A DNA stretch of 64,000 bases, taken from positions 1,206,750 to 1,270,749 of the forward strand of contig NZ_LT670846.1 of assembly GCF_900142435.1 (NCBI RefSeq). The letters run 5' to 3'. A model generated the notes under the pieces. The model was not told the DNA's origin. It saw nothing but the letters and a program-made list of their open reading frames with translations, and ran no database searches. Numbering within the stretch: the first letter of the stretch is position 1; every line of letters begins with the position of its first letter. Below are positions 1-64,000 of this stretch, one piece after another. This DNA is from Thermocrinis minervae (GTDB lineage: Bacteria > Aquificota > Aquificia > Aquificales > Aquificaceae). The position numbers and the translations under genes are program-made.

Positions 1-941
1 CCCAGAGAGTTTATACTGCTCTCCTCCCTTATAGTCCTCAGGAGCTTTACAGTCTCAGGAGCAAGCTCTACCTTTCCCCTGTTTATCCAAAGGTCTTCTA
101 CTAGCTCCCTGTCGTAGAGCTCTCCCAGCCACATGGGCCCTGCTACATGTAGCCTCTCCCCACAGTGAGGACATACGGACCTTATGCTTTCAAGGTTGAC
201 ACCTTCCCTGTAGAGACAAAAGCTACAGTACAGGAGATAACCTATCCTGCTTAAAAGCTCGTCCACTCTTTTGGCTCCTAGATCCTTCCTAAAGAATACT
301 CTCATATGATGTCTGTAAGAATAGGAGAATATAGGTTTGAAGGCATACTCATGCTTTGCTCCTTCTTCTACAACCTTCTTTATAAGGATCCTAAGACCTA
401 TCTCGTGGTAAAATTCAGCCTCAAGCAAAGGTTTGCTTGCATACTTCCTTATGCATGCCTTGGGATGTGTACCAGAGAGGGCTGAGGTGTCCGTTGCCGT
501 TACTGCCAACACACCGTGTCTCTTTACAGGAAAGAGAAAGCTCTCCAAAAAGGGAACTGGAGAACCAAAGGGATCAAGGTCTAGGTAGTCTAAGTCCCTA
601 AGTCTCCTGGCAAAGATTACAGCATCCTCCGAATAGATCTCTACCCTCTCAGAATCCAGATGGTTGAGCTTCAAAAACTCCATAAACTTCTGGACAGCCT
701 GGGGCTTAGAGTCGTTGTAGACCACAATCTTGACATTTTCTAACTCTTTCAGGGCTCTTATAAGCCTAACACCCGTGGCTCCAAGCAAGTCCGCAACCTT
801 TATAGAGTCTCCTAGGGTGCTCATGATGAGCAAGCTTATGTCCCTGTTTAGCCTCATATGAGGGTTGTAGAAGACTTCTAGCTTGGAGCTTATAAGCGGT
901 GCAGTCTCTATATCCAGAAGGGCCTTACCCTCCCTTATCAT
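1..941 (-). CDS. trm1: tRNA (guanine-26-N2) dimethyltransferase Trm1, 3' end cut by window
   Basis: SAM-dependent enzyme that methylates the N2 amino group of G26 (and G27 in Aquifex) in tRNA. The frame is open for 313 codons to the window edge with no stop, so the C-terminus is missing. Visible Trm1 features: MRLNRDIS near residue 29, the catalytic-type DPFGSP motif at 124-129, a TATDTSALSGTHP segment near 149-161, and a zinc-finger-like quartet C240, C243, C258, C261. The ATG (941-939) overlaps the hemE stop as ATGA, so it is the distal gene of a hemE operon. Trm1 is typical of archaea and eukaryotes; among bacteria it is characterised in Aquifex aeolicus, so this gene is a useful lineage marker. 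Family call is firm. Confidence 0.93.
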   Translation of the reverse strand, partial: MIREGKALLDIETAPLISSKLEVFYNPHMRLNRDISLLIMSTLGDSIKVADLLGATGVRLIRALKELENVKIVVYNDSKPQAVQKFMEFLKLNHLDSERVEIYSEDAVIFARRLRDLDYLDLDPFGSPVPFLESFLFPVKRHGVLAVTATDTSALSGTHPKACIRKYASKPLLEAEFYHEIGLRILIKKVVEEGAKHEYAFKPIFSYSYRHHMRVFFRKDLGAKRVDELLSRIGYLLYCSFCLYREGVNLESIRSVCPHCGERLHVAGPMWLGELYDRELVEDLWINRGKVELAPETVKLLRTIREESSINSL

Positions 942-1939
942 GCTATCCTGTAGGATTTGACTACTTGCACAAGGTATTTTACCTTCTCCAGTTCCATGTC
1001 TGGCATAAGCCCATGACCCAAGTTAAACACGTAGCGTGTCTTCCTGGGTATACATCTGAGTAAGTCTAGAGTTTTCCTACGAATGGTTTCCAAGTCTGCA
1101 TAGAGTACGTAAGGATCAAGGTTTCCCTGAAAGGCATGAGAATAGACTTCCATGCTCTCCACTATATCCACAGTCCAGTCCACAGAGATACAATCTGCTG
1201 GAAGATCTTTGAGGGCTTTGAGAAAGGAGCCAGAACCTCTGAAGAAGTAGATGACCGGGACGTTAAACTCCTTTATGGACTTTATAAAGTCCTTGAGGTA
1301 AACGTTAGCATAGTCCTCAAAGTCCTCATAAGATAGGTGCAGAACCCAGCTATCGAAAACCTGGATTAGATCTACACCTGCGAGGATCTGCCCCTTTACA
1401 TACTCCACAAGGTTCTCCACCAACAGTCCAAGTGCCTGTTTACACTCACCAGACCAGAGACACAGCTTTGTATTCCTTAGACCCTTATGAGGACTACCAT
1501 CCAGCATATACGAAAGGAGAGTAAAGGGACCACCGCAGAACCCTATTACAGGTACCTCACTCTGGGAAGCTTTTACACCCCTTATTATCTCAAGCACAAA
1601 AGAAGTGTCCTCATAGCTTATCCTTTTCAGACTCTTAAAATTCCCATCCCAGTAAAGCTTTGGACCCTCTCCTTCTTCAAACCTAACTTCCACACCCATA
1701 GGCTCCAAGGGGACGAGTATGTCGGAGAAGATGATAAGAGCGTCAACCTCTAGTAGTTCAAGGGGTAAAAGAGAGGCCTTTACCGAAAGATCTACGTTCT
1801 TGTAGAAGCTCACAAAATCCCGTTCTTTCTCCCTGAGCTCCCTGTACTGGGGCATATACCTGCCAGCCTGGCGCATAAGCCATACAGGGAAACGATCTAT
1901 CTTCTCTCCGCGGATACTCCTTAGGATAAGGTCGTTCAT
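938..1939 (-). CDS. hemE: uroporphyrinogen decarboxylase
   Basis: Cytoplasmic enzyme that removes four acetate carboxyls from uroporphyrinogen III to give coproporphyrinogen III in heme synthesis. 333 aa, the usual family length. The signature RxPVWLMRQAGRYMPQYR lies at residues 16-33, a GFCGGPFTLLSYM segment follows near 133, and the C-terminal FNLGHGLMPD motif is intact. The start ATG (1939) has no ribosome-binding site; instead a TAAAAT hexamer (1949-1954) ends 9 nt before it, suggesting a leaderless message. It is divergent from the heptose kinase gene and followed by trm1 with a 4-bp overlap. hemH and hemL lie elsewhere in the window, so the pathway is not clustered. Confidence 0.97.
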   Translation of the reverse strand: MNDLILRSIRGEKIDRFPVWLMRQAGRYMPQYRELREKERDFVSFYKNVDLSVKASLLPLELLEVDALIIFSDILVPLEPMGVEVRFEEGEGPKLYWDGNFKSLKRISYEDTSFVLEIIRGVKASQSEVPVIGFCGGPFTLLSYMLDGSPHKGLRNTKLCLWSGECKQALGLLVENLVEYVKGQILAGVDLIQVFDSWVLHLSYEDFEDYANVYLKDFIKSIKEFNVPVIYFFRGSGSFLKALKDLPADCISVDWTVDIVESMEVYSHAFQGNLDPYVLYADLETIRRKTLDLLRCIPRKTRYVFNLGHGLMPDMELEKVKYLVQVVKSYRIA

Positions 1940-1973
1940 TCTGTGAATATTTTACCAATTAAAATTAAACACC
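1940..1973. promoter_or_regulatory. divergent promoter for hemE and hldA
   Basis: 34-bp spacer between divergent start codons. A TAAAAT hexamer on the minus strand (1949-1954) is 9 nt from the hemE ATG, and a TAAAAT on the plus strand (1960-1965) is 8 nt from the kinase ATG. No Shine-Dalgarno sequence is visible on either side. The geometry suggests both transcripts begin at or within a few bases of the start codon. This is inference from spacing; no clear -35 element was found. Confidence 0.55.
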
Positions 1974-2924
1974 ATGCATTTAAACAAAGAAAAGCTTATC
2001 AAACTCTTTGAAAAGTTCAAAGGTTTAAAAGTTCTCGTCGTGGGAGACATCATCCTAGACAGGTACCTTTTTGGAGAGGTGGAGAGGATTTCTCCCGAAG
2101 CACCAGTACCCGTAGTAGACGTTAGAAGAGAAGAGTTCAGGCTTGGAGGAGCTGGTAACGTGGCCAACAACTTGAGAGCTCTAGGCGCTGAAGTTTTCCT
2201 GGTTGGTGTCCTTGGACAAGATTACGGGATGCACATAGTAAAGGGCTTTCTCAAAGAGAAGGGTATTCACGACCTTACGGTTGTGGATCCGGAAAGGCCA
2301 ACCACCGAAAAGACGAGGGTAGTGGCTGTTTCTCAACAGCTTTTGAGAATAGACAGGGAGGAAAGGAAGAAGATAGAGGGTAAAGTTCTACAAAAGGTTT
2401 TGGAGGCTTTGGACACTGACTGCGCGGGTGTTGTTGTCTCTGACTACAACAAGGGAGTGGTGTGCAAAGAGCTCATGGACAGGATAAGAGAAAAGAATGT
2501 TCCCTTCTTTGTAGATCCAAGGCCTCAAAACAAAGACCTGTACACTGATGCCTACCTTATGACTCCTAACGAAAAGGAAGCCCTGAGTATGGGCAGGGGG
2601 AGAACTCTAGAGGAGCTAGGATGGAACCTAAAGGAATCTCTTAGGCTTAAGAACCTTGCCATTACCTTAGGGCCTAAAGGTATAGCCTTCTTTTCAGAGA
2701 GAATGGAGGTGTTTCCAGCAAAAGCCAGGCAGGTTTACGACGTTACAGGGGCTGGAGACACGGTTATATCTGCCATGAGCGCATGCATGCTCGTAGGAGA
2801 GGATCACGCCACTGCCTGTGAGTTTGCAAACCTGTGTGCAGGGGTTGTAGTGGGCAAGCTTGGTACGGCTGTAGTAAGTATGGAGGAGCTTCTTGAGTAC
2901 TTCCAAGAAGGGCAGGCTGTTTGA
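1974..2924 (+). CDS. hldA: D-glycero-beta-D-manno-heptose-7-phosphate kinase (RfaE1/HldA-like)
   Basis: PfkB-family sugar kinase, 316 aa, matching the kinase half of HldE: it phosphorylates heptose 7-phosphate at C1 on the way to ADP-heptose for LPS inner core. Seen: VGDIILDRYLFGEVERISPEAPVPV near residues 22-46, the GGAGNVANN glycine motif near 58-66, and the PfkB signature with catalytic Asp, VTGAGDTVISA, near residue 260. The adenylyltransferase half (HldC domain) is absent, so it should be encoded elsewhere. Start ATG is preceded by a TAAAAT 8 nt upstream and no SD. Overlaps yraN by 32 bp. A generic ribokinase is less likely because of the ISPEAPVPV motif. Confidence 0.9.
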   Translation: MHLNKEKLIKLFEKFKGLKVLVVGDIILDRYLFGEVERISPEAPVPVVDVRREEFRLGGAGNVANNLRALGAEVFLVGVLGQDYGMHIVKGFLKEKGIHDLTVVDPERPTTEKTRVVAVSQQLLRIDREERKKIEGKVLQKVLEALDTDCAGVVVSDYNKGVVCKELMDRIREKNVPFFVDPRPQNKDLYTDAYLMTPNEKEALSMGRGRTLEELGWNLKESLRLKNLAITLGPKGIAFFSERMEVFPAKARQVYDVTGAGDTVISAMSACMLVGEDHATACEFANLCAGVVVGKLGTAVVSMEELLEYFQEGQAV

Positions 2925-3225
2925 AGAGTTAGCCGTTAGGTATCTAGAGAGTCTTGGCTACAGGATACTTTGCAGGAACTACCACTGCAGGTACTCGGAG
3001 ATAGACATAGTGGCTCAAGATGGAAGCTGCCTTGTTTTCGTAGAAGTGAAGGGATCTAACACCAGCTGTGACCCTCTTGAAAAAGTAGATAAAAGGAAGG
3101 TGCAGAGGTTACTTGCGTGCGCCGAGATGTTTCTTCAGAACCACCCTGCCGACGAGTGCAGGGTGGACATAATAGTCGTACATAAGGGAAGGCTAAGTCA
3201 CATAAAGGGCGTTGAGTTATTCTAA
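2893..3225 (+). CDS. yraN: YraN family (UPF0102) nuclease-fold protein
   Basis: 110-aa protein with the restriction-endonuclease-like core of UPF0102: [20 protein letters not shown] at the N-terminus, then [10 protein letters not shown] and LVFVEVKGS, matching the E-x-D...E-V-K order of PD-(D/E)XK folds. Biological function is not established; links to DNA uptake or repair are proposed from family context. Start chosen is TTG at 2893, because GGAGGAG (2882-2888) sits just upstream and the frame covers the whole family domain; this makes it overlap the kinase gene by 32 bp. Its 3' end overlaps the convergent khpA by 9 bp. Confidence 0.85.
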
Positions 3226-3456
3226 TATCTCCAGAACTACCCTTTTGTTTAGCTTCCTTCCCATGGAAGACAGTATGGTCCTAAGAGCCCTTGCTATCCT
3301 TCCCTGCTTGCCTATAACCTTACCCAGGTCAGAAGGCTCGACCCTAAGTTCTATTACTACGGTCTTTTCTCCTTCTATCTCTACAACGTTAACCTTATCT
3401 GGGTTGTCCACCAAAGATTTGGCGGTTATTTCTACGATGTCCCTCAGTTGGCTCAT
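3217..3456 (-). CDS. khpA: KH-domain RNA-binding protein KhpA
   Basis: 79-aa single KH domain protein. The nucleic-acid contact loop is seen as [18 protein letters not shown] near residues 44-61, the GxxG element of type II KH folds. KhpA proteins bind RNA, often with KhpB, and are encoded next to rpsP in many bacteria, as here (16 bp downstream of rpsP). A strong AAGGAGGT site lies just upstream of its ATG. Last gene of the cysS-folD-rpsP-khpA operon; its 3' end overlaps yraN by 9 bp. Confidence 0.93.
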
Positions 3457-3472
3457 GTTCCTACCTCCTTAC

Positions 3473-3712
3473 TTAGAGTATTTGAGCAAGCTTCAGTATG
3501 CTTTTTGCCCTGTCAGTAACCTCTGCACCCTTAGAAAGCCATTCCTTTACCTTTTCAGGCTTTATCTCTATGATCTTTTTGTTTACAGGGTCATAAGTAC
3601 CCAAAATGTCTATGTACCTACTCTCTCTTGGAGATCTAGAATCCATCACCACTATCCTGTATATGGGATGGTGCCTTTTACCGAAGCGTGCAAGCCTTAT
3701 CCTTACCGCCAT
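3473..3712 (-). CDS. rpsP: 30S ribosomal protein S16
   Basis: 79-aa S16, a component of the 30S body that binds 16S rRNA. The family N-terminus MAVRIRLARFGKRHHPIYRIVV and the SPRESRYIDILGTYDP segment are complete and the length is normal. It lies between folD (12 bp away) and khpA in a minus-strand operon. The rpsP-khpA neighbourhood is a common bacterial arrangement. Confidence 0.98.
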   Translation of the reverse strand: MAVRIRLARFGKRHHPIYRIVVMDSRSPRESRYIDILGTYDPVNKKIIEIKPEKVKEWLSKGAEVTDRAKSILKLAQIL

Positions 3713-3724
3713 CCTCTACCTCCG

Positions 3725-4606
3725 TCAAGACTGACTTTTTATTATACCATACTTTTCATAAGCTTTTAGGGTGTTAAGAAGTAGGCTTGCCACAGTCATT
3801 GGTCCTACGCCGCCTGGCACTGGTGTTATAGCATAGGCCTTATGCTTTACCTCTTCAAAGTCCACATCACCCACTATCTTTCCATCAAGCTTTGATATAC
3901 CCACGTCTATGACTATAACTCCTTCTTTTACCATGTGGGCCTTTATGAGGTGTGGGACTCCTGTAGCCGATATTAGTATGTCAGCCCTTAGGGTGTGTTC
4001 CTTTATATCCCTTGTATGTATATGGCAGACGCTTACAGTGGCATCTCTCCAGAGCATGAGCATGGCAAGGGGTCTTCCTACTATAAACCCGGCTCCTACT
4101 ATAACAACCTCTTTACCTTTTGGATCTATACCGTACTCCTTCAAAAGTAGGTCTATACCCAGGGGAGTACAAGGTACAAACCCGTCCTCTATCCTGGCTA
4201 CCAACTTGCCCATATTCATGGGATGAAAACCGTCCACATCTTTGTAGGGAGATATAGAAAGGATGATCTCATGCTGATCTATATGCTTGGGTAGAGGAAG
4301 CTGGACTAGTATGCCGTCTACATCCTGCCTACTGTTTAGCTCCGCTATTAGGTCCAGAAGCTCTTCTGTCCTTGTATTTTCAGGAAGGTGAAAAAGTAAG
4401 GATTCTATACCTACTTCTTGGCAGGATTTTCTTTTGTTGTTTACGTACACCTGGCTAGCAGGATCGTTACCCACCAAGATAACCGCAAGACATGGTCTTC
4501 TAAAGCCTTCAGATACGTATGCATTTACCTTCTGACTTATCTGATCCTTTATCTTCTTTGAGAGAGCCTTCCCATCAAGTATGATGGGACTTACACCCTT
4601 TTCCAT
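3725..4606 (-). CDS. folD: methylenetetrahydrofolate dehydrogenase / methenyl-THF cyclohydrolase FolD
   Basis: Bifunctional one-carbon enzyme interconverting methylene-, methenyl- and formyl-THF with NADP. 293 aa, normal length. Seen: the catalytic region [14 protein letters not shown] (active Lys), [23 protein letters not shown], the nucleotide loop [14 protein letters not shown] and the C-terminal [12 protein letters not shown]. The usual loop reads GRSxxVGxP; here it is GAGFIVGRP. It overlaps the upstream cysS by 16 bp. Glycine cleavage genes in the same window (gcvH, gcvPA) use the same folate pool. Confidence 0.97.
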
Positions 4607-6063
4607 CTTGTACCTGCAGGCGTGTCTTCTAAGACTATTCCAAGGGTTTTTAACTGATCCCTTATATAGTCAGCTATGGAATAGACCTTTTCCTTCCTTG
4701 CCATATCCCTTACATGTATAAGAAGCTGGATGAGTTTATCATCTAGAACCCTTCCAGCCTCTAACTCTTCGTATACTACCCTCTCTACAGGCTTTTCTTG
4801 GTATAGATCTTCGAAGAGTCCGAATATGCCTTGAAGGTTTTTCCTTATGGTTTCAACGGCAAACTTGTATGCCTCAAGTTCTGACCTATACACAAACTTC
4901 CTCTCAAAGACAGTGTTCTTTATCCTGTTTAGATCCCCCACTAGAGAAAAGATGTGTGAAAGGGCTGAAGGTGTGTTAAAGTCGTCGCTTAGGTCTGAAA
5001 AGAACCTTTCTTGGGCCTGCTTTACTCTTTCATACAGATCTGTAGGATGGGTTTTTTCTTCCAGAGGTAAGGACTTTATAACCTCAAGGTCAAGGAGGGC
5101 GTTCTTGATCCTCTCGTATGCTCTTTTTGTCTCCTCCATCTTCTCCCACGAAAAGTCTAAGGGACTCCTGTAATGAGTAAAAAGGACCAAAAGCCTTAGT
5201 ATATCCGGATGATACTTGGTGTAAACCTCACGGAGAGTTATATAGTTTCCCAAAGATTTAGACATCTTCTGTCCACCCACAGTCACAAGGCCATTATGTA
5301 CCCAGTACCTGGCAAAGGGTTTTCCTGTGATGGCCTCGGCCTGGGCTATTTCGTTCTCGTGGTGTGGGAAGATGAGGTCAAGACCACCCCCGTGTATGTC
5401 TATGGTCTCTCCAAGATGCTTAAAGATCATTGCCACGCATTCTGTGTGCCAGCCTGGCCTTCCTGGACCCCAGGGAGAATCCCATGCAGGCTCTCCTGCC
5501 TTTGCAGACTTCCACAGTGCAAAGTCAAGGGGATCCCTCTTCTTCTCTGAAGGTTCTACTCTAGCCCCAGCCTCCATCTCCTCCAGACTCCTTTTGGAAA
5601 GCTTTCCATACTCTGGGAAAGACTTTATGGAAAAGTACACGTCTCCACCAGACTCGTAGGCATGTCCCTTTTCTATGAGCCTTTGGATAAGTTGGATTAT
5701 CTCAGGTATATGTTCTGTAACCCTCGGTTCTACATCAGCAGGCCTAACTCTTATGTTCTCCATGTCTATGTAGTACCTGGCTATGTACCTGTTGGCTATG
5801 GTCATAAAGTCTGTATTCTCCTGCTTGGCCTTATTTATTATCTTGTCATCTACATCCGTAAAGTTCCTGACAAACCTAACTCTATAACCAAGATACTCTA
5901 AGTATCGCCTGAGGGTGTCAAAGACTATAAGGCTTCTACCGTGTCCTACATGAGAATCATCGTAGACGGTAACGCCGCACGTGTAGATTTTCACGTGTGG
6001 CGGATCAATAGGGACAAACTCTTCAACTCTACCGCTGAGGGTGTTGTATATCCTTATGCTCAT
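4591..6063 (-). CDS. cysS: cysteinyl-tRNA synthetase
   Basis: Class I aminoacyl-tRNA synthetase charging tRNA-Cys. 490 aa, normal. Seen: Zn ligand C29 in YTCGVTVYD, the HIGH-type motif HVGH at 38-41, zinc ligands C209 (HTEC), H234 and E238 (HHENE), and KMSKS at 266-270. Start ATG at 6063 is preceded by TATAAT (6074-6079) at exactly 10 nt and no SD, so the message may be leaderless. First gene of the cysS-folD-rpsP-khpA operon, divergent from panD. The tRNA-Cys gene itself is at 52672-52743. Confidence 0.98.
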
Positions 6064-6091
6064 ATGAAGATTAATTATATTATTTTTTCTT
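6064..6091. promoter_or_regulatory. overlapping divergent promoters of cysS and panD
   Basis: 28-bp AT-rich spacer. On the minus strand TATAAT (6074-6079) is followed by exactly 10 nt and then the cysS ATG; on the plus strand TATATT (6076-6081) is followed by exactly 10 nt and the panD ATG. The two hexamers overlap, so polymerase cannot occupy both at once. Neither gene has a Shine-Dalgarno site. Inference: two mutually exclusive promoters giving leaderless or nearly leaderless transcripts. Confidence 0.6.
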
Positions 6092-6487
6092 ATGCACAGG
6101 TTTATGCTGAAGTCAAAAGTCCACAGGGCCAGGGTTACTGGGGCTGAACTTCACTACGAAGGAAGCCTTTCCTTGGACTCTGCCATAATGGAGGCTGCCA
6201 ACTTATTGCCCTACGAGAGAGTGGATATATACAACGTGAGCAATGGACAGAGGTTTTCCACTTACGTAATACCGGCACCTGCACACTCAGGGGAAGTACG
6301 CCTTAATGGTGCAGCAGCAAGGTTGGGAGCCGTCGGAGACATCATCATAATAGCCTCGTATGGGCTTTTTGAAGAAAAGGAACTAGAAAACTTCAAACCC
6401 TACCTGGTATACGTAGATGAGAACAACAGGATAATGAAGGTAAAAAGGCAGATGGAGGAGGAAGTTTTCTTTGCTAAGGGTATTTAA
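6092..6487 (+). CDS. panD: aspartate 1-decarboxylase proenzyme
   Basis: Pyruvoyl-dependent decarboxylase making beta-alanine for pantothenate and CoA. 131 aa, normal. The N-terminus [20 protein letters not shown] matches the family; self-cleavage is expected between G24 and S25 (YEGS), where S25 becomes the pyruvoyl group. [19 protein letters not shown] follows near residue 72. First gene of a plus-strand operon; CoaX (pantothenate kinase) is encoded at 17966. Start chosen is ATG 6092, 10 nt after a TATATT. Confidence 0.96.
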
Positions 6488-7076
6488 GATATTCAGGGAA
6501 AAAGGGGGGATACTCAAGGCCCTTGATCTGTGGGACTGGTATGAGAGCTTAAGCCACAAAGAACAAAAGTCTGTTAAGTACTACTTTTCCTTAAAGACAA
6601 TCAAAAACCTACGTTTTCCCTTCAGAGCAAAGCACTTTGACAGTGGAGAGGTTGAGGTAAAGGGTTATACAAGGTGTACTTTTTTGGGTAGTCTTGCCCA
6701 AACAGCCCTGCTTGAGGGAGACTATCAGACAGCCGAATGGCTCTACCTTCAAGCGTTAGGGTTTGCGCAGAATGCTTTGGAAAAGCACCTGGTTCTTAAT
6801 GACCTTGTGATGCTCGCCCAGAAGATAAAAGACTTTGAGAAGATGGAAAAGTACGCACGTACTGACGTGGAGCTATTCAAAGAATATAAAGAGGATTTAA
6901 AGCAGAAGAATGGGGGAAAGTTGGGTAGAATCAACTCCCTTGAGGTTTACGTTTACCTTTTAGAGAGAAAGGGGAAAAGGCGCGAGGCTTTGGAGCTCCT
7001 TGAAGAGTTCGTTAGGGAGGGTGTAGAGTATCCCTTTTACGAAGATGTCAGAAAAAGGTTACTCCAGTCTGCTTAG
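6471..7076 (+). CDS. uncharacterised helical (TPR-like) protein
   Basis: 201-aa predicted soluble protein that I do not recognise. It is rich in Lys, Glu and Leu; helical hairpin-like segments ([24 protein letters not shown] near residues 73-97 and [18 protein letters not shown] near 168-185) resemble TPR units. No signal peptide, membrane segment or catalytic motif is seen. The start is TTG at 6471, which overlaps the panD stop by 17 bp and follows a GGAGGAGG run; a 3' overlap of 32 bp with tilS makes cotranslation with that gene likely. Function unknown; a protein-interaction scaffold is a guess. Confidence 0.7.
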
Positions 7077-7938
7077 GAAGGTAGTAAGCCTCCAAAGAGA
7101 GAAGAGGCTTATACCAGAAGGAAGCAGGGTACTGGTAGCCTTCTCTGGTGGTCCCGACTCGGTAGCCCTAACCTTGGCCCTGCTGATGTTGAAGGAGTTT
7201 TTAAAACTTTCAGATGTAGCCCTTGTTCATGTGAACCATGGCATAAGGGAGACCTCCATAAGAGACGAGGAATTCAGCATTGAGTTTGCCAAAAGGAAGA
7301 AGCTCAGAATATACGTTGAAAGACTACAAGTAAAGGAGATTTCAAAGGAGAGGGGAGAAAACCTAGAGGCTGTGGCTAGAGAAGAAAGGTACAAGGTCCT
7401 AAGGAGGATAAAGAGTACGGAGGGCTTTGACCTTATAGCTACGGCTCATCACCTCAACGACCTTGTGGAGACCATCCTCCTATGGATGGTAAGGGGTTGC
7501 GGCCTTGAAGGACTTTTAGGCTTTGAAGAAAGACAGGATGATGTAGTTAGACCTCTTTACAGAGTAAAAAGAGAAGAGATACTGGAGTTCCTCACACAGC
7601 TAAAGGAAGATTGGGTGCTTGATGAAAGCAATCTGGATCTTTCCATCGCAAGAAACCGCATAAGGTACATGGTGATACCAGAGCTAAAAAAGATAAATCC
7701 AAGCTTAGAAGAATCCTTTTTACGCATGAGAGAACTTCTCAAAACGGACCAAGATTTCATAGACCAAAACCTGCAAGAGGTAAAAAAGAAGGTCCTAAAG
7801 GAGGGTTCTATAGACAGACGGGCTTTTCTAAAGCTACATCCTGCTCTCCAAAAAAGGCTAATCATGGAACTTTATGGCCTTAAGGACTCAAGAAGGGTAC
7901 AACAGACGATAAACAGGATAAAAAAGGGTTCCATCTAG
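7045..7938 (+). CDS. tilS: tRNA(Ile)-lysidine synthase
   Basis: ATP-dependent enzyme that attaches lysine to C34 of the tRNA-Ile CAU anticodon, converting its specificity to AUA. The PP-loop SGGPDS is at residues 34-39; VHVNHGIR and ATAHHLNDLVETILLWMVRG follow as in TilS. At 297 aa it is the short form without the extra C-terminal domains of the E. coli enzyme, as described for Aquifex. It overlaps the preceding gene by 32 bp. Confidence 0.95.
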   Translation: MSEKGYSSLLRKVVSLQREKRLIPEGSRVLVAFSGGPDSVALTLALLMLKEFLKLSDVALVHVNHGIRETSIRDEEFSIEFAKRKKLRIYVERLQVKEISKERGENLEAVAREERYKVLRRIKSTEGFDLIATAHHLNDLVETILLWMVRGCGLEGLLGFEERQDDVVRPLYRVKREEILEFLTQLKEDWVLDESNLDLSIARNRIRYMVIPELKKINPSLEESFLRMRELLKTDQDFIDQNLQEVKKKVLKEGSIDRRAFLKLHPALQKRLIMELYGLKDSRRVQQTINRIKKGSI

Positions 7939-7957
7939 AAAGTGTTAAACTTTTACC

Positions 7958-8413
7958 ATGGAGCTTAAGGTAAACGGAAAGGTTTACGTCTTGAAAGTAG
8001 CAGAGGACACACCACTACTCTGGGCCATAAGAGAGCATCTTGGGTTCACCGGAACCAAGTTTGGATGTGGGAAAGGTATATGTGGGGCATGTACTGTTCT
8101 AGTAGATGGCGAACCTACACGGTCATGCATAACACCCATATCAGCCGTCAGGGGCAAGAATATCACTACCATAGAAGGGATTCCCTCAAGCCATCCCATA
8201 AAGAGAGCATGGATAGAACTACAAGTCCCTCAGTGTGGATACTGCCAACCTGGACAGATAGTGGAAGCTTATGCTTTGCTAAGTAAAAACCCAAGGGCTA
8301 GCAAGGAGGAGATAGTAAAGGTCATGTCTTCTCATTTGTGCAGATGTGGTACCTACAACAGAATATTGAAGGCTATACAAAGGGCCCAACAGCTTATTGA
8401 GGTGAAAGCATGA
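7958..8413 (+). CDS. [2Fe-2S] small subunit of a xanthine oxidase-family molybdenum hydroxylase
   Basis: 151-aa electron-transfer subunit with two [2Fe-2S] clusters. Plant-ferredoxin-type ligands are C37, C42, C45 and C57; the second helical-domain cluster uses C93, C96, C128 and C130 (CGYC...CRC). This is the IorA/CoxS/CutS pattern. It has no export signal, whereas its partner carries a Tat motif, so it would be carried out folded with the large subunit. The ATGA overlap with the next gene implies tight co-expression. Only 19 bp after tilS; TTAAAC a few bases before the ATG is a weak promoter candidate. Substrate unknown. Confidence 0.92.
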   Translation: MELKVNGKVYVLKVAEDTPLLWAIREHLGFTGTKFGCGKGICGACTVLVDGEPTRSCITPISAVRGKNITTIEGIPSSHPIKRAWIELQVPQCGYCQPGQIVEAYALLSKNPRASKEEIVKVMSSHLCRCGTYNRILKAIQRAQQLIEVKA

Positions 8414-10521
8414 TAACAAGAAGAGGTTTTCTAAAGGCTGGCGTTTCGGGTCTGGGTCTATTCTTTACAGAAGGCGGCGTTAAAGTACTCAAAGCTTTTC
8501 AGAGTGATGTGCTAAAGCCCTTTGCATGGGCAAACATCACCCGCGACAACTACCTGGTAGTCGTCTCAAACAAGTCTGAGATGGGACAAGGAGTACACAC
8601 GGGATTATCCATGCTTGTGGCAGACGAGCTTAACTTCCCATGGGAGAGAGTAAGAGTACAGACGGCACCAGCTGGAGAGATTTACATAGACAGGAAGATG
8701 GGGTCTCAGTTGACGGGTGGTAGTACGAGCCTCAGAAACATGCACACCCACTACAGACTTCTTGGGGCTACCATTAGAGAAATGCTCCTTCTAGCTGCCT
8801 CATCCTCGTGGAAGGTTCCCAAGGAAAGCCTAAGAATAGACAAAGGTTATGTAACCGATGGCAAAAGGAAGGTAAGCTGCGGAGAGCTATGGGAGATAGC
8901 CATAAAACTACCAGTACCTCAAAACCCTAGGCTAAAGACACCAAAGGAGTTTATATACATAGGTAAGAATGTCCCAAGGATAGACGTCCCCGAGAAGGTA
9001 GAAGGAAAGGCCATCTTCGGCATAGACGTTAGACTTGATGGTATGGTCTACGCACTAGTAGAAAGGCCCCCGTCCTTTGGGTCAAAACTTCTCAGCTATG
9101 ATGTATCCAAAGCCAAAAAGGTAGATGGATTCATCTCAGCCTTTCCTATATCCACAGGGTTGGCCATATGTGCCAATAGCTTTGAAAGTGCTCTAAAGGC
9201 CAGACAAAACATAGAAGTCTCCTGGAGTAAGAGTCCGATACAAGATTTTGATGACGAGAAATTAAAGGATTTCTTCCTGAGCAAGCTGCAGACTAAGGGT
9301 CAAGTAGCTAGGAGGGAAGGAGATCCCGAAAGAGTTATACAGAACTCTGGAAAGAAGGTAGAGGCTGTATACCTACTCCCCTACCTTTACCATGCAACCC
9401 TTGAGCCTATGAATTGCGTAGCCTATGTAAAGGAGGATGAGTGTATAGTGTACGCCCCAATCCAAGGACAGACCTTTGCCTTGAACCTTGCAAGGAGCAT
9501 AACAGGACTACCCGAGGACAGGATAAAGATATACACCACTTATTTGGGTGGTGGTTTTGGTAGAAAGGCTCAAGCTCTCTTTGTGGGTGAAGCCATAGAG
9601 ATATCAAAGAAGTTGAGAAAGCCTGTAAAGCTTGTGTACACCAGGGAAGATGATGTAAAGTCTGGGTACTACAGACCTATGAACGCTACCCTGCTTAGGG
9701 GAGCTGTAGATGATAAAGGAAAAGTCTCATCCCTCTACTTTAAGATAGCAGTCCAGTCGGTGTTTGAATGGGCTGGACGGCCTTCGCCTATAGACAGGGC
9801 GGCCGTTGAAGGCTTGGAAAACATACCCTACCAGATACCCAACCTACATGTTGAGTACGTCAAGGTTGATCTCCCCGTAAGCGTGTGGTTTTGGAGGTCT
9901 GTAGGAAGTACCCATAACGCTTTCACCCTTGAAACCTTTATAGACAGGCTAGCAAAGGTTGCAGGAAGGGACCCAGTGGACCTAAGGCTTGAGCTCTTAA
10001 AAGATCCAAGAGCCAAAAAGGTGGTGGAAGTTGCCGCTGAGAAGGGTGGATGGGGTAAAAAATCAAACCTTGGTCTTGCATACCACTACTCCTTTGGATC
10101 GCACGTGGCACAGGTAGCAGAAGTTTCCTTTGATGAAAAGAATAGTGAGCTAAAGGTACATAAGGTAGTTTGTGCCATAGATCTTGGTCCCTTTGTTATA
10201 CACCCAGGCCTTGTTATCTCACAGGTAGAAGGAGCCATTATGATGGGGCTTAGCGCGGCCCTAAAGGAAGGAGTGAAATTTTCCAACGGTGGTCCTTCAA
10301 ACCTAAACTTTGATACGTACCCCTTGCTCACCATGGACGAAGCTCCAGAGGTAGAAGTTTACATAGTGAAGGGTGACGGTCCTATGGGTGGTGTAGGTGA
10401 ACCTGGTCTTCCACCTGTAGCTCCAGCCGTGGCAAACGCTCTACTCTGGGGGTACGGAATAGAAGTCAACCAGCTACCCATGACTCCAGATGTGCTAAAA
10501 TCAGCAATCTCAAGGAGGTAG
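8410..10521 (+). CDS. molybdopterin-binding large subunit, isoquinoline 1-oxidoreductase (IorB)-like, Tat-exported
   Basis: 703-aa catalytic subunit of the xanthine dehydrogenase superfamily, closest in layout to the IorB/membrane aldehyde dehydrogenase branch: two-subunit enzyme with no FAD subunit nearby. Residues 3-9 (TRRGFLK) followed by a hydrophobic stretch form a twin-arginine signal, pointing to the periplasm. MQGV-type EMGQGVHTGLSMLVADEL lies near 57, YLGGGFGRKAQ near 378, a CAIDLGPFVIHPG segment near 590, and the invariant active-site Glu is in GGVGEPGLPP at about residue 664. The enzyme should hydroxylate an aldehyde or N-heterocycle and pass electrons to a c-type cytochrome; substrate cannot be inferred. 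Followed by a DsbC-like gene 6 bp on. Confidence 0.9.
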   Translation: MITRRGFLKAGVSGLGLFFTEGGVKVLKAFQSDVLKPFAWANITRDNYLVVVSNKSEMGQGVHTGLSMLVADELNFPWERVRVQTAPAGEIYIDRKMGSQLTGGSTSLRNMHTHYRLLGATIREMLLLAASSSWKVPKESLRIDKGYVTDGKRKVSCGELWEIAIKLPVPQNPRLKTPKEFIYIGKNVPRIDVPEKVEGKAIFGIDVRLDGMVYALVERPPSFGSKLLSYDVSKAKKVDGFISAFPISTGLAICANSFESALKARQNIEVSWSKSPIQDFDDEKLKDFFLSKLQTKGQVARREGDPERVIQNSGKKVEAVYLLPYLYHATLEPMNCVAYVKEDECIVYAPIQGQTFALNLARSITGLPEDRIKIYTTYLGGGFGRKAQALFVGEAIEISKKLRKPVKLVYTREDDVKSGYYRPMNATLLRGAVDDKGKVSSLYFKIAVQSVFEWAGRPSPIDRAAVEGLENIPYQIPNLHVEYVKVDLPVSVWFWRSVGSTHNAFTLETFIDRLAKVAGRDPVDLRLELLKDPRAKKVVEVAAEKGGWGKKSNLGLAYHYSFGSHVAQVAEVSFDEKNSELKVHKVVCAIDLGPFVIHPGLVISQVEGAIMMGLSAALKEGVKFSNGGPSNLNFDTYPLLTMDEAPEVEVYIVKGDGPMGGVGEPGLPPVAPAVANALLWGYGIEVNQLPMTPDVLKSAISRR

Positions 10522-10527
10522 AAAGCT

Positions 10528-11256
10528 ATGCTTAGAAAGTTCATTTGGATAGGTCTTTTTGCTTTGGCCAGCTGTCAGAGTGTGGCTGGCACATGCCCAG
10601 ACAAATCAAAAATAGAGAGCGTGGTAAAGGAGTTTACAAACAGCCCTGTAGAGGTTTCCGCCGTGAGGCCGGCTAAGGTAAAAGGTCTCTGTGAAGTGGT
10701 CATAAAGATGGGTGCCCAGCCGGTAGTCTTCTACACAGACAGCAAGATGGAATACCTCATCCTAGGCAATCTTGTAAGTGTAAAGGAGAAAAAGAGCATA
10801 ACAGAGGAAACCAAGAAGGAGTTTTCGAAGGTATCCCAGAACGTTCTCGACGAGCTTTCAAAGCATACTGACATAACCTACGGCAAGGGTGATAAGTACA
10901 TCTACTTTATTACAGATCCAGACTGTCCCTTCTGTAAGAGGTCAGAGTCCATAGTGAAAGAGTGGGCCGACAAAAACGGCGTACAGATAAGAGTGATCCT
11001 CTTCCCACTTCCCATACATCCCGACGCCTTCAACAAGTCTGTGGCTTTGGTATGCGAGAAAAGATCTTTTGAGGATTACATAAACAGAAACTTTGGTAAC
11101 ACCCAGTGTGAGGATGGTAAAAAGAAAATCCAAGAAAACTTAGACTTCTTGGCCAACAAGCTTGGCGTCAGGGGAACACCTACCTTTATAGGCATGAACG
11201 GCAAGATACACTCGGGAGTACCCGCACAGGAAGATTTAAACAGCCTCATAAGATGA
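10528..11256 (+). CDS. DsbC/DsbG-like thiol:disulfide isomerase, probable lipoprotein
   Basis: 242-aa envelope thioredoxin-fold protein. The N-terminal hydrophobic stretch ends in a lipobox LASC (residues 13-16). An N-terminal dimerisation-like domain (about 20-85) is followed by the thioredoxin fold with C133-P-F-C136 and cis-Pro TPTF at 217-220, as in DsbC. Extra cysteines at 23, 55, 176 and 194 could form structural pairs. It isomerises or reduces periplasmic disulfides. Placement between the Tat-exported Mo-hydroxylase and bioF (4-bp overlap with bioF) may reflect maturation of exported proteins, but this is inference. Confidence 0.85.
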   Translation: MLRKFIWIGLFALASCQSVAGTCPDKSKIESVVKEFTNSPVEVSAVRPAKVKGLCEVVIKMGAQPVVFYTDSKMEYLILGNLVSVKEKKSITEETKKEFSKVSQNVLDELSKHTDITYGKGDKYIYFITDPDCPFCKRSESIVKEWADKNGVQIRVILFPLPIHPDAFNKSVALVCEKRSFEDYINRNFGNTQCEDGKKKIQENLDFLANKLGVRGTPTFIGMNGKIHSGVPAQEDLNSLIR

Positions 11257-12374
11257 AAGACCTCTGGAAAGAGTTAAGGGGTCTAAAGGAGCTAAACCTC
11301 TACAGGCAGAGAAGGCTGAGAGAGGGAGTAAAGGACTTTTGTTCTAACGACTACCTTGCCCTCAGAAACCACCCAGAAGTAGTGGAAGAGGCAATAAGAG
11401 TACTGAGGGAGGAGGGTCTTGGGTCTGGGGCAAGCCAGCTAGTGTCTGGTTACAGTAGGTACCATATGGCTTTAGAGGAAGACTTAGCAGGATTTAAAGG
11501 TACCGAATGCTGCGTGCTCTTTGGTTCTGGTTACCTTGCCAACCTAGGAGCTATAGGAGCTCTAGTAGGAGAGAAGGATGTTATCTTCAGCGATGAATTA
11601 AACCATGCGAGTATAATAGATGGCTGTAGGCTTTCCAAAGCCAAAGTCATAGTCTTTAAGCATAGGGACTACAAACACCTAGAGGAGCTCCTCAAAGAAC
11701 ACAGAAAAAACTACAGGCGAGCACTCATAATCTCAGATAGTGTTTTCAGTATGGACGGAGACATAGCAGATCTAAGGGAACTGAACAGGCTAGCAAAAGA
11801 GTATGACGCTATACTTTATCTGGATGAGGCTCATGCCACAGGAGTTTTGGGTACCACCGGGAAGGGCATACTGGAGGAGTTTTCCCAGGGATGGGAAGGG
11901 CATATGATAATCATGGGGACCCTTTCAAAGGCCTTAGGGTCGTATGGTGCCTTCGTTTGCGGCAGCAAGATCTTATGCGAATACCTGGTAAACAAAGCCA
12001 GGAGTCTTATCTTTTCCACATCTTTACCGCCGAGTGTGTGTGCAGGAGCAAGAAAGGCATTGGAGATAATAAGAAGAGAGCCACAGAGGATAAAAAGGCT
12101 AAAGGAGTTAACCCTCTATGTGTATAACAGACTAAAGGAGCTACATTTGGACGTGCTCTTTTATGGCACACCCATAATACCCATCATGCTTTATGAAGAA
12201 AAGAAGGCCCTGGAGGTATCCAGAGCCCTGCTTGAGGATGGCCTGTTCATACAGGCCATAAGGTACCCTACTGTTCCTCTAAAGAAGGCAAGGCTAAGGC
12301 TTACAGTCAGCCTTAACTACACACAGGAAGATGTGGAGATTCTGCTCAGCTCCCTAAGTAAGCACCTATCTTAA
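11253..12374 (+). CDS. bioF: 8-amino-7-oxononanoate synthase
   Basis: PLP enzyme condensing pimeloyl thioester with alanine in biotin synthesis. 373 aa, normal. Seen: FCSNDYLALRNHPEV near 29-43, LGSGASQLVSGY near 56-67, DEAH at 191-194, and the PLP lysine K226 in GTLSKALGSYGAF. Related 2-amino-3-ketobutyrate ligase or ALA synthase are less likely given bioD in the same window. The stop codon overlaps that of the convergent glycine-zipper gene (shared TTAA, 12371-12374). Confidence 0.93.
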   Translation: MKDLWKELRGLKELNLYRQRRLREGVKDFCSNDYLALRNHPEVVEEAIRVLREEGLGSGASQLVSGYSRYHMALEEDLAGFKGTECCVLFGSGYLANLGAIGALVGEKDVIFSDELNHASIIDGCRLSKAKVIVFKHRDYKHLEELLKEHRKNYRRALIISDSVFSMDGDIADLRELNRLAKEYDAILYLDEAHATGVLGTTGKGILEEFSQGWEGHMIIMGTLSKALGSYGAFVCGSKILCEYLVNKARSLIFSTSLPPSVCAGARKALEIIRREPQRIKRLKELTLYVYNRLKELHLDVLFYGTPIIPIMLYEEKKALEVSRALLEDGLFIQAIRYPTVPLKKARLRLTVSLNYTQEDVEILLSSLSKHLS

Positions 12375-12772
12375 GGGCAGACTGGCTTCTCTTCTGTCTT
12401 TACAGGTTTTCCGTCTTGGTAGTAAGTGGTCCTGACTATCTTACAGTTCCCACTGCTTGCTACAGGCTCAGCGTATACCTTCTGTCTGCCATCTTCAGAA
12501 ACGTAGCTAACAGGTCTGTTTTGCATTGCAGCCTCTTTGCTTGCCCTCTGAGCTATCTCCGTTATGGTTCCACCAAGTATTGCACCTAGGGCTGCACCTA
12601 TAGCACCACCACGCCACCTGTTGTTCTTATCTATAAGCGCGCCTGCAGCAGCACCAACAGCAGCACCAACAGCAGCACCCTGATAGGTTTGTTGAGAAGA
12701 TACCTCAACGCAAGAGTAAAGACCTGCCGAAAATACCACACCAGTCATAAACAAAGCTACTTTCTTAACCAT
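12371..12772 (-). CDS. glycine-zipper 2TM outer-membrane lipoprotein-like protein
   Basis: 133-aa protein with a signal peptide ending in a lipobox-like LYSC (about 18-21), then a Gly/Ala-rich segment with repeated GAAVGAAVGAAAGALID and RGGAIGAALGAILGG, the glycine-zipper arrangement of two membrane-inserting helices seen in SlyB/YmgG-type lipoproteins. The C-terminal half (SEDGRQKVYAEPV...CKIVRTTYYQDGKPV) is a small beta domain common in this family. The DNA of the zipper carries three tandem copies of an AGCAGCACCAAC-like unit. Probable envelope-integrity role; exact function unknown. Third gene after trpD-mqnA. Confidence 0.82.
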   Translation of the reverse strand: MVKKVALFMTGVVFSAGLYSCVEVSSQQTYQGAAVGAAVGAAAGALIDKNNRWRGGAIGAALGAILGGTITEIAQRASKEAAMQNRPVSYVSEDGRQKVYAEPVASSGNCKIVRTTYYQDGKPVKTEEKPVCP

Positions 12773-12786
12773 GTCTCTACACCTCC

Positions 12787-13521
12787 TTATGTCCTAATAT
12801 ACCCCCTTCTTTCTAAAATTTTCATGAAAAGCTCTAAGGATCTCTCCTCCGCAGGTCCAAGACCAAGATGCAAACAATCCAAAAAGTACTCGTTGACATC
12901 AACTAGCTGTGAGCTTATCTTCCCCTCTTTTAAGTCTCGGTAGAACACTTCCTTTGAAACAAGGCATAGCCTGTGAATAATCTCGGTAAGCTCCGGATGG
13001 TACTCTTTTCTGACCAAGAAGAGGGCAAAGACAAAGGGGAGGTTGTAGGCCTTCTTCCACTCGTGTCCAAGGTCATACACAAAAGGATACAAACCCAGAC
13101 GTTTCTGAGAAAGAGCTTCATCACCTATCAGAAGGATTGCATCAGCCTGGGACATGGATTCTGTATAATTAGGGCTTATACCGTAAACATCCTCTAGTAT
13201 ATGGATACAGAGAAGCCTAGAAGTCAGGGAGTTTGAAGTAAGGTACACAGTTTTTATGGAACTTATCTCTGTTTTTGAGAAGAGTAGCACAGAGCAAACT
13301 CTATCTCTGGAGGATATGGAAACATCAGGTACGTAGGTGTACAGGTGGCTGTTCATCAGATACTCAACTGAAGAAACTATGCCCGCGTGTATCTCCCCGT
13401 ACCTTAGCTTTCTTACTAGATCTGAGGGATGACCATCTACAAGCTCAACTTCTGGAGCGTCCCATCTGTAAAAAAGAGGGAGAGTGTTTAAATACGCTAC
13501 TTTTCCTACTCTATACTTCAC
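12787..13521 (-). CDS. mqnA: chorismate dehydratase MqnA (futalosine pathway)
   Basis: Converts chorismate to 3-[(1-carboxyvinyl)oxy]benzoate, the first step of the futalosine route to menaquinone. 244 aa, normal. Seen: KVAYLNTLPLFY near residues 7-18, a GEIHAGIVSSVEYL motif, ADAILLIGDEAL near 125 and YDLGHEWKKAYNLPFVFALF near 149-168, all diagnostic of the MqnA periplasmic-binding-like fold. MqnD is closely related but usually has different central motifs. Overlaps trpD by 4 bp, so two chorismate-derived pathways share an operon. UbiX (57144) and the prenyl synthase (49898) could serve later quinone steps. Confidence 0.92.
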   Translation of the reverse strand: MKYRVGKVAYLNTLPLFYRWDAPEVELVDGHPSDLVRKLRYGEIHAGIVSSVEYLMNSHLYTYVPDVSISSRDRVCSVLLFSKTEISSIKTVYLTSNSLTSRLLCIHILEDVYGISPNYTESMSQADAILLIGDEALSQKRLGLYPFVYDLGHEWKKAYNLPFVFALFLVRKEYHPELTEIIHRLCLVSKEVFYRDLKEGKISSQLVDVNEYFLDCLHLGLGPAEERSLELFMKILERRGYIRT

Positions 13522-14534
13522 AGTTTTTGAGATATGTCTACAAACTGCATGAGCTTCTGGTATGCTCTTCCAGACTGTATGGACTCTTTTGCTATCTCTA
13601 TAGCATCTTTGAGGTCATCGACAAGGCCTGAGGCTAGCACTCCAAAGGCAGCGTTTAGAAGCACCATGTAGTAAGGAGCTCCCAACTCTTCTCCTTTTAG
13701 AACAGAGAGTCCCATCTTCACACTCTCCTCTACGCTGCTAACAGTTACATACTCCAAAGGGAATCTTCTTATACCCACATCCTCAGGAGAGAACTCGTAA
13801 AGACTTACCTCATCACCTTTGACTTCCGCTACCAAGGTGGGGGCGCTTATAGAAATCTCGTCTATACCATCCTTTCCATGGACTACGAATGCTCTTATAA
13901 CTCCCAAAGACTTTAAGGTAAGGGCTACCTTCTCCACAAAGACGTCAGAAAAAACACCGAGGAGATGCCTTCTTGCACCTGCTGGATTGGAAAGAGGGCC
14001 CACCAGGTTGAATATGGACTTTATGCCCACCTCTTTCCTGGGTCCTATCACCCTCTTCATGGCTGGGTGGAACATAGGGGCGAACATAAAGCCTATGCCT
14101 ATCTCTTCTATCATGGTGGAAACTTTCTCAGGTGGTAAATCTATCTTGGCTCCAAGGGCTTCCAAAAAGTCGGCGCTTCCAGTCTTAGAAGAGACAGATC
14201 TGTTACCATGCTTTGCCACCTTTATGCCAGCACCTGCTAGGACAAAGGCTGTTACGGTTGACACGTTAAAGGTACCAGACCTATCACCACCAGTCCCACA
14301 CGTATCCAAAAGTTCCTCCGGGTTTTTTACAAAGACCTTTTGAGCCCTTTCTCTGAAAAACTCAGCACATGCACTCAACTCTTCTACAGTCTCTCCCTTC
14401 ATCCTAGATCCCATTATGAAAGCACCTATCTGCGCGTCTGTAGCTCTGCCTTCCACTATGTCCTCAAGGGCCCTTCTGACCTCCTCTTTGGTTAAGTTTT
14501 GACTCTCAGAGAGCTTAAGCAGGATGTCTTTCAT
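13518..14534 (-). CDS. trpD: anthranilate phosphoribosyltransferase
   Basis: Second enzyme of tryptophan synthesis, joining anthranilate to PRPP. 338 aa, normal. Seen: the PRPP-binding DTCGTGGDRSGTFNVST near residues 77-93, KHGNRSVSSKTGSADFLEALG near 105-125 and GPRKEVGIKSIFNLVGPLSNP near 165-185. No other trp genes are adjacent. Start ATG follows a TATAAT (14543-14548) by 8 nt with no SD, so a leaderless message is likely. Heads the trpD-mqnA-lipoprotein operon. Confidence 0.97.
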   Translation of the reverse strand: MKDILLKLSESQNLTKEEVRRALEDIVEGRATDAQIGAFIMGSRMKGETVEELSACAEFFRERAQKVFVKNPEELLDTCGTGGDRSGTFNVSTVTAFVLAGAGIKVAKHGNRSVSSKTGSADFLEALGAKIDLPPEKVSTMIEEIGIGFMFAPMFHPAMKRVIGPRKEVGIKSIFNLVGPLSNPAGARRHLLGVFSDVFVEKVALTLKSLGVIRAFVVHGKDGIDEISISAPTLVAEVKGDEVSLYEFSPEDVGIRRFPLEYVTVSSVEESVKMGLSVLKGEELGAPYYMVLLNAAFGVLASGLVDDLKDAIEIAKESIQSGRAYQKLMQFVDISQKL

Positions 14535-14585
14535 CGGGATTAATTATATTTACTGACTGGGTCGTATGCATAGATTTTATTAGTG

Positions 14586-15089
14586 ATGATCCTAGCGCTC
14601 ATGATGTGGGGGACCGAAAGGGGTGAGGAATTCTATCCTACAAAGATGCTCTGGCTTTTGGAAAGGCCTCATCCCCATTGGGTAGAAACAAACAAGGACA
14701 ACTTTAAACTGGACTTTAAGGAAAGCGGCTTTAGACAGTTTGTAAACCTAAGCTCTAAAAACCTTATAACGGACGCCATACTTATGTTTGGCCTTGAGTT
14801 TACAAGAAACAGAGAAGAACTCATTGAAACTCTCAACCCTGTAAGGCTTACCGTGAAAGTAAAACCTGGCAGTTTTTTAGGTATGAGCCATCATTTCATG
14901 GGTGCTCCCTTTGAAGTGGAACAGGATGAAATCCTCAGAGAGTTTCTGGGCTCTGCTAGGAGAAAGCTTGAGGAAACGGGTTTTCTATTGCATATAGTTG
15001 TGGTAAGCTTTAATCCATACATAGAAGATGTTATGCTTGAAAACCTTAATAGATTGCAGAACACAAGCTACAAATTCTACGGGAGTTGA
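14586..15089 (+). CDS. uncharacterised protein, no family recognised
   Basis: 167-aa protein that I cannot assign. The first residues MILALMMWGTERGEEF are mildly hydrophobic but not a convincing signal peptide. The body is mixed alpha/beta: LNPVRLTVKVKPGSFLGMSHHFMGAPF and a strand-rich LLHIVVVSFNPYIEDV near the end. The pair of His in GMSHHFMG is notable but unassigned. ATG 14586 is preferred to the GTG one codon earlier because TAGATT (14571-14576) lies 9 nt upstream. Only 3 bp separate it from the TPR gene, so they are probably coexpressed. Divergent from trpD. Confidence 0.7.
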   Translation: MILALMMWGTERGEEFYPTKMLWLLERPHPHWVETNKDNFKLDFKESGFRQFVNLSSKNLITDAILMFGLEFTRNREELIETLNPVRLTVKVKPGSFLGMSHHFMGAPFEVEQDEILREFLGSARRKLEETGFLLHIVVVSFNPYIEDVMLENLNRLQNTSYKFYGS

Positions 15090-15092
15090 AAC

Positions 15093-15332
15093 ATGGACAG
15101 AGACTACAAAGGTATGTTTAGCAAGATGGGAGAAGGGCTTTTGGAAAAGTACATCCAGGACATTATGAAGGAATTAGAAGCCAACCCCAAAGATCCTAAT
15201 CTACTCTACAAGCTAGGCGTGGCTTACGCACGCCTAGGAAAGACAAGCCAAGCTAGAGAAGTCTACAAACAACTTAAGGATATAGATCCGAACTTAGCGA
15301 AGGATCTCTTGGACCTTATCTATGAGGTCTGA
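15093..15332 (+). CDS. small TPR-repeat protein
   Basis: 79-aa protein with about one and a half TPR units: [24 protein letters not shown], then [25 protein letters not shown], with the canonical W/L-G-Y-A-P spacing ([14 protein letters not shown]). No export signal. TPR proteins bind partner peptides or proteins; the partner here may be the upstream unknown protein, 3 bp away. Its 3' end overlaps the convergent rpmA by 13 bp. Confidence 0.82.
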
Positions 15333-15580
15333 ACAGGCTCTACGCTTACGTACTTTCTGTTCTTCCTCGTTTCAAAAACCACTATACCGTCCACCAGGGC
15401 GTACAGGGTAAAGTCTGAACCCATACCCACATTTTTTCCAGGGTATATCTTGGTGCCCCTCTGCCTTACGAGGATATTTCCTGCCCTCACAAACTGACCA
15501 CCATACCTTTTGACGCCTAACCTTTTAGAATGACTATCTCTTCCGTTCCTCGTTGAGCCACCGCTTGCCTTTGATGCCAT
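15320..15580 (-). CDS. rpmA: 50S ribosomal protein L27
   Basis: 86-aa L27, near the peptidyl-transferase centre. [22 protein letters not shown] at the start and the [22 protein letters not shown] core are typical. The short N-terminus begins directly with the mature-type sequence, without the cleaved N-terminal extension found in Firmicutes. It follows rplU by 2 bp, the usual bacterial pair. Confidence 0.98.
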
Positions 15581-15582
15581 GA

Positions 15583-15882
15583 TTAGACCTCCTTAATCTC
15601 CTTTATTAAAAGTTCAGTATACCACTGTCTGTGTCCACGCCACCTTTTGTAGTTTTTCTTAGCCCTAAACTTGAATACTATGAGCTTCTTACCCTTGGCA
15701 TGTTTTACAACCTCGGCAACAACTTTGCCTGTGAAGAACTTCACCTTACCATCCGAAGCTTTTATAGCTATAGGCTCAAACTCTATAGTGCTGCCTGGCT
15801 CGACCTCTAACTTTTCAACCCTTATCTTAATACCTGGACTAACCTGATACTGCTTTCCTCCTGTTTCTATTACCGCGTACAT
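15583..15882 (-). CDS. rplU: 50S ribosomal protein L21
   Basis: 99-aa L21. [17 protein letters not shown] at the N-terminus and the basic [23 protein letters not shown] segment near the C-terminus are diagnostic. A GGAGG site lies 7 nt before the ATG. A strong hairpin (15915-15932) lies just upstream of its leader, so transcription either starts within about 30 bp of the gene or reads through from the glutamine-rich lipoprotein gene. Confidence 0.98.
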
Positions 15883-15900
15883 ACCAAGCCTCCACTTTGA

Positions 15901-15932
15901 TTAGGAATAAAGCTGGAGGGGATTTCCCCTCC
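15901..15932 (-). terminator. hairpin between Q-rich lipoprotein gene and rplU, probable intrinsic terminator
   Basis: On the minus strand a 7-bp GC-rich stem, GGAGGGG...CCCCTCC with a 4-nt AAAT loop (arms 15926-15932 and 15915-15921), is followed by AGCTTTATTCC. The T tract is short. It lies 9 bp after the stop of the lipoprotein gene, so termination of that abundant-type transcript is the simplest reading. Because it is also only 33 bp before rplU, it could instead act in an L21 leader. Confidence 0.6.
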
Positions 15933-15940
15933 TACAAGCC

Positions 15941-16180
15941 TTACTTCTTCTGCTCGCCAGCCGGTTGCTGTTGTTGCTGTTGTTGCCCTTGAGCTGGCTG
16001 TTGCTGTTGTTGCTGTTGCTGCTGTTGATCCTGCTGAGCTGGTTGTTGTTGTTGTTGTTGTTGTTGAGCTGGTTGTTGCTGCTGTTGCTCTTGTGCAGGC
16101 TGCTGCTGTTCGGCAGGCTTCTGTTGGCATCCCGCAAGCAGGGCAAGTCCAACGACTCCGAGTGCTATGAACTTCCTCAT
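15941..16180 (-). CDS. glutamine/proline-rich low-complexity lipoprotein
   Basis: 79-aa predicted lipoprotein. Signal peptide with lipobox LAGC (15-18), after which almost the entire mature chain is runs of 4-10 Gln separated by PAQ, PAE or PAG units. No globular domain. Expression signals are strong: a TATAAT (16211-16216), an AAGGAGGT ribosome site and a hairpin terminator make it a monocistronic gene. The rplU promoter region follows. Function unknown; by analogy to abundant small lipoproteins it may be an envelope spacer. The three minus-strand frames are all open here because of the CAG/CAA repeats, but only this one has a signal peptide and ribosome site. Confidence 0.75.
   Translation of the reverse strand: MRKFIALGVVGLALLAGCQQKPAEQQQPAQEQQQQQPAQQQQQQQQPAQQDQQQQQQQQQQPAQGQQQQQQQPAGEQKK
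15958..16128. repeat. CAA/CAG codon repeat tract
   Basis: Imperfect trinucleotide repeat (TTG/CTG on the plus strand) encoding the Gln runs of the lipoprotein, interrupted about every 8-12 codons by a Pro-Ala pair. Such tracts change length by slippage, so the number of Gln residues may vary between strains. The plus strand reads as a poly-Leu frame, which is a by-product. Confidence 0.8.
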
Positions 16181-16259
16181 TTTACCTACCTCCTTAAGAT
16201 TTTGTCAAAAATTATACCATAGACAACTTTACGTGGGAGGTATGCTGTAAACTATTCTC
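16181..16259. promoter_or_regulatory. divergent promoter region, lipoprotein gene and proS
   Basis: The minus strand has TATAAT (16211-16216) with a 30-nt leader carrying AAGGAGGT before the lipoprotein ATG. The same AT core read on the plus strand gives TATACC for proS, with a leader of about 40 nt. In that leader GGGAGG is followed by ATG CTG TAA, a two-codon frame in phase with proS, before the proS ATG. Unlike most operon heads here, both genes have true leaders. Confidence 0.5.
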
Positions 16260-17965
16260 ATGCGGTGGAGTAGGTATTTTTGGTATACATCAAAGGATGA
16301 TCCTGCAGATGCAGAAGCTCCATCACACAAGCTTCTTCTAAAGGCAGGCTTTATAAAGCAGGTAGCTTCTGGAATTTACGCCTTTACACCACCAGCCCAC
16401 AGGGTGCTGAAGAAGATAGAGGACATAGTGAGGAAAGAGATGGACAGGTCTGGAGCTCAGGAGCTTTTGCTAACAGTTTTGAACCCTGCACACCTATGGC
16501 AGGAGACGGGAAGATGGGATCTTTACGGTCCGGAGCTTTTTAAGCTCAAAGACAGGAACGGTAGGGACTTTTGTCTTGGCCCCACGCACGAAGAAGAGAT
16601 TACAGACTTAGTTAGACACTTCGTTAACTCCTACAGACAGCTCCCTTTAATACTCTACCAGATACAGGTAAAGTTTAGGGATGAAAAAAGGCCACGTTTT
16701 GGCCTTATAAGATGCAGAGAGTTCATAATGAAGGATGCCTATTCCTTTGATACGGATGAGATGTCAGCCATCATCTCTTACGAGACTATGAAGTTTGCCT
16801 ACGAGAGAATCTTCAAAAAGCTAAGGTTAAACGTGCTGATGGTGGAAGCAAGCGTAGGAAACATAGGGGGTAAGAGCTCTCACGAGTTTGTTGTCCTAAC
16901 TGACTACGGAGAAGCCCTAGTGGCCTACTGTGAAAACTGCGGTTACTCCGCCAACGCGGAGATAGTGCCTTTGGGTAAGGGAATTCAAGAAGAGGAAGAA
17001 GAAAAGCCATTGCAGGAGGTTTATACGCCCAACGTGGAGACCATAGAGGAGCTTGCCAATTTCCTAAAGGTTCCACCGAGAAAGATAATGAAGGCTGTCC
17101 TTTACATAGTGAAAGGTGAGCCTCTCATGGTAGTCATAAGGGGAGATAGGAATGTAGACGAGAAGAAGCTAGAAGCTATCTTGGGAACAGACGAGTTTAG
17201 GCTAGCGGACGATGAAGAAGTTAGAAAGCTTCTTGGAACATCCAAGGGATTCATAGGACCCATTAACCTTCCCGATGGTATAAGGGTACTGTGGGACAAC
17301 TCCCTGTGGGGAGTTAAGAACATGGTGGTTGCTTTCAACAAGCCAGACTATCACCTTGTGAACGTGAACCCTGGAAGAGACTTCGCCTACGGTGAGTTTG
17401 TAGACGTATGCGAAGTTCGGGATATGGATCCCTGCCCTAAGTGTTCAAGCCCTCTGAAGGTAAGGAGAGGTCTTGAGCTCGGCCACATATTCCTCCTTGG
17501 TACAAGGTACTCTGAACCCATGAAGCTTTACTACAGAGACCAGGCTGGAGAAGAAAAACCCGTCATAATGGGCTGTTACGGTATAGGTATATCAAGGATC
17601 ATGGCGGCACTTGTGGAACAATACCATGACCAGATGGGTATAAAATGGCCAACGGTGGTAGCTCCTTTTGAGCTTGACATCGTATGCGTCAACCCACAGG
17701 ACTCGGAACAGAAGAAGGTATCGGAAGAGCTCTACCTACTTGCCCAGGAGATGGGTATAGAGGTTATCCTTGATGACAGGGATGAGAGCCCAGGTTCCAA
17801 GTTTGCAGATGCAGACCTGTGTGGCTTCCCGTACAGGATCGTTGTGGGTAAAAAGCTTAAAGAAGGTAAGGTAGAGCTTGTCAAAAGGTCTACAGGTGAA
17901 AGGGAAGACCTAGAGGTAGAAGAGGCCATCCAGTACGTGAAAGAACTCATACAGAAGGACAAGCT

Positions 17966-17969
<4 letters not shown>
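16260..17969 (+). CDS. proS: prolyl-tRNA synthetase (bacterial type)
   Basis: Class II synthetase charging tRNA-Pro. 569 aa, the bacterial ProRS length, including an INS editing domain (about residues 225-390, beginning near CENCGYSANAE). Class II motif 2 (FRDEKRPRFGLIRCREF, about 137-153) and motif 3 (GCYGIGISRIMAAL, about 439-452) are present, then the anticodon-binding domain. Upstream TAA ACT ATT CTC is in frame, fixing ATG 16260 as the first in-frame start. Its stop overlaps the TTG start of coaX. Confidence 0.97.
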
Positions 17970-18703
<734 letters not shown>

Positions 18704-18733
18704 TACCAATATATTAATTATAACCCAAAAACC

Positions 18734-19801
18734 TTACAATTCAACAAGATCTAAGCTCACACTTGACAGTGGTTTACCAGAGCCTCCTTCTACAAGAACC
18801 ATGTTTTCAAGCCTTACTCCAAACTTTCCAGGTAGGTATATGCCAGGTTCTATGGTGAAGACCATACCCTCCTCTATGGGCACCTCTGCGTCTGGACCAT
18901 CCTTGTAGACTCTTGGAAACTCGTGTATTTCAACACCCACTCCGTGGCCAGTAGAGTGTGTAAAATAGTCTCCAAAACCCTTGTCTTGGATATATTCCCT
19001 GGCTTTCCTGTCCACATCTCCTATCCTCTTACCTACCTTTACCTCTTCAAGGGCAAAAAGATGGGCATCCCTTACCACAGTGTAGACCCTCTTAAACTCT
19101 TCGTCTGCCTTGCCTAAAAAGATGGTTCTGGTAAAGTCTGTGCAGTAACCTTCCCATACAAGTCCCATGTCTATAAGAAGTGGCTTTCCATGTTCCAATC
19201 TGTTTGTAGAAGTTTCCCAATGGGGTATGGCGGAAGCTGGTCCGCAAGCAACTATAGCGGGAAAGCTCTCCCCCAAAGCTCCACCCTTTAAAAACTCGTG
19301 CACTAAAAAGGCTCTAACTTCAAGCTCTGTAAGGCCTGGTCTTAAAAATTCCAAGAGATTGAGGTAGATCCTGTCACTTAGCTCCACACCCTTCCTCATC
19401 CTTTCTATCTCATCTTTATCCTTTATGGCCCTTAGGTCCTTCAGAAAACCTTCATACCCTACCCAGCTTATGCTTTTTGCCCTTAGCCTCTCCTTAAAAT
19501 GGCATGAGACCCTGTCCTTTTCGTAGCCTACTTTTTTAAGCCCAAGGTCCTTTACAAAACCTTTTATGAACTTAAGAGTGTCCTTCTCTATCTTTACTAC
19601 GTTCCACCCTTTTAGCTCCTCCAAAGCTCTGTGGTAGTACCTGCTGTCCGTAAGGAGATAGCTTCCATCCCTTGTGGCTATGCAGTAAGCGTTGGTAGAC
19701 CTAAAGCCCGAAAGGTACTCCACACTGGCCCTTGAGGAGAAGAGAAAGCCATCTAGGTTTTCTTTCTTAAGTCTTTCCCTTATCTGCTGAAACTTCCTCA
19801 T
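18734..19801 (-). CDS. pepP: M24-family metallopeptidase (Xaa-Pro aminopeptidase/dipeptidase)
   Basis: 355-aa creatinase-fold peptidase that removes residues N-terminal to proline; dinuclear metal site. Metal ligands are visible in order: two Asp in LLIDMGLVWEGYCTDFTRT, His in HSTGHGVGVEIHEFP, Glu in FTIEPGIYLPG and Glu in GVRLENMVLV. An N-terminal creatinase-N domain spans about residues 1-125. Length and layout fit bacterial PepQ/PepP-type Xaa-Pro peptidases; exact specificity not fixed. Overlaps rpoN by 4 bp at the end of a long operon. Confidence 0.92.
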   Translation of the reverse strand: MRKFQQIRERLKKENLDGFLFSSRASVEYLSGFRSTNAYCIATRDGSYLLTDSRYYHRALEELKGWNVVKIEKDTLKFIKGFVKDLGLKKVGYEKDRVSCHFKERLRAKSISWVGYEGFLKDLRAIKDKDEIERMRKGVELSDRIYLNLLEFLRPGLTELEVRAFLVHEFLKGGALGESFPAIVACGPASAIPHWETSTNRLEHGKPLLIDMGLVWEGYCTDFTRTIFLGKADEEFKRVYTVVRDAHLFALEEVKVGKRIGDVDRKAREYIQDKGFGDYFTHSTGHGVGVEIHEFPRVYKDGPDAEVPIEEGMVFTIEPGIYLPGKFGVRLENMVLVEGGSGKPLSSVSLDLVEL

Positions 19802-20931
19802 CTTAGACCCAAAAGCCTCCTGTACTTGGCAACCGTCCTCCTAGCTAGGTTGAACCCTAACTTCTTGACCTCTAGGCTTACCTCTCTGTCGCTCAGGTGC
19901 ATGCCCTTCTCCTCCAAGATCTTTCTTACAAGAAGCATAACCTCCTGGGTACTAAGCCCAGACTTGCTCTCCCTCACGAAGAAGAATCTAAGAGGGTATG
20001 TTCCTGCTGGGGTTTTTATAGACTTTCTGGAGATAATCCTGCTTAGGGTGGATGTGTCTATGCCTATATCCTTAGCCACAGAGCTTACCTTTAGTGCCTT
20101 GAGCGGCTCACCCCTTAACAGAAAACCCTCCTGCCTGTGGATTATCCTGTAGCTTACGTCCCTGAGTATCTTTCTTCTCATCTCAAGCAGCATCTTTAGC
20201 CTTTTAGCCCTTTCCCAATCCCCATCTCTTTTTTCCACATCAAAGTCTACAAAGTCCTCGTACACGAAGAGGTACCACTCACCGTTCTCATACTCAGCTA
20301 CCACATCCACGCTTGTGTGCGTGTACGCAGCATCTGTAGATAAGGGGAAGAGCTTGAGGGTTGAAAGAAGAGAAAGTACCTCTTGATCTCTAACCGGTCT
20401 TCTACTCTCTAGAGCCTTAAGGAGCTTTGGGATCAGATGTCTTTGGCTTGGGTACAACTCCTCCACTTGGAGGACCAAAAACTCCTTTATGTCCTTTGAT
20501 GCCACTCCAAGAGGTTCAAACTCCCTTGTGATAAACCTTCTTATGCTCTCCACATACTGGGGTTCTGTTCCGAACCTTTTGGCTATGTCTTCAACGCTTT
20601 CACCAAGGAAACCCTTCGCGTCCAGGGAGTAGATTATCTCAAGGGCTACATCCAGATCCTGTCCATCGAATTCAAGCTTGGCTTGCTTGATAAGGCTCTC
20701 CATATGGGACTCTCTTGCTGCTACTTCCTGTCTTGGAATTTCCTCGTAGAAGAACTTTGGTATCCTTCTGGTATACCTTACCACGCATGGGTTCTTCCTG
20801 CTTTCCTCCTCTAGCACCTTGCTTAGGTCTTCTGAGGTTTCTTGGAGTAACTTTATGTCCACACCCAGGGTCAGGTTAAGCTGGAGTTTTGTGTGTAGCT
20901 CGGGTTTTACCTGCGGGCTTTGCATGTTCAT
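19798..20931 (-). CDS. rpoN: RNA polymerase sigma-54 factor
   Basis: 377-aa sigma-54, a little shorter than proteobacterial versions. The Gln/Leu-rich region I is seen at the N-terminus (KLQLNLTLGVDIKLLQETSEDL), with the ENPFV-like KNPCV near 47. The C-terminal RpoN box ARRTVAKYR (about 363-371), which reads the -24 element, is intact, as is a helix-turn-helix SVAKDIGIDTSTLSRIISRK. It transcribes genes that need bEBP activators. Embedded in an operon with purB, gcv genes and two proteins of unknown function; ATGA overlap with the upstream LOG-like gene. Confidence 0.95.
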   Translation of the reverse strand: MNMQSPQVKPELHTKLQLNLTLGVDIKLLQETSEDLSKVLEEESRKNPCVVRYTRRIPKFFYEEIPRQEVAARESHMESLIKQAKLEFDGQDLDVALEIIYSLDAKGFLGESVEDIAKRFGTEPQYVESIRRFITREFEPLGVASKDIKEFLVLQVEELYPSQRHLIPKLLKALESRRPVRDQEVLSLLSTLKLFPLSTDAAYTHTSVDVVAEYENGEWYLFVYEDFVDFDVEKRDGDWERAKRLKMLLEMRRKILRDVSYRIIHRQEGFLLRGEPLKALKVSSVAKDIGIDTSTLSRIISRKSIKTPAGTYPLRFFFVRESKSGLSTQEVMLLVRKILEEKGMHLSDREVSLEVKKLGFNLARRTVAKYRRLLGLR

Positions 20932-21380
20932 AAATTTAACACCCTGTCCAGTTCGGCGAGGAGATCCTCCAGGTTGCTGAACTGTTTTACACCCTCTATG
21001 GGGTGGGTTTTGTAGCCTAGTATGGTCTTACCCAAGATGAGTGCGTAGGCTATCTCGGAAAGTGTTCCCCAGTGGCCACCTACAGCCACGACAATGTCAC
21101 CGCTTGCCACCACCAGTGGGTTCCTGTTCCAGCTCATACCCGTACGTATTTTCACGTCCACGTAAGGGTTTGCTTCACTTCCCTCGTAAGAAGGAAGTAT
21201 TCCTACTGTAAGCCCACCTTCTTCTTTAGCACCCTTACACACAGCTTCCATAACCCCACCCCTGCCACCACACACCACCACTAAGCCACGCCTTGCTAGC
21301 TCTTTACCTAGACGGTAGGCAAAGGAATACTCCTCTTCTGTAGAGTTAGAGGATCCTATGACGGCTACTTGCCTTGGCAT
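20928..21380 (-). CDS. SLOG/LOG-like nucleotide-binding protein (TIGR00725 type)
   Basis: 150-aa Rossmann-like protein related to LOG cytokinin-activating enzymes and DprA. The phosphate-binding GGRGGVMEA (38-46) and GGHWGTLSEIAYAL (101-114) are the two family motifs; LOG itself has PGGxGTxxE, here altered to VGGHWGTLSE. Named members of this subgroup lack an assigned reaction; nucleotide or nucleotide-derivative binding is likely. Sits between an unknown propeller-like gene (16-bp overlap) and rpoN. Confidence 0.82.
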   Translation of the reverse strand: MPRQVAVIGSSNSTEEEYSFAYRLGKELARRGLVVVCGGRGGVMEAVCKGAKEEGGLTVGILPSYEGSEANPYVDVKIRTGMSWNRNPLVVASGDIVVAVGGHWGTLSEIAYALILGKTILGYKTHPIEGVKQFSNLEDLLAELDRVLNL

Positions 21381-22531
21381 GATCCTACAGTCTTGACTAT
21401 ATCATCCTTGAAGGTTAGGAAGGTAGAATGCCTTTCCTCCAGGAGCTTAAGCAAGGACTCATTGAGGTGAATCTTGCCACCTTCTTCTGAGATAAGGTTG
21501 AACTCAGCAGCGAACTCTCTTATAGCCTCGTAGTAGCCTGGGTTTGCACAGTATACAAAGAGTTCTGGAAAGTACTTAGAAAGACAGTAAGTTACAGAGT
21601 AGATATCTAAACCCTTGCCATCTACTCTTACATCTATGTAACCTAGCTTTTCATGTATCTCCAGCTTTTTGCCCGTTTCCTGTGAATAGAGATGAAGGGC
21701 ACCTAAGACTATAGCGCTTAAAGTCACCAAGTCTATGTTTTGGTAGTCTTCGCCAAAAAGATCAGCTTTGGATGCAGCCTCCAAGCCCGTCTCTTTAAGA
21801 AGGTACACGTGGTTTAGGCCCTCTGTAAAGGTTATGTACTTTGAATCTTTTATGCTTGCCACAAGTCTACCAAGCTTGGAAAATATGAAAAGACCTTCGG
21901 TAGAAAGCAGATAAAGGTGGTAGCAGTTGTACTCAGCCTTCATGAACTCTCCTTGATAGCTACAAGAAGAGATGGATTCTAACTGGTGATCAAAGAAGAC
22001 CACCTCTCCACTTTCCTTCACGGCCACAGGTCCTTCCTCGGTTGCTAGCAAGGCCAGCGTCCCAGAAAAAGCTTTCTCATCAAGAAGACCTCCCTCTTTG
22101 CTAAGCCTGTAGATGAATTCTTTGGATGCTATGTAGATGTAGTCCTTACTCAGGGATATACATACGAAAGGTCTTTCAAGCTTTGCTGGAGCCCCTACGT
22201 TTGTAAACTTTCCTGGCTTTTCAGTAGAAAATCTGTAGAGGTCTGTCTTGGTTAGGATATAACCCTCGTTAAGAGAAAGGGCTATGTCTTGCACATCTTC
22301 CACAGGAAACTCCTCTAGCTGACCATCTTCTTTGTGAACCCTTATGAGGTGCGAAGAGGTTATGCCAAACACATAATCCTTACCTGCGAGCAGCTTTTTG
22401 ATAGGATCCTGCAAACGCTTAGTCTGCCAAAGGAGCTTCTGTTCCCCCCTCTCTATAAGCTCCTGCTTGTCAAAGGCTTTGACATCATACTCTCCCAAGT
22501 AGACGACCTTTTCATCACACATCAGAACCAT
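21365..22531 (-). CDS. uncharacterised protein with beta-propeller-like repeats
   Basis: 388-aa protein with no family I can name. The first about 260 residues repeat short units of the form hydrophobic strand, turn, strand (YVFGITSSHLIRVHKEDG, YIYIASKEFIYRLSKEGG, HLYLLSTEGLFIFSKLG), as in WD40/PQQ-type propellers. The last about 120 residues are helical. No signal peptide, so probably cytoplasmic. I chose ATG 22531 over the TTG five codons earlier because GGAGGTGAT is correctly spaced before it; it overlaps purB by 17 bp. Operon partners are purB and sigma-54. Confidence 0.7.
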   Translation of the reverse strand: MVLMCDEKVVYLGEYDVKAFDKQELIERGEQKLLWQTKRLQDPIKKLLAGKDYVFGITSSHLIRVHKEDGQLEEFPVEDVQDIALSLNEGYILTKTDLYRFSTEKPGKFTNVGAPAKLERPFVCISLSKDYIYIASKEFIYRLSKEGGLLDEKAFSGTLALLATEEGPVAVKESGEVVFFDHQLESISSCSYQGEFMKAEYNCYHLYLLSTEGLFIFSKLGRLVASIKDSKYITFTEGLNHVYLLKETGLEAASKADLFGEDYQNIDLVTLSAIVLGALHLYSQETGKKLEIHEKLGYIDVRVDGKGLDIYSVTYCLSKYFPELFVYCANPGYYEAIREFAAEFNLISEEGGKIHLNESLLKLLEERHSTFLTFKDDIVKTVGSCQGK

Positions 22532-23837
22532 CTTTATCACCTCCAAAAACCTTATCGTATATGTAGTCTAAGTGTTTGAGAAAGCTTTTAGGATCTATGG
22601 CTTTCTCTATCTCCTCCTGAGTTAGGTACTTGGAGACCTCCGTGTCTTCCATAAGACTTTGTCTGAAAGGTATCTCCTCCCTGTAGCTTCTCATAGCACA
22701 CCTTTGCACTAGCTGGTAGGCTATGTCCCTGTCTATACCCTTTTCCATGAGAAGGGTGAGTATTTTGGAAGAGGCGTAGAGACCAAAGGATAGATCCATG
22801 TTCTTGAGCATTCTGTCCTTGTTGACCTTAAGACCTTTGAGTATGCTGAGAAATAGGTTGAGAATGTAATCAAGGGCTATGAAGGAGTCAGGCAGTATTA
22901 CCCTCTCCGCCGATGAATGGGATATATCCCTTTCATGCCACAGGACTACGTTTTCCAAAGAAGCCGTAAGATTGGACCTTATTACCCTGGCAAGGCCGCA
23001 TATCCTCTCAGCGTGTATGGGATTCTTCTTGTGGGGCATGGCGGAAGAACCCCTCTGACCTTCTCTGAAGGGCTCTTCTACCTCTCCTACTTCTGTCCTC
23101 TGAAGATGCCTTATCTCGGTGGCAAACTTTTCTAGAGAGGTAGCACATATTGCCAACGAGAACACAACCTGGGCATGTCTGTCTCTATGCACTATCTGGG
23201 TAGAAGCTGGTTCAGGCTTTAGTCCAAGCTCTTCGAGTGCCAGCTTTTCCACCATAGGGTCAAGGTTGGAGTAAGTACCTACGGCCCCAGCTATCTTACC
23301 GTAGGATATGTTATCCAGTGCTTCCAAAAGTCTCTGTCTGTTCCTCTTCATCTCGTCGTACCAAACTAGGAACTTCAGACCTAAGGTTATGGGCTCTGCA
23401 TGCATGCCGTGCGTTCTACCCATCATGAGTGTATGCTTGTGTTCAAGGGAGAGCCTTTTTAGCTCTTCAAGTACTAAGTCAACGTCCTGCAGTATAAGTC
23501 TAAGGGCTTCTCTTATCTGAAGGGCTAGGGCCGTGTCTACTATGTCCGAGGAGGTTATGCCCATATGAAAGTACTGCGTATAACCCCTTATCTGATCACC
23601 TATGGCGGAGACAAAAGCTAGCACATCGTGGTTGTAAACCTTCTCGTACTCTTCTATACGCCTTAACACCTCCTCGTCCACGTAGGTCTTCTCTATCTTT
23701 TCGAGTGCTTGGGCAGGTATCTTTCCAAGTTTATGCCAAGCTCTACAGATTGCCTTTTCTACCTCAAGCCAGAATCTGAACTTACTAAGGTCACTCCATA
23801 TCTCTCCCATCTGTGGGCGGGTGTACCTTTTAACCAT
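22515..23837 (-). CDS. purB: adenylosuccinate lyase
   Basis: Cleaves SAICAR and adenylosuccinate in purine synthesis; fumarase superfamily homotetramer. 440 aa, normal. The family signature GSSAMPHKKNPIHAERI near residues 262-278, the catalytic His region MGRTHGMHAEPITLG near 138-152 and TSSDIVDTAL near 95 are present. Overlaps gcvPA by 8 bp upstream and the unknown propeller-like gene downstream. No other pur genes are adjacent. Confidence 0.97.
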   Translation of the reverse strand: MVKRYTRPQMGEIWSDLSKFRFWLEVEKAICRAWHKLGKIPAQALEKIEKTYVDEEVLRRIEEYEKVYNHDVLAFVSAIGDQIRGYTQYFHMGITSSDIVDTALALQIREALRLILQDVDLVLEELKRLSLEHKHTLMMGRTHGMHAEPITLGLKFLVWYDEMKRNRQRLLEALDNISYGKIAGAVGTYSNLDPMVEKLALEELGLKPEPASTQIVHRDRHAQVVFSLAICATSLEKFATEIRHLQRTEVGEVEEPFREGQRGSSAMPHKKNPIHAERICGLARVIRSNLTASLENVVLWHERDISHSSAERVILPDSFIALDYILNLFLSILKGLKVNKDRMLKNMDLSFGLYASSKILTLLMEKGIDRDIAYQLVQRCAMRSYREEIPFRQSLMEDTEVSKYLTQEEIEKAIDPKSFLKHLDYIYDKVFGGDKDGSDV

Positions 23838-25143
23838 CCTTGAGCACCTCTACTAGTCTGTCTATCTCCTGCTTTGTCCTCTTCTCCGTAGTGGCCAACA
23901 GGATGGTATCCCTGTAGCCAAAGGGTGAGAGATCCACACCGAAGAGAAAGCCTGCCTTTAAAGCCTTCTGTCTTAACTCCTTTATCCTTGGATGTCTTAG
24001 AGGGTACTCCCATAGATGCTTCCCCGTGTAGGGTTCCTCAAACCCAAGCTCAAGGAGCTTCTGCTTCAGATAGAGAGCCTTTGAGAGGCTCTGCTTTGCT
24101 ACCTCTATAAGGCCTTCTTTGCCAAGTAGGCTAAGGTATATGACGTTGGCTATGGCCATAAGGTTCTGGTTTGTACATATGTTAGAAGTAGCCCTTTCTC
24201 TTCTTATGTGCTGTTCTCTCGTCTGAAGTACCAAAAGGAAAGCTCTTTTTCCCTCTACGTCTTCTCCCATACCTACAAGCCTTCCGGGTATTCTTCTTAG
24301 GTACTCCATCTTTGTAGCAAAAAAGCCTACGTACGGACCACCGAAGTTTAAAGGTATTCCTAGCTGCTGACCTTCACCTACCACTACATGTGCTTCATTT
24401 GGAGGTTTGAGCACAGCTAAAGCTACAGGATCTGCTACCACTATCAAAGGTACCTCGTACTCCCTAGCGATTTTTGAAATCTCTTGTACGTTTTCCACGT
24501 AACCCAAGAAGTTGGGCTGTTGGATAGCCAAAGCATAGACCTTCTTACTTTTAAGAAGCTCTTCGAGCCTCTCTAAATCTGTAGTACCTTCTTTCGATAA
24601 TGGAGCGAGATCAATCTCGTCCTGGCGGGCCGTAATGTAGGTTCTTACCACATCCCTGTATAGAGGATTTACACCTTCAGAGAGAAGTAAACTATCGGCG
24701 TTCGTCTTTGCACTCTTTACCATGAGTATGGCTTCTGATAAGGCTGTGGCTCCATCGTACACGCTGGCGTTTGCCACGTCCATACCTGTAAGCTCGCATA
24801 TGAGCGTCTGATATTCAAAGATGGCCTGTAGTGTACCCTGAGAGGCTTCAGGTTGATAGGGTGTGTAGGAGGTCAAGAACTCTCCTCTGTTTAGAATCTG
24901 CCATATTACTGATGGTACTATCCTATCATAGGCTCCAAATCCTGCGAAGCATACCAGGCTTCTATTTTTACCTTCAAGCTCTTTAAAAAATCTCCTTATT
25001 TCCTCCTCAGACAGAGGATCTTGCCTGATATCTGGCTTGACAAGCAGGGTAGGGTCTATGTGTGAATAAAGTTCTTCAAAGGAGGAAATACCCAAAAGGT
25101 TAAAGGCTTTTTTTGTATCTTCTTGTCCGTGGGGTATGTACAT
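23830..25143 (-). CDS. gcvPA: glycine dehydrogenase (decarboxylating) subunit 1
   Basis: 437-aa N-terminal-half P-protein of the two-subunit glycine cleavage system. Family features: MYIPHGQEDTKKAFNLLG at the start, FAGFGAYDRIVPSVI, TSYTPYQPEASQGTLQAIFEYQ near 93-114, and GEGQQLGIPLNFGGPYVGFFA. The PLP lysine is on subunit 2 (GcvPB), which is not in this window. Start is ATG 25143, sharing TGATG with the gcvH stop. With GcvH it decarboxylates glycine, or runs in reverse for glycine synthesis. Confidence 0.96.
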   Translation of the reverse strand: MYIPHGQEDTKKAFNLLGISSFEELYSHIDPTLLVKPDIRQDPLSEEEIRRFFKELEGKNRSLVCFAGFGAYDRIVPSVIWQILNRGEFLTSYTPYQPEASQGTLQAIFEYQTLICELTGMDVANASVYDGATALSEAILMVKSAKTNADSLLLSEGVNPLYRDVVRTYITARQDEIDLAPLSKEGTTDLERLEELLKSKKVYALAIQQPNFLGYVENVQEISKIAREYEVPLIVVADPVALAVLKPPNEAHVVVGEGQQLGIPLNFGGPYVGFFATKMEYLRRIPGRLVGMGEDVEGKRAFLLVLQTREQHIRRERATSNICTNQNLMAIANVIYLSLLGKEGLIEVAKQSLSKALYLKQKLLELGFEEPYTGKHLWEYPLRHPRIKELRQKALKAGFLFGVDLSPFGYRDTILLATTEKRTKQEIDRLVEVLKDG

Positions 25144-25661
25144 CACCTTTCCTTATCTTCGTAGGGGATATCCTCAGGTAACGCATCTAATGATTCTTCA
25201 AAGGATTCTTCTGGAGGTGTACCTATGCTTATGCTCTCTACCCTCTCTTCTTTGATTATGTCTGCAAGCATTTGGGCATAGTCTTCTGCCGTAAGTAGGT
25301 CTTCAAGCTCAGCAGGATCATCCATCTCAAGGACCACTAGCCAACCGTCTTCGTAGGGTGATTCATTAACTAGCTGGGGCTCGTCCTGGAGCTGTGAGTT
25401 TACCTCCACTACGGTACCGCTAACAGGTGCGTAAACAGGTGCCACGTTCTTGACCGACTCCAAGTTTACAAGCACATCCCCAGCTTCGTAGTGGCTGTCT
25501 TTCTCTGGAAGATCCACGTAGACTATGTCTCCGAGCTCTTTCTGGGCGTAGTCCGTTATGCCTACCCAAGCTTTCTTGCCCTTTACCAACACCCATTCAT
25601 GTTCTTTGGTGTAATACCTGTCCTTTAAGACTATGTACTTTCCTACAGTTATCTCATCCAT
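25143..25661 (-). CDS. gcvH: glycine cleavage system H protein with acidic C-terminal extension
   Basis: Lipoyl carrier that shuttles the aminomethyl group between P, T and L proteins. The lipoyl lysine is K71 in LESVKNVAPVYAPVSG. At 172 aa it is about 40 residues longer than a usual GcvH; the extra tail, after about residue 130, is rich in Glu, Asp and Ser and probably disordered. Immediately upstream of gcvPA, which supports a true glycine-cleavage role rather than the lipoate-binding proteins of sulfur oxidation. The SD for gcvPA lies within its last codons. Confidence 0.94.
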   Translation of the reverse strand: MDEITVGKYIVLKDRYYTKEHEWVLVKGKKAWVGITDYAQKELGDIVYVDLPEKDSHYEAGDVLVNLESVKNVAPVYAPVSGTVVEVNSQLQDEPQLVNESPYEDGWLVVLEMDDPAELEDLLTAEDYAQMLADIIKEERVESISIGTPPEESFEESLDALPEDIPYEDKER

Positions 25662-25673
25662 GCCAAACCTCCT

Positions 25674-26159
25674 CTAAGAGGATATCTCACATTCTATTCC
25701 ATACTCCCTATGTACCGTATCAACAACTTTCATTAAGTCAACCTCTTCTTCTAACATTCTCTCAATGGTCCTTATAAAGTAGTCAAGGTCAACGAGCTTT
25801 ATGTAAGCTAGTCCACCCCAAAGGTTCTCCCTTTTGAGGATCATGTTTTTCTTCTTTGAGATGAAATCCAGTGCCTTGTCCCTTAAAAAGATGGTGCCAC
25901 CGTCCACCACAAGCACGTTGTTTCCCCTTAGCTTTCTAAGCCCCTTATAGATGGCATAAAGTTTAGAGCCCTTATCGTTGTTTATGAAGACCAAGTCAGG
26001 GAACCTATCAAAGAGCTCTTTAAACTGAGAAGTAAGAGTGATGTAAAGACTATCAGGTCCTATAAACCTTTTCAGTGCCTTTACTGTCTCCTCTAGCTTA
26101 CTTAGTAGGTTCACATCTTCCTTCAGACTTTCGTAAAGTACTATAAGAACCTTAACCAT
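25674..26159 (-). CDS. uncharacterised protein, possibly a degenerate GT-A/nucleotidyltransferase fold
   Basis: 161-aa protein I do not recognise. The middle (NNDKGSKLYAIYKGLRKLRG then NNVLVVDGGTIFLRDKALDFI, about residues 65-105) is like the sugar-nucleotide/MobA transferase pattern in which a helix leads to a strand ending in a metal-binding Asp, but the N-terminal glycine-rich LAGG loop of that family is missing. It could be catalytically inactive. First gene of the long gcvH-gcvPA-purB-rpoN operon, 12 bp before gcvH, with its promoter in a tandem repeat shared with the divergent dehydrogenase gene. Confidence 0.65.
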   Translation of the reverse strand: MVKVLIVLYESLKEDVNLLSKLEETVKALKRFIGPDSLYITLTSQFKELFDRFPDLVFINNDKGSKLYAIYKGLRKLRGNNVLVVDGGTIFLRDKALDFISKKKNMILKRENLWGGLAYIKLVDLDYFIRTIERMLEEEVDLMKVVDTVHREYGIECEISS

Positions 26160-26164
26160 ACGTT

Positions 26165-26192
26165 ACAAGATATTATAAACAAGATATTATAA
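26165..26192. repeat. 14-bp tandem duplication carrying two-way -10 elements
   Basis: Two exact adjacent copies of ACAAGATATTATAA (26165-26178 and 26179-26192) fill most of the spacer between divergent genes. Each copy has TATTAT on the plus strand and TATAAT on the minus strand, so each could act as a -10 in either direction. The last base is the A of the first dehydrogenase ATG. It looks like a promoter duplication; regulatory effect is inference. Confidence 0.7.
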
Positions 26193-27484
26193 TGAGTATG
26201 ATGTTCAACCCAACAAAAGACAAGATATGCGTGGTAGGACTTGGTTACGTAGGACTACCGCTAGCAGTGCTCCTCTCTAAGAAGTTTAAAGTAGTGGGTT
26301 ACGACACAAAAAAAGAGAGAATAGAAGAGTTAAAGAGTGGAATAGATTCAACAGGTGAGGTACCGCCAGAGAAGCTAAAAAGCTCTACCTTGGAATTTTC
26401 CCACGATGAGAAGGTAATCTCTGAGTGTAAGGTAATCATAGTAGCTGTGCCTACACCGGTAGACAAGCTTAAGAACCCTGACCTTTCCTTTCTCAGGAGC
26501 GCCTCTCAGGTGGTTGGAAGGAATATGCAGAAGGGCTCTGTGGTAGTTTACGAGTCTACTGTATACCCTGGGGCTACAGAGGAGGTGTGCATACCCATAC
26601 TGGAGAAGGAAAGCTCCCTAAAGTGGAAGAGAGATTTTTGGGTGGGTTACTCTCCCGAAAGGGTCAACCCAGGAGACAGGGAACATACCTTAGAAAAGGT
26701 GGTCAAGGTGGTGGCTGGCGATACACCGCAGACGGCCGAGCTCCTTTCCCAGATATACGGAAGCGTGATAGAGGCAGGTGTCTATGTAGCACCAGACATA
26801 AGGACTGCCGAGGCTGCAAAGGTCATAGAGAACATCCAGAGGGATGTAAACATAGCCCTCATAAACGAGCTGGCCCTCATCTTTCACAGGCTTGGGCTTG
26901 ACACCCACGAGGTCTTAAAGGCTGCATCCACCAAGTGGAACTTTTTGAGGTTTGAGCCTGGGCTTGTGGGTGGCCACTGTATACCAGTAGACCCTTACTA
27001 CCTTGCCCATAAATCCCAGGAGGTAGGTTACGTCCCTAAGCTGATACTCGCAGGTAGGAGCGTGAACGAGGATATACCCATCTACATAGCCCACCAAGTG
27101 GTAAAGCTCCTTATAAAAGCCGGTAAGAAGGTGAAAGGATCCAAGTTATTAGTGCTAGGTCTTTCCTTCAAGGAGAACGTGCCCGACACCAGAAACAGCA
27201 AAGTCTTCCCCCTATGCAAAGAGCTTGAGGAGTTCGGTTGTGATGTTTTTGTCTACGATCCTGTGGCCGAGAGGGAACTGGAGGAAAGCGTAAACAGGAT
27301 AGAGGATCCTATAAAGTACTCTCCCTATGACGCAGTCATCTTCGCAGTAAGGCATAGGGTTTTGCTCGAGGAGTTTACACCAGATAGGATAAGGTCTATT
27401 TCCACAGAACCATACATCCTGGTAGATATAAAAGGTATATTCTCACGTAAGGATGTGGATGGGTTTGTTTACTGGCGGCTCTGA
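26192..27484 (+). CDS. UDP-N-acetyl-sugar 6-dehydrogenase (TviB/WbpO family)
   Basis: 430-aa UDP-glucose/GDP-mannose dehydrogenase superfamily enzyme oxidising C6 of a UDP-HexNAc to the uronic acid for surface polysaccharide. NAD-binding GLGYVG is at 16-21; the catalytic cysteine is C263 in GGHCIPVDPYYL; the third domain (LVLGLSFKENVPDTRNSK) is present. The nearest pattern is the VipA/TviB/WbpO group (UDP-GlcNAc or UDP-GalNAc dehydrogenases), but substrate is not certain. Alternative ATGs at 26198 and 26201. No glycan cluster is adjacent. Its 3' end overlaps phhB by 16 bp. Confidence 0.88.
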   Translation: MSMMFNPTKDKICVVGLGYVGLPLAVLLSKKFKVVGYDTKKERIEELKSGIDSTGEVPPEKLKSSTLEFSHDEKVISECKVIIVAVPTPVDKLKNPDLSFLRSASQVVGRNMQKGSVVVYESTVYPGATEEVCIPILEKESSLKWKRDFWVGYSPERVNPGDREHTLEKVVKVVAGDTPQTAELLSQIYGSVIEAGVYVAPDIRTAEAAKVIENIQRDVNIALINELALIFHRLGLDTHEVLKAASTKWNFLRFEPGLVGGHCIPVDPYYLAHKSQEVGYVPKLILAGRSVNEDIPIYIAHQVVKLLIKAGKKVKGSKLLVLGLSFKENVPDTRNSKVFPLCKELEEFGCDVFVYDPVAERELEESVNRIEDPIKYSPYDAVIFAVRHRVLLEEFTPDRIRSISTEPYILVDIKGIFSRKDVDGFVYWRL

Positions 27485-27786
27485 TATAGGCTTATGAGCC
27501 TTTCTATCTCCTTGGCCAGTATGCAATCCCTTTCTGTGATAGCATCAAGCTCGTGGGTCTTTAGCTTTATGACCATGTGTTTAAAGCCCAGGCATACGTC
27601 TGGATGGTGCCAGTAAGCCTCGGCGAGGTACGCTATGGCGTTGAGCAACATCATAACCTGAGTGAAGTTTTTTAGCCTTATCTCTCTAGTGAGATAGCCA
27701 TCTTGAAGCTTCCACTCGGGCAGCTCGGATAGTATAGACTTTAGTTCTTCTGGTGTGTAGACCTTAGGCTTTCCTTCTGCTGACAT
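27469..27786 (-). CDS. phhB: pterin-4a-carbinolamine dehydratase
   Basis: 105-aa PCD/DCoH-family protein: ELPEWKLQDGYLTREIRLKNF, then the signature AEAYWHHPDVCLGFKHMVIKLKTHELDAITERD with the paired active-site histidines (HHPD). It dehydrates 4a-hydroxytetrahydropterin; in bacteria without aromatic hydroxylases a role in pterin/molybdopterin chemistry has been proposed. No hydroxylase is seen here. The gene starts inside fur; ATG 27786 is preferred over the GTG at 27795 because GGAG is 10 nt upstream of the ATG but only 1 nt before the GTG. Confidence 0.93.
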   Translation of the reverse strand: MSAEGKPKVYTPEELKSILSELPEWKLQDGYLTREIRLKNFTQVMMLLNAIAYLAEAYWHHPDVCLGFKHMVIKLKTHELDAITERDCILAKEIERLISLYQSRQ

Positions 27787-28190
27787 GCTGGACACACTCC
27801 GTATATGTGGACCGAGTATCCTTCCACCTTATAACCGTAAAGCTTCTCGGGTAAGTTTAGTCCGAAGTCAAAAGATACATCCTTTATGGTCCCACATTTT
27901 GTACATATGAGGTGGTGGTGTTCCTGGATGTTTGCATCGTACCTTACCGAGTTGCCCCAGTAGGCCACCCTCTTTACCAGGTTTAGCTGCTCCAAGGTCT
28001 CTATAGTTCTGTAGACTGTGGCAAGGGACACAAAAGGATAGCGTTTTTTAACTTCGTTGTAAACTTCCTCAGCGGTGGGGTGGTCATCTCTGCTTAGAAG
28101 TACCTCGTAGACGGCCACCCTCTGAGGTGTTATCCTAAGACCCATACTCCTACAAGCCTTTATGAATAAATCTACCTTATCTTTGATCAT
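27741..28190 (-). CDS. fur: Fur/PerR-family metalloregulator
   Basis: 149-aa Fur superfamily repressor. N-terminal winged helix (MGLRITPQRVAVYEVLLSRDDHPTAEEVY; SLATVYRTIETL recognition helix), then the metal-sensing domain with HHHLICTKCG and a second CPAC, the two CxxC pairs of the structural zinc site. PerR versus Fur cannot be settled by eye; the Asp in YDANIQEHHH fits PerR. I chose the ATG at 28190 rather than seven codons earlier because TATATT (28200-28205) ends 9 nt before it. phhB starts within its 3' end on the same strand. Confidence 0.92.
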   Translation of the reverse strand: MIKDKVDLFIKACRSMGLRITPQRVAVYEVLLSRDDHPTAEEVYNEVKKRYPFVSLATVYRTIETLEQLNLVKRVAYWGNSVRYDANIQEHHHLICTKCGTIKDVSFDFGLNLPEKLYGYKVEGYSVHIYGVCPACQQKESLRSTHQKN

Positions 28191-28218
28191 AGTTAAACTA
28201 ATATAAAGCATATGAAAA

Positions 28219-28875
28219 TCATTTGCAAGAGTTTCTTAAGTACCACTGAAGGTGGTTGTGTGCCAACCTAGTAGGTTCTGGCACTCTGTACATGGAGGTC
28301 TTTAGTACGAGCTCTATGGCTGTGTTCAAGCTAATTCTATGGCCTACTGAGACAAATATGGGAGCGGTGTTGTCCTTAGTCCTAACTACAGCACCTATGG
28401 TTCTACCTCTGTAGGTAAGAGGACTCCAGCTTCCTCTGCGTACATCTGGCTCTTTGTAAAAGCCAAAGAGTCTACTTTTTGCAACACCTACACTTACACA
28501 GTTAAGCTTGACACCAAAATGGGATGCTATACCACACCCGCGTGGATGTGCCACACCCTGACCGTCTATGAAGACCACGTCAGGCTTTACTTCTGCCGAA
28601 AGATATACCTTTTCCATGAGAGGTAACTCTCTAAAGGCTAGGAAGGTGGGTATGTAAGGAAAGTCCACAGTACCCTCTACCACGTGGCTGTACACCTTTT
28701 TGAGGGTTTTTATGTCTACAACTACAAGGCTTGCCCAGGCTCTTGTTGGGTTGCCCTTTGGATCTTCAAAGGTAAGATCAATGCCGCCTACTAACCTTAC
28801 TTCCGTAAAGTCATCAGTTTGCAAAACCTTTTTGGCACACTCTATTTGTATCCTCTTTAGTTCCTCCAGGTCCAC
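28219..28875 (-). CDS. nfi: endonuclease V (deoxyinosine 3' endonuclease)
   Basis: 218-aa repair nuclease that nicks 3' to deoxyinosine, a useful function where heat speeds adenine deamination. Family motifs are seen: [13 protein letters not shown] (first catalytic Asp), the wedge [13 protein letters not shown], and [22 protein letters not shown] with the second Asp. The start is GTG 28875; TATTATACT lies just upstream without an SD. fur follows 28 bp downstream, so an nfi-fur-phhB unit is possible. Confidence 0.94.
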
Positions 28876-28893
28876 AGTATAATAAAAATTTTA
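28876..28893. promoter_or_regulatory. divergent promoter nfi / carB1
   Basis: 18-bp spacer. TATAAT on the plus strand (28878-28883) is exactly 10 nt before the carB1 ATG, with only A/T between and no SD. The complementary strand offers TATTAT for nfi but very close to its GTG. Leaderless expression of carB1 is the likely outcome. Confidence 0.55.
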
Positions 28894-30567
28894 ATGCCAA
28901 GGCGAGAAGACATAGAGAGCATACTCATAATAGGTTCAGGTCCCATAGTCATAGGCCAAGCTGCTGAGTTTGACTACTCGGGCACTCAAGCATGCAAAGC
29001 CTTGAAGGAAGAAGGCTACAGGATAATACTGGTAAACTCAAACCCTGCTACCATAATGACAGACCCTCAAATAGCCGACAGGACATACATAGAACCCCTC
29101 ACCGTGGAGGTACTTGAGAAGATAATCCAAAAGGAGAGACCGACGGCGCTACTACCCACGTTGGGTGGACAGACGGCTCTAAACTTAGCTGTAAAGCTCT
29201 ACGAGATGGGAATACTGGAAAGGTATTCAGTGGAACTTATAGGTGCAAGCTACGAGGCCATAAAGAAGGGAGAAGATAGAGACCTCTTTAGGAAGTCTAT
29301 GCAGAAGATAGGTCTTAAGGTTCCTCCTAGCGTGGTAGTGTCTTCGGTAGAAGAAGGTATTAAAGCTGTAAAAGAAATAGGCTTTCCAGCCATCCTCAGG
29401 CCAGCTTTTACCCTAGGTGGAACGGGCGGCTCCATAGCCTACAACATAGAAGAGTTCAAGGAAAAGTTGAGGATAGCTTTAGAGACCTCCCCCATACACC
29501 AGGTACTGATAGATAAATCCTTGATAGGTTGGAAGGAGTATGAATTCGAGGTAATAAGAGATAAGAAGGACAACGTGATAATAGTATGCTCCATAGAGAA
29601 CTTTGACCCTATGGGAGTTCACACGGGAGACTCCATAACAGTAGCGCCAGCTCAAACACTATCCGACAAGGAATACCAGATACTAAGGGATGCATGTATA
29701 GCCATCATGAGGGAGATAGGTGTGGACACGGGTGGCTCCAACATCCAGTTTGCAGTAAATCCAGAAGACGGTGACTTTTACGTGATAGAGATGAACCCCA
29801 GGGTATCCAGAAGCTCCGCGCTCGCTTCAAAGGCAACTGGGTTCCCCATAGCCAAGGTGGCTGCAAAGCTTGCAGTAGGTTACACCTTGGACGAGCTTAA
29901 GAACGACATAACCAAGCATACACCTGCTTCCTTCGAACCTTCCATAGACTACGTGGTGGTCAAAATACCGCGCTTTGACTTTATGAAATTCCCCGAGGCA
30001 GACAGGACCCTCACCACCATGATGAAGTCCGTGGGTGAGGTTATGGCTATAGGTAGGACCTTTAAGGAAGCCCTTCAGAAAGCCATATACAGCTTAGAGA
30101 TGGACGTCTATGGTCTGCACATGAAGAGATTAGAAAAAGTAACAAGGGAAGAACTGGAGCATAACCTAAGGACTCCAAACCCAGACAGACTCTGGTACAT
30201 AGCTCAGGCTTTAAGAGAAGGTTATACGGTGGAGCAGATAAACATCCTCACCCATATAGATCCTTGGTTCCTTTGGCAGATAAAGGAGATAGTAGATTTT
30301 GAGAAGGAGCTCCTACAAAAAGAGCTTGATGAAGAAACACTCAAAAGGGCAAAGGAGCTTGGTTTCTCAGACAGACAGATAGCCCAGCTTAAAGGCATGA
30401 ACGAGCTGGAAGTTAGAAAGCTTAGGAAGAGCTACTCCATAGTTCCCACTTTCAAAGGTGTGGACACGTGCGCCGGTGAGTTCCACGCCTACACTCCTTA
30501 CTACTACTCTACCTATGAGTCTCCATACTTTTTGGAAGGTGAGGGTCCCGTATGGGACCAGGACTAG
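28894..30567 (+). CDS. carB1: carbamoyl-phosphate synthase large chain, N-terminal half (split CarB)
   Basis: 557-aa protein covering the carboxyphosphate ATP-grasp domain (about 1-400) and the oligomerisation domain (to about 550) of CarB. Seen: [18 protein letters not shown] at the start, [38 protein letters not shown], and [18 protein letters not shown]. It ends in [20 protein letters not shown], the point where a full CarB continues into its carbamate-kinase half. The missing C-terminal half (carB2) is not in the window. Split CarB is known in Aquifex. carA is at 45717. Overlaps tadA by 16 bp. Confidence 0.96.
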
Positions 30568-31025
30568 AGCGAGACCCCTTTTACGTATGCATGCAAGAAG
30601 CTAGGAAGGCCTTCAACGAAGGAGAAGTACCAGTAGGCTGCGCTGTGTTCAAAGAAGGTAGGTTGTTGGTAAGCTCCCACAACATGGTACAGACTTTAAA
30701 AGATCCTCTTGCTCACGCGGAGATACTAGCCATAAGGCAAGCTACAGAAATACTGGGAGAAAAATACCTCTACGGCTGTGAGGTACACGTGAGCCTAGAG
30801 CCGTGCCTGATGTGTACCTATGCCCTGGTGCTTGCAAGGGTAGACAGGATAGTCTTCTATGCCCTTGACCACAAACATGGTGGAATCATGAGCCTTTACA
30901 ACATACTTGACGATGTTAGACTTAACCATAGGGTAAGGTGGGAATACAAACCGAGAGAGGAAGCTCAGAGACTTTTGAAGGAGTTCTTTGAAAGGTTGAG
31001 GGATGACCAAAGTAGAAAAGGCTAA
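30552..31025 (+). CDS. tadA: tRNA-specific adenosine deaminase
   Basis: Converts A34 to inosine in tRNA-Arg(ACG). 157 aa. Zinc and catalytic motif HAE at residues 55-57 and PCLMC (C85, C88) are intact, plus [13 protein letters not shown] near 24 and the C-terminal region [13 protein letters not shown]. The distant cytosine deaminases share the fold, but length and motif order fit TadA. Overlaps both neighbours (16 bp with carB1, 23 bp with recG). Confidence 0.95.
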
Positions 31026-33381
31026 AAAGCTCTTACAGGAGCTCACCGACAAAAACTTCCTGCTCCTTAAACGATCTAAAAACGTAGGAATCTACCTTTT
31101 TAGCCTTCTTAAAGACATACTGCCTCAGGACTACTTGGAACTTCTCAAAGGCTTTGACGGCTACAGCCTAGAGAAGAAGAAAGCTCTACTGATGACTATA
31201 AGAAGCTTTATAGAGGCCGCAGACTTTAGCCCAAGGACCTTTAGCTTTGAGCATGAAAAGAAATTACCACTAGAGAAGTTCTTCAAGAAGGTTGAAGACC
31301 TTAAGGTCTTGGACCAAAAGGAGAAGAAAGTACTCCTGGCCTTTGGCATACAAGATATGCAAAGTGCTCTATGGTACGTACCCGTAAGGTACGAAGACAG
31401 AAGGCTAAACACATCCATAGGTACGGCCATCGTAGGCCAGAAGGTGGCTCTAAAGGTAAGGGTAGTGGACAAGGGCTACCAGCAGGATGAAAAGTACCCA
31501 GCCTTTGTTAAGGTAGCAGACTCTACAGGAGTACTCTACCTGCGGTACAAGTATAAAAACCCAAGGTTTCTAGCCCGCTTTGTAGTAGGAAAGGAAATGA
31601 TAGTCTACGGGAAACTACTAGAGTACAAAGGAGAGAAGTACATGGTACACCCCGAGGTACTCTCTCAGGAAGAGGCAGGACTCATACTACCCTTCTATTA
31701 CATAAGGACCAAGTCAGGGTTAAAGCTTCCAGCGAAGCAAAAGCACAAAAAGCTAAGAGCCATAATGGAAAAACTAGTAGAGTACGTAAAACATATGCCC
31801 GAGTATATGCCTCAGGAGTGGCTTAAAAGCAACAACTACCCATCCATAGCTGAGTGTTTGTACTTTGTACATAAGCCTTCCCACGAGCTTTATCCTCTCT
31901 TGACTATAGAAGACCTCAACGCCTTCCTTACCCCCTATCAGAGAAGGTTGTCTCACGAAGAGCTGCTTCTTTATCAGCTTGCCCTTAGACTAAGACGGCT
32001 TGAAGCTGTAAGCCACAACGCTGTAAAACCCTCTGAGGACTTCTTAAAGCACATAGAGAATTTTAAGAAGTCGCTACCCTTTAAGCTTACGCAAGCTCAA
32101 GAGAGAGTTATAGAAGAGATAGTAAAAGACATACTGTCTGGTAAACCCATGCAGAGGCTTTTACAGGGAGACGTAGGAAGCGGTAAGACAGTAGTTAGCA
32201 TGGCCATAGCTTACGCCTTTGCCATGGAAGGATACCAGAGCGCCATTATGGTACCTACTGAGATACTTGCAAGACAACATTTTGAAAACTTTCAAAAACT
32301 TTTGGCCCCATTAGGTGTAAACGTGGCCCTTTTGACAAGCTCTGTCAAAGGTGCAGAAAGGCAGAGCGTCTACAAACACACAAAGGAAGGAAACATACAC
32401 GTACTCGTAGGAACCCATGCCCTACTGGAAGAGGACGTAGAGTTCAAGAAGCTTGCCTTTGTAGTCATAGACGAGCAGCACCGTTTTGGAGTCCTTCAGA
32501 GAAAGCTACTTCTTGAAAAGGGAAAGGGTTATTACCCGCACAGCCTCGTCATGAGCGCCACACCCATACCCAGGACCCTAGCCCTTTCCCTCTATGGAGA
32601 CCTAGACATCTCTGTAATAGACCAGATGCCAGAGGGTAGGAAACCCATCATCACCATGCTATTCTTTGAGTCACAGTTTGACAGAGTGGTAGAAAAGGTA
32701 AGGCAGGAGGTTCAGAAAGGACACAAGGTCTACGTGGTCTACCCCGTTATAGAAGAATCTGAAAAGCTCCAACTTAAGGCCTTGATGACGGAACACGAAA
32801 AGTGGAAGAAGCTCTTCCCAGACAAGGAAGTACACATACTGCACGGAAAGATGAAAGAGGAGGACAAAAGAAAGGTGATGGAGGCTTTCAAGGAAAGAGG
32901 TCACATCCTCCTTTCCACCACTGTCATAGAAGTTGGTATAGACGTACCTGACGCCACCGTCATGGTGATTGAATCCGCTCATAGGTTTGGACTCTCACAG
33001 CTTCACCAGCTAAGGGGTAGGGTAGGTAGGTCTCACCTTCAAAGCTACTGCTACCTGGTAGTACCAGATGAGGTAAAACAGGACGAGGATGCCATAAACA
33101 GGCTGAAGGTTATGGTACGTACCAACGACGGATTTAAGATAGCTGAAGAAGACCTAAAGCTCAGGGGACCTGGTGATCTTCTGGGTGCAGCCCAATCGGG
33201 ATACTTTGGATTCTGGGTGGCAAACCTCACGCGCCTCGATGACCTTATACTCCTTGAGAAGGCAAAGAAAGAGGCCGAAGAGATACTTTCCAAAGATCCA
33301 AAGCTTGAAAGCTATCCAGACCTTAAAAAGGTCTTACTCTACAGGTACGGTGATAGGATGGACCTAAGTCACATAGCTTAA
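31003..33381 (+). CDS. recG: ATP-dependent DNA helicase RecG
   Basis: 792-aa branch-migration helicase for stalled forks. Longer than the E. coli form (693 aa) by an N-terminal helical extension of about 100 residues, as in Thermotoga and Aquifex RecG. The wedge/OB domain is about 150-240; Walker A GDVGSGKT is near 389-396; DEQH is at 490-493; motif III SATPIPRTLA follows; the C-terminal RGRVGRSHLQSYCYLV and GPGDLLGAAQSGYFGF close the protein. Third gene of carB1-tadA-recG; ends 2 bp before the convergent cupin gene. Confidence 0.97.
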   Translation: MTKVEKAKKLLQELTDKNFLLLKRSKNVGIYLFSLLKDILPQDYLELLKGFDGYSLEKKKALLMTIRSFIEAADFSPRTFSFEHEKKLPLEKFFKKVEDLKVLDQKEKKVLLAFGIQDMQSALWYVPVRYEDRRLNTSIGTAIVGQKVALKVRVVDKGYQQDEKYPAFVKVADSTGVLYLRYKYKNPRFLARFVVGKEMIVYGKLLEYKGEKYMVHPEVLSQEEAGLILPFYYIRTKSGLKLPAKQKHKKLRAIMEKLVEYVKHMPEYMPQEWLKSNNYPSIAECLYFVHKPSHELYPLLTIEDLNAFLTPYQRRLSHEELLLYQLALRLRRLEAVSHNAVKPSEDFLKHIENFKKSLPFKLTQAQERVIEEIVKDILSGKPMQRLLQGDVGSGKTVVSMAIAYAFAMEGYQSAIMVPTEILARQHFENFQKLLAPLGVNVALLTSSVKGAERQSVYKHTKEGNIHVLVGTHALLEEDVEFKKLAFVVIDEQHRFGVLQRKLLLEKGKGYYPHSLVMSATPIPRTLALSLYGDLDISVIDQMPEGRKPIITMLFFESQFDRVVEKVRQEVQKGHKVYVVYPVIEESEKLQLKALMTEHEKWKKLFPDKEVHILHGKMKEEDKRKVMEAFKERGHILLSTTVIEVGIDVPDATVMVIESAHRFGLSQLHQLRGRVGRSHLQSYCYLVVPDEVKQDEDAINRLKVMVRTNDGFKIAEEDLKLRGPGDLLGAAQSGYFGFWVANLTRLDDLILLEKAKKEAEEILSKDPKLESYPDLKKVLLYRYGDRMDLSHIA

Positions 33382-33383
33382 AG

Positions 33384-33647
33384 CTACTTCTCACCACAGA
33401 GGTAGCAGACACCCTCCTCCGTCCTTGCCCAGTGTCTTTGACCTGCCTTTACCTCAAAGATATCACCTTCTTTAAGGTGGTACACACCTTCCTCTGTACC
33501 TATCACCATGGAACCCTTGTAGACTAGCCTCACTTCGTCCCTACTATGGGTATGCCAGTCGTAGTAAGCACCTGGTGGATCACACCACGAGTAGATGTTT
33601 TTATAACCCATGAGTTCAAGCTTTCTCTTTAACTCTTTTAGGTCCAT
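33384..33647 (-). CDS. small cupin-domain protein
   Basis: 87-aa single-domain cupin. Motif 1 is seen as YYDWHTHSRDEVRLVYKGSMVIG (metal-type His pair and Glu-like position), motif 2 as EGDIFEVKAGQRHWAR. The C-terminal CYLCGEK adds a CxxC pair. Substrate unknown; such short cupins range from sensors to isomerases. It overlaps the upstream nuoG by 10 bp, so it is translated with complex I subunit G, but no functional link is evident. Confidence 0.82.
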   Translation of the reverse strand: MDLKELKRKLELMGYKNIYSWCDPPGAYYDWHTHSRDEVRLVYKGSMVIGTEEGVYHLKEGDIFEVKAGQRHWARTEEGVCYLCGEK

Positions 33648-35521
33648 CTTTGTAAAACCGTTGAGTTCTTCTCGTATAGCTTGCTAAGGTTCTGACTCCT
33701 TCTTGTTATCCAAGAGCTTCTGTAGAGGTGGACCTCTGGAGTTTTAACAGGCTGATAGCTTTCCTTCTTAAGTATCTTAATACCCTTGTTGAGGCTTCCC
33801 ACGGCAGATGTAAGAGCCTGGAAGAAGTCCCTATCGTTAAAGGCCCATGGTAAGATTCTCCTTGAAGGAACATCCCCAAACAAGGAGCTAAAGGTACCTT
33901 CCACTTCACCCAACAGATTCATGGGTATCCTTATGCCTGCATAGGAAGATAGGCCGTCAGCAAAAGGTGAGAAAACCACCAAATGCTCCAATTTTTCAAA
34001 GAGTCCATAAACGTATTCCTCAGGGTAGTAGTCTAGTATGTCCTCACCGAACACTACCAGGTTCTTTATTTTGCCCCTTTGGACCTCTTCAAGAAGACCA
34101 CCAAGGTGGGAGAGCTTGTCTCCGAAGATCCTGTAGACACCCTTAAAGTTTGCATCCTTGTGTAGCACCATAAAGTCAACCCTATCTTTTAAACTTTTCA
34201 GGTACTCTCCAAGAGCCCTGGCTTTATCTCCTATTAAACCAGTGGTGTTTACCAGGACAAGGAACTTACCCTCAAGGTCCTTTAAGCTTTCCAGGTCTAT
34301 GACATGAGGTCTTAGCTTGGAATCCCTCGAAAACTCGCCCACCCTGTAGACCTTGCCCTTGATGTAGTAAGAGAGCACTGGTAAGCTTGAGGTTATGTCC
34401 TCTCCTATGAGAACAAAGCCTTCGTAAGAGCTAAGGTCGTGTACGCTTACATCCTTTGGTTCTCCAAAGGCCTCCAAGAAGGGATAGAGGTCAAGGCTCA
34501 AGGTAGAAGTGATAAAAGAGCCTACAGCTTCAGCTACAGACCTTATGGACTGTAACACTTCGTTGCTAAGGTAGGGTGACACCACTATAGCCGTTGATTC
34601 TCCCCTCTCCTTAAGGATGTTAGCCAGGAAGCTGGCCACGTTGGAAGGTGATTCTTCTTTACCGTGCAAGTAACAGGACAGGAGTCTGTTTTCGTTTAGT
34701 ACATCGTACCCAAAGAAGGTTTTGGCACATATGTTTAGCTCATCCGTGGGCTTTGTCCTGTAGACCTTTCTCTGAGATCTCCAGTCACCCAGACCAAACT
34801 CTACCTGGACTTCACATCCTACCGCACAGTTAAAACAATGGGTAGACGCTCTTTCGAGTAACCAGCTTCTTGTCCAGTATTTGAAAGGTTTTGATATTAT
34901 GGCTCCCACCGGACACACATGAACGCATATACCGCACATCTCGCAGCTTGATGTGTCCATGGGCCTAACAGCTGGAGCTATGTTAGATTGGAATCCCCTT
35001 TCCTCTATGTAGAGGGCATGGGCACCTACCACATCATCGCAGGCTCTTGTACACCTATAACAAACCACACACCTGTTAGAGTAATACTCCAAAAAGTCGC
35101 TCTCCCAGTCTACGTAGTGCCTTTCCTTCTCTAGTGCAGACACAGGAACTATCTGTCTTTGTGGTCCAAAGATGGCACCATAGTTTTGGAGGTCACACTC
35201 TCCAGCCTTGTCACATATGGGACAGTCCAGTGGATGTCTTGTCATAAAGGCTTGCAGGAGGTACTTCTGGTTTGCCTTCACCAGGTCGTGCTTTGTGGAG
35301 ATAACCATACCATCCTCTACTGGAGTGTTACAGGAGGTAATCAGCCTTCCAGTCTTTTCGTTGTAGACGATACACATCCTACAGGCACCTATTATCTTGA
35401 GCCTGGGGTGGTAGCAGAAGTAAGGTATAGCTATACCGTTCTCAAGGGCTGCCTGAAGTACGGTTTTTCCTTTCTGAACCTCATATTCCTTACCATCTAT
35501 AGTTATTCTTACTTTCTCCAT
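33638..35521 (-). CDS. nuoG: NADH-quinone oxidoreductase subunit G
   Basis: 627-aa iron-sulfur subunit of the complex I peripheral arm. Ligands in order: N1b [2Fe-2S] C36, C47, C50, C64; N5 H96, C100, C103, C109; then C151, C154, C157, C161 and C193, C196, C199, C203; then N7-type C229, C232, C236, C265. The middle eight cysteines form a full two-cluster ferredoxin domain, whereas E. coli and Thermus enzymes keep only one cluster there. The Mo-enzyme-like C-terminal region is short. No other nuo genes adjoin. A clear AAAGGAG site precedes the ATG. Confidence 0.93.
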   Translation of the reverse strand: MEKVRITIDGKEYEVQKGKTVLQAALENGIAIPYFCYHPRLKIIGACRMCIVYNEKTGRLITSCNTPVEDGMVISTKHDLVKANQKYLLQAFMTRHPLDCPICDKAGECDLQNYGAIFGPQRQIVPVSALEKERHYVDWESDFLEYYSNRCVVCYRCTRACDDVVGAHALYIEERGFQSNIAPAVRPMDTSSCEMCGICVHVCPVGAIISKPFKYWTRSWLLERASTHCFNCAVGCEVQVEFGLGDWRSQRKVYRTKPTDELNICAKTFFGYDVLNENRLLSCYLHGKEESPSNVASFLANILKERGESTAIVVSPYLSNEVLQSIRSVAEAVGSFITSTLSLDLYPFLEAFGEPKDVSVHDLSSYEGFVLIGEDITSSLPVLSYYIKGKVYRVGEFSRDSKLRPHVIDLESLKDLEGKFLVLVNTTGLIGDKARALGEYLKSLKDRVDFMVLHKDANFKGVYRIFGDKLSHLGGLLEEVQRGKIKNLVVFGEDILDYYPEEYVYGLFEKLEHLVVFSPFADGLSSYAGIRIPMNLLGEVEGTFSSLFGDVPSRRILPWAFNDRDFFQALTSAVGSLNKGIKILKKESYQPVKTPEVHLYRSSWITRRSQNLSKLYEKNSTVLQRWT

Positions 35522-35588
35522 AGTAGTCTCCTTTGGGTATTTCTATTATAATAATACTTAAACTTCCAACGAGTTAAGGAGGAGAAAG
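35522..35588. promoter_or_regulatory. divergent promoters of nuoG and rpsO
   Basis: A central AT block contains TATAAT on the plus strand (35547-35552) and TATAAT on the minus strand (35545-35550), overlapping. Unlike the leaderless type, both transcripts have leaders of about 15-30 nt that end in good ribosome sites (AAGGAGGAG for rpsO; AAAGGAG for nuoG). Confidence 0.6.
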
Positions 35589-35864
35589 ATGCCGCTTCCT
35601 AAAGAGCTAAAGCAGGAGATAATAAGGAACTTTCAGAGGCACGATAAGGATACGGGCTCTCCTGAGGTGCAGATAGCCATACTCACGGAGAAGATAAACA
35701 GGCTTACAGAGCACCTCAAGAAGCACAAGAAGGATATACACTCAAGGAGAGGCCTTATAGCTATGATACACGCAAGAAGGAGGCATCTCGAGTACCTCAG
35801 ACAGAAAGACTATCAGAGGTACCTTGAGATAGTAAAAAGGTTGGGTCTTAAGGTGAAAGAATGA
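35589..35864 (+). CDS. rpsO: 30S ribosomal protein S15
   Basis: 91-aa S15 that binds the 16S rRNA central domain. Core signature [29 protein letters not shown] and the [18 protein letters not shown] segment are complete. Overlaps pnp by 4 bp. rpsO-pnp is a classical bacterial pair; here the tRNA-Thr(CGU) and dut follow. Confidence 0.98.
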
Positions 35865-37957
35865 TAAAGGTGGAGATTCCACTGGAAGACCAGGATCCGA
35901 TCATTATAGAAACAGGGCATTATGCTAAGCTGGCAGATGGCTCCGTAGTAGTAAAGCAGGGTGATACTGCCGTCCTAGTAACGGCAGTCATGTCAGACTC
36001 ACCCGCCACGGGTGTAGACTTCGTACCGCTTACTGTAGATTACAGGGAGCAAGCCTCAGCTTGGGGTAAAATACCCGGCGGCTTTATAAAGAGGGAAGGA
36101 AAGCCCACCGATAGGGAGGTACTCGTTTCAAGAGTCATAGACAGGCCTATAAGACCTCTGTTCCCAGAGGGCTTCTTCCATGATGTGGTGGTGACCGCCC
36201 TCACTCTGTCAGCCGACGACAAGTATGACCCTGATGTGCTTGCCATAACTGGAGCCTCCGCCGCACTACACATATCCCGGATACCCTTTGATGGACCTAT
36301 AGCAGGTCTAAGGGTATGCAGGGTAGACGGAAATTTCCTTGTAAACCCCACCTACGAGCAAAGGCAAAAGGCAGACCTAGAGCTTATAGTAGCCGTCTCA
36401 GAGGATTCCATAGTCATGGTAGAGGGTGGAGGCAAGGAGGTACCTGAAGAGGTACTCCTTCAAGCTCTTTACTATGCCCTGGAAAAGGGTAAACCTATAA
36501 TAGAAGCTCAGAGGAAGCTGAGAGAACAAGCAGGCGTAGAAAAGGCCTCCTTTGAACCTATAGACTTACCTGAAGACATACAAAAAGCCCTTGAAGAGTT
36601 CTGCACACCAAGAATACTAGAATGTTTTGCCATACAGGACAAAAGACAGAGAAAGGACGCTCTTGCGAAAGTCTTAGAAGAGTTCTTACAATACCAAGGT
36701 ATACAGGATGAGTCTTTAAAGTTCAAAGTTCAGTACGCCTATAAGAAGCTAAACAGTAAACTGTTGCGTAAAAAAGTCCTGGATGAAGGTGTCCGCATAG
36801 ACGGAAGGGGGCCTAAAGATATAAGGCCCATAACCATAGAGGTTCATCCCTTTGAAAGGCCACACGGAAGCGCCATATTCACCAGGGGGCAAACGCAAGC
36901 CTTTGCCACCGTAACCTTAGGCTCTCCGGAGGAAGCTCAGCTCGTCGAAAGCATATACGAAGGAGAAGTGGCCAAAAGGTTTATGCTGCACTACAACTTC
37001 CCACCCTTCTCCACGGGTGAGGCAAGACCTTGGGGACCACCAAGGAGAAGAGAGATAGGACATGGCTCCCTTGCAGAAAGGGCTTTAGAGCCTCTAATAC
37101 CACCAGAAGAGGAGTTTCCTTACATAATAAGGATAGTTTCTAACATCTTAGAGTCCAATGGTTCTACTTCGATGGCCACCGTGTGTGCTGGATCCCTGGC
37201 ACTCTTTGATGCGGGAGTCCCCATGAAGAAACACGTAGCTGGCATAGCTATGGGCCTCATCATGGATGGAGAGAGGTACGTCATCCTGTCCGACATACTG
37301 GGAGACGAAGACCAGCTTGGAGACATGGACTTTAAAGTGGCAGGTACAAGAGATGGTATAACCAGCGTCCAGATGGACATAAAGATAAAGGGCCTCAAGA
37401 AGGAAATAATGGCCCAAGCTCTAGAGCAAGCAAAGGAAGGAAGGCTTTACATACTCCAAAAGATGTACGAAGCCATACCTGAACCCAGGAAGGAAGTTTC
37501 ACCTTACGCTCCAAAGATAGAGATAATCACCGTTCCTGAAGATAAGGCTCTGTTGATAATAGGTCCAGGTGGAAAGAACGTAAGAGAGATAAGGGAAAAG
37601 ATTGGAGCAAGCGTGTGGGTCCATGAGGGTGGAAGAGTTTCCATAACGGCTCAGACAAGGGAAGCCATAGAAGAGGCCAAGAAGATAATAAAGAGCCTTA
37701 TTGCTGAAATAGAAGTGGGTAAAGTTTACGAAGGTAAGATAACAAGAGTTGAGCCTTACGGAGTCTTTGTAGAAATACTCCCAGGAAAGGTAGGACTCTT
37801 ACACGTATCCAAGATGGAAGGGAACGTTAAAGATGTAAAGGCTAGGTTCTCGGTTGGTGATACCATAAGGGCTATGGTCATAGAGATAGACGAGCTTGGC
37901 AGACCCAAACTCAGTACCATAGGTATAGATCAATCAGAGCAGACAAAGCCGGCGTAG
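35861..37957 (+). CDS. pnp: polyribonucleotide nucleotidyltransferase (PNPase)
   Basis: 698-aa phosphorolytic 3'-5' exoribonuclease. Two RNase PH domains (about 1-220 and 310-540), then KH ([19 protein letters not shown], near 566-584) and S1 ([31 protein letters not shown], near 617-650). Active-site motifs [11 protein letters not shown]-like ([14 protein letters not shown]) and [19 protein letters not shown] ([19 protein letters not shown]) are intact. The last codons KPA-stop lie within the tRNA-Thr gene, so mRNA 3' end and tRNA 5' end share 10 nt; RNase P cutting would remove the stop codon from pnp mRNA. Confidence 0.97.
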
Positions 37958-38019
37958 CTCAGTGGCAGAGCGAGGCACTCGTAATGCCTAGGTCGTGGGT
38001 TCGAATCCCACCGCCGGCT
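37948..38019 (+). tRNA. tRNA-Thr (CGU)
   Basis: 72-nt cloverleaf, acceptor GCCGGCG/CGCCGGC with discriminator U, anticodon loop CTCGTAA, T loop GGTTCGAATC. CCA not encoded. Its first 10 nt contain the stop codon of pnp. 14 bp downstream is dut. No separate promoter is evident, so it probably matures from the rpsO-pnp transcript. Confidence 0.95.
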
Positions 38020-38033
38020 AGAAGGCGTTAACC

Positions 38034-38486
38034 ATGAAGATAAGGGTAAAAAGGCTTCCCCACGCAGAAGGTCTTCCTTTGCCTACCTATGCCACAAAGG
38101 GCTCATCTGGTTTTGACCTTCTGGCTGCTGTAGACTCTCCGGTAGTCATCAACCCAGGAGAGTGGGCGCTCATACCCACCGGTCTAGTGTTTGAGATCCC
38201 TGAAGGTTACGAGGGTCAAGTAAGACCAAGGAGCGGGCTAGCTCTAAAGCACGGCATAACCCTTTTGAACTCACCAGGTACGATAGACTCCGACTACAGG
38301 GGTGAAGTCAAAGTGATCCTTATAAACCTAGGCAAGGAACCTTTCGTGGTAGAAAGGGGAGACAGGATAGCCCAGATGGTTATAGTACCTATAGTAAAGG
38401 TTGATCTTGAAGAAAGCCAAGACTTGCAAGAGACAGAAAGATCCGATGGAGGTTTTGGCTCCACAGGAATAAAACCTAATGCATGA
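38034..38486 (+). CDS. dut: dUTP diphosphatase
   Basis: 150-aa trimeric dUTPase that removes dUTP and makes dUMP. Five motifs in order: [33 protein letters not shown] (catalytic Asp), [10 protein letters not shown], and the C-terminal P-loop-like [10 protein letters not shown]. Normal length. 14 bp after the tRNA-Thr and overlapping the antiporter by 8 bp. Confidence 0.97.
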
Positions 38487-39657
38487 GCTCTTCCTGCAAT
38501 TAGCCATAATACTCTTTACAGCAAGGCTTGTGGGAGACCTATTTGCAAAGTTTGGGATTCCTACAGTCCTCGGTGAGATACTAGTAGGTGTGCTCTTAGG
38601 TCAAAGTGCCCTTGGTCTTATCCCCATAAACGATGTCATAAGAACCCTTGCTGAGATAGGCATTCTTGTCCTTCTTTTTCACATAGGTCTCGAAGCAGAC
38701 ATACACCAGCTAAAAAAAGTAGGACTTTCTGCCTTCTTTGTAGCTACAGTAGGAGCTTTAACTCCCATATTCTTGAGTACAGCAGTGGGTATTTATGTGC
38801 TTGATCTACCACTTACAACTTCTCTCTTTCTAGGCGGCACTTTCACGGCTACTAGCATAGGCATAACAGTCGGAGTTTTAAAAAGCTTGGGAAGGCTCAA
38901 AGAGAGGTTTGCCCAAGTGGTGTTAGGTGCAGCCGTTATAGACGACGTGCTAGGTATCATAGCCCTAACCGTGATAGCGCAATATGCTAGAAACATGTGG
39001 ATAGACTTCAACGCCATAACTACGCTCATCTTGTACATAGCAATCTTCTTCTTCTTTTCACCCTTGTTAGCCAAGATTATGGCCAATTTCATACAGATCA
39101 TCGCCAGGAGACTAGGGACTATGGACTTTGTACCATCTACAGTGATGGCCATGGTCTTCTTCTTCGCCTACCTGTCTCACCTCTTTCAGATGGAGGCTAT
39201 ACTAGGAGCCTTCACTGCAGGCCTTGCCCTTTCAAGAAACTTCTCACTACCCTTTGCTAATATTTTGAGAACAGACGAACACATGGCTCAAAAGATAGAA
39301 CACACTATGGCACCACTGACCTGGCTGTTCACACCCATATTCTTCGTATACGTGGGCCTCCAGATAAACCTAAGGGTAGTAGATCTTACCAATCCTACGT
39401 TTTGGAAGCTCTTTTTCATCTTGCTTTTTATTTCCTTTGTAGGCAAGTTGGTTTCTGGCTTTGTAACAAGAGGACCACTGAGGGAGAAGCTCCTTATAGG
39501 CTTGTCCATGCTACCAAGAGGAGAGGTGGGGCTTATATTTGTAGAGTTGGGAAAGCAGTTAAGGGTGTATGATGAGTTTATGTACGCAGTGGTGGTAGGT
39601 GTAGTTGCTGTAACCACACTGCTGTCACCCATACTTCTAAAGCTTGCTCTAAGATGA
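38479..39657 (+). CDS. Na+/H+ (or K+/H+) antiporter, CPA2 family
   Basis: 392-aa inner-membrane protein with about 12-13 predicted hydrophobic helices. Family marks: [17 protein letters not shown] near residue 33, [29 protein letters not shown], and the ion-binding [11 protein letters not shown] with tandem Asp near 155-156; a late RGEVGLIF. NapA/KefB-type without an RCK/TrkA-N domain, so it resembles NapA-like transporters. Ion choice unknown. Overlaps dut by 8 bp and queA by 4 bp. Confidence 0.9.
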
Positions 39658-40658
39658 GGGTAGAAGAGTTTGACTACTACCTTCCACTCGAGCTTATTGC
39701 CAAGTATCCAGTGGAACCCAGACATGCAGCGCGGCTTATGGTGGTAAGGAGAGACACAGGAGATATAACCCATTCTACCTTCTGGAACTTAGACGAGTTT
39801 TTAGAGGAGGGAGATCTGCTTGTTTTCAACAACAGCAAAGTACTTCCTGCAAGGCTGAAGGCCTTCAAAAGCACTGGTGGTAAGGTGGAGGTGCTTCTGA
39901 CGGACTACATCACCAAAGACACTTGGCAAGCACTCGTGGGTGGTAAGAACATTAAGGAAGGCATGACCTTAAAGGTATCTGAAGACTTTAAGGTGGAAGT
40001 TTTGAAGCATATAGAAGGTCCAAAGTTCCTTGTGAAGCTTGTTGCCGAAGATCCCCTGAAAGCCCTTGACAAGTACGGCCGCATACCCATACCACCATAC
40101 CTAGAGAGAGAGGACGAACCCATAGACAGGATCTACTACCAAACGGTGTTCGCAAGAGAAGAAGGCTCTGTGGCAGCACCCACAGCCAGCCTTCACTTTT
40201 CTGAGGAACTCCTCCAAAAGCTACAAAACAAGGGAATAAAGATGGCCTTTATAACCCTTCACGTATCTTACGGTACTTTCAAGCCCGTTAAAGTGGAAAG
40301 AGTCGAAGAGCACAGGGTAGACCCCGAGTACATAAAGGTCCCTCAAGAAACCGTAGAAGCTATACTTCAGACAAAGCAGAAAGGAAAAAGGGTAGTAGCC
40401 GTTGGGACTACCACTGTGAGAGCCCTAGAAACAGCAGGCTTTAAACCTTACGAAGGGTGGACAGATCTTTACATATATCCTGGTTACAGCTTTAGGGTAG
40501 TGGATGCTCTCATCACCAACTTCCACCTTCCTAAGTCCTCCCTCCTTTTCTTGGTTTGCTCCTTTGGAGGGAAAGACCTGATAATGAAAGCTTACAAGAT
40601 AGCTGTGGAGAACAGATACAGGTTTTACAGTTATGGGGATGGTATGCTCATACTCTAG
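39654..40658 (+). CDS. queA: S-adenosylmethionine:tRNA ribosyltransferase-isomerase
   Basis: Transfers and isomerises the ribose of SAM onto 7-aminomethyl-7-deazaguanine at G34 in queuosine synthesis. 334 aa, normal. FDYYLPLELIAKYPVEPRHAARLMV at the start, LVFNNSKVLPARL near 58, EGSVAAPTASLHF near 170 and ALITNFHLPKSSLLFLVCSFGG near the end are diagnostic. Overlaps the antiporter by 4 bp; stop overlaps the convergent methyltransferase stop. Confidence 0.97.
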   Translation: MRVEEFDYYLPLELIAKYPVEPRHAARLMVVRRDTGDITHSTFWNLDEFLEEGDLLVFNNSKVLPARLKAFKSTGGKVEVLLTDYITKDTWQALVGGKNIKEGMTLKVSEDFKVEVLKHIEGPKFLVKLVAEDPLKALDKYGRIPIPPYLEREDEPIDRIYYQTVFAREEGSVAAPTASLHFSEELLQKLQNKGIKMAFITLHVSYGTFKPVKVERVEEHRVDPEYIKVPQETVEAILQTKQKGKRVVAVGTTTVRALETAGFKPYEGWTDLYIYPGYSFRVVDALITNFHLPKSSLLFLVCSFGGKDLIMKAYKIAVENRYRFYSYGDGMLIL

Positions 40659-41194
40659 GGTTTTCTTCCTACAAAGGTACTCACGTTGAACTCCTCTCTG
40701 TAGTGTATAACCTGGAGGTCCTTGAAGAGCCTTAAAAGTTCTCCCTCCTCAAGGAGGTAATCAGGGTTGAAATCCCCCCTGATGTGAAGGTGATTCCTGT
40801 TGTAAGTCTCGTATATGAGAACTCCTCCCCTCTTCAAAGACCTTACTATAGGAGCAGCCAAGGTCCTGTTTAGGTAGTAGAATACCACCACAAGATGGTA
40901 ATACTCTTCCTTCAGAGGATACTCGTCCAAGTCTGCCACTATGAAGTTTATGTTTAGGTTTAACTCCCGTGCTTTATTCCTGGCCACATCTATGGCCACG
41001 TCGGATATGTCCACTGCATCTACCTGAAAGCCCTTTTGAGCTAGAAATATGGCGTTCTCACCCGTCCCACAAGCAAGCTCTAAAGCCCTACCCAGCGAAG
41101 CAAGATGGTAGAACTCTAGCAAAGTCTTATGTAATGACGTTCTATAACCCTTTGAGTACTTAAGGTTCCATCTTTCCCTGTCGGCCAAGGACAT
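40655..41194 (-). CDS. class I SAM-dependent methyltransferase (TehB-like)
   Basis: 179-aa Rossmann methyltransferase. SAM-binding motif ALELACGTGENAIFLAQKG lies near residues 37-55, the acidic strand end VDAVDIS near 58-64, and a DLDEYPL motif near 87. No extra targeting domain, so it resembles small-molecule methyltransferases such as TehB; substrate unknown. Ends tail-to-tail on queA with a 4-bp overlap and follows hisB by 3 bp. Confidence 0.85.
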   Translation of the reverse strand: MSLADRERWNLKYSKGYRTSLHKTLLEFYHLASLGRALELACGTGENAIFLAQKGFQVDAVDISDVAIDVARNKARELNLNINFIVADLDEYPLKEEYYHLVVVFYYLNRTLAAPIVRSLKRGGVLIYETYNRNHLHIRGDFNPDYLLEEGELLRLFKDLQVIHYREEFNVSTFVGRKP

Positions 41195-41197
41195 GAA

Positions 41198-41776
41198 TCA
41201 AAGCATACCTTTCGTAGACGGAAGGTCCTTTGAGGTTATGCTGACGGCATCTCTTAAAGACCGTGCAAAAGCCTTAAAGCACGCCTCTGCCACGTGGTGG
41301 AGTATCTTTCCAGACAATACCTTCATGTGAGCTGTTATCTTTGCTTCAAGAACAAAGCCTTTAAAGAACTCCCATATGAGTTCAAAGTCAAACTCTGTTA
41401 TCTTCCCCCTAAGGCCAAGGTCTTCGTAGAAGAAGAGAGGCCTGCCAGAGATGTCCAGGCTACATAGACACAAGGCTTCATCCATGGGTACTATAGCGTA
41501 GCCAAACCTGTTTATGCCCTTTTTGTCTCCCAAAGCATTTAGGAAGGCCATACCCAGGGTTATGCCCACGTCCTCCACTGTGTGATGGTGAGATACATGT
41601 ACATCACCTTCTGCCTTCACCTCTATGTCAAAGCTTGAGTGTTTGGCGAAGGTTTCCAGCATATGGTTTAGAAAGCCCACGGGTGTGTCTATCAGAGCCT
41701 GACCACTACCGTCTAGGTTTATGTAAACCTCTACCTTAGTCTCCTTGGAATGCCTGCTGACTCGTCCTTCCCGCAT
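41198..41776 (-). CDS. hisB: imidazoleglycerol-phosphate dehydratase
   Basis: 192-aa monofunctional HisB (no phosphatase domain) making imidazole-acetol phosphate. Manganese-binding histidine motifs [13 protein letters not shown] (about 63-75) and [17 protein letters not shown] (about 154-170) are present, with [15 protein letters not shown] near 36. Its start lies 41 bp inside the 3' end of holA. hisA is at 53064, so the histidine genes are dispersed. Confidence 0.97.
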
Positions 41777-42761
41777 TTAGCAGATATCTTATCACAAAGT
41801 TTCTTATGCTCTTGATGGGTTCTGAAAAGTATACCTTTATGGAGAAGTCTAGGAAGTACAGACCCCTGATGAGGGCCTTAAGGTCTTCCAGAGAGTAGAG
41901 CTGCATGTAGCGCTTAAAGTTATGCACCTGGAATGGATGTTTTACACCCACCGAAGACAGTGCATCCTCTACGGGCCTACCCCCCTCGGAGAGGGCTTTA
42001 GCTGTGTATAGCTTTAGGGCATAGCTGTCAAGCACAGCAAGCAACTGCAAGGGTTGTACACCACTTCTAAAAGCACTGTCTAAAGACAGCAGAGCCTTCT
42101 TAAGATCCTTCGTAAAGAAAGCCTCTAGGAAGTCAAATACATCCATCTGGAAGTTGGTCACCAGTAGCTTCTTTACATCTTCAAGGGTTATCTCCTTCTT
42201 TGGCAACAGCAGGAGCTTCTCTACCTCTCCCTTTAACCACATGAGGTCATAGTCTGTATGCTCTAAAAGGTAGTCAATGGCCTCTGGAGTTATCACCTTT
42301 CCCTCTTTCTGAAACCTTCCAACGACCAACTGCTTTACCTTATCCTTTGAAAGCCTTCTGGCTTCTACAATGTCACCTATCTTCGCTATAGTAGCCAGAG
42401 GTTCTTTAGCAAGATCCTGAGTTGTAAGTTTTTGGGAGAAGATCAAGAATACCACGTTACCGTTTAATTTTTGGGCCAGTTTTGTGTAAAAATCCTTGCT
42501 TTTAACTTTCTTCAACATATCCTCCGCCCTTCTTACTACGAAGACCCTTTGTTTACGTTCTCCAAACAACCCTCCCACCCTGAACTTATCCAGGAGAGTC
42601 TCCTCTGCTATCTCATCACCCCATAAGACCTCTACATCGAACTTAGACTTGAGCTTTTCTATAAAGTCCTTTATGAGGTACTCTTCCTCACCGTGGATTA
42701 CGTTTATGGGTTTTGGATGTGAGCTCTCTATCTGTTTTCTGTACTCTATTATGCTCTTCAT
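41736..42761 (-). CDS. holA: DNA polymerase III delta subunit
   Basis: 341-aa clamp-loader delta subunit. Sequence is weakly conserved in general; visible features are [19 protein letters not shown] near the N-terminus (the delta-type GEEYLIRE motif), [16 protein letters not shown]- and [34 protein letters not shown] as in HolA domain II, and the C-terminal collar domain. It opens the beta clamp for loading. Overlaps rho by 4 bp and hisB by 41 bp. Confidence 0.85.
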
Positions 42762-44044
42762 GAGTGCATGGCCTTTAGAAACTCCTTGTTGGTCTTGAAC
42801 TTTTTGAGCTTGTCCAGGAGGAACTCCATGGCCTCTATTGGATCCATGGTGGCCAAGAACTTTCTAAGGACCCATATCCTCTGAAGCTCCCAGTCTTCCA
42901 GAAGAAGCTCTTCCTTCCTAGTTCCAGACTTCTCTATGTTTATGGCCGGGAAGATCCTCCTCTCCATCAACCTCCTGTCTAAGTGTATCTCCATATTTCC
43001 TGTTCCCTTGAACTCCTCGTATATCACATCGTCCATCTTGGAACCTGTCTCTATGAGTGCAGTGGCTATTATGGTCAGTGAGCCACCCTCTTCTATGTTT
43101 CTAGCAGCACCAAAGAACTTCTTGGGTTTTTGAAGGGCTGTGGCTTCTATACCACCCGTGAGCACTCTGCCGGTGGGTGGAGTTATGGCGTTGGCGGCTC
43201 TACCAAACCTAGTCATGGAGTCAAGGAGTATGACCACATCCTGACCCAACTCCACCATCCTCTTTGCCTTCTCAACTACTAATTCCGCTACTTGGACGTG
43301 CCTTTCGGGAGCCTCGTCAAAGGTAGAAGCTACTACCTCAGCTCCATCCCCTACTATCCTCTTCATCTCCGTAACTTCTTCTGGTCTCTCGTCTATGAGC
43401 AGGATGATAAGATAGACCTCTGGGTGGTTCTGTATAAGGGCCTGGGCTATCTTCTGAAGGAGTACCGTCTTTCCTGCCTTTGGTGGTGCTACTATAAGAC
43501 CCCTTTGGCCCTTACCTATTGGTGCTATGAGGCTCACCACACGCGTAGATAGCTCCGTAGGGCTTGTCTCCAGGTTAAACCTTTCTGTAGGATGGAAGGG
43601 TGTGAGCTTCTCAAAGATGGGCCTAGAACGGAGCTTTTCTGGATCTGCTGGAAGTCCGTTCACAGATTCTATCTTTATGAGAGCCTGGTACTTTTCCCTT
43701 TCTTGTGGCTGTCTTGCAAATCCTATTATGGTGTCTCCTGTTCTTAGACCAAACTTCTTAATCTGGGAGGGTGCCACGTACACATCGGTAGAGCTTGGCA
43801 TGTAGTTGTTCTCAAGGCTCCTTATAAAGCCGTATCCTTCCGGTAGGATCTCCAACACACCTTTTACAAAAGACAGGCCCTCCTCCTTGGCCTGTGCCTG
43901 CATTATCCTCTCTATAAGATCTTCCTTCCTAAGGCCCGTTACCCTCGGAAGATCTAACTCCTTACCTATCTTCTGTAGCTCTGCCAGAGATAGCTTCTTA
44001 AGTTCTTCGTAGGTGTAAAGCTTTTTTTCCTCAGCCTGACCCAT
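42758..44044 (-). CDS. rho: transcription termination factor Rho
   Basis: 428-aa hexameric RNA helicase. N-terminal helix bundle (1-55) and OB primary RNA-binding fold ([21 protein letters not shown], about 71-91); Walker [12 protein letters not shown] (186-196); Walker [16 protein letters not shown]-loop and R-loop region ([28 protein letters not shown], about 282-309). Normal length. Rho matters here because 3' convergent overlaps leave no room for intrinsic terminators. A 105-nt structured leader precedes it. Overlaps holA by 4 bp. Confidence 0.98.
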
Positions 44045-44149
44045 TTTACAGACCTTCTGCCTTCAGAGCCTTATGGCTCTGGCTGGGGTATTTATATCCC
44101 GCCTTATTGGGCTTTTCCGACCCCAGCAGGCGGTTTTTGGAAAAGCCCA
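44045..44149 (-). ncRNA. candidate structured leader RNA upstream of rho
   Basis: Spacer between mnmE stop and rho start with unusually strong complementarity. S1 is a perfect 10-bp stem (44139-44148 with 44109-44118) with a 20-nt loop. In that loop CCGCCT (44128-44133) can pair with AGGCGG (44099-44104), and the adjoining GCTGGGG (44121-44127) with CCCCAGC (44082-44088). S4 is a 7-bp hairpin CAGAGCC/GGCTCTG with an ATAA loop (44064-44081), ending about 20 nt before the ATG. TATAAAT (about 44091-44097) could be an internal promoter. No T tract follows S1. The class is unknown to me; rho autoregulation or a riboswitch is inference. Confidence 0.55.
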
Positions 44150-45508
44150 TCACTTTCCTATGCAGAATCTGGAGAATATACTTCCCAAAACGTCCTCCGT
44201 GGCTATAGTTCCTACAAGCTCCTCCAAGTAATGTAAAGCCTCCCTTATGTACAAGGAAAGGACCTCGGGTGAGAGCTCCATACGTTGGAACAGTTCCACA
44301 GTTTCCTCTATCTTCTCTTTTGCCCTCTGTAATAGATCTGCGTGTCTTACAGACAGGTAGACATGCATGCTATCCGCTCCAAATACTCCCACTTTCTGTA
44401 AAACCCTTTCTTTTAGCTCCTCCAACCCCTGACCTGTTTTTGCACTCACCTTGATACCATCTGGAAAACGTTTGACTACCTCCTCGTTAATACCCAGATC
44501 TATCTTATTGAGGACTGGGATGTGATTGGTTTCCTCTATTAAATTATAGACCTCTAGGTCTATGCTTTCAAGGGGTGAGGAGGCATCCACCACAAAGAGG
44601 ACAAGGTCTGCTTCCCTTAACTTTTGAAGACTTCTTTCTATCCCTATCCTCTCTACCTCGTCAGAGGATTCCCTTATACCTGCCGTGTCTATCAAGTTTA
44701 CGGGTATGCCCTCCAGGTTCAGGCTCTCCTGGAGAAAGTCTCTAGTGGTCCCAGGTACTGATGTTACTATAGCCCTATCCTTCCCAAGGAGAGCATTAAA
44801 GAGGGAAGACTTTCCTACGTTAGGTTTGCCCACTATGGCTAGGTTTATACCCCTCCTTAGATACTCACCCTTCTTGACGGTAAAGAGTAGAGTATCTATC
44901 CTATCCTTCACCTCAAGGAGAGTCCGCAGTATCTGCTCCCTAGTTAGCGTTGGTATATCCTCTTCGGAGAACTCTATGTCAGCCTCCACGTAAGCACAAA
45001 GCTCTAAGAGCTTCTCCCTCAAGGGTGTTATATAAGAAGAGAGTTCACCTTTGAGTTGTCTGAGGGCACTCTCGTGTGCCAGTTGGGTTTTTGCCCCTAT
45101 TAGGTCTGCCACAGCTTCGGCTTGTAAAAGGTCCATCTTTCCGTTGAGGAAGGCTCTTTTGGTGAACTCTCCAGGCTGTGCAAGCCTTATACCGTTTCTA
45201 ACAAACAGCTCAAGGGCTGTCTTTAGTATAAAAGGGTTTCCGTGTAGGAAGAGTTCTAGCATGTCCTCACCGGTGTAGCTATTGGGAGCTTTGTAGTATA
45301 TGAGTATACCATCGTCTATGGGCTTTCCTTGTTCATCCACTAGCTCAAACCTGTGAGCGTACCTGGGCTTTATGCTACTCTTGGTTCTTATAAACCTACC
45401 TACCTTCTCAAGCAGACCCGTACCCGAGAGCCTAACCACTCCTATGGCGCTCTCTCCAAAAGGGGTAGCTATAGCTACTATAGGTTCTCTTTCCTTGATG
45501 TTACTCAT
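44150..45508 (-). CDS. mnmE: tRNA uridine-5-carboxymethylaminomethyl modification GTPase MnmE
   Basis: 452-aa GTPase acting with MnmG on U34 of several tRNAs. N-terminal tetrahydrofolate-binding domain (about 1-120), helical domain with embedded G domain: GKPNVGKSSLFNALLGKDRAIVTSVPGTTRD (P-loop and switch), DTAG, NKID; the C-terminal CIGK (FCIGK) with the functional Cys is intact. First gene of the mnmE-rho-holA-hisB cluster. Normal length. Confidence 0.97.
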   Translation of the reverse strand: MSNIKEREPIVAIATPFGESAIGVVRLSGTGLLEKVGRFIRTKSSIKPRYAHRFELVDEQGKPIDDGILIYYKAPNSYTGEDMLELFLHGNPFILKTALELFVRNGIRLAQPGEFTKRAFLNGKMDLLQAEAVADLIGAKTQLAHESALRQLKGELSSYITPLREKLLELCAYVEADIEFSEEDIPTLTREQILRTLLEVKDRIDTLLFTVKKGEYLRRGINLAIVGKPNVGKSSLFNALLGKDRAIVTSVPGTTRDFLQESLNLEGIPVNLIDTAGIRESSDEVERIGIERSLQKLREADLVLFVVDASSPLESIDLEVYNLIEETNHIPVLNKIDLGINEEVVKRFPDGIKVSAKTGQGLEELKERVLQKVGVFGADSMHVYLSVRHADLLQRAKEKIEETVELFQRMELSPEVLSLYIREALHYLEELVGTIATEDVLGSIFSRFCIGK

Positions 45509-45606
45509 GGGGTACGCTGTAGTATCTTTAAATTTAATGCTGGACTGTTCAATTAGTAACCCTTCACAAATTACCCCTTTGATGTTAAACTTAATACTTA
45601 AGATAA
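45509..45606. promoter_or_regulatory. 98-bp divergent spacer, mnmE / tRNA-Ser
   Basis: AT-rich spacer without open reading frames. TAATAC (45592-45597) is 9 nt before the tRNA-Ser 5' end and may be its -10. For mnmE no convincing ribosome site is present; GATACT about 15 nt upstream could be the -10. No other structure seen. Confidence 0.4.
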
Positions 45607-45696
45607 GGAGAGGTGGCCGAGTGGCCGAAGGCGGCTGCTTGCTAAGCAGTTGTAGGGTTAACAGCCCTACCGCGGGTTCGAATCCCGCCCTCTCCG
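45607..45696 (+). tRNA. tRNA-Ser (GCU)
   Basis: 90-nt class II tRNA with long variable arm (GTAGGGTTAACAGCCCTAC). Acceptor GGAGAGG/CCTCTCC with discriminator G as in serine tRNAs, anticodon loop TTGCTAA, T loop GGTTCGAATC. CCA not encoded. carA starts 20 bp downstream. Confidence 0.96.
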
Positions 45697-45716
45697 TTTA
45701 AAATCCTTTTAAGGAC

Positions 45717-46802
45717 ATGAAGAGAGCTATACTAGCCTTAGAAGACGGAAGCTACTTCGTAGGGTACTCCTTCGGCGCTGAAGGAGAAACGGGAGGAGAG
45801 GTGGTCTTTAACACCTCTATGACAGGTTACCAAGAGATCCTCACAGACCCATCCTACAGAGGTCAAATAGTGGTAATGACCTACACCCATATAGGTAACT
45901 ACGGAGTAAACGACGAGGATGTGGAATCAAACAAGGTTCAGGTAAACGGTTTTGTAGTCAAAGAGTGTTCCAAACACTACAGTAACTGGAGAGCCAAGAA
46001 GAGTCTTGATGAGTATCTTAAGGAATACGGAGTTGTTGGAATAGAAGGAGTAGACACAAGAGCCATAGTCAAGAGGATAAGGCAGAAAGGAGCCATGAAG
46101 GGTATCATCTCCACTGTGGACCTTGATCCCGCAAGCCTAATAAGGAAGGCAAGAAGTCTCCCTGACATTTCGGAGCTGAACCTAGTAGAGGAGGTAGCTA
46201 CAAAGGAAGAGTATTACTGGGATCACGGAGTGGAAAACCACGAAGGTCCTCTGATAGCTGTGGTGGACTTTGGAGTAAAGTACAACATACTGAGAAGCTT
46301 GGTAAGTAGAGGAGCCAGAGTTGTAGTAGTACCACCTTACGGCGCTGTGGAGAGGATAAGAAGGATAAACCCCGATGGCATATTCCTTTCCAACGGACCT
46401 GGTGATCCCCAAAGGGTAGTAGAAGGCATAAGGCTCGTTAGAGCCTTCATGGAAAAAAAGGCCATAATGGGCATATGTTTAGGTCATCAGATAATAGGCC
46501 TTGCCCTAGGTGGAAAAACATACAAGCTAAAGTTTGGACACCACGGTGGCAACCATCCCGTCAAGGATCTAAGGACTGGCACCATACACATAACGGCGCA
46601 GAACCATAACTACGCCGTGGACCCAGACAGCCTTAAGGATGTACAGATAACCCATATAAACCTTCTGGATAACACTCTAGAAGGTTTCAAACACGAACAC
46701 CTTCCCATCTTTTGTGTACAGTTTCACCCAGAAGCCTCCCCTGGCCCTCACGATGCCCTTGGCATCTTTGAAGAGTTTGTAAACCTCTGTCGTGCTGGAT
46801 AG
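45717..46802 (+). CDS. carA: carbamoyl-phosphate synthase small chain
   Basis: 361-aa glutamine amidotransferase subunit that feeds ammonia to CarB for arginine and pyrimidine synthesis. Triad glutaminase motif GICLGHQIIGLALGG holds the nucleophile Cys near residue 255; FHPEASPGPHD holds the catalytic His and Glu. N-terminal CPSase domain begins MKRAILALEDGSYF. Located 15 kb from carB1. No SD is clear; TAAAAT lies about 11 nt before the ATG, which may be a promoter between tRNA-Ser and carA. Overlaps ftsI by 11 bp. Confidence 0.97.
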   Translation: MKRAILALEDGSYFVGYSFGAEGETGGEVVFNTSMTGYQEILTDPSYRGQIVVMTYTHIGNYGVNDEDVESNKVQVNGFVVKECSKHYSNWRAKKSLDEYLKEYGVVGIEGVDTRAIVKRIRQKGAMKGIISTVDLDPASLIRKARSLPDISELNLVEEVATKEEYYWDHGVENHEGPLIAVVDFGVKYNILRSLVSRGARVVVVPPYGAVERIRRINPDGIFLSNGPGDPQRVVEGIRLVRAFMEKKAIMGICLGHQIIGLALGGKTYKLKFGHHGGNHPVKDLRTGTIHITAQNHNYAVDPDSLKDVQITHINLLDNTLEGFKHEHLPIFCVQFHPEASPGPHDALGIFEEFVNLCRAG

Positions 46803-48480
46803 GGTCCTCTCCACCAGAATAAAGCTCGTAGCCTTTCTCTTCCTTCTCGGTTTCTTTGTAGTCCTAGCTAGAGTTGTACAACTACAGATAGTGGAAAGGG
46901 AATACTACGTAGAGAAGGTAATAGAAAAGCTTCCAAAGGCAAGCCTTATAAAGATACAAACCTACAGAGCAGCCATAAAGGACAGAAACGGAAAGATACT
47001 AGCCGTAAGTGTACCCACCATATCTATCTTTGCTTTTCCAGAACATGTACAAGAGAAAGAAGAACTAGCAAGACGACTTAGCTTCATAGAAGGTCTAAGA
47101 GAAGAAGACATCTTGAAAGCCCTTAACTCAAATAAGAAGTTTGTCTGGCTTGCTAGGAACGTGGATAAGTCTTACATAAACTACATAAGGAAGGTAATAC
47201 AGGATACCTCTAACACGGATGCAGTAGGCATACAAGAGGATTTCAAAAGATACTATCCACATGGAACAATGGCCAGCAACCTTTTAGGTTTTGTGGGTGC
47301 GGATGGCAACGGTTTGGAAGGACTAGAGTACAAGTTTGACAATCTCCTAAAGGGGAAAGAGATAAAGAAGCTCGTGTACGTGGGTAGGCTCTCTTACGAG
47401 CCTGTTGACCTGCAAGACACCCTTAAGCCAGACCTTCAGATAACCCTGGATTTTGGACTACAGACAATAGTTGAAAACATCCGCGACAGCATAGTACAAA
47501 AATGGAAGCCAAGAAGAGTTGCCATAATGGTAATGGATCTACAAAATGGCGACATCTTAGCTATGACTACATACCCCTACTACAATCCAAACGAATTTGA
47601 CAAGGTGCCAGACTCTTACAGAAAGAATTACGTAGTAACAGACTTATTTGAACCAGGTTCTGTAATGAAACCCTTCTTCATAGGCATGGCTTTGGACCGT
47701 AGATACGTATCTGAAAACTTCGGAGTGGATACGTCCAGAGGTAAGATAGAGGTCTACGGTAGGTACGTCAAAGACGTGCATCCATCAGGCTATCTGACGC
47801 TTGACAAAATACTCATAAAGTCTTCCAACATAGGGACCATAAGCGTAGCCAGGAGCTTATCTAGTAAAGACGTAGAAGAACTCCTGGAGAAGTTTCACCT
47901 GACACAGACTTTTGGTATACTACCAGGTGAAGCAAAGCCAAGACTACCTAGCTTTAAATACCCTGCCAACATACTCTACGCGAGCATAGGTCAAGGTCTT
48001 TCCTTTAACCTTCTTAACATCTGTGTAGCTTTTGGAGGACTAGCTACCAATAGGATAGTAAAACCGCGCATACTGCTTTCCGATAGACCCGAAGTTCTAT
48101 CACAGAATATGTTCAAAGAGGAAACCCTAAGGTGGTTACACAGAACCCTTATAAGGGTTGTAGAAGAAGGAACGGCCACACTTGCAAGGTCAGACTACTT
48201 TACTATAGCTGGCAAGACAGGCACATCACAGAAGTTTGACTTTAGACTAAACATGTACTCAAGGGAGAAGGTGGTGACCTACTTTGTAGGGTACTTCCCA
48301 GCTACAGCTCCTAGGTTTGTAGCAGGAATACTCGTAGACGAACCTAAAGGAGAGGGAGTCTACGGCGGTACAGTGGCGGCACCGTACTTTAAAGAGCTCG
48401 TGGAGAGGACAGCCTTTTACTACAGGCTAGAACCCGACAAGAGAGGCCAAAGATTTTCTTACATCGGGAGGAAGGAGTAG
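46792..48480 (+). CDS. ftsI: class B penicillin-binding protein, FtsI-like peptidoglycan transpeptidase
   Basis: 562-aa inner-membrane enzyme with one N-terminal membrane helix (about 11-27), a PBP dimerisation domain (about 50-200) and the transpeptidase domain. Active-site motifs: SxxK as SVMK (S290), SxN as SSN (344-346) and KTGT (K475). Cross-links septal peptidoglycan. The start is GTG 46792, within the end of carA. No cell-division cluster adjoins, so FtsI is assigned by motif order; a PBP2-type elongation enzyme is less likely given the length. Its 3' end overlaps bioD by 54 bp. Confidence 0.9.
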   Translation: MLDRVLSTRIKLVAFLFLLGFFVVLARVVQLQIVEREYYVEKVIEKLPKASLIKIQTYRAAIKDRNGKILAVSVPTISIFAFPEHVQEKEELARRLSFIEGLREEDILKALNSNKKFVWLARNVDKSYINYIRKVIQDTSNTDAVGIQEDFKRYYPHGTMASNLLGFVGADGNGLEGLEYKFDNLLKGKEIKKLVYVGRLSYEPVDLQDTLKPDLQITLDFGLQTIVENIRDSIVQKWKPRRVAIMVMDLQNGDILAMTTYPYYNPNEFDKVPDSYRKNYVVTDLFEPGSVMKPFFIGMALDRRYVSENFGVDTSRGKIEVYGRYVKDVHPSGYLTLDKILIKSSNIGTISVARSLSSKDVEELLEKFHLTQTFGILPGEAKPRLPSFKYPANILYASIGQGLSFNLLNICVAFGGLATNRIVKPRILLSDRPEVLSQNMFKEETLRWLHRTLIRVVEEGTATLARSDYFTIAGKTGTSQKFDFRLNMYSREKVVTYFVGYFPATAPRFVAGILVDEPKGEGVYGGTVAAPYFKELVERTAFYYRLEPDKRGQRFSYIGRKE

Positions 48481-49080
48481 ACCCTCAATCCGTGGTATGC
48501 AAAAGGGTTCTATCCCAGTCCTTTCCTTTATTATGAGGGGGTTTGTCTTCTCGGAAATGTCCTTGCCCTCAAACCCATTCATGACTATACCCACTAGGTC
48601 TATACCCTTTGACCTTATGTAGTAATAGCTTAGGTATGTGTGGTTTAGAGTACCTAGGACGGCCCTAGCTACCAAGAGGATAGGAAGATTTAAGTCTCTT
48701 GCAAGATCTGCATAGTCGTAATCCTTCTTTATAGGTACAGCTACACCTCCAGCTCCTTCCACTATCAGAAACTCGTACCTCTTTTGAAGTTCCCAAAACC
48801 TCTCCTTAAGCTCAGAAAGGTCAAAGTCTTTACCCTCCTCTAGTATGCCAGCGTAAGGGGAAAGGGGTAGCTTGTATGTGAAAAAGACAGCTTCTTCCAC
48901 AGGCTGACCTGTTACGGAACAGACAAGGCTTCCGTCCGCGGGAACTTCCCTTACATCAGTCTCTATGGGCTTGTAGTAACCTACCCTTACTCCCATCTCC
49001 TTCAACGCATAGGCGAGGTTGTAAGAGATAAAGGTCTTGCCTACACCCGTATCTGTTGCGGTTATAAGCACCGCTCTCAT
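48427..49080 (-). CDS. bioD: dethiobiotin synthetase
   Basis: 217-aa P-loop enzyme closing the ureido ring of dethiobiotin with CO2 and ATP. ATDTGVGKTFISYNLAYAL (residues 8-26) is the modified P-loop; YYKPIETDV follows near 40; VEGAGGVAVPI near 108 is typical. With bioF (11253) it shows biotin synthesis, spread over two loci. Its last 18 codons overlap the end of ftsI on the other strand; both reading frames look genuine. Overlaps the FliJ/MotE-like gene by 4 bp. Confidence 0.95.
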   Translation of the reverse strand: MRAVLITATDTGVGKTFISYNLAYALKEMGVRVGYYKPIETDVREVPADGSLVCSVTGQPVEEAVFFTYKLPLSPYAGILEEGKDFDLSELKERFWELQKRYEFLIVEGAGGVAVPIKKDYDYADLARDLNLPILLVARAVLGTLNHTYLSYYYIRSKGIDLVGIVMNGFEGKDISEKTNPLIIKERTGIEPFCIPRIEGLLLPPDVRKSLASLVGF

Positions 49081-49880
49081 TCGCTCTTACTCCTTGCCAT
49101 TATCTTAGAGACCTCGGCGGCCTTCTGCGGGTCCATGGATTGTAGTATCTGAGCAGCCTGTCTCTCTTTGAGTCTGAGGAGTATTTTAGCAGCGATGTTT
49201 GGGTCCATGTGGTTCATCACATTTCCCGCCTCATCTGGATCGGCTTTGTTGAATATGGCCACGAGCTTTTCCAGGTTCTTGTCCTCCACTTTGTTAACCT
49301 CTTCCCTCTTCTGTCTACTACTTTCCAGCCTTTTCCTTTCCTCTTCTATTCTTTTGAGCTTTAGCTCCAGCTCCTTAGTCATAGACTCCAAAGTTTTGTT
49401 TACCTGGTTTTCTCTCTGTTCTTTTATCTTCTTTGACAGGGCACTCTCTCCGAAGGAAATGATCGGTAGGAAAACACACACAAACAGCAGTCTTTTCAGC
49501 AGGTCCATGTAAGAGCTGTTCTGCAGATCTATTGCCGTACCCCTCTTGCGTATGTCCTCCACTTCCTTTTCTTGTAGTATCTCCAACTTCTTCGTGTATG
49601 TGTATACATCCTTTAGCTTTTCCCTCAGTGTATCCACCTTAGCGGATAGCTGTAGGTACTCCTTGTTTAATCTCTCTCTTTGAGACAGTAGAGATCTGTA
49701 CTTTATCAGTCCTTCCGAGGTGAAAGACTCTTTAAGGCTGGCATCTACTTCCTCTAACATGATGTCTGTTTGACGTATTTCTTCAAGCAGCTTGTTGCCT
49801 ATACTCTCTAGACGTTTTATCTCCTCCTGAATGTGGTCTTTTTCCTTTTCCTTTAGTCGTATGATCCTTAGGAACTTCAC
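49077..49880 (-). CDS. FliJ-like/MotE-like fusion protein (flagellar export and stator chaperone type)
   Basis: 267-aa protein in two parts. Residues 1-115 are a Lys/Glu-rich coiled coil like FliJ, the flagellar export stalk. Residues 125-144 are a hydrophobic segment that looks like a signal peptide (MDLLKRLLFVCVFLPIISFG), followed by another coiled coil and a MgtE-N-like module (VAIFNKADPDEAGNVMNHM, then MDPNIAAKILLRLKERQAAQIL) as in MotE. Normally these are separate, adjacent genes; here there is no stop between them. An internal ATG (49508) has no good ribosome site. The GTG start follows TATAAT by 8 nt. Function by similarity only; no other flagellar gene is in the window. Confidence 0.72.
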   Translation of the reverse strand: MKFLRIIRLKEKEKDHIQEEIKRLESIGNKLLEEIRQTDIMLEEVDASLKESFTSEGLIKYRSLLSQRERLNKEYLQLSAKVDTLREKLKDVYTYTKKLEILQEKEVEDIRKRGTAIDLQNSSYMDLLKRLLFVCVFLPIISFGESALSKKIKEQRENQVNKTLESMTKELELKLKRIEEERKRLESSRQKREEVNKVEDKNLEKLVAIFNKADPDEAGNVMNHMDPNIAAKILLRLKERQAAQILQSMDPQKAAEVSKIMARSKSE

Positions 49881-49897
49881 AGGATAAAATTATAGTG
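49881..49897. promoter_or_regulatory. overlapping divergent promoters, FliJ/MotE-like gene and prenyl synthase
   Basis: 17-bp spacer holding TATAAT on the minus strand (49889-49894), 8 nt from the GTG start, and TAAAAT on the plus strand (49885-49890), 7 nt from the ATG at 49898. The hexamers overlap and no ribosome site exists on either side, so both genes are likely leaderless and mutually exclusive. Confidence 0.55.
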
Positions 49898-50800
49898 ATG
49901 ATCACCATCAGAGATTTAGACAGAGCTCTTCTTGAATATCTGGGGGCAGACGTAGAAGATGTGGCTAATGTAGCCCAGTACATAATCTCTGCAGGTGGCA
50001 AAAGGATAAGGCCAACGTTCTTCTTCTTGATAACCCAAATGCTTGAAGGAGATCAGGAGAAGGTTTTACCCCTTTGCGTAGGTATAGAGTACATACACGT
50101 GGCTTCACTTCTGCACGATGATGTAGTGGATGGTGCTCAAACAAGGAGGGGTAAAAAATCGGCCAACCTGGTGTTTGGCAACGGTGTTTCTGTGCTAGGT
50201 GGAGACTACATGTATGCTAGAGCTCTTTGGCTCTACAGCAAGTTTGGAAACATGGAAAGCATAAGGATACTAAGCCAAGCTGTCATGGATATGTCACAAG
50301 CTCAGGTGCTTGAACTCAAGAGTATAGGCAAGCTCATAGACGAGGAGACTTACTTTAGGATAATAGACGGTAAGACAGCATCCCTCTTTGGTGCTACCTT
50401 TTCCATAGCTTCACTCATGGCAGGCAGGGAAGACTATGAGGACTTTTACCAAGTTGGTATGGCCGTAGGGAGGGCCTTTCAGCTCATGGACGATGCCCTT
50501 GATTACGTAGGATCAGAGGACAAGCTAGGGAAGCCTGTGGCAAATGATCTGAGGGAAGGCAAATGTACATACCCCCTTATTAGCATACTTGGGTTCTTGG
50601 ACGTTAAAAGTGTGCAAGAGGCCTTTATGTCAAAGGATGTGGAGTGGTTAAGGAAAAAAGTTATAGAACTTGGAGGTGTGGAGAAGACTAAGGAAAGAGC
50701 ACGCCAGGAGATAGAAAAGGCTTTGAACTTCTTTAGGAATTTTGAAAACTCGGAAGAGGTAGTAAAGCTTATAATAACAGTTGTTGAAAGGGACTTTTGA
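49898..50800 (+). CDS. polyprenyl diphosphate synthase (trans-isoprenyl, medium/long chain)
   Basis: 300-aa head-to-tail prenyltransferase. First Asp-rich motif DDVVD (74-78) in SLLHDDVVD and second DDALD (198-202) in FQLMDDALDY, with GGKRIRPTFFFL near 33. Small residues before the first motif suggest a long chain product (octaprenyl-class), fitting the quinone side chain of the futalosine pathway. ATG 49898 is chosen over the GTG one codon earlier because the TAAAAT -10 sits 7 nt upstream. The tRNA-Leu and murJ follow. Confidence 0.92.
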   Translation: MITIRDLDRALLEYLGADVEDVANVAQYIISAGGKRIRPTFFFLITQMLEGDQEKVLPLCVGIEYIHVASLLHDDVVDGAQTRRGKKSANLVFGNGVSVLGGDYMYARALWLYSKFGNMESIRILSQAVMDMSQAQVLELKSIGKLIDEETYFRIIDGKTASLFGATFSIASLMAGREDYEDFYQVGMAVGRAFQLMDDALDYVGSEDKLGKPVANDLREGKCTYPLISILGFLDVKSVQEAFMSKDVEWLRKKVIELGGVEKTKERARQEIEKALNFFRNFENSEEVVKLIITVVERDF

Positions 50801-50819
50801 TGCTATAATTATATTAACA

Positions 50820-50906
50820 GCCGGAGTGGCGGAATTGGCAGACGCGCTGTCTTGAGGGGGCAGTGCCCGAAAGGGCGTGCGGGTTCGACTCCCGCCTCCG
50901 GCACCA
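50820..50906 (+). tRNA. tRNA-Leu (GAG)
   Basis: 87-nt class II tRNA including encoded CCA. Acceptor GCCGGAG/CTCCGGC with discriminator A, anticodon loop TTGAGGG, long variable arm GTGCCCGAAAGGGCGT, T loop GGTTCGACTC. TATAAT (50804-50809) lies exactly 10 nt before the 5' G, so it may be transcribed with little or no 5' leader. murJ begins 7 nt after the CCA. Confidence 0.96.
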
Positions 50907-50913
50907 TGTTATC

Positions 50914-52371
50914 ATGAACCTCATAAAGCACGGCCTTGCCTTTTCCATAGGCACCCTCATAAGCAGGGTTTTAGGTTACGTCAGAGATGCAACCATAGCT
51001 TACTTCTTTGGTTCAAGCCGCGTAACGGACGCTTTTTTTATTGCCTTCAGGATACCAAACACCTTAAGGAGACTGTTGGGAGAAGGTGGTTTCAACGCAG
51101 CTTTTATACCTATATACGCTAAGGTCATGAAGGAAAACAGAGAAAAGGGATTTCTGTCATCTGTGTTTACCTACTACACCCTCATATCCCTATTTGTCAC
51201 TCTGCTTGGGATAGCTTTTGCTCCATGGGTGGTGAGTATCATAGCTCCAGGTATAAAGGGAAGGGATTACTACGAGCTTACCGTTTTTTTTACAAGGTGG
51301 GTTTTTTCCTATCTTTTCTTTATAGGTCTTAGCAGCTTCTTTATGGGTGTTCTCAACGTAAGGGGAGTCTTCTTCATTCCGGCCTTTGCTCAGGCCGTTT
51401 ACAATTTCGCCTTTTCTTTGATAGTGGCCACTACCACACACATGTTTGGTTATGTATCCCTCATAGTAGGCACCCTTGTGGGTGGATTCTTACAGCTTAT
51501 GGTTCATCTTCCTTACCTGTTCACTAAGAAGGTGAAACTCGGAGTGTCCTTTAAGCTTTACGAGGAGGAAAAGGAACTCCTCAAAAGGTTGGGACCGGCC
51601 TTACTCGGCTTTGGTGTTGCCCAGCTTTCCTTTTTCATAGACACCTTTTTAGCTTCCTTCCTAAAGGTTGGGTCTGTCTCGTACCTGTACTACGCCAACA
51701 GGATATTCCAGCTTCCTCTAGGTGCTGTATCTGTAGGTATGGCCAATTCTCTACTGTCCGCACTTTCTTTGGGTGAGGACAAGAAGAGCAGGACTACCCT
51801 AGCCGTAAGGTTTATAGTCATCATATCCCTTCCGGCCAGCTTGGGTATGATGCTTATCTCTGAAGAGATAGTATCATTGCTTTACGGCAGAGGTAGGTTT
51901 ACTCCTGAGGACGTACACACTACGGCCAAGGTCCTTTCAGCATATAGCTTGGGACTTCTGTTCTTCTCACTGCAAAAGCTACTTAGTGCCACCTTTTTCG
52001 CAGAAGGAGATACTAAGACACCAGTAAAAAGTTTGACGATCTCAATACTCGTAGAAGGTCTTAGTGCTTCCATTTATGCCTTTGTTCTAGGCATGGGTGT
52101 TGTAGGGCTTGCTCTGGGAACTTCCACCTCTTCCTTGGCGGGCTTTGTCTATCTCCTAGGAAAAAGAAAAAGAGGGTACATAGAGTTTAGAGAGGTAATC
52201 TCCTCCATATACAAAAGCGCAGTCGCGTGCGGCCTCATGGCCGCCTTCCTATACGTGTTCCACTTTCACACGCTACTGCGTATCCTAACAGCCGCCTTAG
52301 TCTACTTCCTTACCCTCCTCCTTCTAAGGGAGGATATGCTAGTTAGCTTGCTTAAGAAGCTTTGGCGCTAA
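50914..52371 (+). CDS. murJ: lipid II flippase MurJ (MviN family)
   Basis: 485-aa inner-membrane MOP-family protein with about 14 hydrophobic segments. N-terminal hallmark GTLISRVLGYVRDATIAYFFG (about 13-33), then DAFFIAFRIPNTLRRLLGEGGFNAAFIPIY with conserved Arg residues of the lipid II cavity. It flips lipid II for peptidoglycan synthesis. I reject an upstream GTG (50863), which lies in the tRNA gene. The ATG is 7 nt after tRNA-Leu CCA with no SD, so the mRNA 5' end probably comes from tRNA 3' processing. Overlaps rpsT by 20 bp. Confidence 0.93.
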   Translation: MNLIKHGLAFSIGTLISRVLGYVRDATIAYFFGSSRVTDAFFIAFRIPNTLRRLLGEGGFNAAFIPIYAKVMKENREKGFLSSVFTYYTLISLFVTLLGIAFAPWVVSIIAPGIKGRDYYELTVFFTRWVFSYLFFIGLSSFFMGVLNVRGVFFIPAFAQAVYNFAFSLIVATTTHMFGYVSLIVGTLVGGFLQLMVHLPYLFTKKVKLGVSFKLYEEEKELLKRLGPALLGFGVAQLSFFIDTFLASFLKVGSVSYLYYANRIFQLPLGAVSVGMANSLLSALSLGEDKKSRTTLAVRFIVIISLPASLGMMLISEEIVSLLYGRGRFTPEDVHTTAKVLSAYSLGLLFFSLQKLLSATFFAEGDTKTPVKSLTISILVEGLSASIYAFVLGMGVVGLALGTSTSSLAGFVYLLGKRKRGYIEFREVISSIYKSAVACGLMAAFLYVFHFHTLLRILTAALVYFLTLLLLREDMLVSLLKKLWR

Positions 52372-52630
52372 GAGCCTTGTTTAGAAGTTTGTAAACTCTA
52401 GACACTCTTCTTGCAGCCTCTCTTTTCGTTATAACGCCTTTGCTTGCAGTGTGCTGTATTATGGACACAACCTCAGGCAGGAAGTTTTTAGCTTCATCCA
52501 ACTTTCCTTCTTCTACTAACTTCCTAAACTTCTTTATGTACGTCCTCATCCTAGAAAGATGCATCCTGTTTCTTTCCCTTCTTCTGGCATCTCTCCTCAT
52601 ACGCTTTGCAGCTTGTCTCGTGTTGGGCAT
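52352..52630 (-). CDS. rpsT: 30S ribosomal protein S20
   Basis: 92-aa S20, a helix-rich 16S rRNA-binding protein. MPNTRQAAKRMRRDARRRERNR at the start and GVITKREAARRVSRVYKLLNKA at the end are typical. A GGAGG site sits 9 nt before the ATG. It is preceded on the same strand by four tRNA genes and is probably cotranscribed with them. Its 3' end overlaps murJ by 20 bp. Confidence 0.97.
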   Translation of the reverse strand: MPNTRQAAKRMRRDARRRERNRMHLSRMRTYIKKFRKLVEEGKLDEAKNFLPEVVSIIQHTASKGVITKREAARRVSRVYKLLNKALSAKAS

Positions 52631-52671
52631 GCCTAAACCTCCGTGAGGTAATTTTCTTTATTCTTTGGTCT

Positions 52672-52743
52672 AGGCGACGGGCGGACTCGAACCGCCGTAA
52701 AAGGGATTTGCAGTCCCTCGCCTAGCCTCTCGGCCACGTCGCC
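52672..52743 (-). tRNA. tRNA-Cys (GCA)
   Basis: 72-nt cloverleaf; acceptor GGCGACG/CGTCGCC, discriminator U as expected for Cys tRNA, anticodon loop CTGCAAA, T loop GGTTCGAGTC. CCA not encoded. Last of the four-tRNA array, 41 bp before rpsT. Confidence 0.95.
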
Positions 52744-52753
52744 TAAAATAAAA

Positions 52754-52825
52754 AGCGGGCGACGGGACTCGAACCCGCGACCTGCTGCTTGGAAGGCAGC
52801 TGCTCTACCACTGAGCTACGCCCGC
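52754..52825 (-). tRNA. tRNA-Gly (UCC)
   Basis: 72-nt cloverleaf; acceptor GCGGGCG/CGCCCGC with discriminator U, anticodon loop CTTCCAA, T loop GGTTCGAGTC. CCA not encoded. Its 5' nucleotide directly abuts the CCA end of tRNA-Tyr, with no spacer. Confidence 0.95.
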
Positions 52826-52912
52826 TGGTGGAGGGGGCAGGATTCGAACCTGCGCAGGGCGGAGCCCGGGGGATTTACAGTCCCCTGCCTTTGGCCGCTC
52901 GGCCACCCCTCC
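52826..52912 (-). tRNA. tRNA-Tyr (GUA)
   Basis: 87-nt class II tRNA including an encoded CCA. Acceptor GGAGGGG/CCCCTCC, discriminator A, anticodon loop CTGTAAA, long variable arm, T loop GGTTCGAATC. Immediately adjacent to tRNA-Gly (52825). Confidence 0.95.
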
Positions 52913-52928
52913 AAACCACATCGCCAAC

Positions 52929-53001
52929 AGCTGGCGGTGGGACTTGAACCCACGACCGCGGGATTACAAATCCCGCGCTCTGCCCACTGAGCTACGCCAG
53001 C
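52929..53001 (-). tRNA. tRNA-Thr (UGU)
   Basis: 73-nt cloverleaf; acceptor GCTGGCG/CGCCAGC with discriminator U, anticodon loop TTTGTAA, T loop GGTTCAAGTC. CCA not encoded. First of the array Thr-Tyr-Gly-Cys-rpsT. The second tRNA-Thr of the window, at 37948, has anticodon CGU. Confidence 0.95.
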
Positions 53002-53063
53002 TTACATTATATATATTTTATCACCTCCCTAAAGTGAGGTCAACCTACCTTAAAATCTTTACC
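53002..53063. promoter_or_regulatory. divergent promoter, tRNA array / hisA
   Basis: On the plus strand TAAAAT (53051-53056) lies 7 nt before the hisA ATG with no SD, a leaderless pattern. On the minus strand an AT-rich block TAAAATATATATAAT (about 53006-53020) precedes tRNA-Thr by only a few bases; the upstream part of this block is the more likely -10. Confidence 0.5.
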
Positions 53064-53765
53064 ATGAAGGACTTTATCATACCAGCCATAGACATAAAGG
53101 AAGGACAGGTGGTAAGACTCTTCAAGGGTGACTTTGATAAGATCAAAAGATACTCAAGATCTCCAGAGGAGATGGCCATGATATACGCAGACGCTGGGAT
53201 AAGAAGAATACACGTAGTGGACTTAGACGGATCCCTGGAGGGAGTGCCAGTAAACCTAGAAAGCATACGGAACATTAGAAGGGTGTTCAACGGTATAGTA
53301 CAGGTAGGCGGTGGTATAAGGTCCTTAAAGACTGTAGATATCCTCTTTGAAGAGGGTATAGACTACGTAGTCATAGGGACGCTTGCTATCAAAAATCCTG
53401 AAGAGTTTACCAAAATAGTAAACATCTACCCACATAGGGTTATCCTATCTGTAGATTCCAAGAAGGGAAGGGTAGCTATAGGCGGTTGGAAGGAGGAAAG
53501 CTCTCTAACACCCCAAGAGCTTGCCAGCATGTACGATAAGCTTCCCATATGGGGATACCTCTACACAGACATAGAGAGGGATGGTACTCTAAAGGGTGTC
53601 AGGGTAGATATATACAGAGAGTTTAAAGAGTACACTCAAAAGCCCGTGCTTGCCTCTGGAGGTGTAGCCTCTATGGAGGATGTGAAGGCACTCATGTGCT
53701 GCGCTGACGGTGTGGTGGTAGGCAAAGCCATCTACGAAGGCCTGATAGATATATTTAGGTTATGA
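53064..53765 (+). CDS. hisA: phosphoribosyl-ProFAR isomerase
   Basis: 233-aa TIM-barrel Amadori isomerase of histidine synthesis. Seen: FIIPAIDIKEGQVVRLFKGD (catalytic Asp8-type), HVVDLDGSLEG, VQVGGGIRSL, the second catalytic Asp in LYTDIERDGTLKG and VLASGGVAS. A longer open frame to 52944 runs back into tRNA-Thr and is rejected; ATG 53064 gives the normal length. Overlaps hemH as TTATGA. Confidence 0.97.
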   Translation: MKDFIIPAIDIKEGQVVRLFKGDFDKIKRYSRSPEEMAMIYADAGIRRIHVVDLDGSLEGVPVNLESIRNIRRVFNGIVQVGGGIRSLKTVDILFEEGIDYVVIGTLAIKNPEEFTKIVNIYPHRVILSVDSKKGRVAIGGWKEESSLTPQELASMYDKLPIWGYLYTDIERDGTLKGVRVDIYREFKEYTQKPVLASGGVASMEDVKALMCCADGVVVGKAIYEGLIDIFRL

Positions 53766-54775
53766 AAATCGGTGTAATTCTCTTTAACATGGGAGGACCA
53801 GACAGCCTAGAGGCCGTAAAACCTTTCCTGTACAACCTTTTCTCCGACAGTGACATAGTGAGATTTCCCAAGCTTCTACAAAAGCCTCTAGCTTTTCTAA
53901 TATCCACCTTGCGAGCAAGGAAAACGAAAAAATACTACGAGCTAATGGGCGGTAAGTCTCCTCAGAAGGAACAAACTCAAAAGCAAGCTGAAAAGCTCCA
54001 GGAGATGCTTGGAGATGATTACAAGGTAGTGGTAGCCTTACGTTATTGGCATCCTTTCACAGAAGAAGCCTTACAGGAGCTTTTCAAAGAACCCATAAGG
54101 GCCCTAGTCCTCCTACCTCTATACCCCCAATACAGCAGAACTACAACAGGATCTTCTTTTAACGAGTTTGACAGGGTATTTCGAAAGATATTCAAAGGTA
54201 AAAGCGGAAGGTATATGGTACTTTCAACTCTTAAGGGTCAAGAGAGACCTTACTACTATAGTTCTTTCATACCCATAGTAAAGGTAAACTGCTACTATAA
54301 CCATCCTACTTACATAAAGGCCATGGTAGAGAACATAAGGGAACACCTTCCTGACTGGAAGGAGTATTTTTTCCTCTTCACAGCCCACAGCCTTCCTGTA
54401 AAGGTAGTTCAGGAAGGAGATCCCTACCAGAAGCAGACAGAAGAAACTGTAAGGCTCATAATGGAACACTTCCCTGGCGTCAGGTACGCTCTAGGCTACC
54501 AGAGTAAGGTAGGTCCTACTAAATGGCTTGAACCTTTTACCGATGAACTTCTCAAGGATGTGGTAAGGTCAGGAGTCAAGAAGATAGCCCTGATACCCGT
54601 TTCCTTTACATGTGAGCATTCGGAAACACTCTACGAGCTAGATCATCTTTATGGAAACATGGCACGACAGATGGGAGTAAACAGCTTCGTAAGGATCCCT
54701 ACCCTTCAGACACACCCCCTCTACATAAAGGCTCTTGCGGAGCTGGTTCATACAGCCGAAAGCCTAATATCTTGA
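53762..54775 (+). CDS. hemH: ferrochelatase
   Basis: Inserts Fe(II) into protoporphyrin (or coproporphyrin) in the last part of heme synthesis. 337 aa, normal. Seen: GVILFNMGGPDSLEAVKPFLYNLFSD at the start, LPLYPQYSRTTTGSSFNEF near 117-135, metal-binding His in LFTAHSLPVKVV near 205 and Glu in PVSFTCEHSETLYELD near 282. Heme serves the cytochromes encoded at 59850-61669. Overlaps hisA by 4 bp and the convergent lolD by 28 bp. Confidence 0.96.
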   Translation: MKIGVILFNMGGPDSLEAVKPFLYNLFSDSDIVRFPKLLQKPLAFLISTLRARKTKKYYELMGGKSPQKEQTQKQAEKLQEMLGDDYKVVVALRYWHPFTEEALQELFKEPIRALVLLPLYPQYSRTTTGSSFNEFDRVFRKIFKGKSGRYMVLSTLKGQERPYYYSSFIPIVKVNCYYNHPTYIKAMVENIREHLPDWKEYFFLFTAHSLPVKVVQEGDPYQKQTEETVRLIMEHFPGVRYALGYQSKVGPTKWLEPFTDELLKDVVRSGVKKIALIPVSFTCEHSETLYELDHLYGNMARQMGVNSFVRIPTLQTHPLYIKALAELVHTAESLIS

Positions 54776-55425
54776 ACTATCCTCCCATCCTTCATCTCAA
54801 CTACCCTTTTGCACATAGCAGCCAGATCCCTCTCGTGGGTTACCATCACTATGGTAGTACCTCGCCTGTTTATTTCCATAAAGATATCCATCACTTTTTT
54901 AGTGTTGGTGCTGTCCAGGTTACCAGTAGGCTCGTCAGCCAGAAGTATCTCTGGATCGTTGGCCAGAGCCCTGGCTATGGCTGTCCTTTGAAGCTCTCCA
55001 CCAGAAACTTGATAAGACTTCCTGTTCTCCTTCCCAGAAAGACCAAGGGATGAGAGTAGCTCCATAGCTCTTTCTCTCGCATACCTTATATTCTTACCTG
55101 CCTTGAGCATGGGAAGCATAACGTTCTCCAGGAGTGTAAACTCAGGAAGTATGTAATGAAACTGGAATACAAAGCCCAGCTTTTCATTACGTATCCTATC
55201 AATCTGGGATCTGTCTGAAAAGTCCACCCTCTTACCATCCAGGTAAACATAACCATGTGTAGGTGCATCCAGCAAGCCCATTATGTAAAGGAGTGAGCTC
55301 TTACCAGAGCCAGAGGCACCAACTATGGCTACAAAGTCACCCTTCTCTACTGTTAAGTTTATGTCCTTGAGTATCTCCTCCTGTGCCACTCTCTTGCTTA
55401 TGTTTTCTAACCTGAGTATCTCCAT
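54748..55425 (-). CDS. lolD: LolD-family ABC transporter ATP-binding protein
   Basis: 225-aa ATPase. Walker A GASGSGKSS (36-44), Q-loop VFQFHYILPEFTLLENV near 91, signature VSGGELQRTAIARAL near 140-154 and Walker B ILLADEPTGNLDS near 159-171. The LPEFTLLENVMLPML segment is typical of LolD and related MacB-type exporters. Partner permeases (LolC/E) are not adjacent, so lipoprotein-release function is by family only. Overlaps hemH by 28 bp at the 3' end. Confidence 0.88.
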   Translation of the reverse strand: MEILRLENISKRVAQEEILKDINLTVEKGDFVAIVGASGSGKSSLLYIMGLLDAPTHGYVYLDGKRVDFSDRSQIDRIRNEKLGFVFQFHYILPEFTLLENVMLPMLKAGKNIRYARERAMELLSSLGLSGKENRKSYQVSGGELQRTAIARALANDPEILLADEPTGNLDSTNTKKVMDIFMEINRRGTTIVMVTHERDLAAMCKRVVEMKDGRIVQDIRLSAV

Positions 55426-55443
55426 GGTTTATACTTAACCTCT

Positions 55444-56721
55444 ATGAATCTTAACAGAGTGTTACACGAGCAGGCAAGGAACCTGATGCCTGGTGGTGTG
55501 AGTTCTCCTGTAAGAGCCTTCAAGGCTGTAGGCGGCGATCCCATAATAGTGCAAAAAGCCTTAGGTTCAAGGATATGGGACGTAGAAGGTAAGGAGTACA
55601 TAGACTATCTGTGTTCCTGGGGACCACTCATCCTCGGCCATGCTCATCCGAGGGTGGTATCGGCCATAAAAAGACAAGCAGAGCTTGGTCTCTCTTACGG
55701 TCTTACCAACGTCCACGAGATAGAGCTCGCAAAGCTGGTAGTAGAGCTTATGCCTTCCGTGGAGATGGTGAGGTTTGTGTCCTCTGGAACAGAGGCTACC
55801 ATGTCAGCTATAAGACTGGCCAGAGGCTACACAGGCAGGAAGTATGTGATCAAGTTTGACGGATGCTACCATGGACATGTAGACAGCCTTTTAGTGAAGG
55901 CAGGTTCTGGCGTTGCTACCCTTGCCATACCAGGAACACCGGGAATACCTGAGGAGATAGCCAACCTTACCATAGTGCTACCCTACAACAACCTTGAAGC
56001 TGTAAAGGAAACCTTTGAGAAATACCAAGATCAGATAGCTTGCATCATAGTAGAGCCAGTAGCCGGAAACATGGGAGTAGTACCCCCAGAAAAGGGTTTT
56101 CTGGAAGGCCTAAGGGAGATAACACTAAAGTATGGAGCCCTTCTTATATTTGACGAGGTGATCACTAACTTCAGGCTATCCTTAGGTGGTGCCCAAGAGT
56201 ATTACGGAGTGCAGCCAGACATAACGTGTATGGGTAAGATACTGGGTGGTGGCATGCCACTCGGTGCTTACGGAGGAAAGAAGGAGATAATGGAGAAGGT
56301 AGCACCTGAGGGACCTGTATACCAAGCAGGAACCCTATCTGGAAACCCTCTTTCCATGGTTGCAGGTATAGAAACCCTAAAGGAGCTGATCGAGACAAAA
56401 CCCTACGAAAGACTAAGAAAGCTAACTCAAAGGCTTACATCTGGAATAAGCGAAATACTAAGCAGGAAAGGTATAGCACACACCATAAACCAAGTGGAAT
56501 CTATGTTTACCGTCTTCTTCACAGAAGGACCAGTAAAGGACTATGAATCAGCAAAAAGGTCAGACCTTGACACCTTTGCAAAGTTCTTCAGGGCACTGTT
56601 AGAAAGAGGTATACTCTTCTCACCTGCCCAGTTTGAAGCCTGGTTCTTGAGCGTAGCTCATACGGACGCAGACGTAGACTTAACCTTAGAAAGGATAGAG
56701 GATGCTGTAAGGGGGTTGTAG
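55444..56721 (+). CDS. hemL: glutamate-1-semialdehyde 2,1-aminomutase
   Basis: PLP enzyme forming 5-aminolevulinate from glutamate semialdehyde; the C5 route of tetrapyrrole synthesis. 425 aa, normal. Seen: MPGGVSSPVRAFKAVGG near the start, SSGTEATMSAIRLARG near 115, FDGCYHGHVDSLLVKAGSG near 138-156, LIFDEVITNFR and the PLP-lysine region MGKILGGGMPLGAYGGK near 260-276. TATACT (55430-55435) is 8 nt before the ATG without an SD. Heads an operon with an unknown 69-aa gene, yggU and ubiX. Confidence 0.97.
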   Translation: MNLNRVLHEQARNLMPGGVSSPVRAFKAVGGDPIIVQKALGSRIWDVEGKEYIDYLCSWGPLILGHAHPRVVSAIKRQAELGLSYGLTNVHEIELAKLVVELMPSVEMVRFVSSGTEATMSAIRLARGYTGRKYVIKFDGCYHGHVDSLLVKAGSGVATLAIPGTPGIPEEIANLTIVLPYNNLEAVKETFEKYQDQIACIIVEPVAGNMGVVPPEKGFLEGLREITLKYGALLIFDEVITNFRLSLGGAQEYYGVQPDITCMGKILGGGMPLGAYGGKKEIMEKVAPEGPVYQAGTLSGNPLSMVAGIETLKELIETKPYERLRKLTQRLTSGISEILSRKGIAHTINQVESMFTVFFTEGPVKDYESAKRSDLDTFAKFFRALLERGILFSPAQFEAWFLSVAHTDADVDLTLERIEDAVRGL

Positions 56722-56722
56722 G

Positions 56723-56932
56723 ATGGAGAAGTTAAGGTGTATGCTCGTGGACTTTGAAGGAAATACAAAGGAGATATCCAGAGCTCTGAGGGAAGTCTTA
56801 GAAGGCATAGAAGGAGAAGGTGGGAGGATAGTAAACGTGCGTGCCGTGTTCGTCAAGGAGCATGGCTTAGATGGCTACAACATCCTCTTCGAGATCTTGT
56901 ACACCTCCACTAAAGAGCTGGAAGAGGCATGA
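56723..56932 (+). CDS. uncharacterised 69-aa protein
   Basis: Small acidic protein I do not recognise. It appears to alternate strand and helix: KLRCMLVDFEGNTKEISRALREVLEGIEGEGGRIVNVRAVFV, then a strand NILFEILYTS. This layout resembles a small ferredoxin-like (ACT-type) alpha/beta fold, but that is only a pattern guess. The ATG follows hemL by 1 bp and the gene overlaps yggU by 4 bp, so it is surely part of the operon. No cysteines besides one near the start and no export signal. Confidence 0.7.
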   Translation: MEKLRCMLVDFEGNTKEISRALREVLEGIEGEGGRIVNVRAVFVKEHGLDGYNILFEILYTSTKELEEA

Positions 56933-57147
56933 TGATCAAAGTGGTGGCCAAGCCAAAGGCAAAAGTGGAGTATGTTAAAAAGCTCTCAGAAGATGAATAC
57001 GAAGTCGCCGTCAAAGAACCACCGGAGGATGGAAAGGCCAACAAGAGGATAGTAGAGCTGCTAGCAGAGTACTTCAAAAAGCCAAAGAGTTCCATAAAAC
57101 TCATAAAAGGACACAGTAGCAGGGTAAAGACCTTTAGCGTAGAATGA
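56929..57147 (+). CDS. yggU: DUF167/YggU family protein
   Basis: 72-aa protein with the DUF167 pattern: VKPKAK-type VVAKPKAKVEYVKKLSEDEYEVAVKEPPEDGKANKRIVELLAEYF, then IKLIKGHSSRVKTF. Function not established in any organism as far as I know. Overlaps its neighbours by 4 bp on both sides (ATGATGA and ATGA). Confidence 0.92.
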   Translation: MMIKVVAKPKAKVEYVKKLSEDEYEVAVKEPPEDGKANKRIVELLAEYFKKPKSSIKLIKGHSSRVKTFSVE

Positions 57148-57722
57148 ACCACCTTGTGGTCTGTATAACTGGTGCAAGCGGAGCAGTATACGGGTACAGA
57201 CTGCTCCAAATTCTAAAGTCCCTCTCCTACAAAGTGGACTTGATCGTATCCAGCTCTGGTTACACAGTCCTTAAAGAAGAGCTTGGCAAGAGTGCACAGG
57301 ATCTGAAGGAAGAGTTCCCAGATTTTGAACTTATACACGAGAAGGATTTTTTACATCCTGTAGCCAGCGGGTCAAGGTTGGTAAAGTATAAAGGGGTGGT
57401 AGTTGCACCCTGCTCTATGAGTACGCTGGGATGTGTAGCAAACGGGATAAACCAAAACCTTATCCACAGAGTCTGCGAAGTAGCACTAAAGGAACGAGTA
57501 CCCTTGGTTCTCCTTGTAAGAGAAGCACCCTACTCCCTCATACACGTGGAAAACATGAAAAAGGTTATCGCAGCCGGAGCTATAGTTATTCCAGCAAGTC
57601 CAGGCTTTTACAATAAACCTAAGAGCATACAAGACCTAGTAGATTTCGTAGTTGGGAAAATCTTAGACGCCCTTAGGATAGAGCATAACGTTTTTAGAAG
57701 ATGGAAAGAAGGTAATCCTTGA
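57144..57722 (+). CDS. ubiX: flavin prenyltransferase UbiX
   Basis: 192-aa enzyme that makes prenylated FMN for UbiD-type decarboxylases. N-terminal ITGASGAVYGYRLLQIL (FMN loop), APCSMSTLGCVANGINQNLIHR and LVREAPYSLIHVENM are family marks. A UbiD-like decarboxylase would be the client; in futalosine organisms the late menaquinone decarboxylation uses such enzymes, which fits MqnA at 12787. Overlaps yggU by 4 bp and the convergent pilD by 29 bp. Confidence 0.95.
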   Translation: MNHLVVCITGASGAVYGYRLLQILKSLSYKVDLIVSSSGYTVLKEELGKSAQDLKEEFPDFELIHEKDFLHPVASGSRLVKYKGVVVAPCSMSTLGCVANGINQNLIHRVCEVALKERVPLVLLVREAPYSLIHVENMKKVIAAGAIVIPASPGFYNKPKSIQDLVDFVVGKILDALRIEHNVFRRWKEGNP

Positions 57723-58440
57723 AGACTAGACCCAAGAAAGCTCCGAGGGATAGAAAAGGTCCATAGGGTATAACGAAATCAAAACTTCTGTGTTTCAGGA
57801 TGATGGGTATGGCGTACAAAAGTCCCAATATGGAACCAAGACTAACGCTAAAGATCACAGCCCACGGACCACCCACAGAACCTATAAAGGCCATAAGCTT
57901 TACATCACCAAACCCAAGGCCCTCCATCTTCCTTACCTTTACATAAAACAGGTAAATGGCCAAGAAGAGACCACCACCCAACAAAGAACCCAGTAAAGAT
58001 TCTGGGAACCTAAGATCATGCCTAAAAAAGGAAGTGATAAGTCCAAAGGCAAGACCACCAAGAGTAAGGCTATCAGGAAGGGTAAAGGTTTGCCAATCTA
58101 TGAAGGAAAGGATAAGGAGAAGAGAAAAGAAGACAAAGTATACAAAAGCTTCAAAGGTAGCTCCCCACTTGTAGTAGGACAGACACGCAAGCGCCCCCGA
58201 CAAAAATTCCACCACTGGGTATCTTAGAGAAATCTTCTCACCACAGTATCTACACCTTCCTCTAAGGATAAGGTATGAAATGATAGGTATGTTGTCGTAG
58301 AACTTTATAGAACTTCCACACTTGGGACAAGAAGAACCAGGCCTGATTATTGACATACCCCTAGGTATCCTGTAGATAAGAACGTTGTAAAAACTCCCAA
58401 GAACAGAACCAATGACAAACAAAAGTACGTATTCAAACAT
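57694..58440 (-). CDS. pilD: type IV prepilin peptidase / leader peptidase
   Basis: 248-aa integral-membrane aspartic peptidase that trims and N-methylates type IV pilins and type II pseudopilins. N-terminal zinc-binding pairs CPKCG and CRYCG (residues about 38-66), catalytic Asp in SFIDWQTFTLPDSLT and the GLGFGDVKLMA motif with the second Asp. About 8 hydrophobic helices. TATAAT (58451-58456) is exactly 10 nt before the ATG, with no SD. No pilin gene adjoins. Confidence 0.94.
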   Translation of the reverse strand: MFEYVLLFVIGSVLGSFYNVLIYRIPRGMSIIRPGSSCPKCGSSIKFYDNIPIISYLILRGRCRYCGEKISLRYPVVEFLSGALACLSYYKWGATFEAFVYFVFFSLLLILSFIDWQTFTLPDSLTLGGLAFGLITSFFRHDLRFPESLLGSLLGGGLFLAIYLFYVKVRKMEGLGFGDVKLMAFIGSVGGPWAVIFSVSLGSILGLLYAIPIILKHRSFDFVIPYGPFLSLGAFLGLVFKDYLLSIF

Positions 58441-58460
58441 ACGGCTTAAAATTATAAGCT
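58441..58460. promoter_or_regulatory. overlapping divergent promoters, pilD / copZ
   Basis: 20-bp spacer. TATAAT on the minus strand (58451-58456) with 10 nt to the pilD ATG, and TAAAAT on the plus strand (58447-58452) with 8 nt to the copZ ATG. No ribosome sites. A compact example of the leaderless divergent arrangement. Confidence 0.6.
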
Positions 58461-58670
58461 ATGGAGAAGGTTATTAAGATAGAAGGGATGACATGTCAGC
58501 ACTGTGTTAACACTGTAAAAAGGGCACTCTATTCTGTAGAAGGTGTGTCTCACGTGGAGGTAAGCTTAGAAGATAAGCTAGCAAAGGTAAGCTTAGAAAA
58601 AGATGTTCCCTTTGAAGAACTAAAGAAAGCTGTTGAGTCCTTTGGGTATAAGGTAGTGGGTGAGGTTTGA
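58461..58670 (+). CDS. copZ: heavy-metal-associated domain protein, CopZ-like copper chaperone
   Basis: 69-aa ferredoxin-like HMA domain. Metal-binding MTCQHC with C12 and C15 in a IEGMTCQHCVNTVKRAL helix start; FGY-type Tyr near the end (ESFGYKVVG) favours copper. It carries Cu(I) to a P-type ATPase, which is not in the window. Its stop codon lies within the start of the kinase-like gene. Confidence 0.92.
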   Translation: MEKVIKIEGMTCQHCVNTVKRALYSVEGVSHVEVSLEDKLAKVSLEKDVPFEELKKAVESFGYKVVGEV

Positions 58671-59256
58671 AGAGTTCAAAAGTAGTCTAGAAAACCTAGA
58701 GAAAATAGGTGAAGGTTGGAGAGGTATAGTATACAAGGCTGTTTACAACTCCAAGCAGGTAGCTGTAAAGGTAGCCAAATCTCCAGAAAAAGAGCACGCT
58801 ATAAGAAAAGAAGCTGAAATTCTCAACGCTCTGAAAGGCAACCATAATTTCCCCCAGATTTTAGTGGTGGGCGAGGACTTTTTTGTCTACGAGTACGTGG
58901 AAGGAACTCCCTTTGAGAAGCTGAACCTTACTCAAAAGGAAAAGCTCCTTGTATACTCCAAACTTCTAGACATAGCTTACTACCTTGATAGCATAGGCAT
59001 AAGCAGGGATGAGTTTCACGATCTTAGGAAGAACTTGTTAATCAAAAGTGATGGAAATCTATGCCTTATGGACTTTGATAGGGCAACCTTTGGTAAAGGT
59101 CATAACTTGACACAGTTCTTGCAACTTTTGAGAAGGGAAGGTTTAATAACACATGAGGAGGCCATAAGCCTTGGAAAGGAGTACAGAAAAGAACCCAAGA
59201 AAACTTATCTACATCTTAAAACCCTCCTTGAAAGACTTGTACAAGAAGCTACTTAG
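58660..59256 (+). CDS. small protein-kinase-like protein (atypical Ser/Thr kinase)
   Basis: 198-aa single-domain kinase-like protein. Gly-rich loop GEGWRGIVYK (17-26), catalytic-type lysine K37 in VAVKVAK, Glu E52 in the helix C position, catalytic-loop-like HDLRKNLLI (120-128) and DFDRA in place of DFG (138-142). This resembles the RIO/Bud32-like small predicted kinases (COG2112 type) common in archaea. The substrate is unknown. The GTG start overlaps the copZ stop; the 3' end runs into the DNA glycosylase gene. No activation segment of typical length is seen. Confidence 0.75.
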   Translation: MRFEEFKSSLENLEKIGEGWRGIVYKAVYNSKQVAVKVAKSPEKEHAIRKEAEILNALKGNHNFPQILVVGEDFFVYEYVEGTPFEKLNLTQKEKLLVYSKLLDIAYYLDSIGISRDEFHDLRKNLLIKSDGNLCLMDFDRATFGKGHNLTQFLQLLRREGLITHEEAISLGKEYRKEPKKTYLHLKTLLERLVQEAT

Positions 59257-59911
59257 TCTATACGGACCTCAAAACTGGTGGCCGGTAGACAAGAAATACC
59301 ATGCTATGCATGGAACAGATCCAAGAGAGGAAGTAATAATAGGTGCCATACTTACCCAAAACACCAGCTGGAAAAATGTAGAAAAAGCTCTAGAAAGGCT
59401 CAAAAACTATGGCAAACTATCCCTTGACTTTATCCTAGAATGCCCTACAGAGAAACTAGAAGACCTCATAAAACCAGCAGGTTTCTACAGACAGAAAGCC
59501 AAAAGACTAAAAGCTGTGGCAAGAGCTCTCCACCCTCTAGAGAGGATAAAAAGGATAACAAGGGAAGAACTCTTAAGGATTGATGGTGTCGGTCCAGAGA
59601 CGGCAGACGTTATACTCCTCTATGCCTTCGATGTTGAAAGCTTCGTGGTGGACAAGTACACGATTAGGTTCATGGAAAGGTTTTATGGTATCAGAAAAAA
59701 CTACCATCAGATGAAGGCCTTGTTTGAAGAAAGCTTGGAGAAGGATTTAACTGTCTACAAGGAATTTCATGCTCTTATAGATGAACATGCTAAAAGGTAC
59801 TGTAAAAAGGCACCCCTCTGCGAGGAGTGCCCTGTAAACTCTTGGTGTCTTAGTGCAGTCCCATCTTTTCAAGAAGTTTCTTTCTCCAGATCCAGAGAAG
59901 AAGCCCCATAA
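59228..59911 (+). CDS. endonuclease III-family DNA glycosylase with [4Fe-4S] cluster (MagIII-like)
   Basis: 227-aa helix-hairpin-helix glycosylase. GAILTQNTSWKNVEKAL near the N-terminus, HhH LLRIDGVGPETADVIL, the catalytic Asp in FVVDKYTIRF and the Fe-S cysteines in CKKAPLCEECPVNSWC. The lysine that gives Nth its lyase activity is replaced (GVGPETAD), so it is likely a monofunctional glycosylase, as in MagIII 3-methyladenine enzymes. Start uncertain: no ATG; TTG 59228 is chosen as it precedes LKDLYKKLLSLYG, which aligns with the family start, and shortens overlap with the kinase gene (alternative TTG 59171). 62-bp overlap with the cytochrome c1 gene. Confidence 0.82.
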   Translation: MKDLYKKLLSLYGPQNWWPVDKKYHAMHGTDPREEVIIGAILTQNTSWKNVEKALERLKNYGKLSLDFILECPTEKLEDLIKPAGFYRQKAKRLKAVARALHPLERIKRITREELLRIDGVGPETADVILLYAFDVESFVVDKYTIRFMERFYGIRKNYHQMKALFEESLEKDLTVYKEFHALIDEHAKRYCKKAPLCEECPVNSWCLSAVPSFQEVSFSRSREEAP

Positions 59912-60482
59912 GGATAAGGTAGCCTATGGTAAACACACCCATAAGTGCCCTTTTGTTCTTCTCAGCGGGGTCTGGCTCGGATACAGACCTAAGGTAGGCT
60001 ACTATCTTGGCTGTTTCCTCAGGTCTGCCCGTCATGACAGGTGGCATGCTAGTTCCAGGTAGGACCTTTTGAGGTTCAAGTATGAAGTTGTAAAGATACT
60101 CTGGACCTCTTGCGATATACATAGTGGAAAGGTCTGGGGGTACCTTACCAAAAGATTCCTTTAGGGCCATAAGGTCTGAGTAGAAGGTAGCCTCGTAAAC
60201 GTCCCTAGGTAAGACCTTACCGTACTTCTCCTGTAGAGCTTTTAGGTTAGGATTTGCCTGGATGGAGGCGGGGTAGACAGCATCGTACCTTACAGAGTGA
60301 CAGGACTGACAGTTCTGCTCAAATAGCTGCTTGCCTTCTTTAGCATACCTGCCGTAGTCCTCTATTATCTTCATGTGCTCGGCTGGAACTTTATAGCTTT
60401 CGTGCGCCACAAAGGGATTGTGGAACCAGAGTACGAAGAAGAAAAGGACTGTTATGACAGTAAAGAATGCCGTCCTTATCAT
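59850..60482 (-). CDS. petC: cytochrome c1-like membrane c-type cytochrome of bc1 complex
   Basis: 210-aa membrane-anchored cytochrome. N-terminal hydrophobic helix (about 5-20), heme site CQSCH (C58-H62), axial Met in GTSMPPV (M146) and a C-terminal membrane anchor (about 183-200, ILMGLLLWIW). Transfers electrons from the Rieske protein to soluble cytochrome c. Third gene of the Rieske-cytochrome b-cytochrome c1 operon. Overlaps petB by 4 bp and the glycosylase gene by 62 bp at the 3' end. Confidence 0.93.
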   Translation of the reverse strand: MIRTAFFTVITVLFFFVLWFHNPFVAHESYKVPAEHMKIIEDYGRYAKEGKQLFEQNCQSCHSVRYDAVYPASIQANPNLKALQEKYGKVLPRDVYEATFYSDLMALKESFGKVPPDLSTMYIARGPEYLYNFILEPQKVLPGTSMPPVMTGRPEETAKIVAYLRSVSEPDPAEKNKRALMGVFTIGYLILMGLLLWIWRKKLLEKMGLH

Positions 60483-61669
60483 TGCTCCTTACCTCCTTTG
60501 GCCTTGTACCATCCCCATTCTACTATGGAGATTATGGGCAGAGACAGGAAGAAACCTACGAATCCTACGGTAAATATCAGACCAAGCATAGCGTTGGTAG
60601 GTGTAGGAGGCATAGTTCCCAGTATGGTAAGAGCTATGGAGGATATTACCAGTACGAGGAAAGCTATAAAGAAGAGAGGTCTATTGCGTGCACTCCTTAA
60701 GGGTGAGAAGTCTAAGAAGGGAAGTACGAGTAGCAGAAGCAGAGCTATGTTAAACACCACAAAACCTAAGAACTTTTCGGGTATAGATCTGAAGATGGTG
60801 TAATAGGCCAGCAGGTACCACTCGGGAGCTATGTGAGGGGGTGTCTTGAAGGGGTCAGCAGGTTCAAAGTTATCAGGTGGTGTAAAGTGGCTCATGTGGA
60901 AGAACACGAAGAAGAAGAAGAGTGCCAGGTACCACATAACGTAAGCGCCTTCCTTTAAAGTCATGTAAGGATGGAAGGGCACACCTTCCTTCTTCTTGTC
61001 TATCTCCCTGCCCTCTGGGTTTGATATACCGTTGGCCCTAACTAGGTAAAGGTGGAAGCCTACGAGTCCAAGGAGTATAAGGGGAAGCAACCAGATGTGA
61101 AGACCGAAGAACCTTCCAAGGGTAATCTGTCCAAGTTCATAACCTCCCTTCATCAGAACGGATATGGTCTCACCTATCACACCAGGTATGGCTGTGGGTA
61201 TCTCTGTGGTAACTACCATACCCCAGTAGGATAGCTGACCCCAAGGCAGAAGGTATCCAGAGAGGGCAGTCATGAGAAGGACGAAGTATATGAGCCATCC
61301 CACCATCCAAGTTAGTTCTCTTGGCTTCTTATAAGCGTTGTAGTAGATACCTGTGAGCATATGGAGGTAGACTATAGCCAGGAAAAAGTTAGCACCTGCT
61401 GCGTGGACGTTTCTTATGAGCCACATGAAGGGTATCTCTTTCATTATGGTATAGTTGACGCTGTCAAATGCCTTGTAGATGTTGGGTTGATAGTACATGA
61501 CCAAGAAGATTCCAGAGATTATCTGAATGGCAAAAGCCACTAAGGCCATAACACCAAAGGCATAGGGGAAGGTGAGGTTCTTAGGAACCTTGTAGTCTAT
61601 CATCTGAGACTGCCATAGTTCAGAAAGCTTAGCTCTTTCGTCTATCCATCTCTTTATCATCCCTATCAT
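60479..61669 (-). CDS. petB: cytochrome b of the bc1 complex
   Basis: 396-aa integral membrane subunit holding both b hemes and quinone sites. GGYELGQITLGRFFGLHIWLLP, the His-bearing NVHAAGANFFLAIVYLHML near 85-103 and the Qo-site motif TPPHIAPEWYLLAYYTIFRSIP (PEWY) near 271-292 are visible. About 8 hydrophobic helices. Follows the Rieske gene by 11 bp with an AAGGAGGT site. Confidence 0.97.
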   Translation of the reverse strand: MIGMIKRWIDERAKLSELWQSQMIDYKVPKNLTFPYAFGVMALVAFAIQIISGIFLVMYYQPNIYKAFDSVNYTIMKEIPFMWLIRNVHAAGANFFLAIVYLHMLTGIYYNAYKKPRELTWMVGWLIYFVLLMTALSGYLLPWGQLSYWGMVVTTEIPTAIPGVIGETISVLMKGGYELGQITLGRFFGLHIWLLPLILLGLVGFHLYLVRANGISNPEGREIDKKKEGVPFHPYMTLKEGAYVMWYLALFFFFVFFHMSHFTPPDNFEPADPFKTPPHIAPEWYLLAYYTIFRSIPEKFLGFVVFNIALLLLLVLPFLDFSPLRSARNRPLFFIAFLVLVISSIALTILGTMPPTPTNAMLGLIFTVGFVGFFLSLPIISIVEWGWYKAKGGKEQ

Positions 61670-61680
61670 GGCCTACCTCC

Positions 61681-62199
61681 TTAGGTGAGTTCTTTTACAA
61701 ACCCAGGTTCACCTATTATGAGCTTTGTACCTTCTACCTTCTGAGGGGGCACGTGGAGCGGTCTCGGAGGAGGACCGGCTATGTTATCCCCCCACGGAGA
61801 GTAAAAGCCACCGTGGCAAGGGCAATGGAAAACAGGATAGTTATACTCGGCTTCTCCCTGAGGCTTCCATAGAGGGACACAGCCCAAATGCGTACACACG
61901 GCTACTAAAGCGTAAAGAGGTTGACCTTGCAGGAGTTTGTAGTTGTCGGTCTCCTTTGTTTTCCCAGGCCATTGGAAGTTTTGAGGCAAGTGCACTACAA
62001 AGACAGGTTTACCTTTCCAGGAGACAACCCTCACCTGGCCCTCTGGTATCTGTGAACCATCCACCTCCACCTTAGCACCTGCCAAAGATGAGGCGCTAGG
62101 GGCAAGGGTTTTTAAGAGAGGATACAAAACGCCTGCTACACCCACCAGGCCAAGCCCACCTATGGCAAGGCCAAGAAGGTCTCTCCTTGATGTTTCCAT
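61681..62199 (-). CDS. petA: Rieske iron-sulfur protein of the bc1 complex
   Basis: 172-aa subunit with a Tat-type N-terminus (SRRDLLG, residues 4-10) and membrane anchor, then the periplasmic Rieske fold. [2Fe-2S] ligands: C102 and H104 in CTHLGC (C107 structural), C126 and H129 in CPCHGGFYSPWG. The usual CPCHGS Ser, which raises potential by hydrogen bonding, is Gly here; that fits a low-potential menaquinone-type enzyme. Heads the operon with TATAAT (62234-62239) and a GGAGGT site. Confidence 0.95.
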   Translation of the reverse strand: METSRRDLLGLAIGGLGLVGVAGVLYPLLKTLAPSASSLAGAKVEVDGSQIPEGQVRVVSWKGKPVFVVHLPQNFQWPGKTKETDNYKLLQGQPLYALVAVCTHLGCVPLWKPQGEAEYNYPVFHCPCHGGFYSPWGDNIAGPPPRPLHVPPQKVEGTKLIIGEPGFVKELT

Positions 62200-62333
62200 A
62201 TTTACACCTCCTTAAGTGCTCCTTAAGAGGTTGATTATATAACAAAATCGTATGATTCTGCTCTATTATCCATATTCTGATCTTTAATTCATTCTTAAAC
62301 GTCCCTAAATTTAAAAATTTAAAGGTTACCGCC
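62200..62333. promoter_or_regulatory. 134-bp divergent spacer, petA / dnaG
   Basis: Largest ordinary spacer of the window. Minus-strand TATAAT (62234-62239) fits the petA promoter; its leader carries two copies of CTTAAGGAG, 11 nt apart, the second being the ribosome site. Near dnaG an AT palindrome TAAATTTAAAAATTTAAA (about 62306-62323) lies 10 nt before the ATG with no clear ribosome site. No ORF or stable hairpin seen. Confidence 0.5.
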
Positions 62334-63812
62334 ATGCAAAGTCTTAAAGACCTTATGTCTAAGATAGATATAGTAGATGTGATAGGGTCTTACATAGACC
62401 TAAAAAGGTCTGGAAGTAACTACATGGCCAGATGCCCCTTCCACCCAGATGACACACCTTCCCTCTCTGTATCTCCTTCTAAAGGAATATGGAAGTGCTT
62501 CGGTTGTGGAGTTGGTGGAGATGCTGTGAAGTTCGTAGCTATGTACGAAGGGATCTCTTACAGGGAGGCTTTGATCAAACTAGCAGAAAAGTACAGGATA
62601 CCAATAAAGTTAAAGACCACTAAAGACGAAAAGATCTTCCTAATCATGGAGGAGGTAGCAAACTTCTACCATCAGCAGCTTAAAGGCAACGAAAGGGCAA
62701 AGGAATACCTAAAGTTCAGAAAAGTCCCTTCTGCCATGGTAGAAAGGTTTATGCTTGGTTTTTCCCCTTCCACTGAGAAGCTTTTAGAGTTTCTGAGCAC
62801 CAGAGGATACCTCAATGAGTACGAAAAGACAGGCAACCTATATAAGTACAAAGACGGCTCCTACAGAGACATCTTCTTGGAAAGGCTGATAATACCCATA
62901 AGGGATGCCAAGGGAAGGCTGGTAGGTTTTGGCGGAAGGACTATCTCTGACGCACAACCCAAGTACATAAACTCCCCAGAAAGCAGTGTATTTAAGAAAG
63001 CTTCTGTACTCTTTGGTCTGTGGCAAGCCAAAGATTACATAAGAGAAAAGCAAGTTGCATACTTGGTAGAAGGATACTTTGATGTCATACGCATGCACTC
63101 AATAGGACTAAAGCAGACGGTAGCACCCCTTGGGACTGCCTTCACCCAGGAACACGCAGGCCTTCTTTCCAGGTACGCGAAGAGGGTTATTCTAGTGTTT
63201 GATGGCGACGAGGCCGGAAAGAAGGCTGTAAGAACGGCAGCCTCTCACTTACTATCCTACGGCATAGAGGTATTTGTGTGCTACCTTCCAGAAGGTGAAG
63301 ACCCAGACTCGATGGGAGAAAGGGACCCAAAGGCTTTAGAAAACCTAATAAACGGAGCCAAAAATCTCTTTGACCTTTTGATTGAGGAGGACAACTTAAA
63401 GGAGTACGTATACTTCGCGGGATTTTTACAAGATGGCATACTTAAGCATGAACTTCTTACAAAGCTCAGTCGTGCAAAAAACATCCCCATAGACAGCATA
63501 TACAGCATGCTACCTAAGAAAACTCAAAAGAAAGAGAGTAGTCATGGTTTAAGCTACTATGAAAAAGTGTTCCTTATAGGACTATACAGGTTAAAACCTA
63601 AGGATGTTGACCTAAGGCTGTTAAATCTATCACCGGAGGCTATGCTTTTGGCAGAAGAGATACTCTCCGGTGAGGAAGATTTGCCAGATTTTTTACAAAA
63701 CGAGCGTATACCCAACTTAGAAGAAGCTTTTCGGTTTGCTCTAGAGAATCTGAAGATAGAAAAAAAGAGTGTAAGTTTGAGATCTTTGCGCAAAAGGTTC
63801 TCTGAGTTATAA
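62334..63812 (+). CDS. dnaG: DNA primase
   Basis: 492-aa replication primase. Zinc-binding domain C34, H37, C55, C58 (CPFHPDDTPSLSV...CFGCGVGGD). RNA-polymerase domain with TOPRIM: Glu in YLVEGYFDVI near 247 and Asp residues in FDGDEAG near 290-292. The C-terminal helicase-binding region (from about 360) is short, as in Aquifex DnaG. Not in an rpsU-dnaG-rpoD operon. Divergent from petA. Confidence 0.97.
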   Translation: MQSLKDLMSKIDIVDVIGSYIDLKRSGSNYMARCPFHPDDTPSLSVSPSKGIWKCFGCGVGGDAVKFVAMYEGISYREALIKLAEKYRIPIKLKTTKDEKIFLIMEEVANFYHQQLKGNERAKEYLKFRKVPSAMVERFMLGFSPSTEKLLEFLSTRGYLNEYEKTGNLYKYKDGSYRDIFLERLIIPIRDAKGRLVGFGGRTISDAQPKYINSPESSVFKKASVLFGLWQAKDYIREKQVAYLVEGYFDVIRMHSIGLKQTVAPLGTAFTQEHAGLLSRYAKRVILVFDGDEAGKKAVRTAASHLLSYGIEVFVCYLPEGEDPDSMGERDPKALENLINGAKNLFDLLIEEDNLKEYVYFAGFLQDGILKHELLTKLSRAKNIPIDSIYSMLPKKTQKKESSHGLSYYEKVFLIGLYRLKPKDVDLRLLNLSPEAMLLAEEILSGEEDLPDFLQNERIPNLEEAFRFALENLKIEKKSVSLRSLRKRFSEL

Positions 63813-63902
63813 AACGAGTTTATACAGAGATTAGAAGATTTTATGTATATCGCACTTAAACATACATATATTTTGGTCTAAAAAGCAGCTGGAGGTTAAA
63901 AG

Positions 63903-64000
63903 ATGAAAAAGCTCCTAGGTTTTACCCTTCTAGGGATGGGGATTTCCTTCTCAGCACCCATCTTTATGGATGCAGAGTACGCCAAAGAGTTGTGCCATAT
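63903..64000 (+). CDS. start of an exported protein, cut by window edge
   Basis: Only 32 codons are visible: MKKLLGFTLLGMGISFSAP... is a signal peptide with a likely cleavage after SFSA, then IFMDAEYAKELCH. A GGAGGT site (63891-63896) is 6 nt before the ATG. Too little remains for a family call. The 90-bp spacer after dnaG is AT-rich with no visible hairpin. Confidence 0.6.
   Translation, partial: MKKLLGFTLLGMGISFSAPIFMDAEYAKELCH

What the first reader, a model, noticed from the sequence alone, without database searches (positions are those of the whole stretch)
44045..44149. Pseudoknot-capable structured RNA in the leader of rho
Seen: on the minus strand between mnmE and rho there is a perfect 10-bp stem with a 20-nt loop. 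Within the loop a continuous 13-nt G/C-rich stretch has two halves, each complementary to separate downstream segments (6 and 7 bp) that appear in crossed order, so they form a pseudoknot or two exclusive alternatives. A further 7-bp hairpin lies just before the rho ribosome site. Known: Rho often regulates its own expression through its leader. Inference: a switch or autoregulatory element, possibly a new class. It resembles no riboswitch I can recall (fluoride, preQ1, SAM, c-di-GMP, THF were considered).
Basis: partly seen in the sequence, partly recalled or inferred. Interest (0 to 1): 0.72.

Follow-up and report, generated by a model that had tools for sequence, protein, structure and literature searches.

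The report
TnpB guide-RNA core as mRNA leader
The knotted RNA in front of the rho gene is one of hundreds of copies of an uncatalogued RNA that heat-loving bacteria carry just before the start of ordinary genes; its core matches the presumed guide-RNA scaffold of a transposon nuclease (TnpB) that this genome lacks, so a piece of a transposon's guide RNA seems to have become a working part of normal messenger RNAs.

Summary
The structure is real: a 10-bp stem S1, two crossing helices A and B, and a following hairpin P4. It is not a rho-specific switch. The genome has two more copies (mqnE, hpf). A covariance model finds the RNA in 94 of 136 Aquificota genomes, up to 35 copies each, and in thermophilic Firmicutes and others. 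Copies read point toward the next gene, start codon a median 37 nt after helix B'. S1, A, B and P4 all show compensatory changes; S1 and P4 do so among 11 orthologous htpX leaders. No Rfam 15 family matches. In Firmicutes and some Aquificota the same core is the 3' part of a long RNA at the 3' end of IS607-type tnpB genes, where published relatives place the TnpB guide RNA; those transposons sit between GGAGG and the start codon. The window genome has no detectable TnpB, and structure is kept in TnpB-free lineages, so short copies are not mere scars. rho and htpX leaders with the element have weaker Shine-Dalgarno sequences. Best reading: an exapted guide-RNA core serving as a 5'-leader module for translation. 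Structure, homology and TnpB independence are well supported; the translational mechanism is inferred. Ligand, partner and expression effect are untested.

The parts
44139..44148 (-). S1, 5' strand (GGGCTTTTCC)
   Evidence: sequence; 8 of 9 modelled S1 pairs show double changes over 61 copies
44129..44133 (-). helix A, 5' strand (CCGCC)
   Evidence: pairs with 44099-44103; C-G to G-C double change in other copies
44121..44127 (-). helix B, 5' strand (GCTGGGG)
   Evidence: pairs with 44082-44088; third pair UA/CG/GC, seventh pair GC/UG
44109..44118 (-). S1, 3' strand (GGAAAAGCCC)
44099..44103 (-). helix A', (GGCGG)
44089..44098 (-). conserved A-rich linker GATATAAATA between A' and B'
   Evidence: T, A, A, A, T, A invariant or nearly so in 66 copies
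44082..44088 (-). helix B' (CCCCAGC)
44064..44081 (-).
   Evidence: P4 covaries in orthologous htpX leaders
44053..44058 (-). weak Shine-Dalgarno-like AGAAGG of rho
   Evidence: anti-SD duplex -5.7 kcal/mol against mean -11.45 in rho leaders without the element
42758..44044 (-). rho, downstream gene
   Evidence: ORF; rho protein matched in all 64 family genomes
44150..45508 (-). mnmE, upstream gene; its stop codon lies 1 nt before S1
   Evidence: ORF; gene name from the finding and the protein's conserved GTPase and FCIGK tail (sequence, own knowledge)

Best explanation
The element is a solo copy of the guide-proximal core of an IS607-type TnpB guide RNA (omega/reRNA) that now works as a 5'-leader module of ordinary mRNAs. 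Proposed history: an IS607 transposon inserted between the Shine-Dalgarno sequence and the start codon (published TnpB target motif AGGAG). Its 3' end, which carries the RNA core, stayed fused to the gene while tnpA, tnpB and the old Shine-Dalgarno were lost. Proposed working: at the 5' end of the mRNA (or behind an operon neighbour, as at rho) the RNA folds into a compact knot in which S1, A and B form together and an A-rich linker packs along them, with P4 directly before a weak RBS; the knot sets how the ribosome reaches that RBS. Shown by computation: structure, homology to the tnpB-linked RNA, position, persistence without TnpB, weaker SD at rho and htpX. Inferred: the history, the simultaneous tertiary fold, and action on translation initiation.
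For: Same core by covariance model in leaders and in tnpB-linked RNAs. Long copies lie at the 3' end of a TnpB-like ORF, one with a MerR+resolvase tnpA, with GGAGG/GGAG at the left end and spacer plus start codon at the right end, matching the AGGAG TAM of published IS607 TnpB (PMC11061315). G000 has no TnpB detected. Structure kept with compensatory changes in TnpB-lacking genomes and in orthologous htpX leaders. Strict position before start codons, -10 boxes just upstream of S1. Weaker SD in rho and htpX with the element.
Against: No expression data. Weak SD may be only a relic of the insertion. TnpB-linked identity of the long RNA as a guide RNA is inferred, not shown, and it gives no Rfam RAGATH-18 match. 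Direction of descent was not tested with a tree. Gene functions form no single pathway.
Confidence: 0.55

Rival explanations
1. A ligand- or temperature-sensing switch: the conserved linker and loop form a pocket (or melt on heating), and RBS access changes accordingly.
For: Strongly conserved single-stranded linker and loop bases, pseudoknot fold, leader position, heat-shock genes htpX and hsp20 among the targets, only thermophile-rich groups.
Against: No conserved expression platform: no terminator or SD-sequestering helix shared by copies was found; targets span unrelated pathways; the linker is equally conserved in tnpB-linked RNAs, so its conservation can be structural.
Confidence: 0.17
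2. A 5' stabiliser of mRNA: the knot at the transcript's 5' end blocks decay from that end.
For: Promoter boxes place S1 at or near the transcript start; very stable fold; housekeeping genes.
Against: RNase J, the usual 5' exonuclease, has no match in G000, G051 or G018; at rho and other operon genes the element is internal; does not explain the strict distance to the start codon or weak SDs.
Confidence: 0.15
3. Capture in the other direction: an old cellular leader element was taken up by IS607 elements as part of their guide RNA.
For: Leader copies are more widespread in Aquificota than this TnpB (94 against 48 of 136 genomes); helix B is most diverged in G155/G156, which have no PF07282 match above cut-off.
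Against: Insertion between SD and start codon explains the leader positions without extra assumptions; intermediates exist: full transposon, full RNA without complete tnpB, core only.
Confidence: 0.2
4. Neutral scars: leftover transposon ends that cannot be deleted because they adjoin the gene start.
For: Position matches the transposon's insertion site; copy number varies strongly between relatives; some copies lack P4.
Against: Compensatory changes accumulate in vertically inherited htpX leaders, 97% of cells paired, and in TnpB-lacking genomes, 98.4%; unselected scars would lose pairing.
Confidence: 0.05
5. Orphan guide RNAs acting in trans with a TnpB, their guides being the 5' ends of the downstream genes.
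For: Same core as tnpB-linked RNAs; stand-alone long copies exist (L099, L110, L191).
Against: G000 has no TnpB detected by three searches; short copies lack the CCAGG boundary and the 5' hairpin that abut the guide; G052-G055 have 8-14 such TnpBs but no R1 core (G057 has one marginal).
Confidence: 0.04

Closest known systems
RAGATH-18-derived reRNA of IS607 TnpB (Ren et al. 2024, PMC11061315)
   Same: Long copies lie just 3' of an IS607-type tnpB; AGGAG-like site at the left end; a 5' hairpin loop can pair with the last bases before the flank (like PK2); pseudoknotted scaffold.
   Different: No Rfam RAGATH-18 match; the RNA overlaps the TnpB ORF, theirs does not; TnpB lacks a visible CxxC ribbon; the window copy has no tnpB, no 5' hairpin and no CCAGG boundary.
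TldR, nuclease-dead TnpB with guide RNA used for gene control (named in PMC13418256)
   Same: Host use of TnpB-derived parts for gene expression.
   Different: TldR keeps the protein and acts in trans through a guide; here only the RNA is kept, in cis, and G000 has no TnpB.
Pseudoknot riboswitches (preQ1, SAM-II type; own knowledge)
   Same: Small pseudoknotted leader RNA with an A-rich linker close to the RBS.
   Different: No common pathway among targets, no shared expression platform, several to 35 copies per genome before unrelated genes, no Rfam match.
Rho autoregulatory leader (own knowledge)
   Same: Lies in a rho leader.
   Different: The same RNA precedes dozens of other genes and is absent from most rho leaders of the family.

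Membership tests
IS607 TnpB guide RNA (omega/reRNA) | same RNA core as in RNAs at the 3' end of IS607-type tnpB genes | tested here: met
   R1 finds both with E 1e-17 or better; tnpB ORFs
IS607 TnpB guide RNA (omega/reRNA) | tnpB next to the RNA, or in the genome | tested here: not met
   window copy lies between mnmE and rho; no TnpB in G000
IS607 TnpB guide RNA (omega/reRNA) | 5' hairpin whose loop pairs with the bases before the guide, and a 3' boundary followed by guide | tested here: not met
   present in long forms, absent in the window copy
IS607 TnpB guide RNA (omega/reRNA) | binding to TnpB and guiding DNA cleavage | not testable with these tools
   needs biochemistry
RAGATH-18 (Rfam) | covariance-model match | tested here: not met
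   no match at E<=10 in the window or E<=5 in six long-form loci
TldR-type exaptation | nuclease-dead TnpB in the genome | tested here: not met
   G000:
Riboswitch | targets share a pathway related to a ligand | tested here: not met
Riboswitch | specific ligand binding | not testable with these tools
   needs probing
Rho autoregulatory leader | specific to rho and conserved at rho in relatives | tested here: not met
   3 of 30 rho leaders; other genes
Cis-acting structured 5' leader | sense position just before start codons and covarying structure in orthologous leaders | tested here: met

The most novel reading that the evidence does not exclude
Thermophiles have repeatedly domesticated the core of a transposon nuclease's guide RNA, without the nuclease, as a portable 5' leader that takes over the Shine-Dalgarno task in starting translation of housekeeping genes: an IRES-like element in bacteria.
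Probability: 0.25. Interest if true: 0.95.

Novelty: new variant of a known kind. Interest (0 to 1): 0.82.

Why it matters
An RNA that is not in Rfam precedes ribosomal-protein, hfq, ftsH, rho, htpX and other genes in many Aquificota and in several other thermophile groups, so part of their leader biology has gone unread. If it is an exapted guide-RNA scaffold, it is a case where a transposon nuclease system gave rise to cis-acting gene control through its RNA alone. It also makes a question directly testable: how do these mRNAs start translation when the strong Shine-Dalgarno is gone?

Tried and rejected
Rfam at gathering and relaxed thresholds: nothing at the element. Literature: no description found in Brewer 2021 (PMC8632094; found passages and one section read) or in the novel-ncRNA sections of the Aquificales study PMC4227106 (supplement not readable); other paper searches without a match. 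Only open-licence papers are held, so prior description elsewhere is possible. RNase J barrier: no match in G000, G051, G018; only a trace in G037. Rho-specific autoregulation: rejected. SD sequestration by the mnmE end in G000 (fold): I saw no equivalent at G051 or G050 rho by eye; judged incidental because that mnmE stretch is coding. TnpB in trans: rejected for G000. Failed or uninformative calls: wrong frame (56), wrong regex (51), pattern rule (37), search word rule (28), coordinate errors, report format (104). One viral contig hit, a tnpB-linked copy.

Full report
CHECK. The finding's geometry is exact. On the minus strand S1 is 44148-44139 with 44118-44109, A is 44133-44129 with 44103-44099, B is 44127-44121 with 44088-44082, and P4 is 44081-44064. 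rho starts at 44044 and the mnmE stop ends at 44150. The order S1-A-B-S1'-A'-B' makes all three helices mutually crossing. Rfam has nothing there, at gathering or, apart from unrelated chance hits, at E<=10. The nested fold alone is moderately unusual (z -2.76).

NOT A RHO ELEMENT. A DNA search of the genome gave two more places, 79-80% identical over about 66 nt, with different but paired S1 stems. Their downstream genes are MqnE (TIGR03700) and HPF (TIGR00741). Among 30 Aquificaceae rho leaders compared, only G000, G051 and G050 have it; nearly all others have a short spacer with a strong AGGAGG-type SD. A Thermovorax rho gene also has it (L265).

FAMILY. A pattern search found about 110 copies in 38 of 64 Aquificaceae genomes; the reversed control pattern gave none. 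A covariance model (R1, with S1 as its only helix) found 50/64 Aquificaceae and 94/136 Aquificota genomes, 24/30 genera, up to 35 copies (G051 by size may be Thermocrinis albus, my inference). R1 gives 1-27 copies in 21 genomes reached this way.

STRUCTURE UNDER SELECTION. (i) 33 diverse copies: 93.3% of cells paired, against 40-53% when slid. (ii) 61 distinct copies from genomes without a match to the cognate TnpB: 98.4%, covariation score 0.407 against 0.119 in shuffles. In helix A one pair changes from C-G to G-C; in B, pair 3 is CG/UA/GC and pair 7 is UG/GC. The alignment was fitted to S1 only, so the A and B counts are not favoured by it. (iii) Orthologous htpX leaders of 11 genomes of one genus (phoH-htpX locus in the two loci read), aligned by MAFFT: 97% paired, 10 pairs with double changes (7 in S1, 3 in P4), reached by 0/500 shuffles; A and B do not vary there. 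Related rows can inflate shuffle tests; the slid controls and the repeated changes argue against that being the cause. In G155/G156 helix B is wholly different in some copies yet paired.

POSITION. In the Aquificota copies read, a downstream ORF on the same strand starts 8-49 nt (median 37) beyond B', with two exceptions where none was found. TATAAT-like hexamers cluster just upstream of S1: 37/93 copies, against 12 in each of two control windows and 12.6 +- 3.2 in shuffles, so the leader is often nearly the whole 5' UTR. Genes named by NCBIfam in G051: Hfq (two paralogues), S18, L25, S20, L32, S11, GlyA, Ndk, PorA- and PorB-like, FtsH, fructose-6-phosphate aldolase/transaldolase, thioredoxin, IlvC, Ppa. 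Elsewhere: Hsp20-type, ACP, MreB, EF-G, IF-3, HtpX. There is no single pathway.

LINK TO TnpB. In Firmicutes the conserved unit is far longer (at least about 350 nt). It starts inside the 3' end of a 400-510 aa ORF and ends in TTTGGGTAACCAGG, after which sequences differ. One copy has a tnpA with MerR and resolvase domains. The ORF has a weak Cas12f1-like TNB match (E 0.002-0.005, below cut-off); by eye it has RuvC-like motifs but no CxxC. Some Aquificota have the same long form, others the full RNA without a complete tnpB. Left ends abut GGAGG or GGAG in L126, L130, L147, L164 and L191, and the right flank is spacer plus start codon. This agrees with the AGGAG TAM of the IS607 TnpB with RAGATH-18 reRNA (PMC11061315). 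That the long RNA is a TnpB guide RNA is inferred from place and resemblance, not shown by experiment.

INDEPENDENCE OF TnpB. The cognate TnpB is in 48/136 genomes but not in G000, G051, G018, G015 or G008; G052-G055, same genus as G051, have 8-14 copies yet no R1 match. G000 has no PF01385 match and only one sub-cutoff PF07282 hit, in a 740-aa ORF. G018 has one PF07282 fragment. G051 has five other TnpBs (PF01385 and PF07282), none beside a core. Of the htpX genomes, G038, G044 and G047 lack both this TnpB and PF01385.

SHINE-DALGARNO. Predicted anti-SD pairing (kcal/mol): rho with element -5.7, -4.6, -8.1; without, mean -11.45 (n=27; the one weak value, L032, looks like a mis-called start). 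All 92 short-form genes: mean -5.4 (start codons picked automatically). htpX: -6.5 with (n=11), -9.95 without (n=11, one of them a spurious ORF), p=0.003. Either the knot takes over part of the SD's task, or weak SDs are a relic of insertion; this is the main open point.

VERDICT. Observation confirmed; rho-switch reading replaced. Estimates: real structured RNA family 0.98; homologous to the tnpB-linked RNA 0.9; functional without TnpB 0.85; transposon-to-leader direction 0.75; acts on translation initiation 0.55. The rivals given are not all mutually exclusive (direction of descent is a separate question from function), so their confidences do not sum to one.

Noticed in passing
L126, L130, L147, L164, L191: IS607-type transposons with this RNA sit exactly between GGAGG/GGAG and the start codon of a gene, in sense orientation, so their right flank (the presumed guide) covers gene starts.
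   Followed up: partly
L034, L102, L109, L203: TnpB-like ORFs with RuvC-like motifs but no visible zinc-ribbon cysteines and only a weak Cas12f1-like match; the frame runs into or through the RNA core.
   Followed up: partly
G052-G055 against G051 (same genus): 8-14 TnpB copies and no R1 match in four genomes, no such TnpB and 35 cores in the fifth; the former probably have a diverged RNA.
   Followed up: no
L251 (Caldanaerobacter metK): The long RNA directly abuts what looks like a 5'-truncated SAM riboswitch before metK, as if the insertion had cut it.
   Followed up: no
L049, L082, L083 (G029); L040, L100, L101 (G017): Near-identical long copies within one genome before unrelated genes: recent spread.
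   Followed up: no
L273-L277 (G155, G156): Deeply diverged short copies with replaced B helices in two metagenome genomes without a TnpB domain match above cut-off; one precedes a conserved ORF starting MKLKKVKIYQLATDIV in both.
   Followed up: no
L064 and L077 (G051): Both hfq paralogues of one genome carry the leader.
   Followed up: no
L333: A 173-kb contig filed as viral (IMG/VR) carries a tnpB-linked copy.
   Followed up: partly
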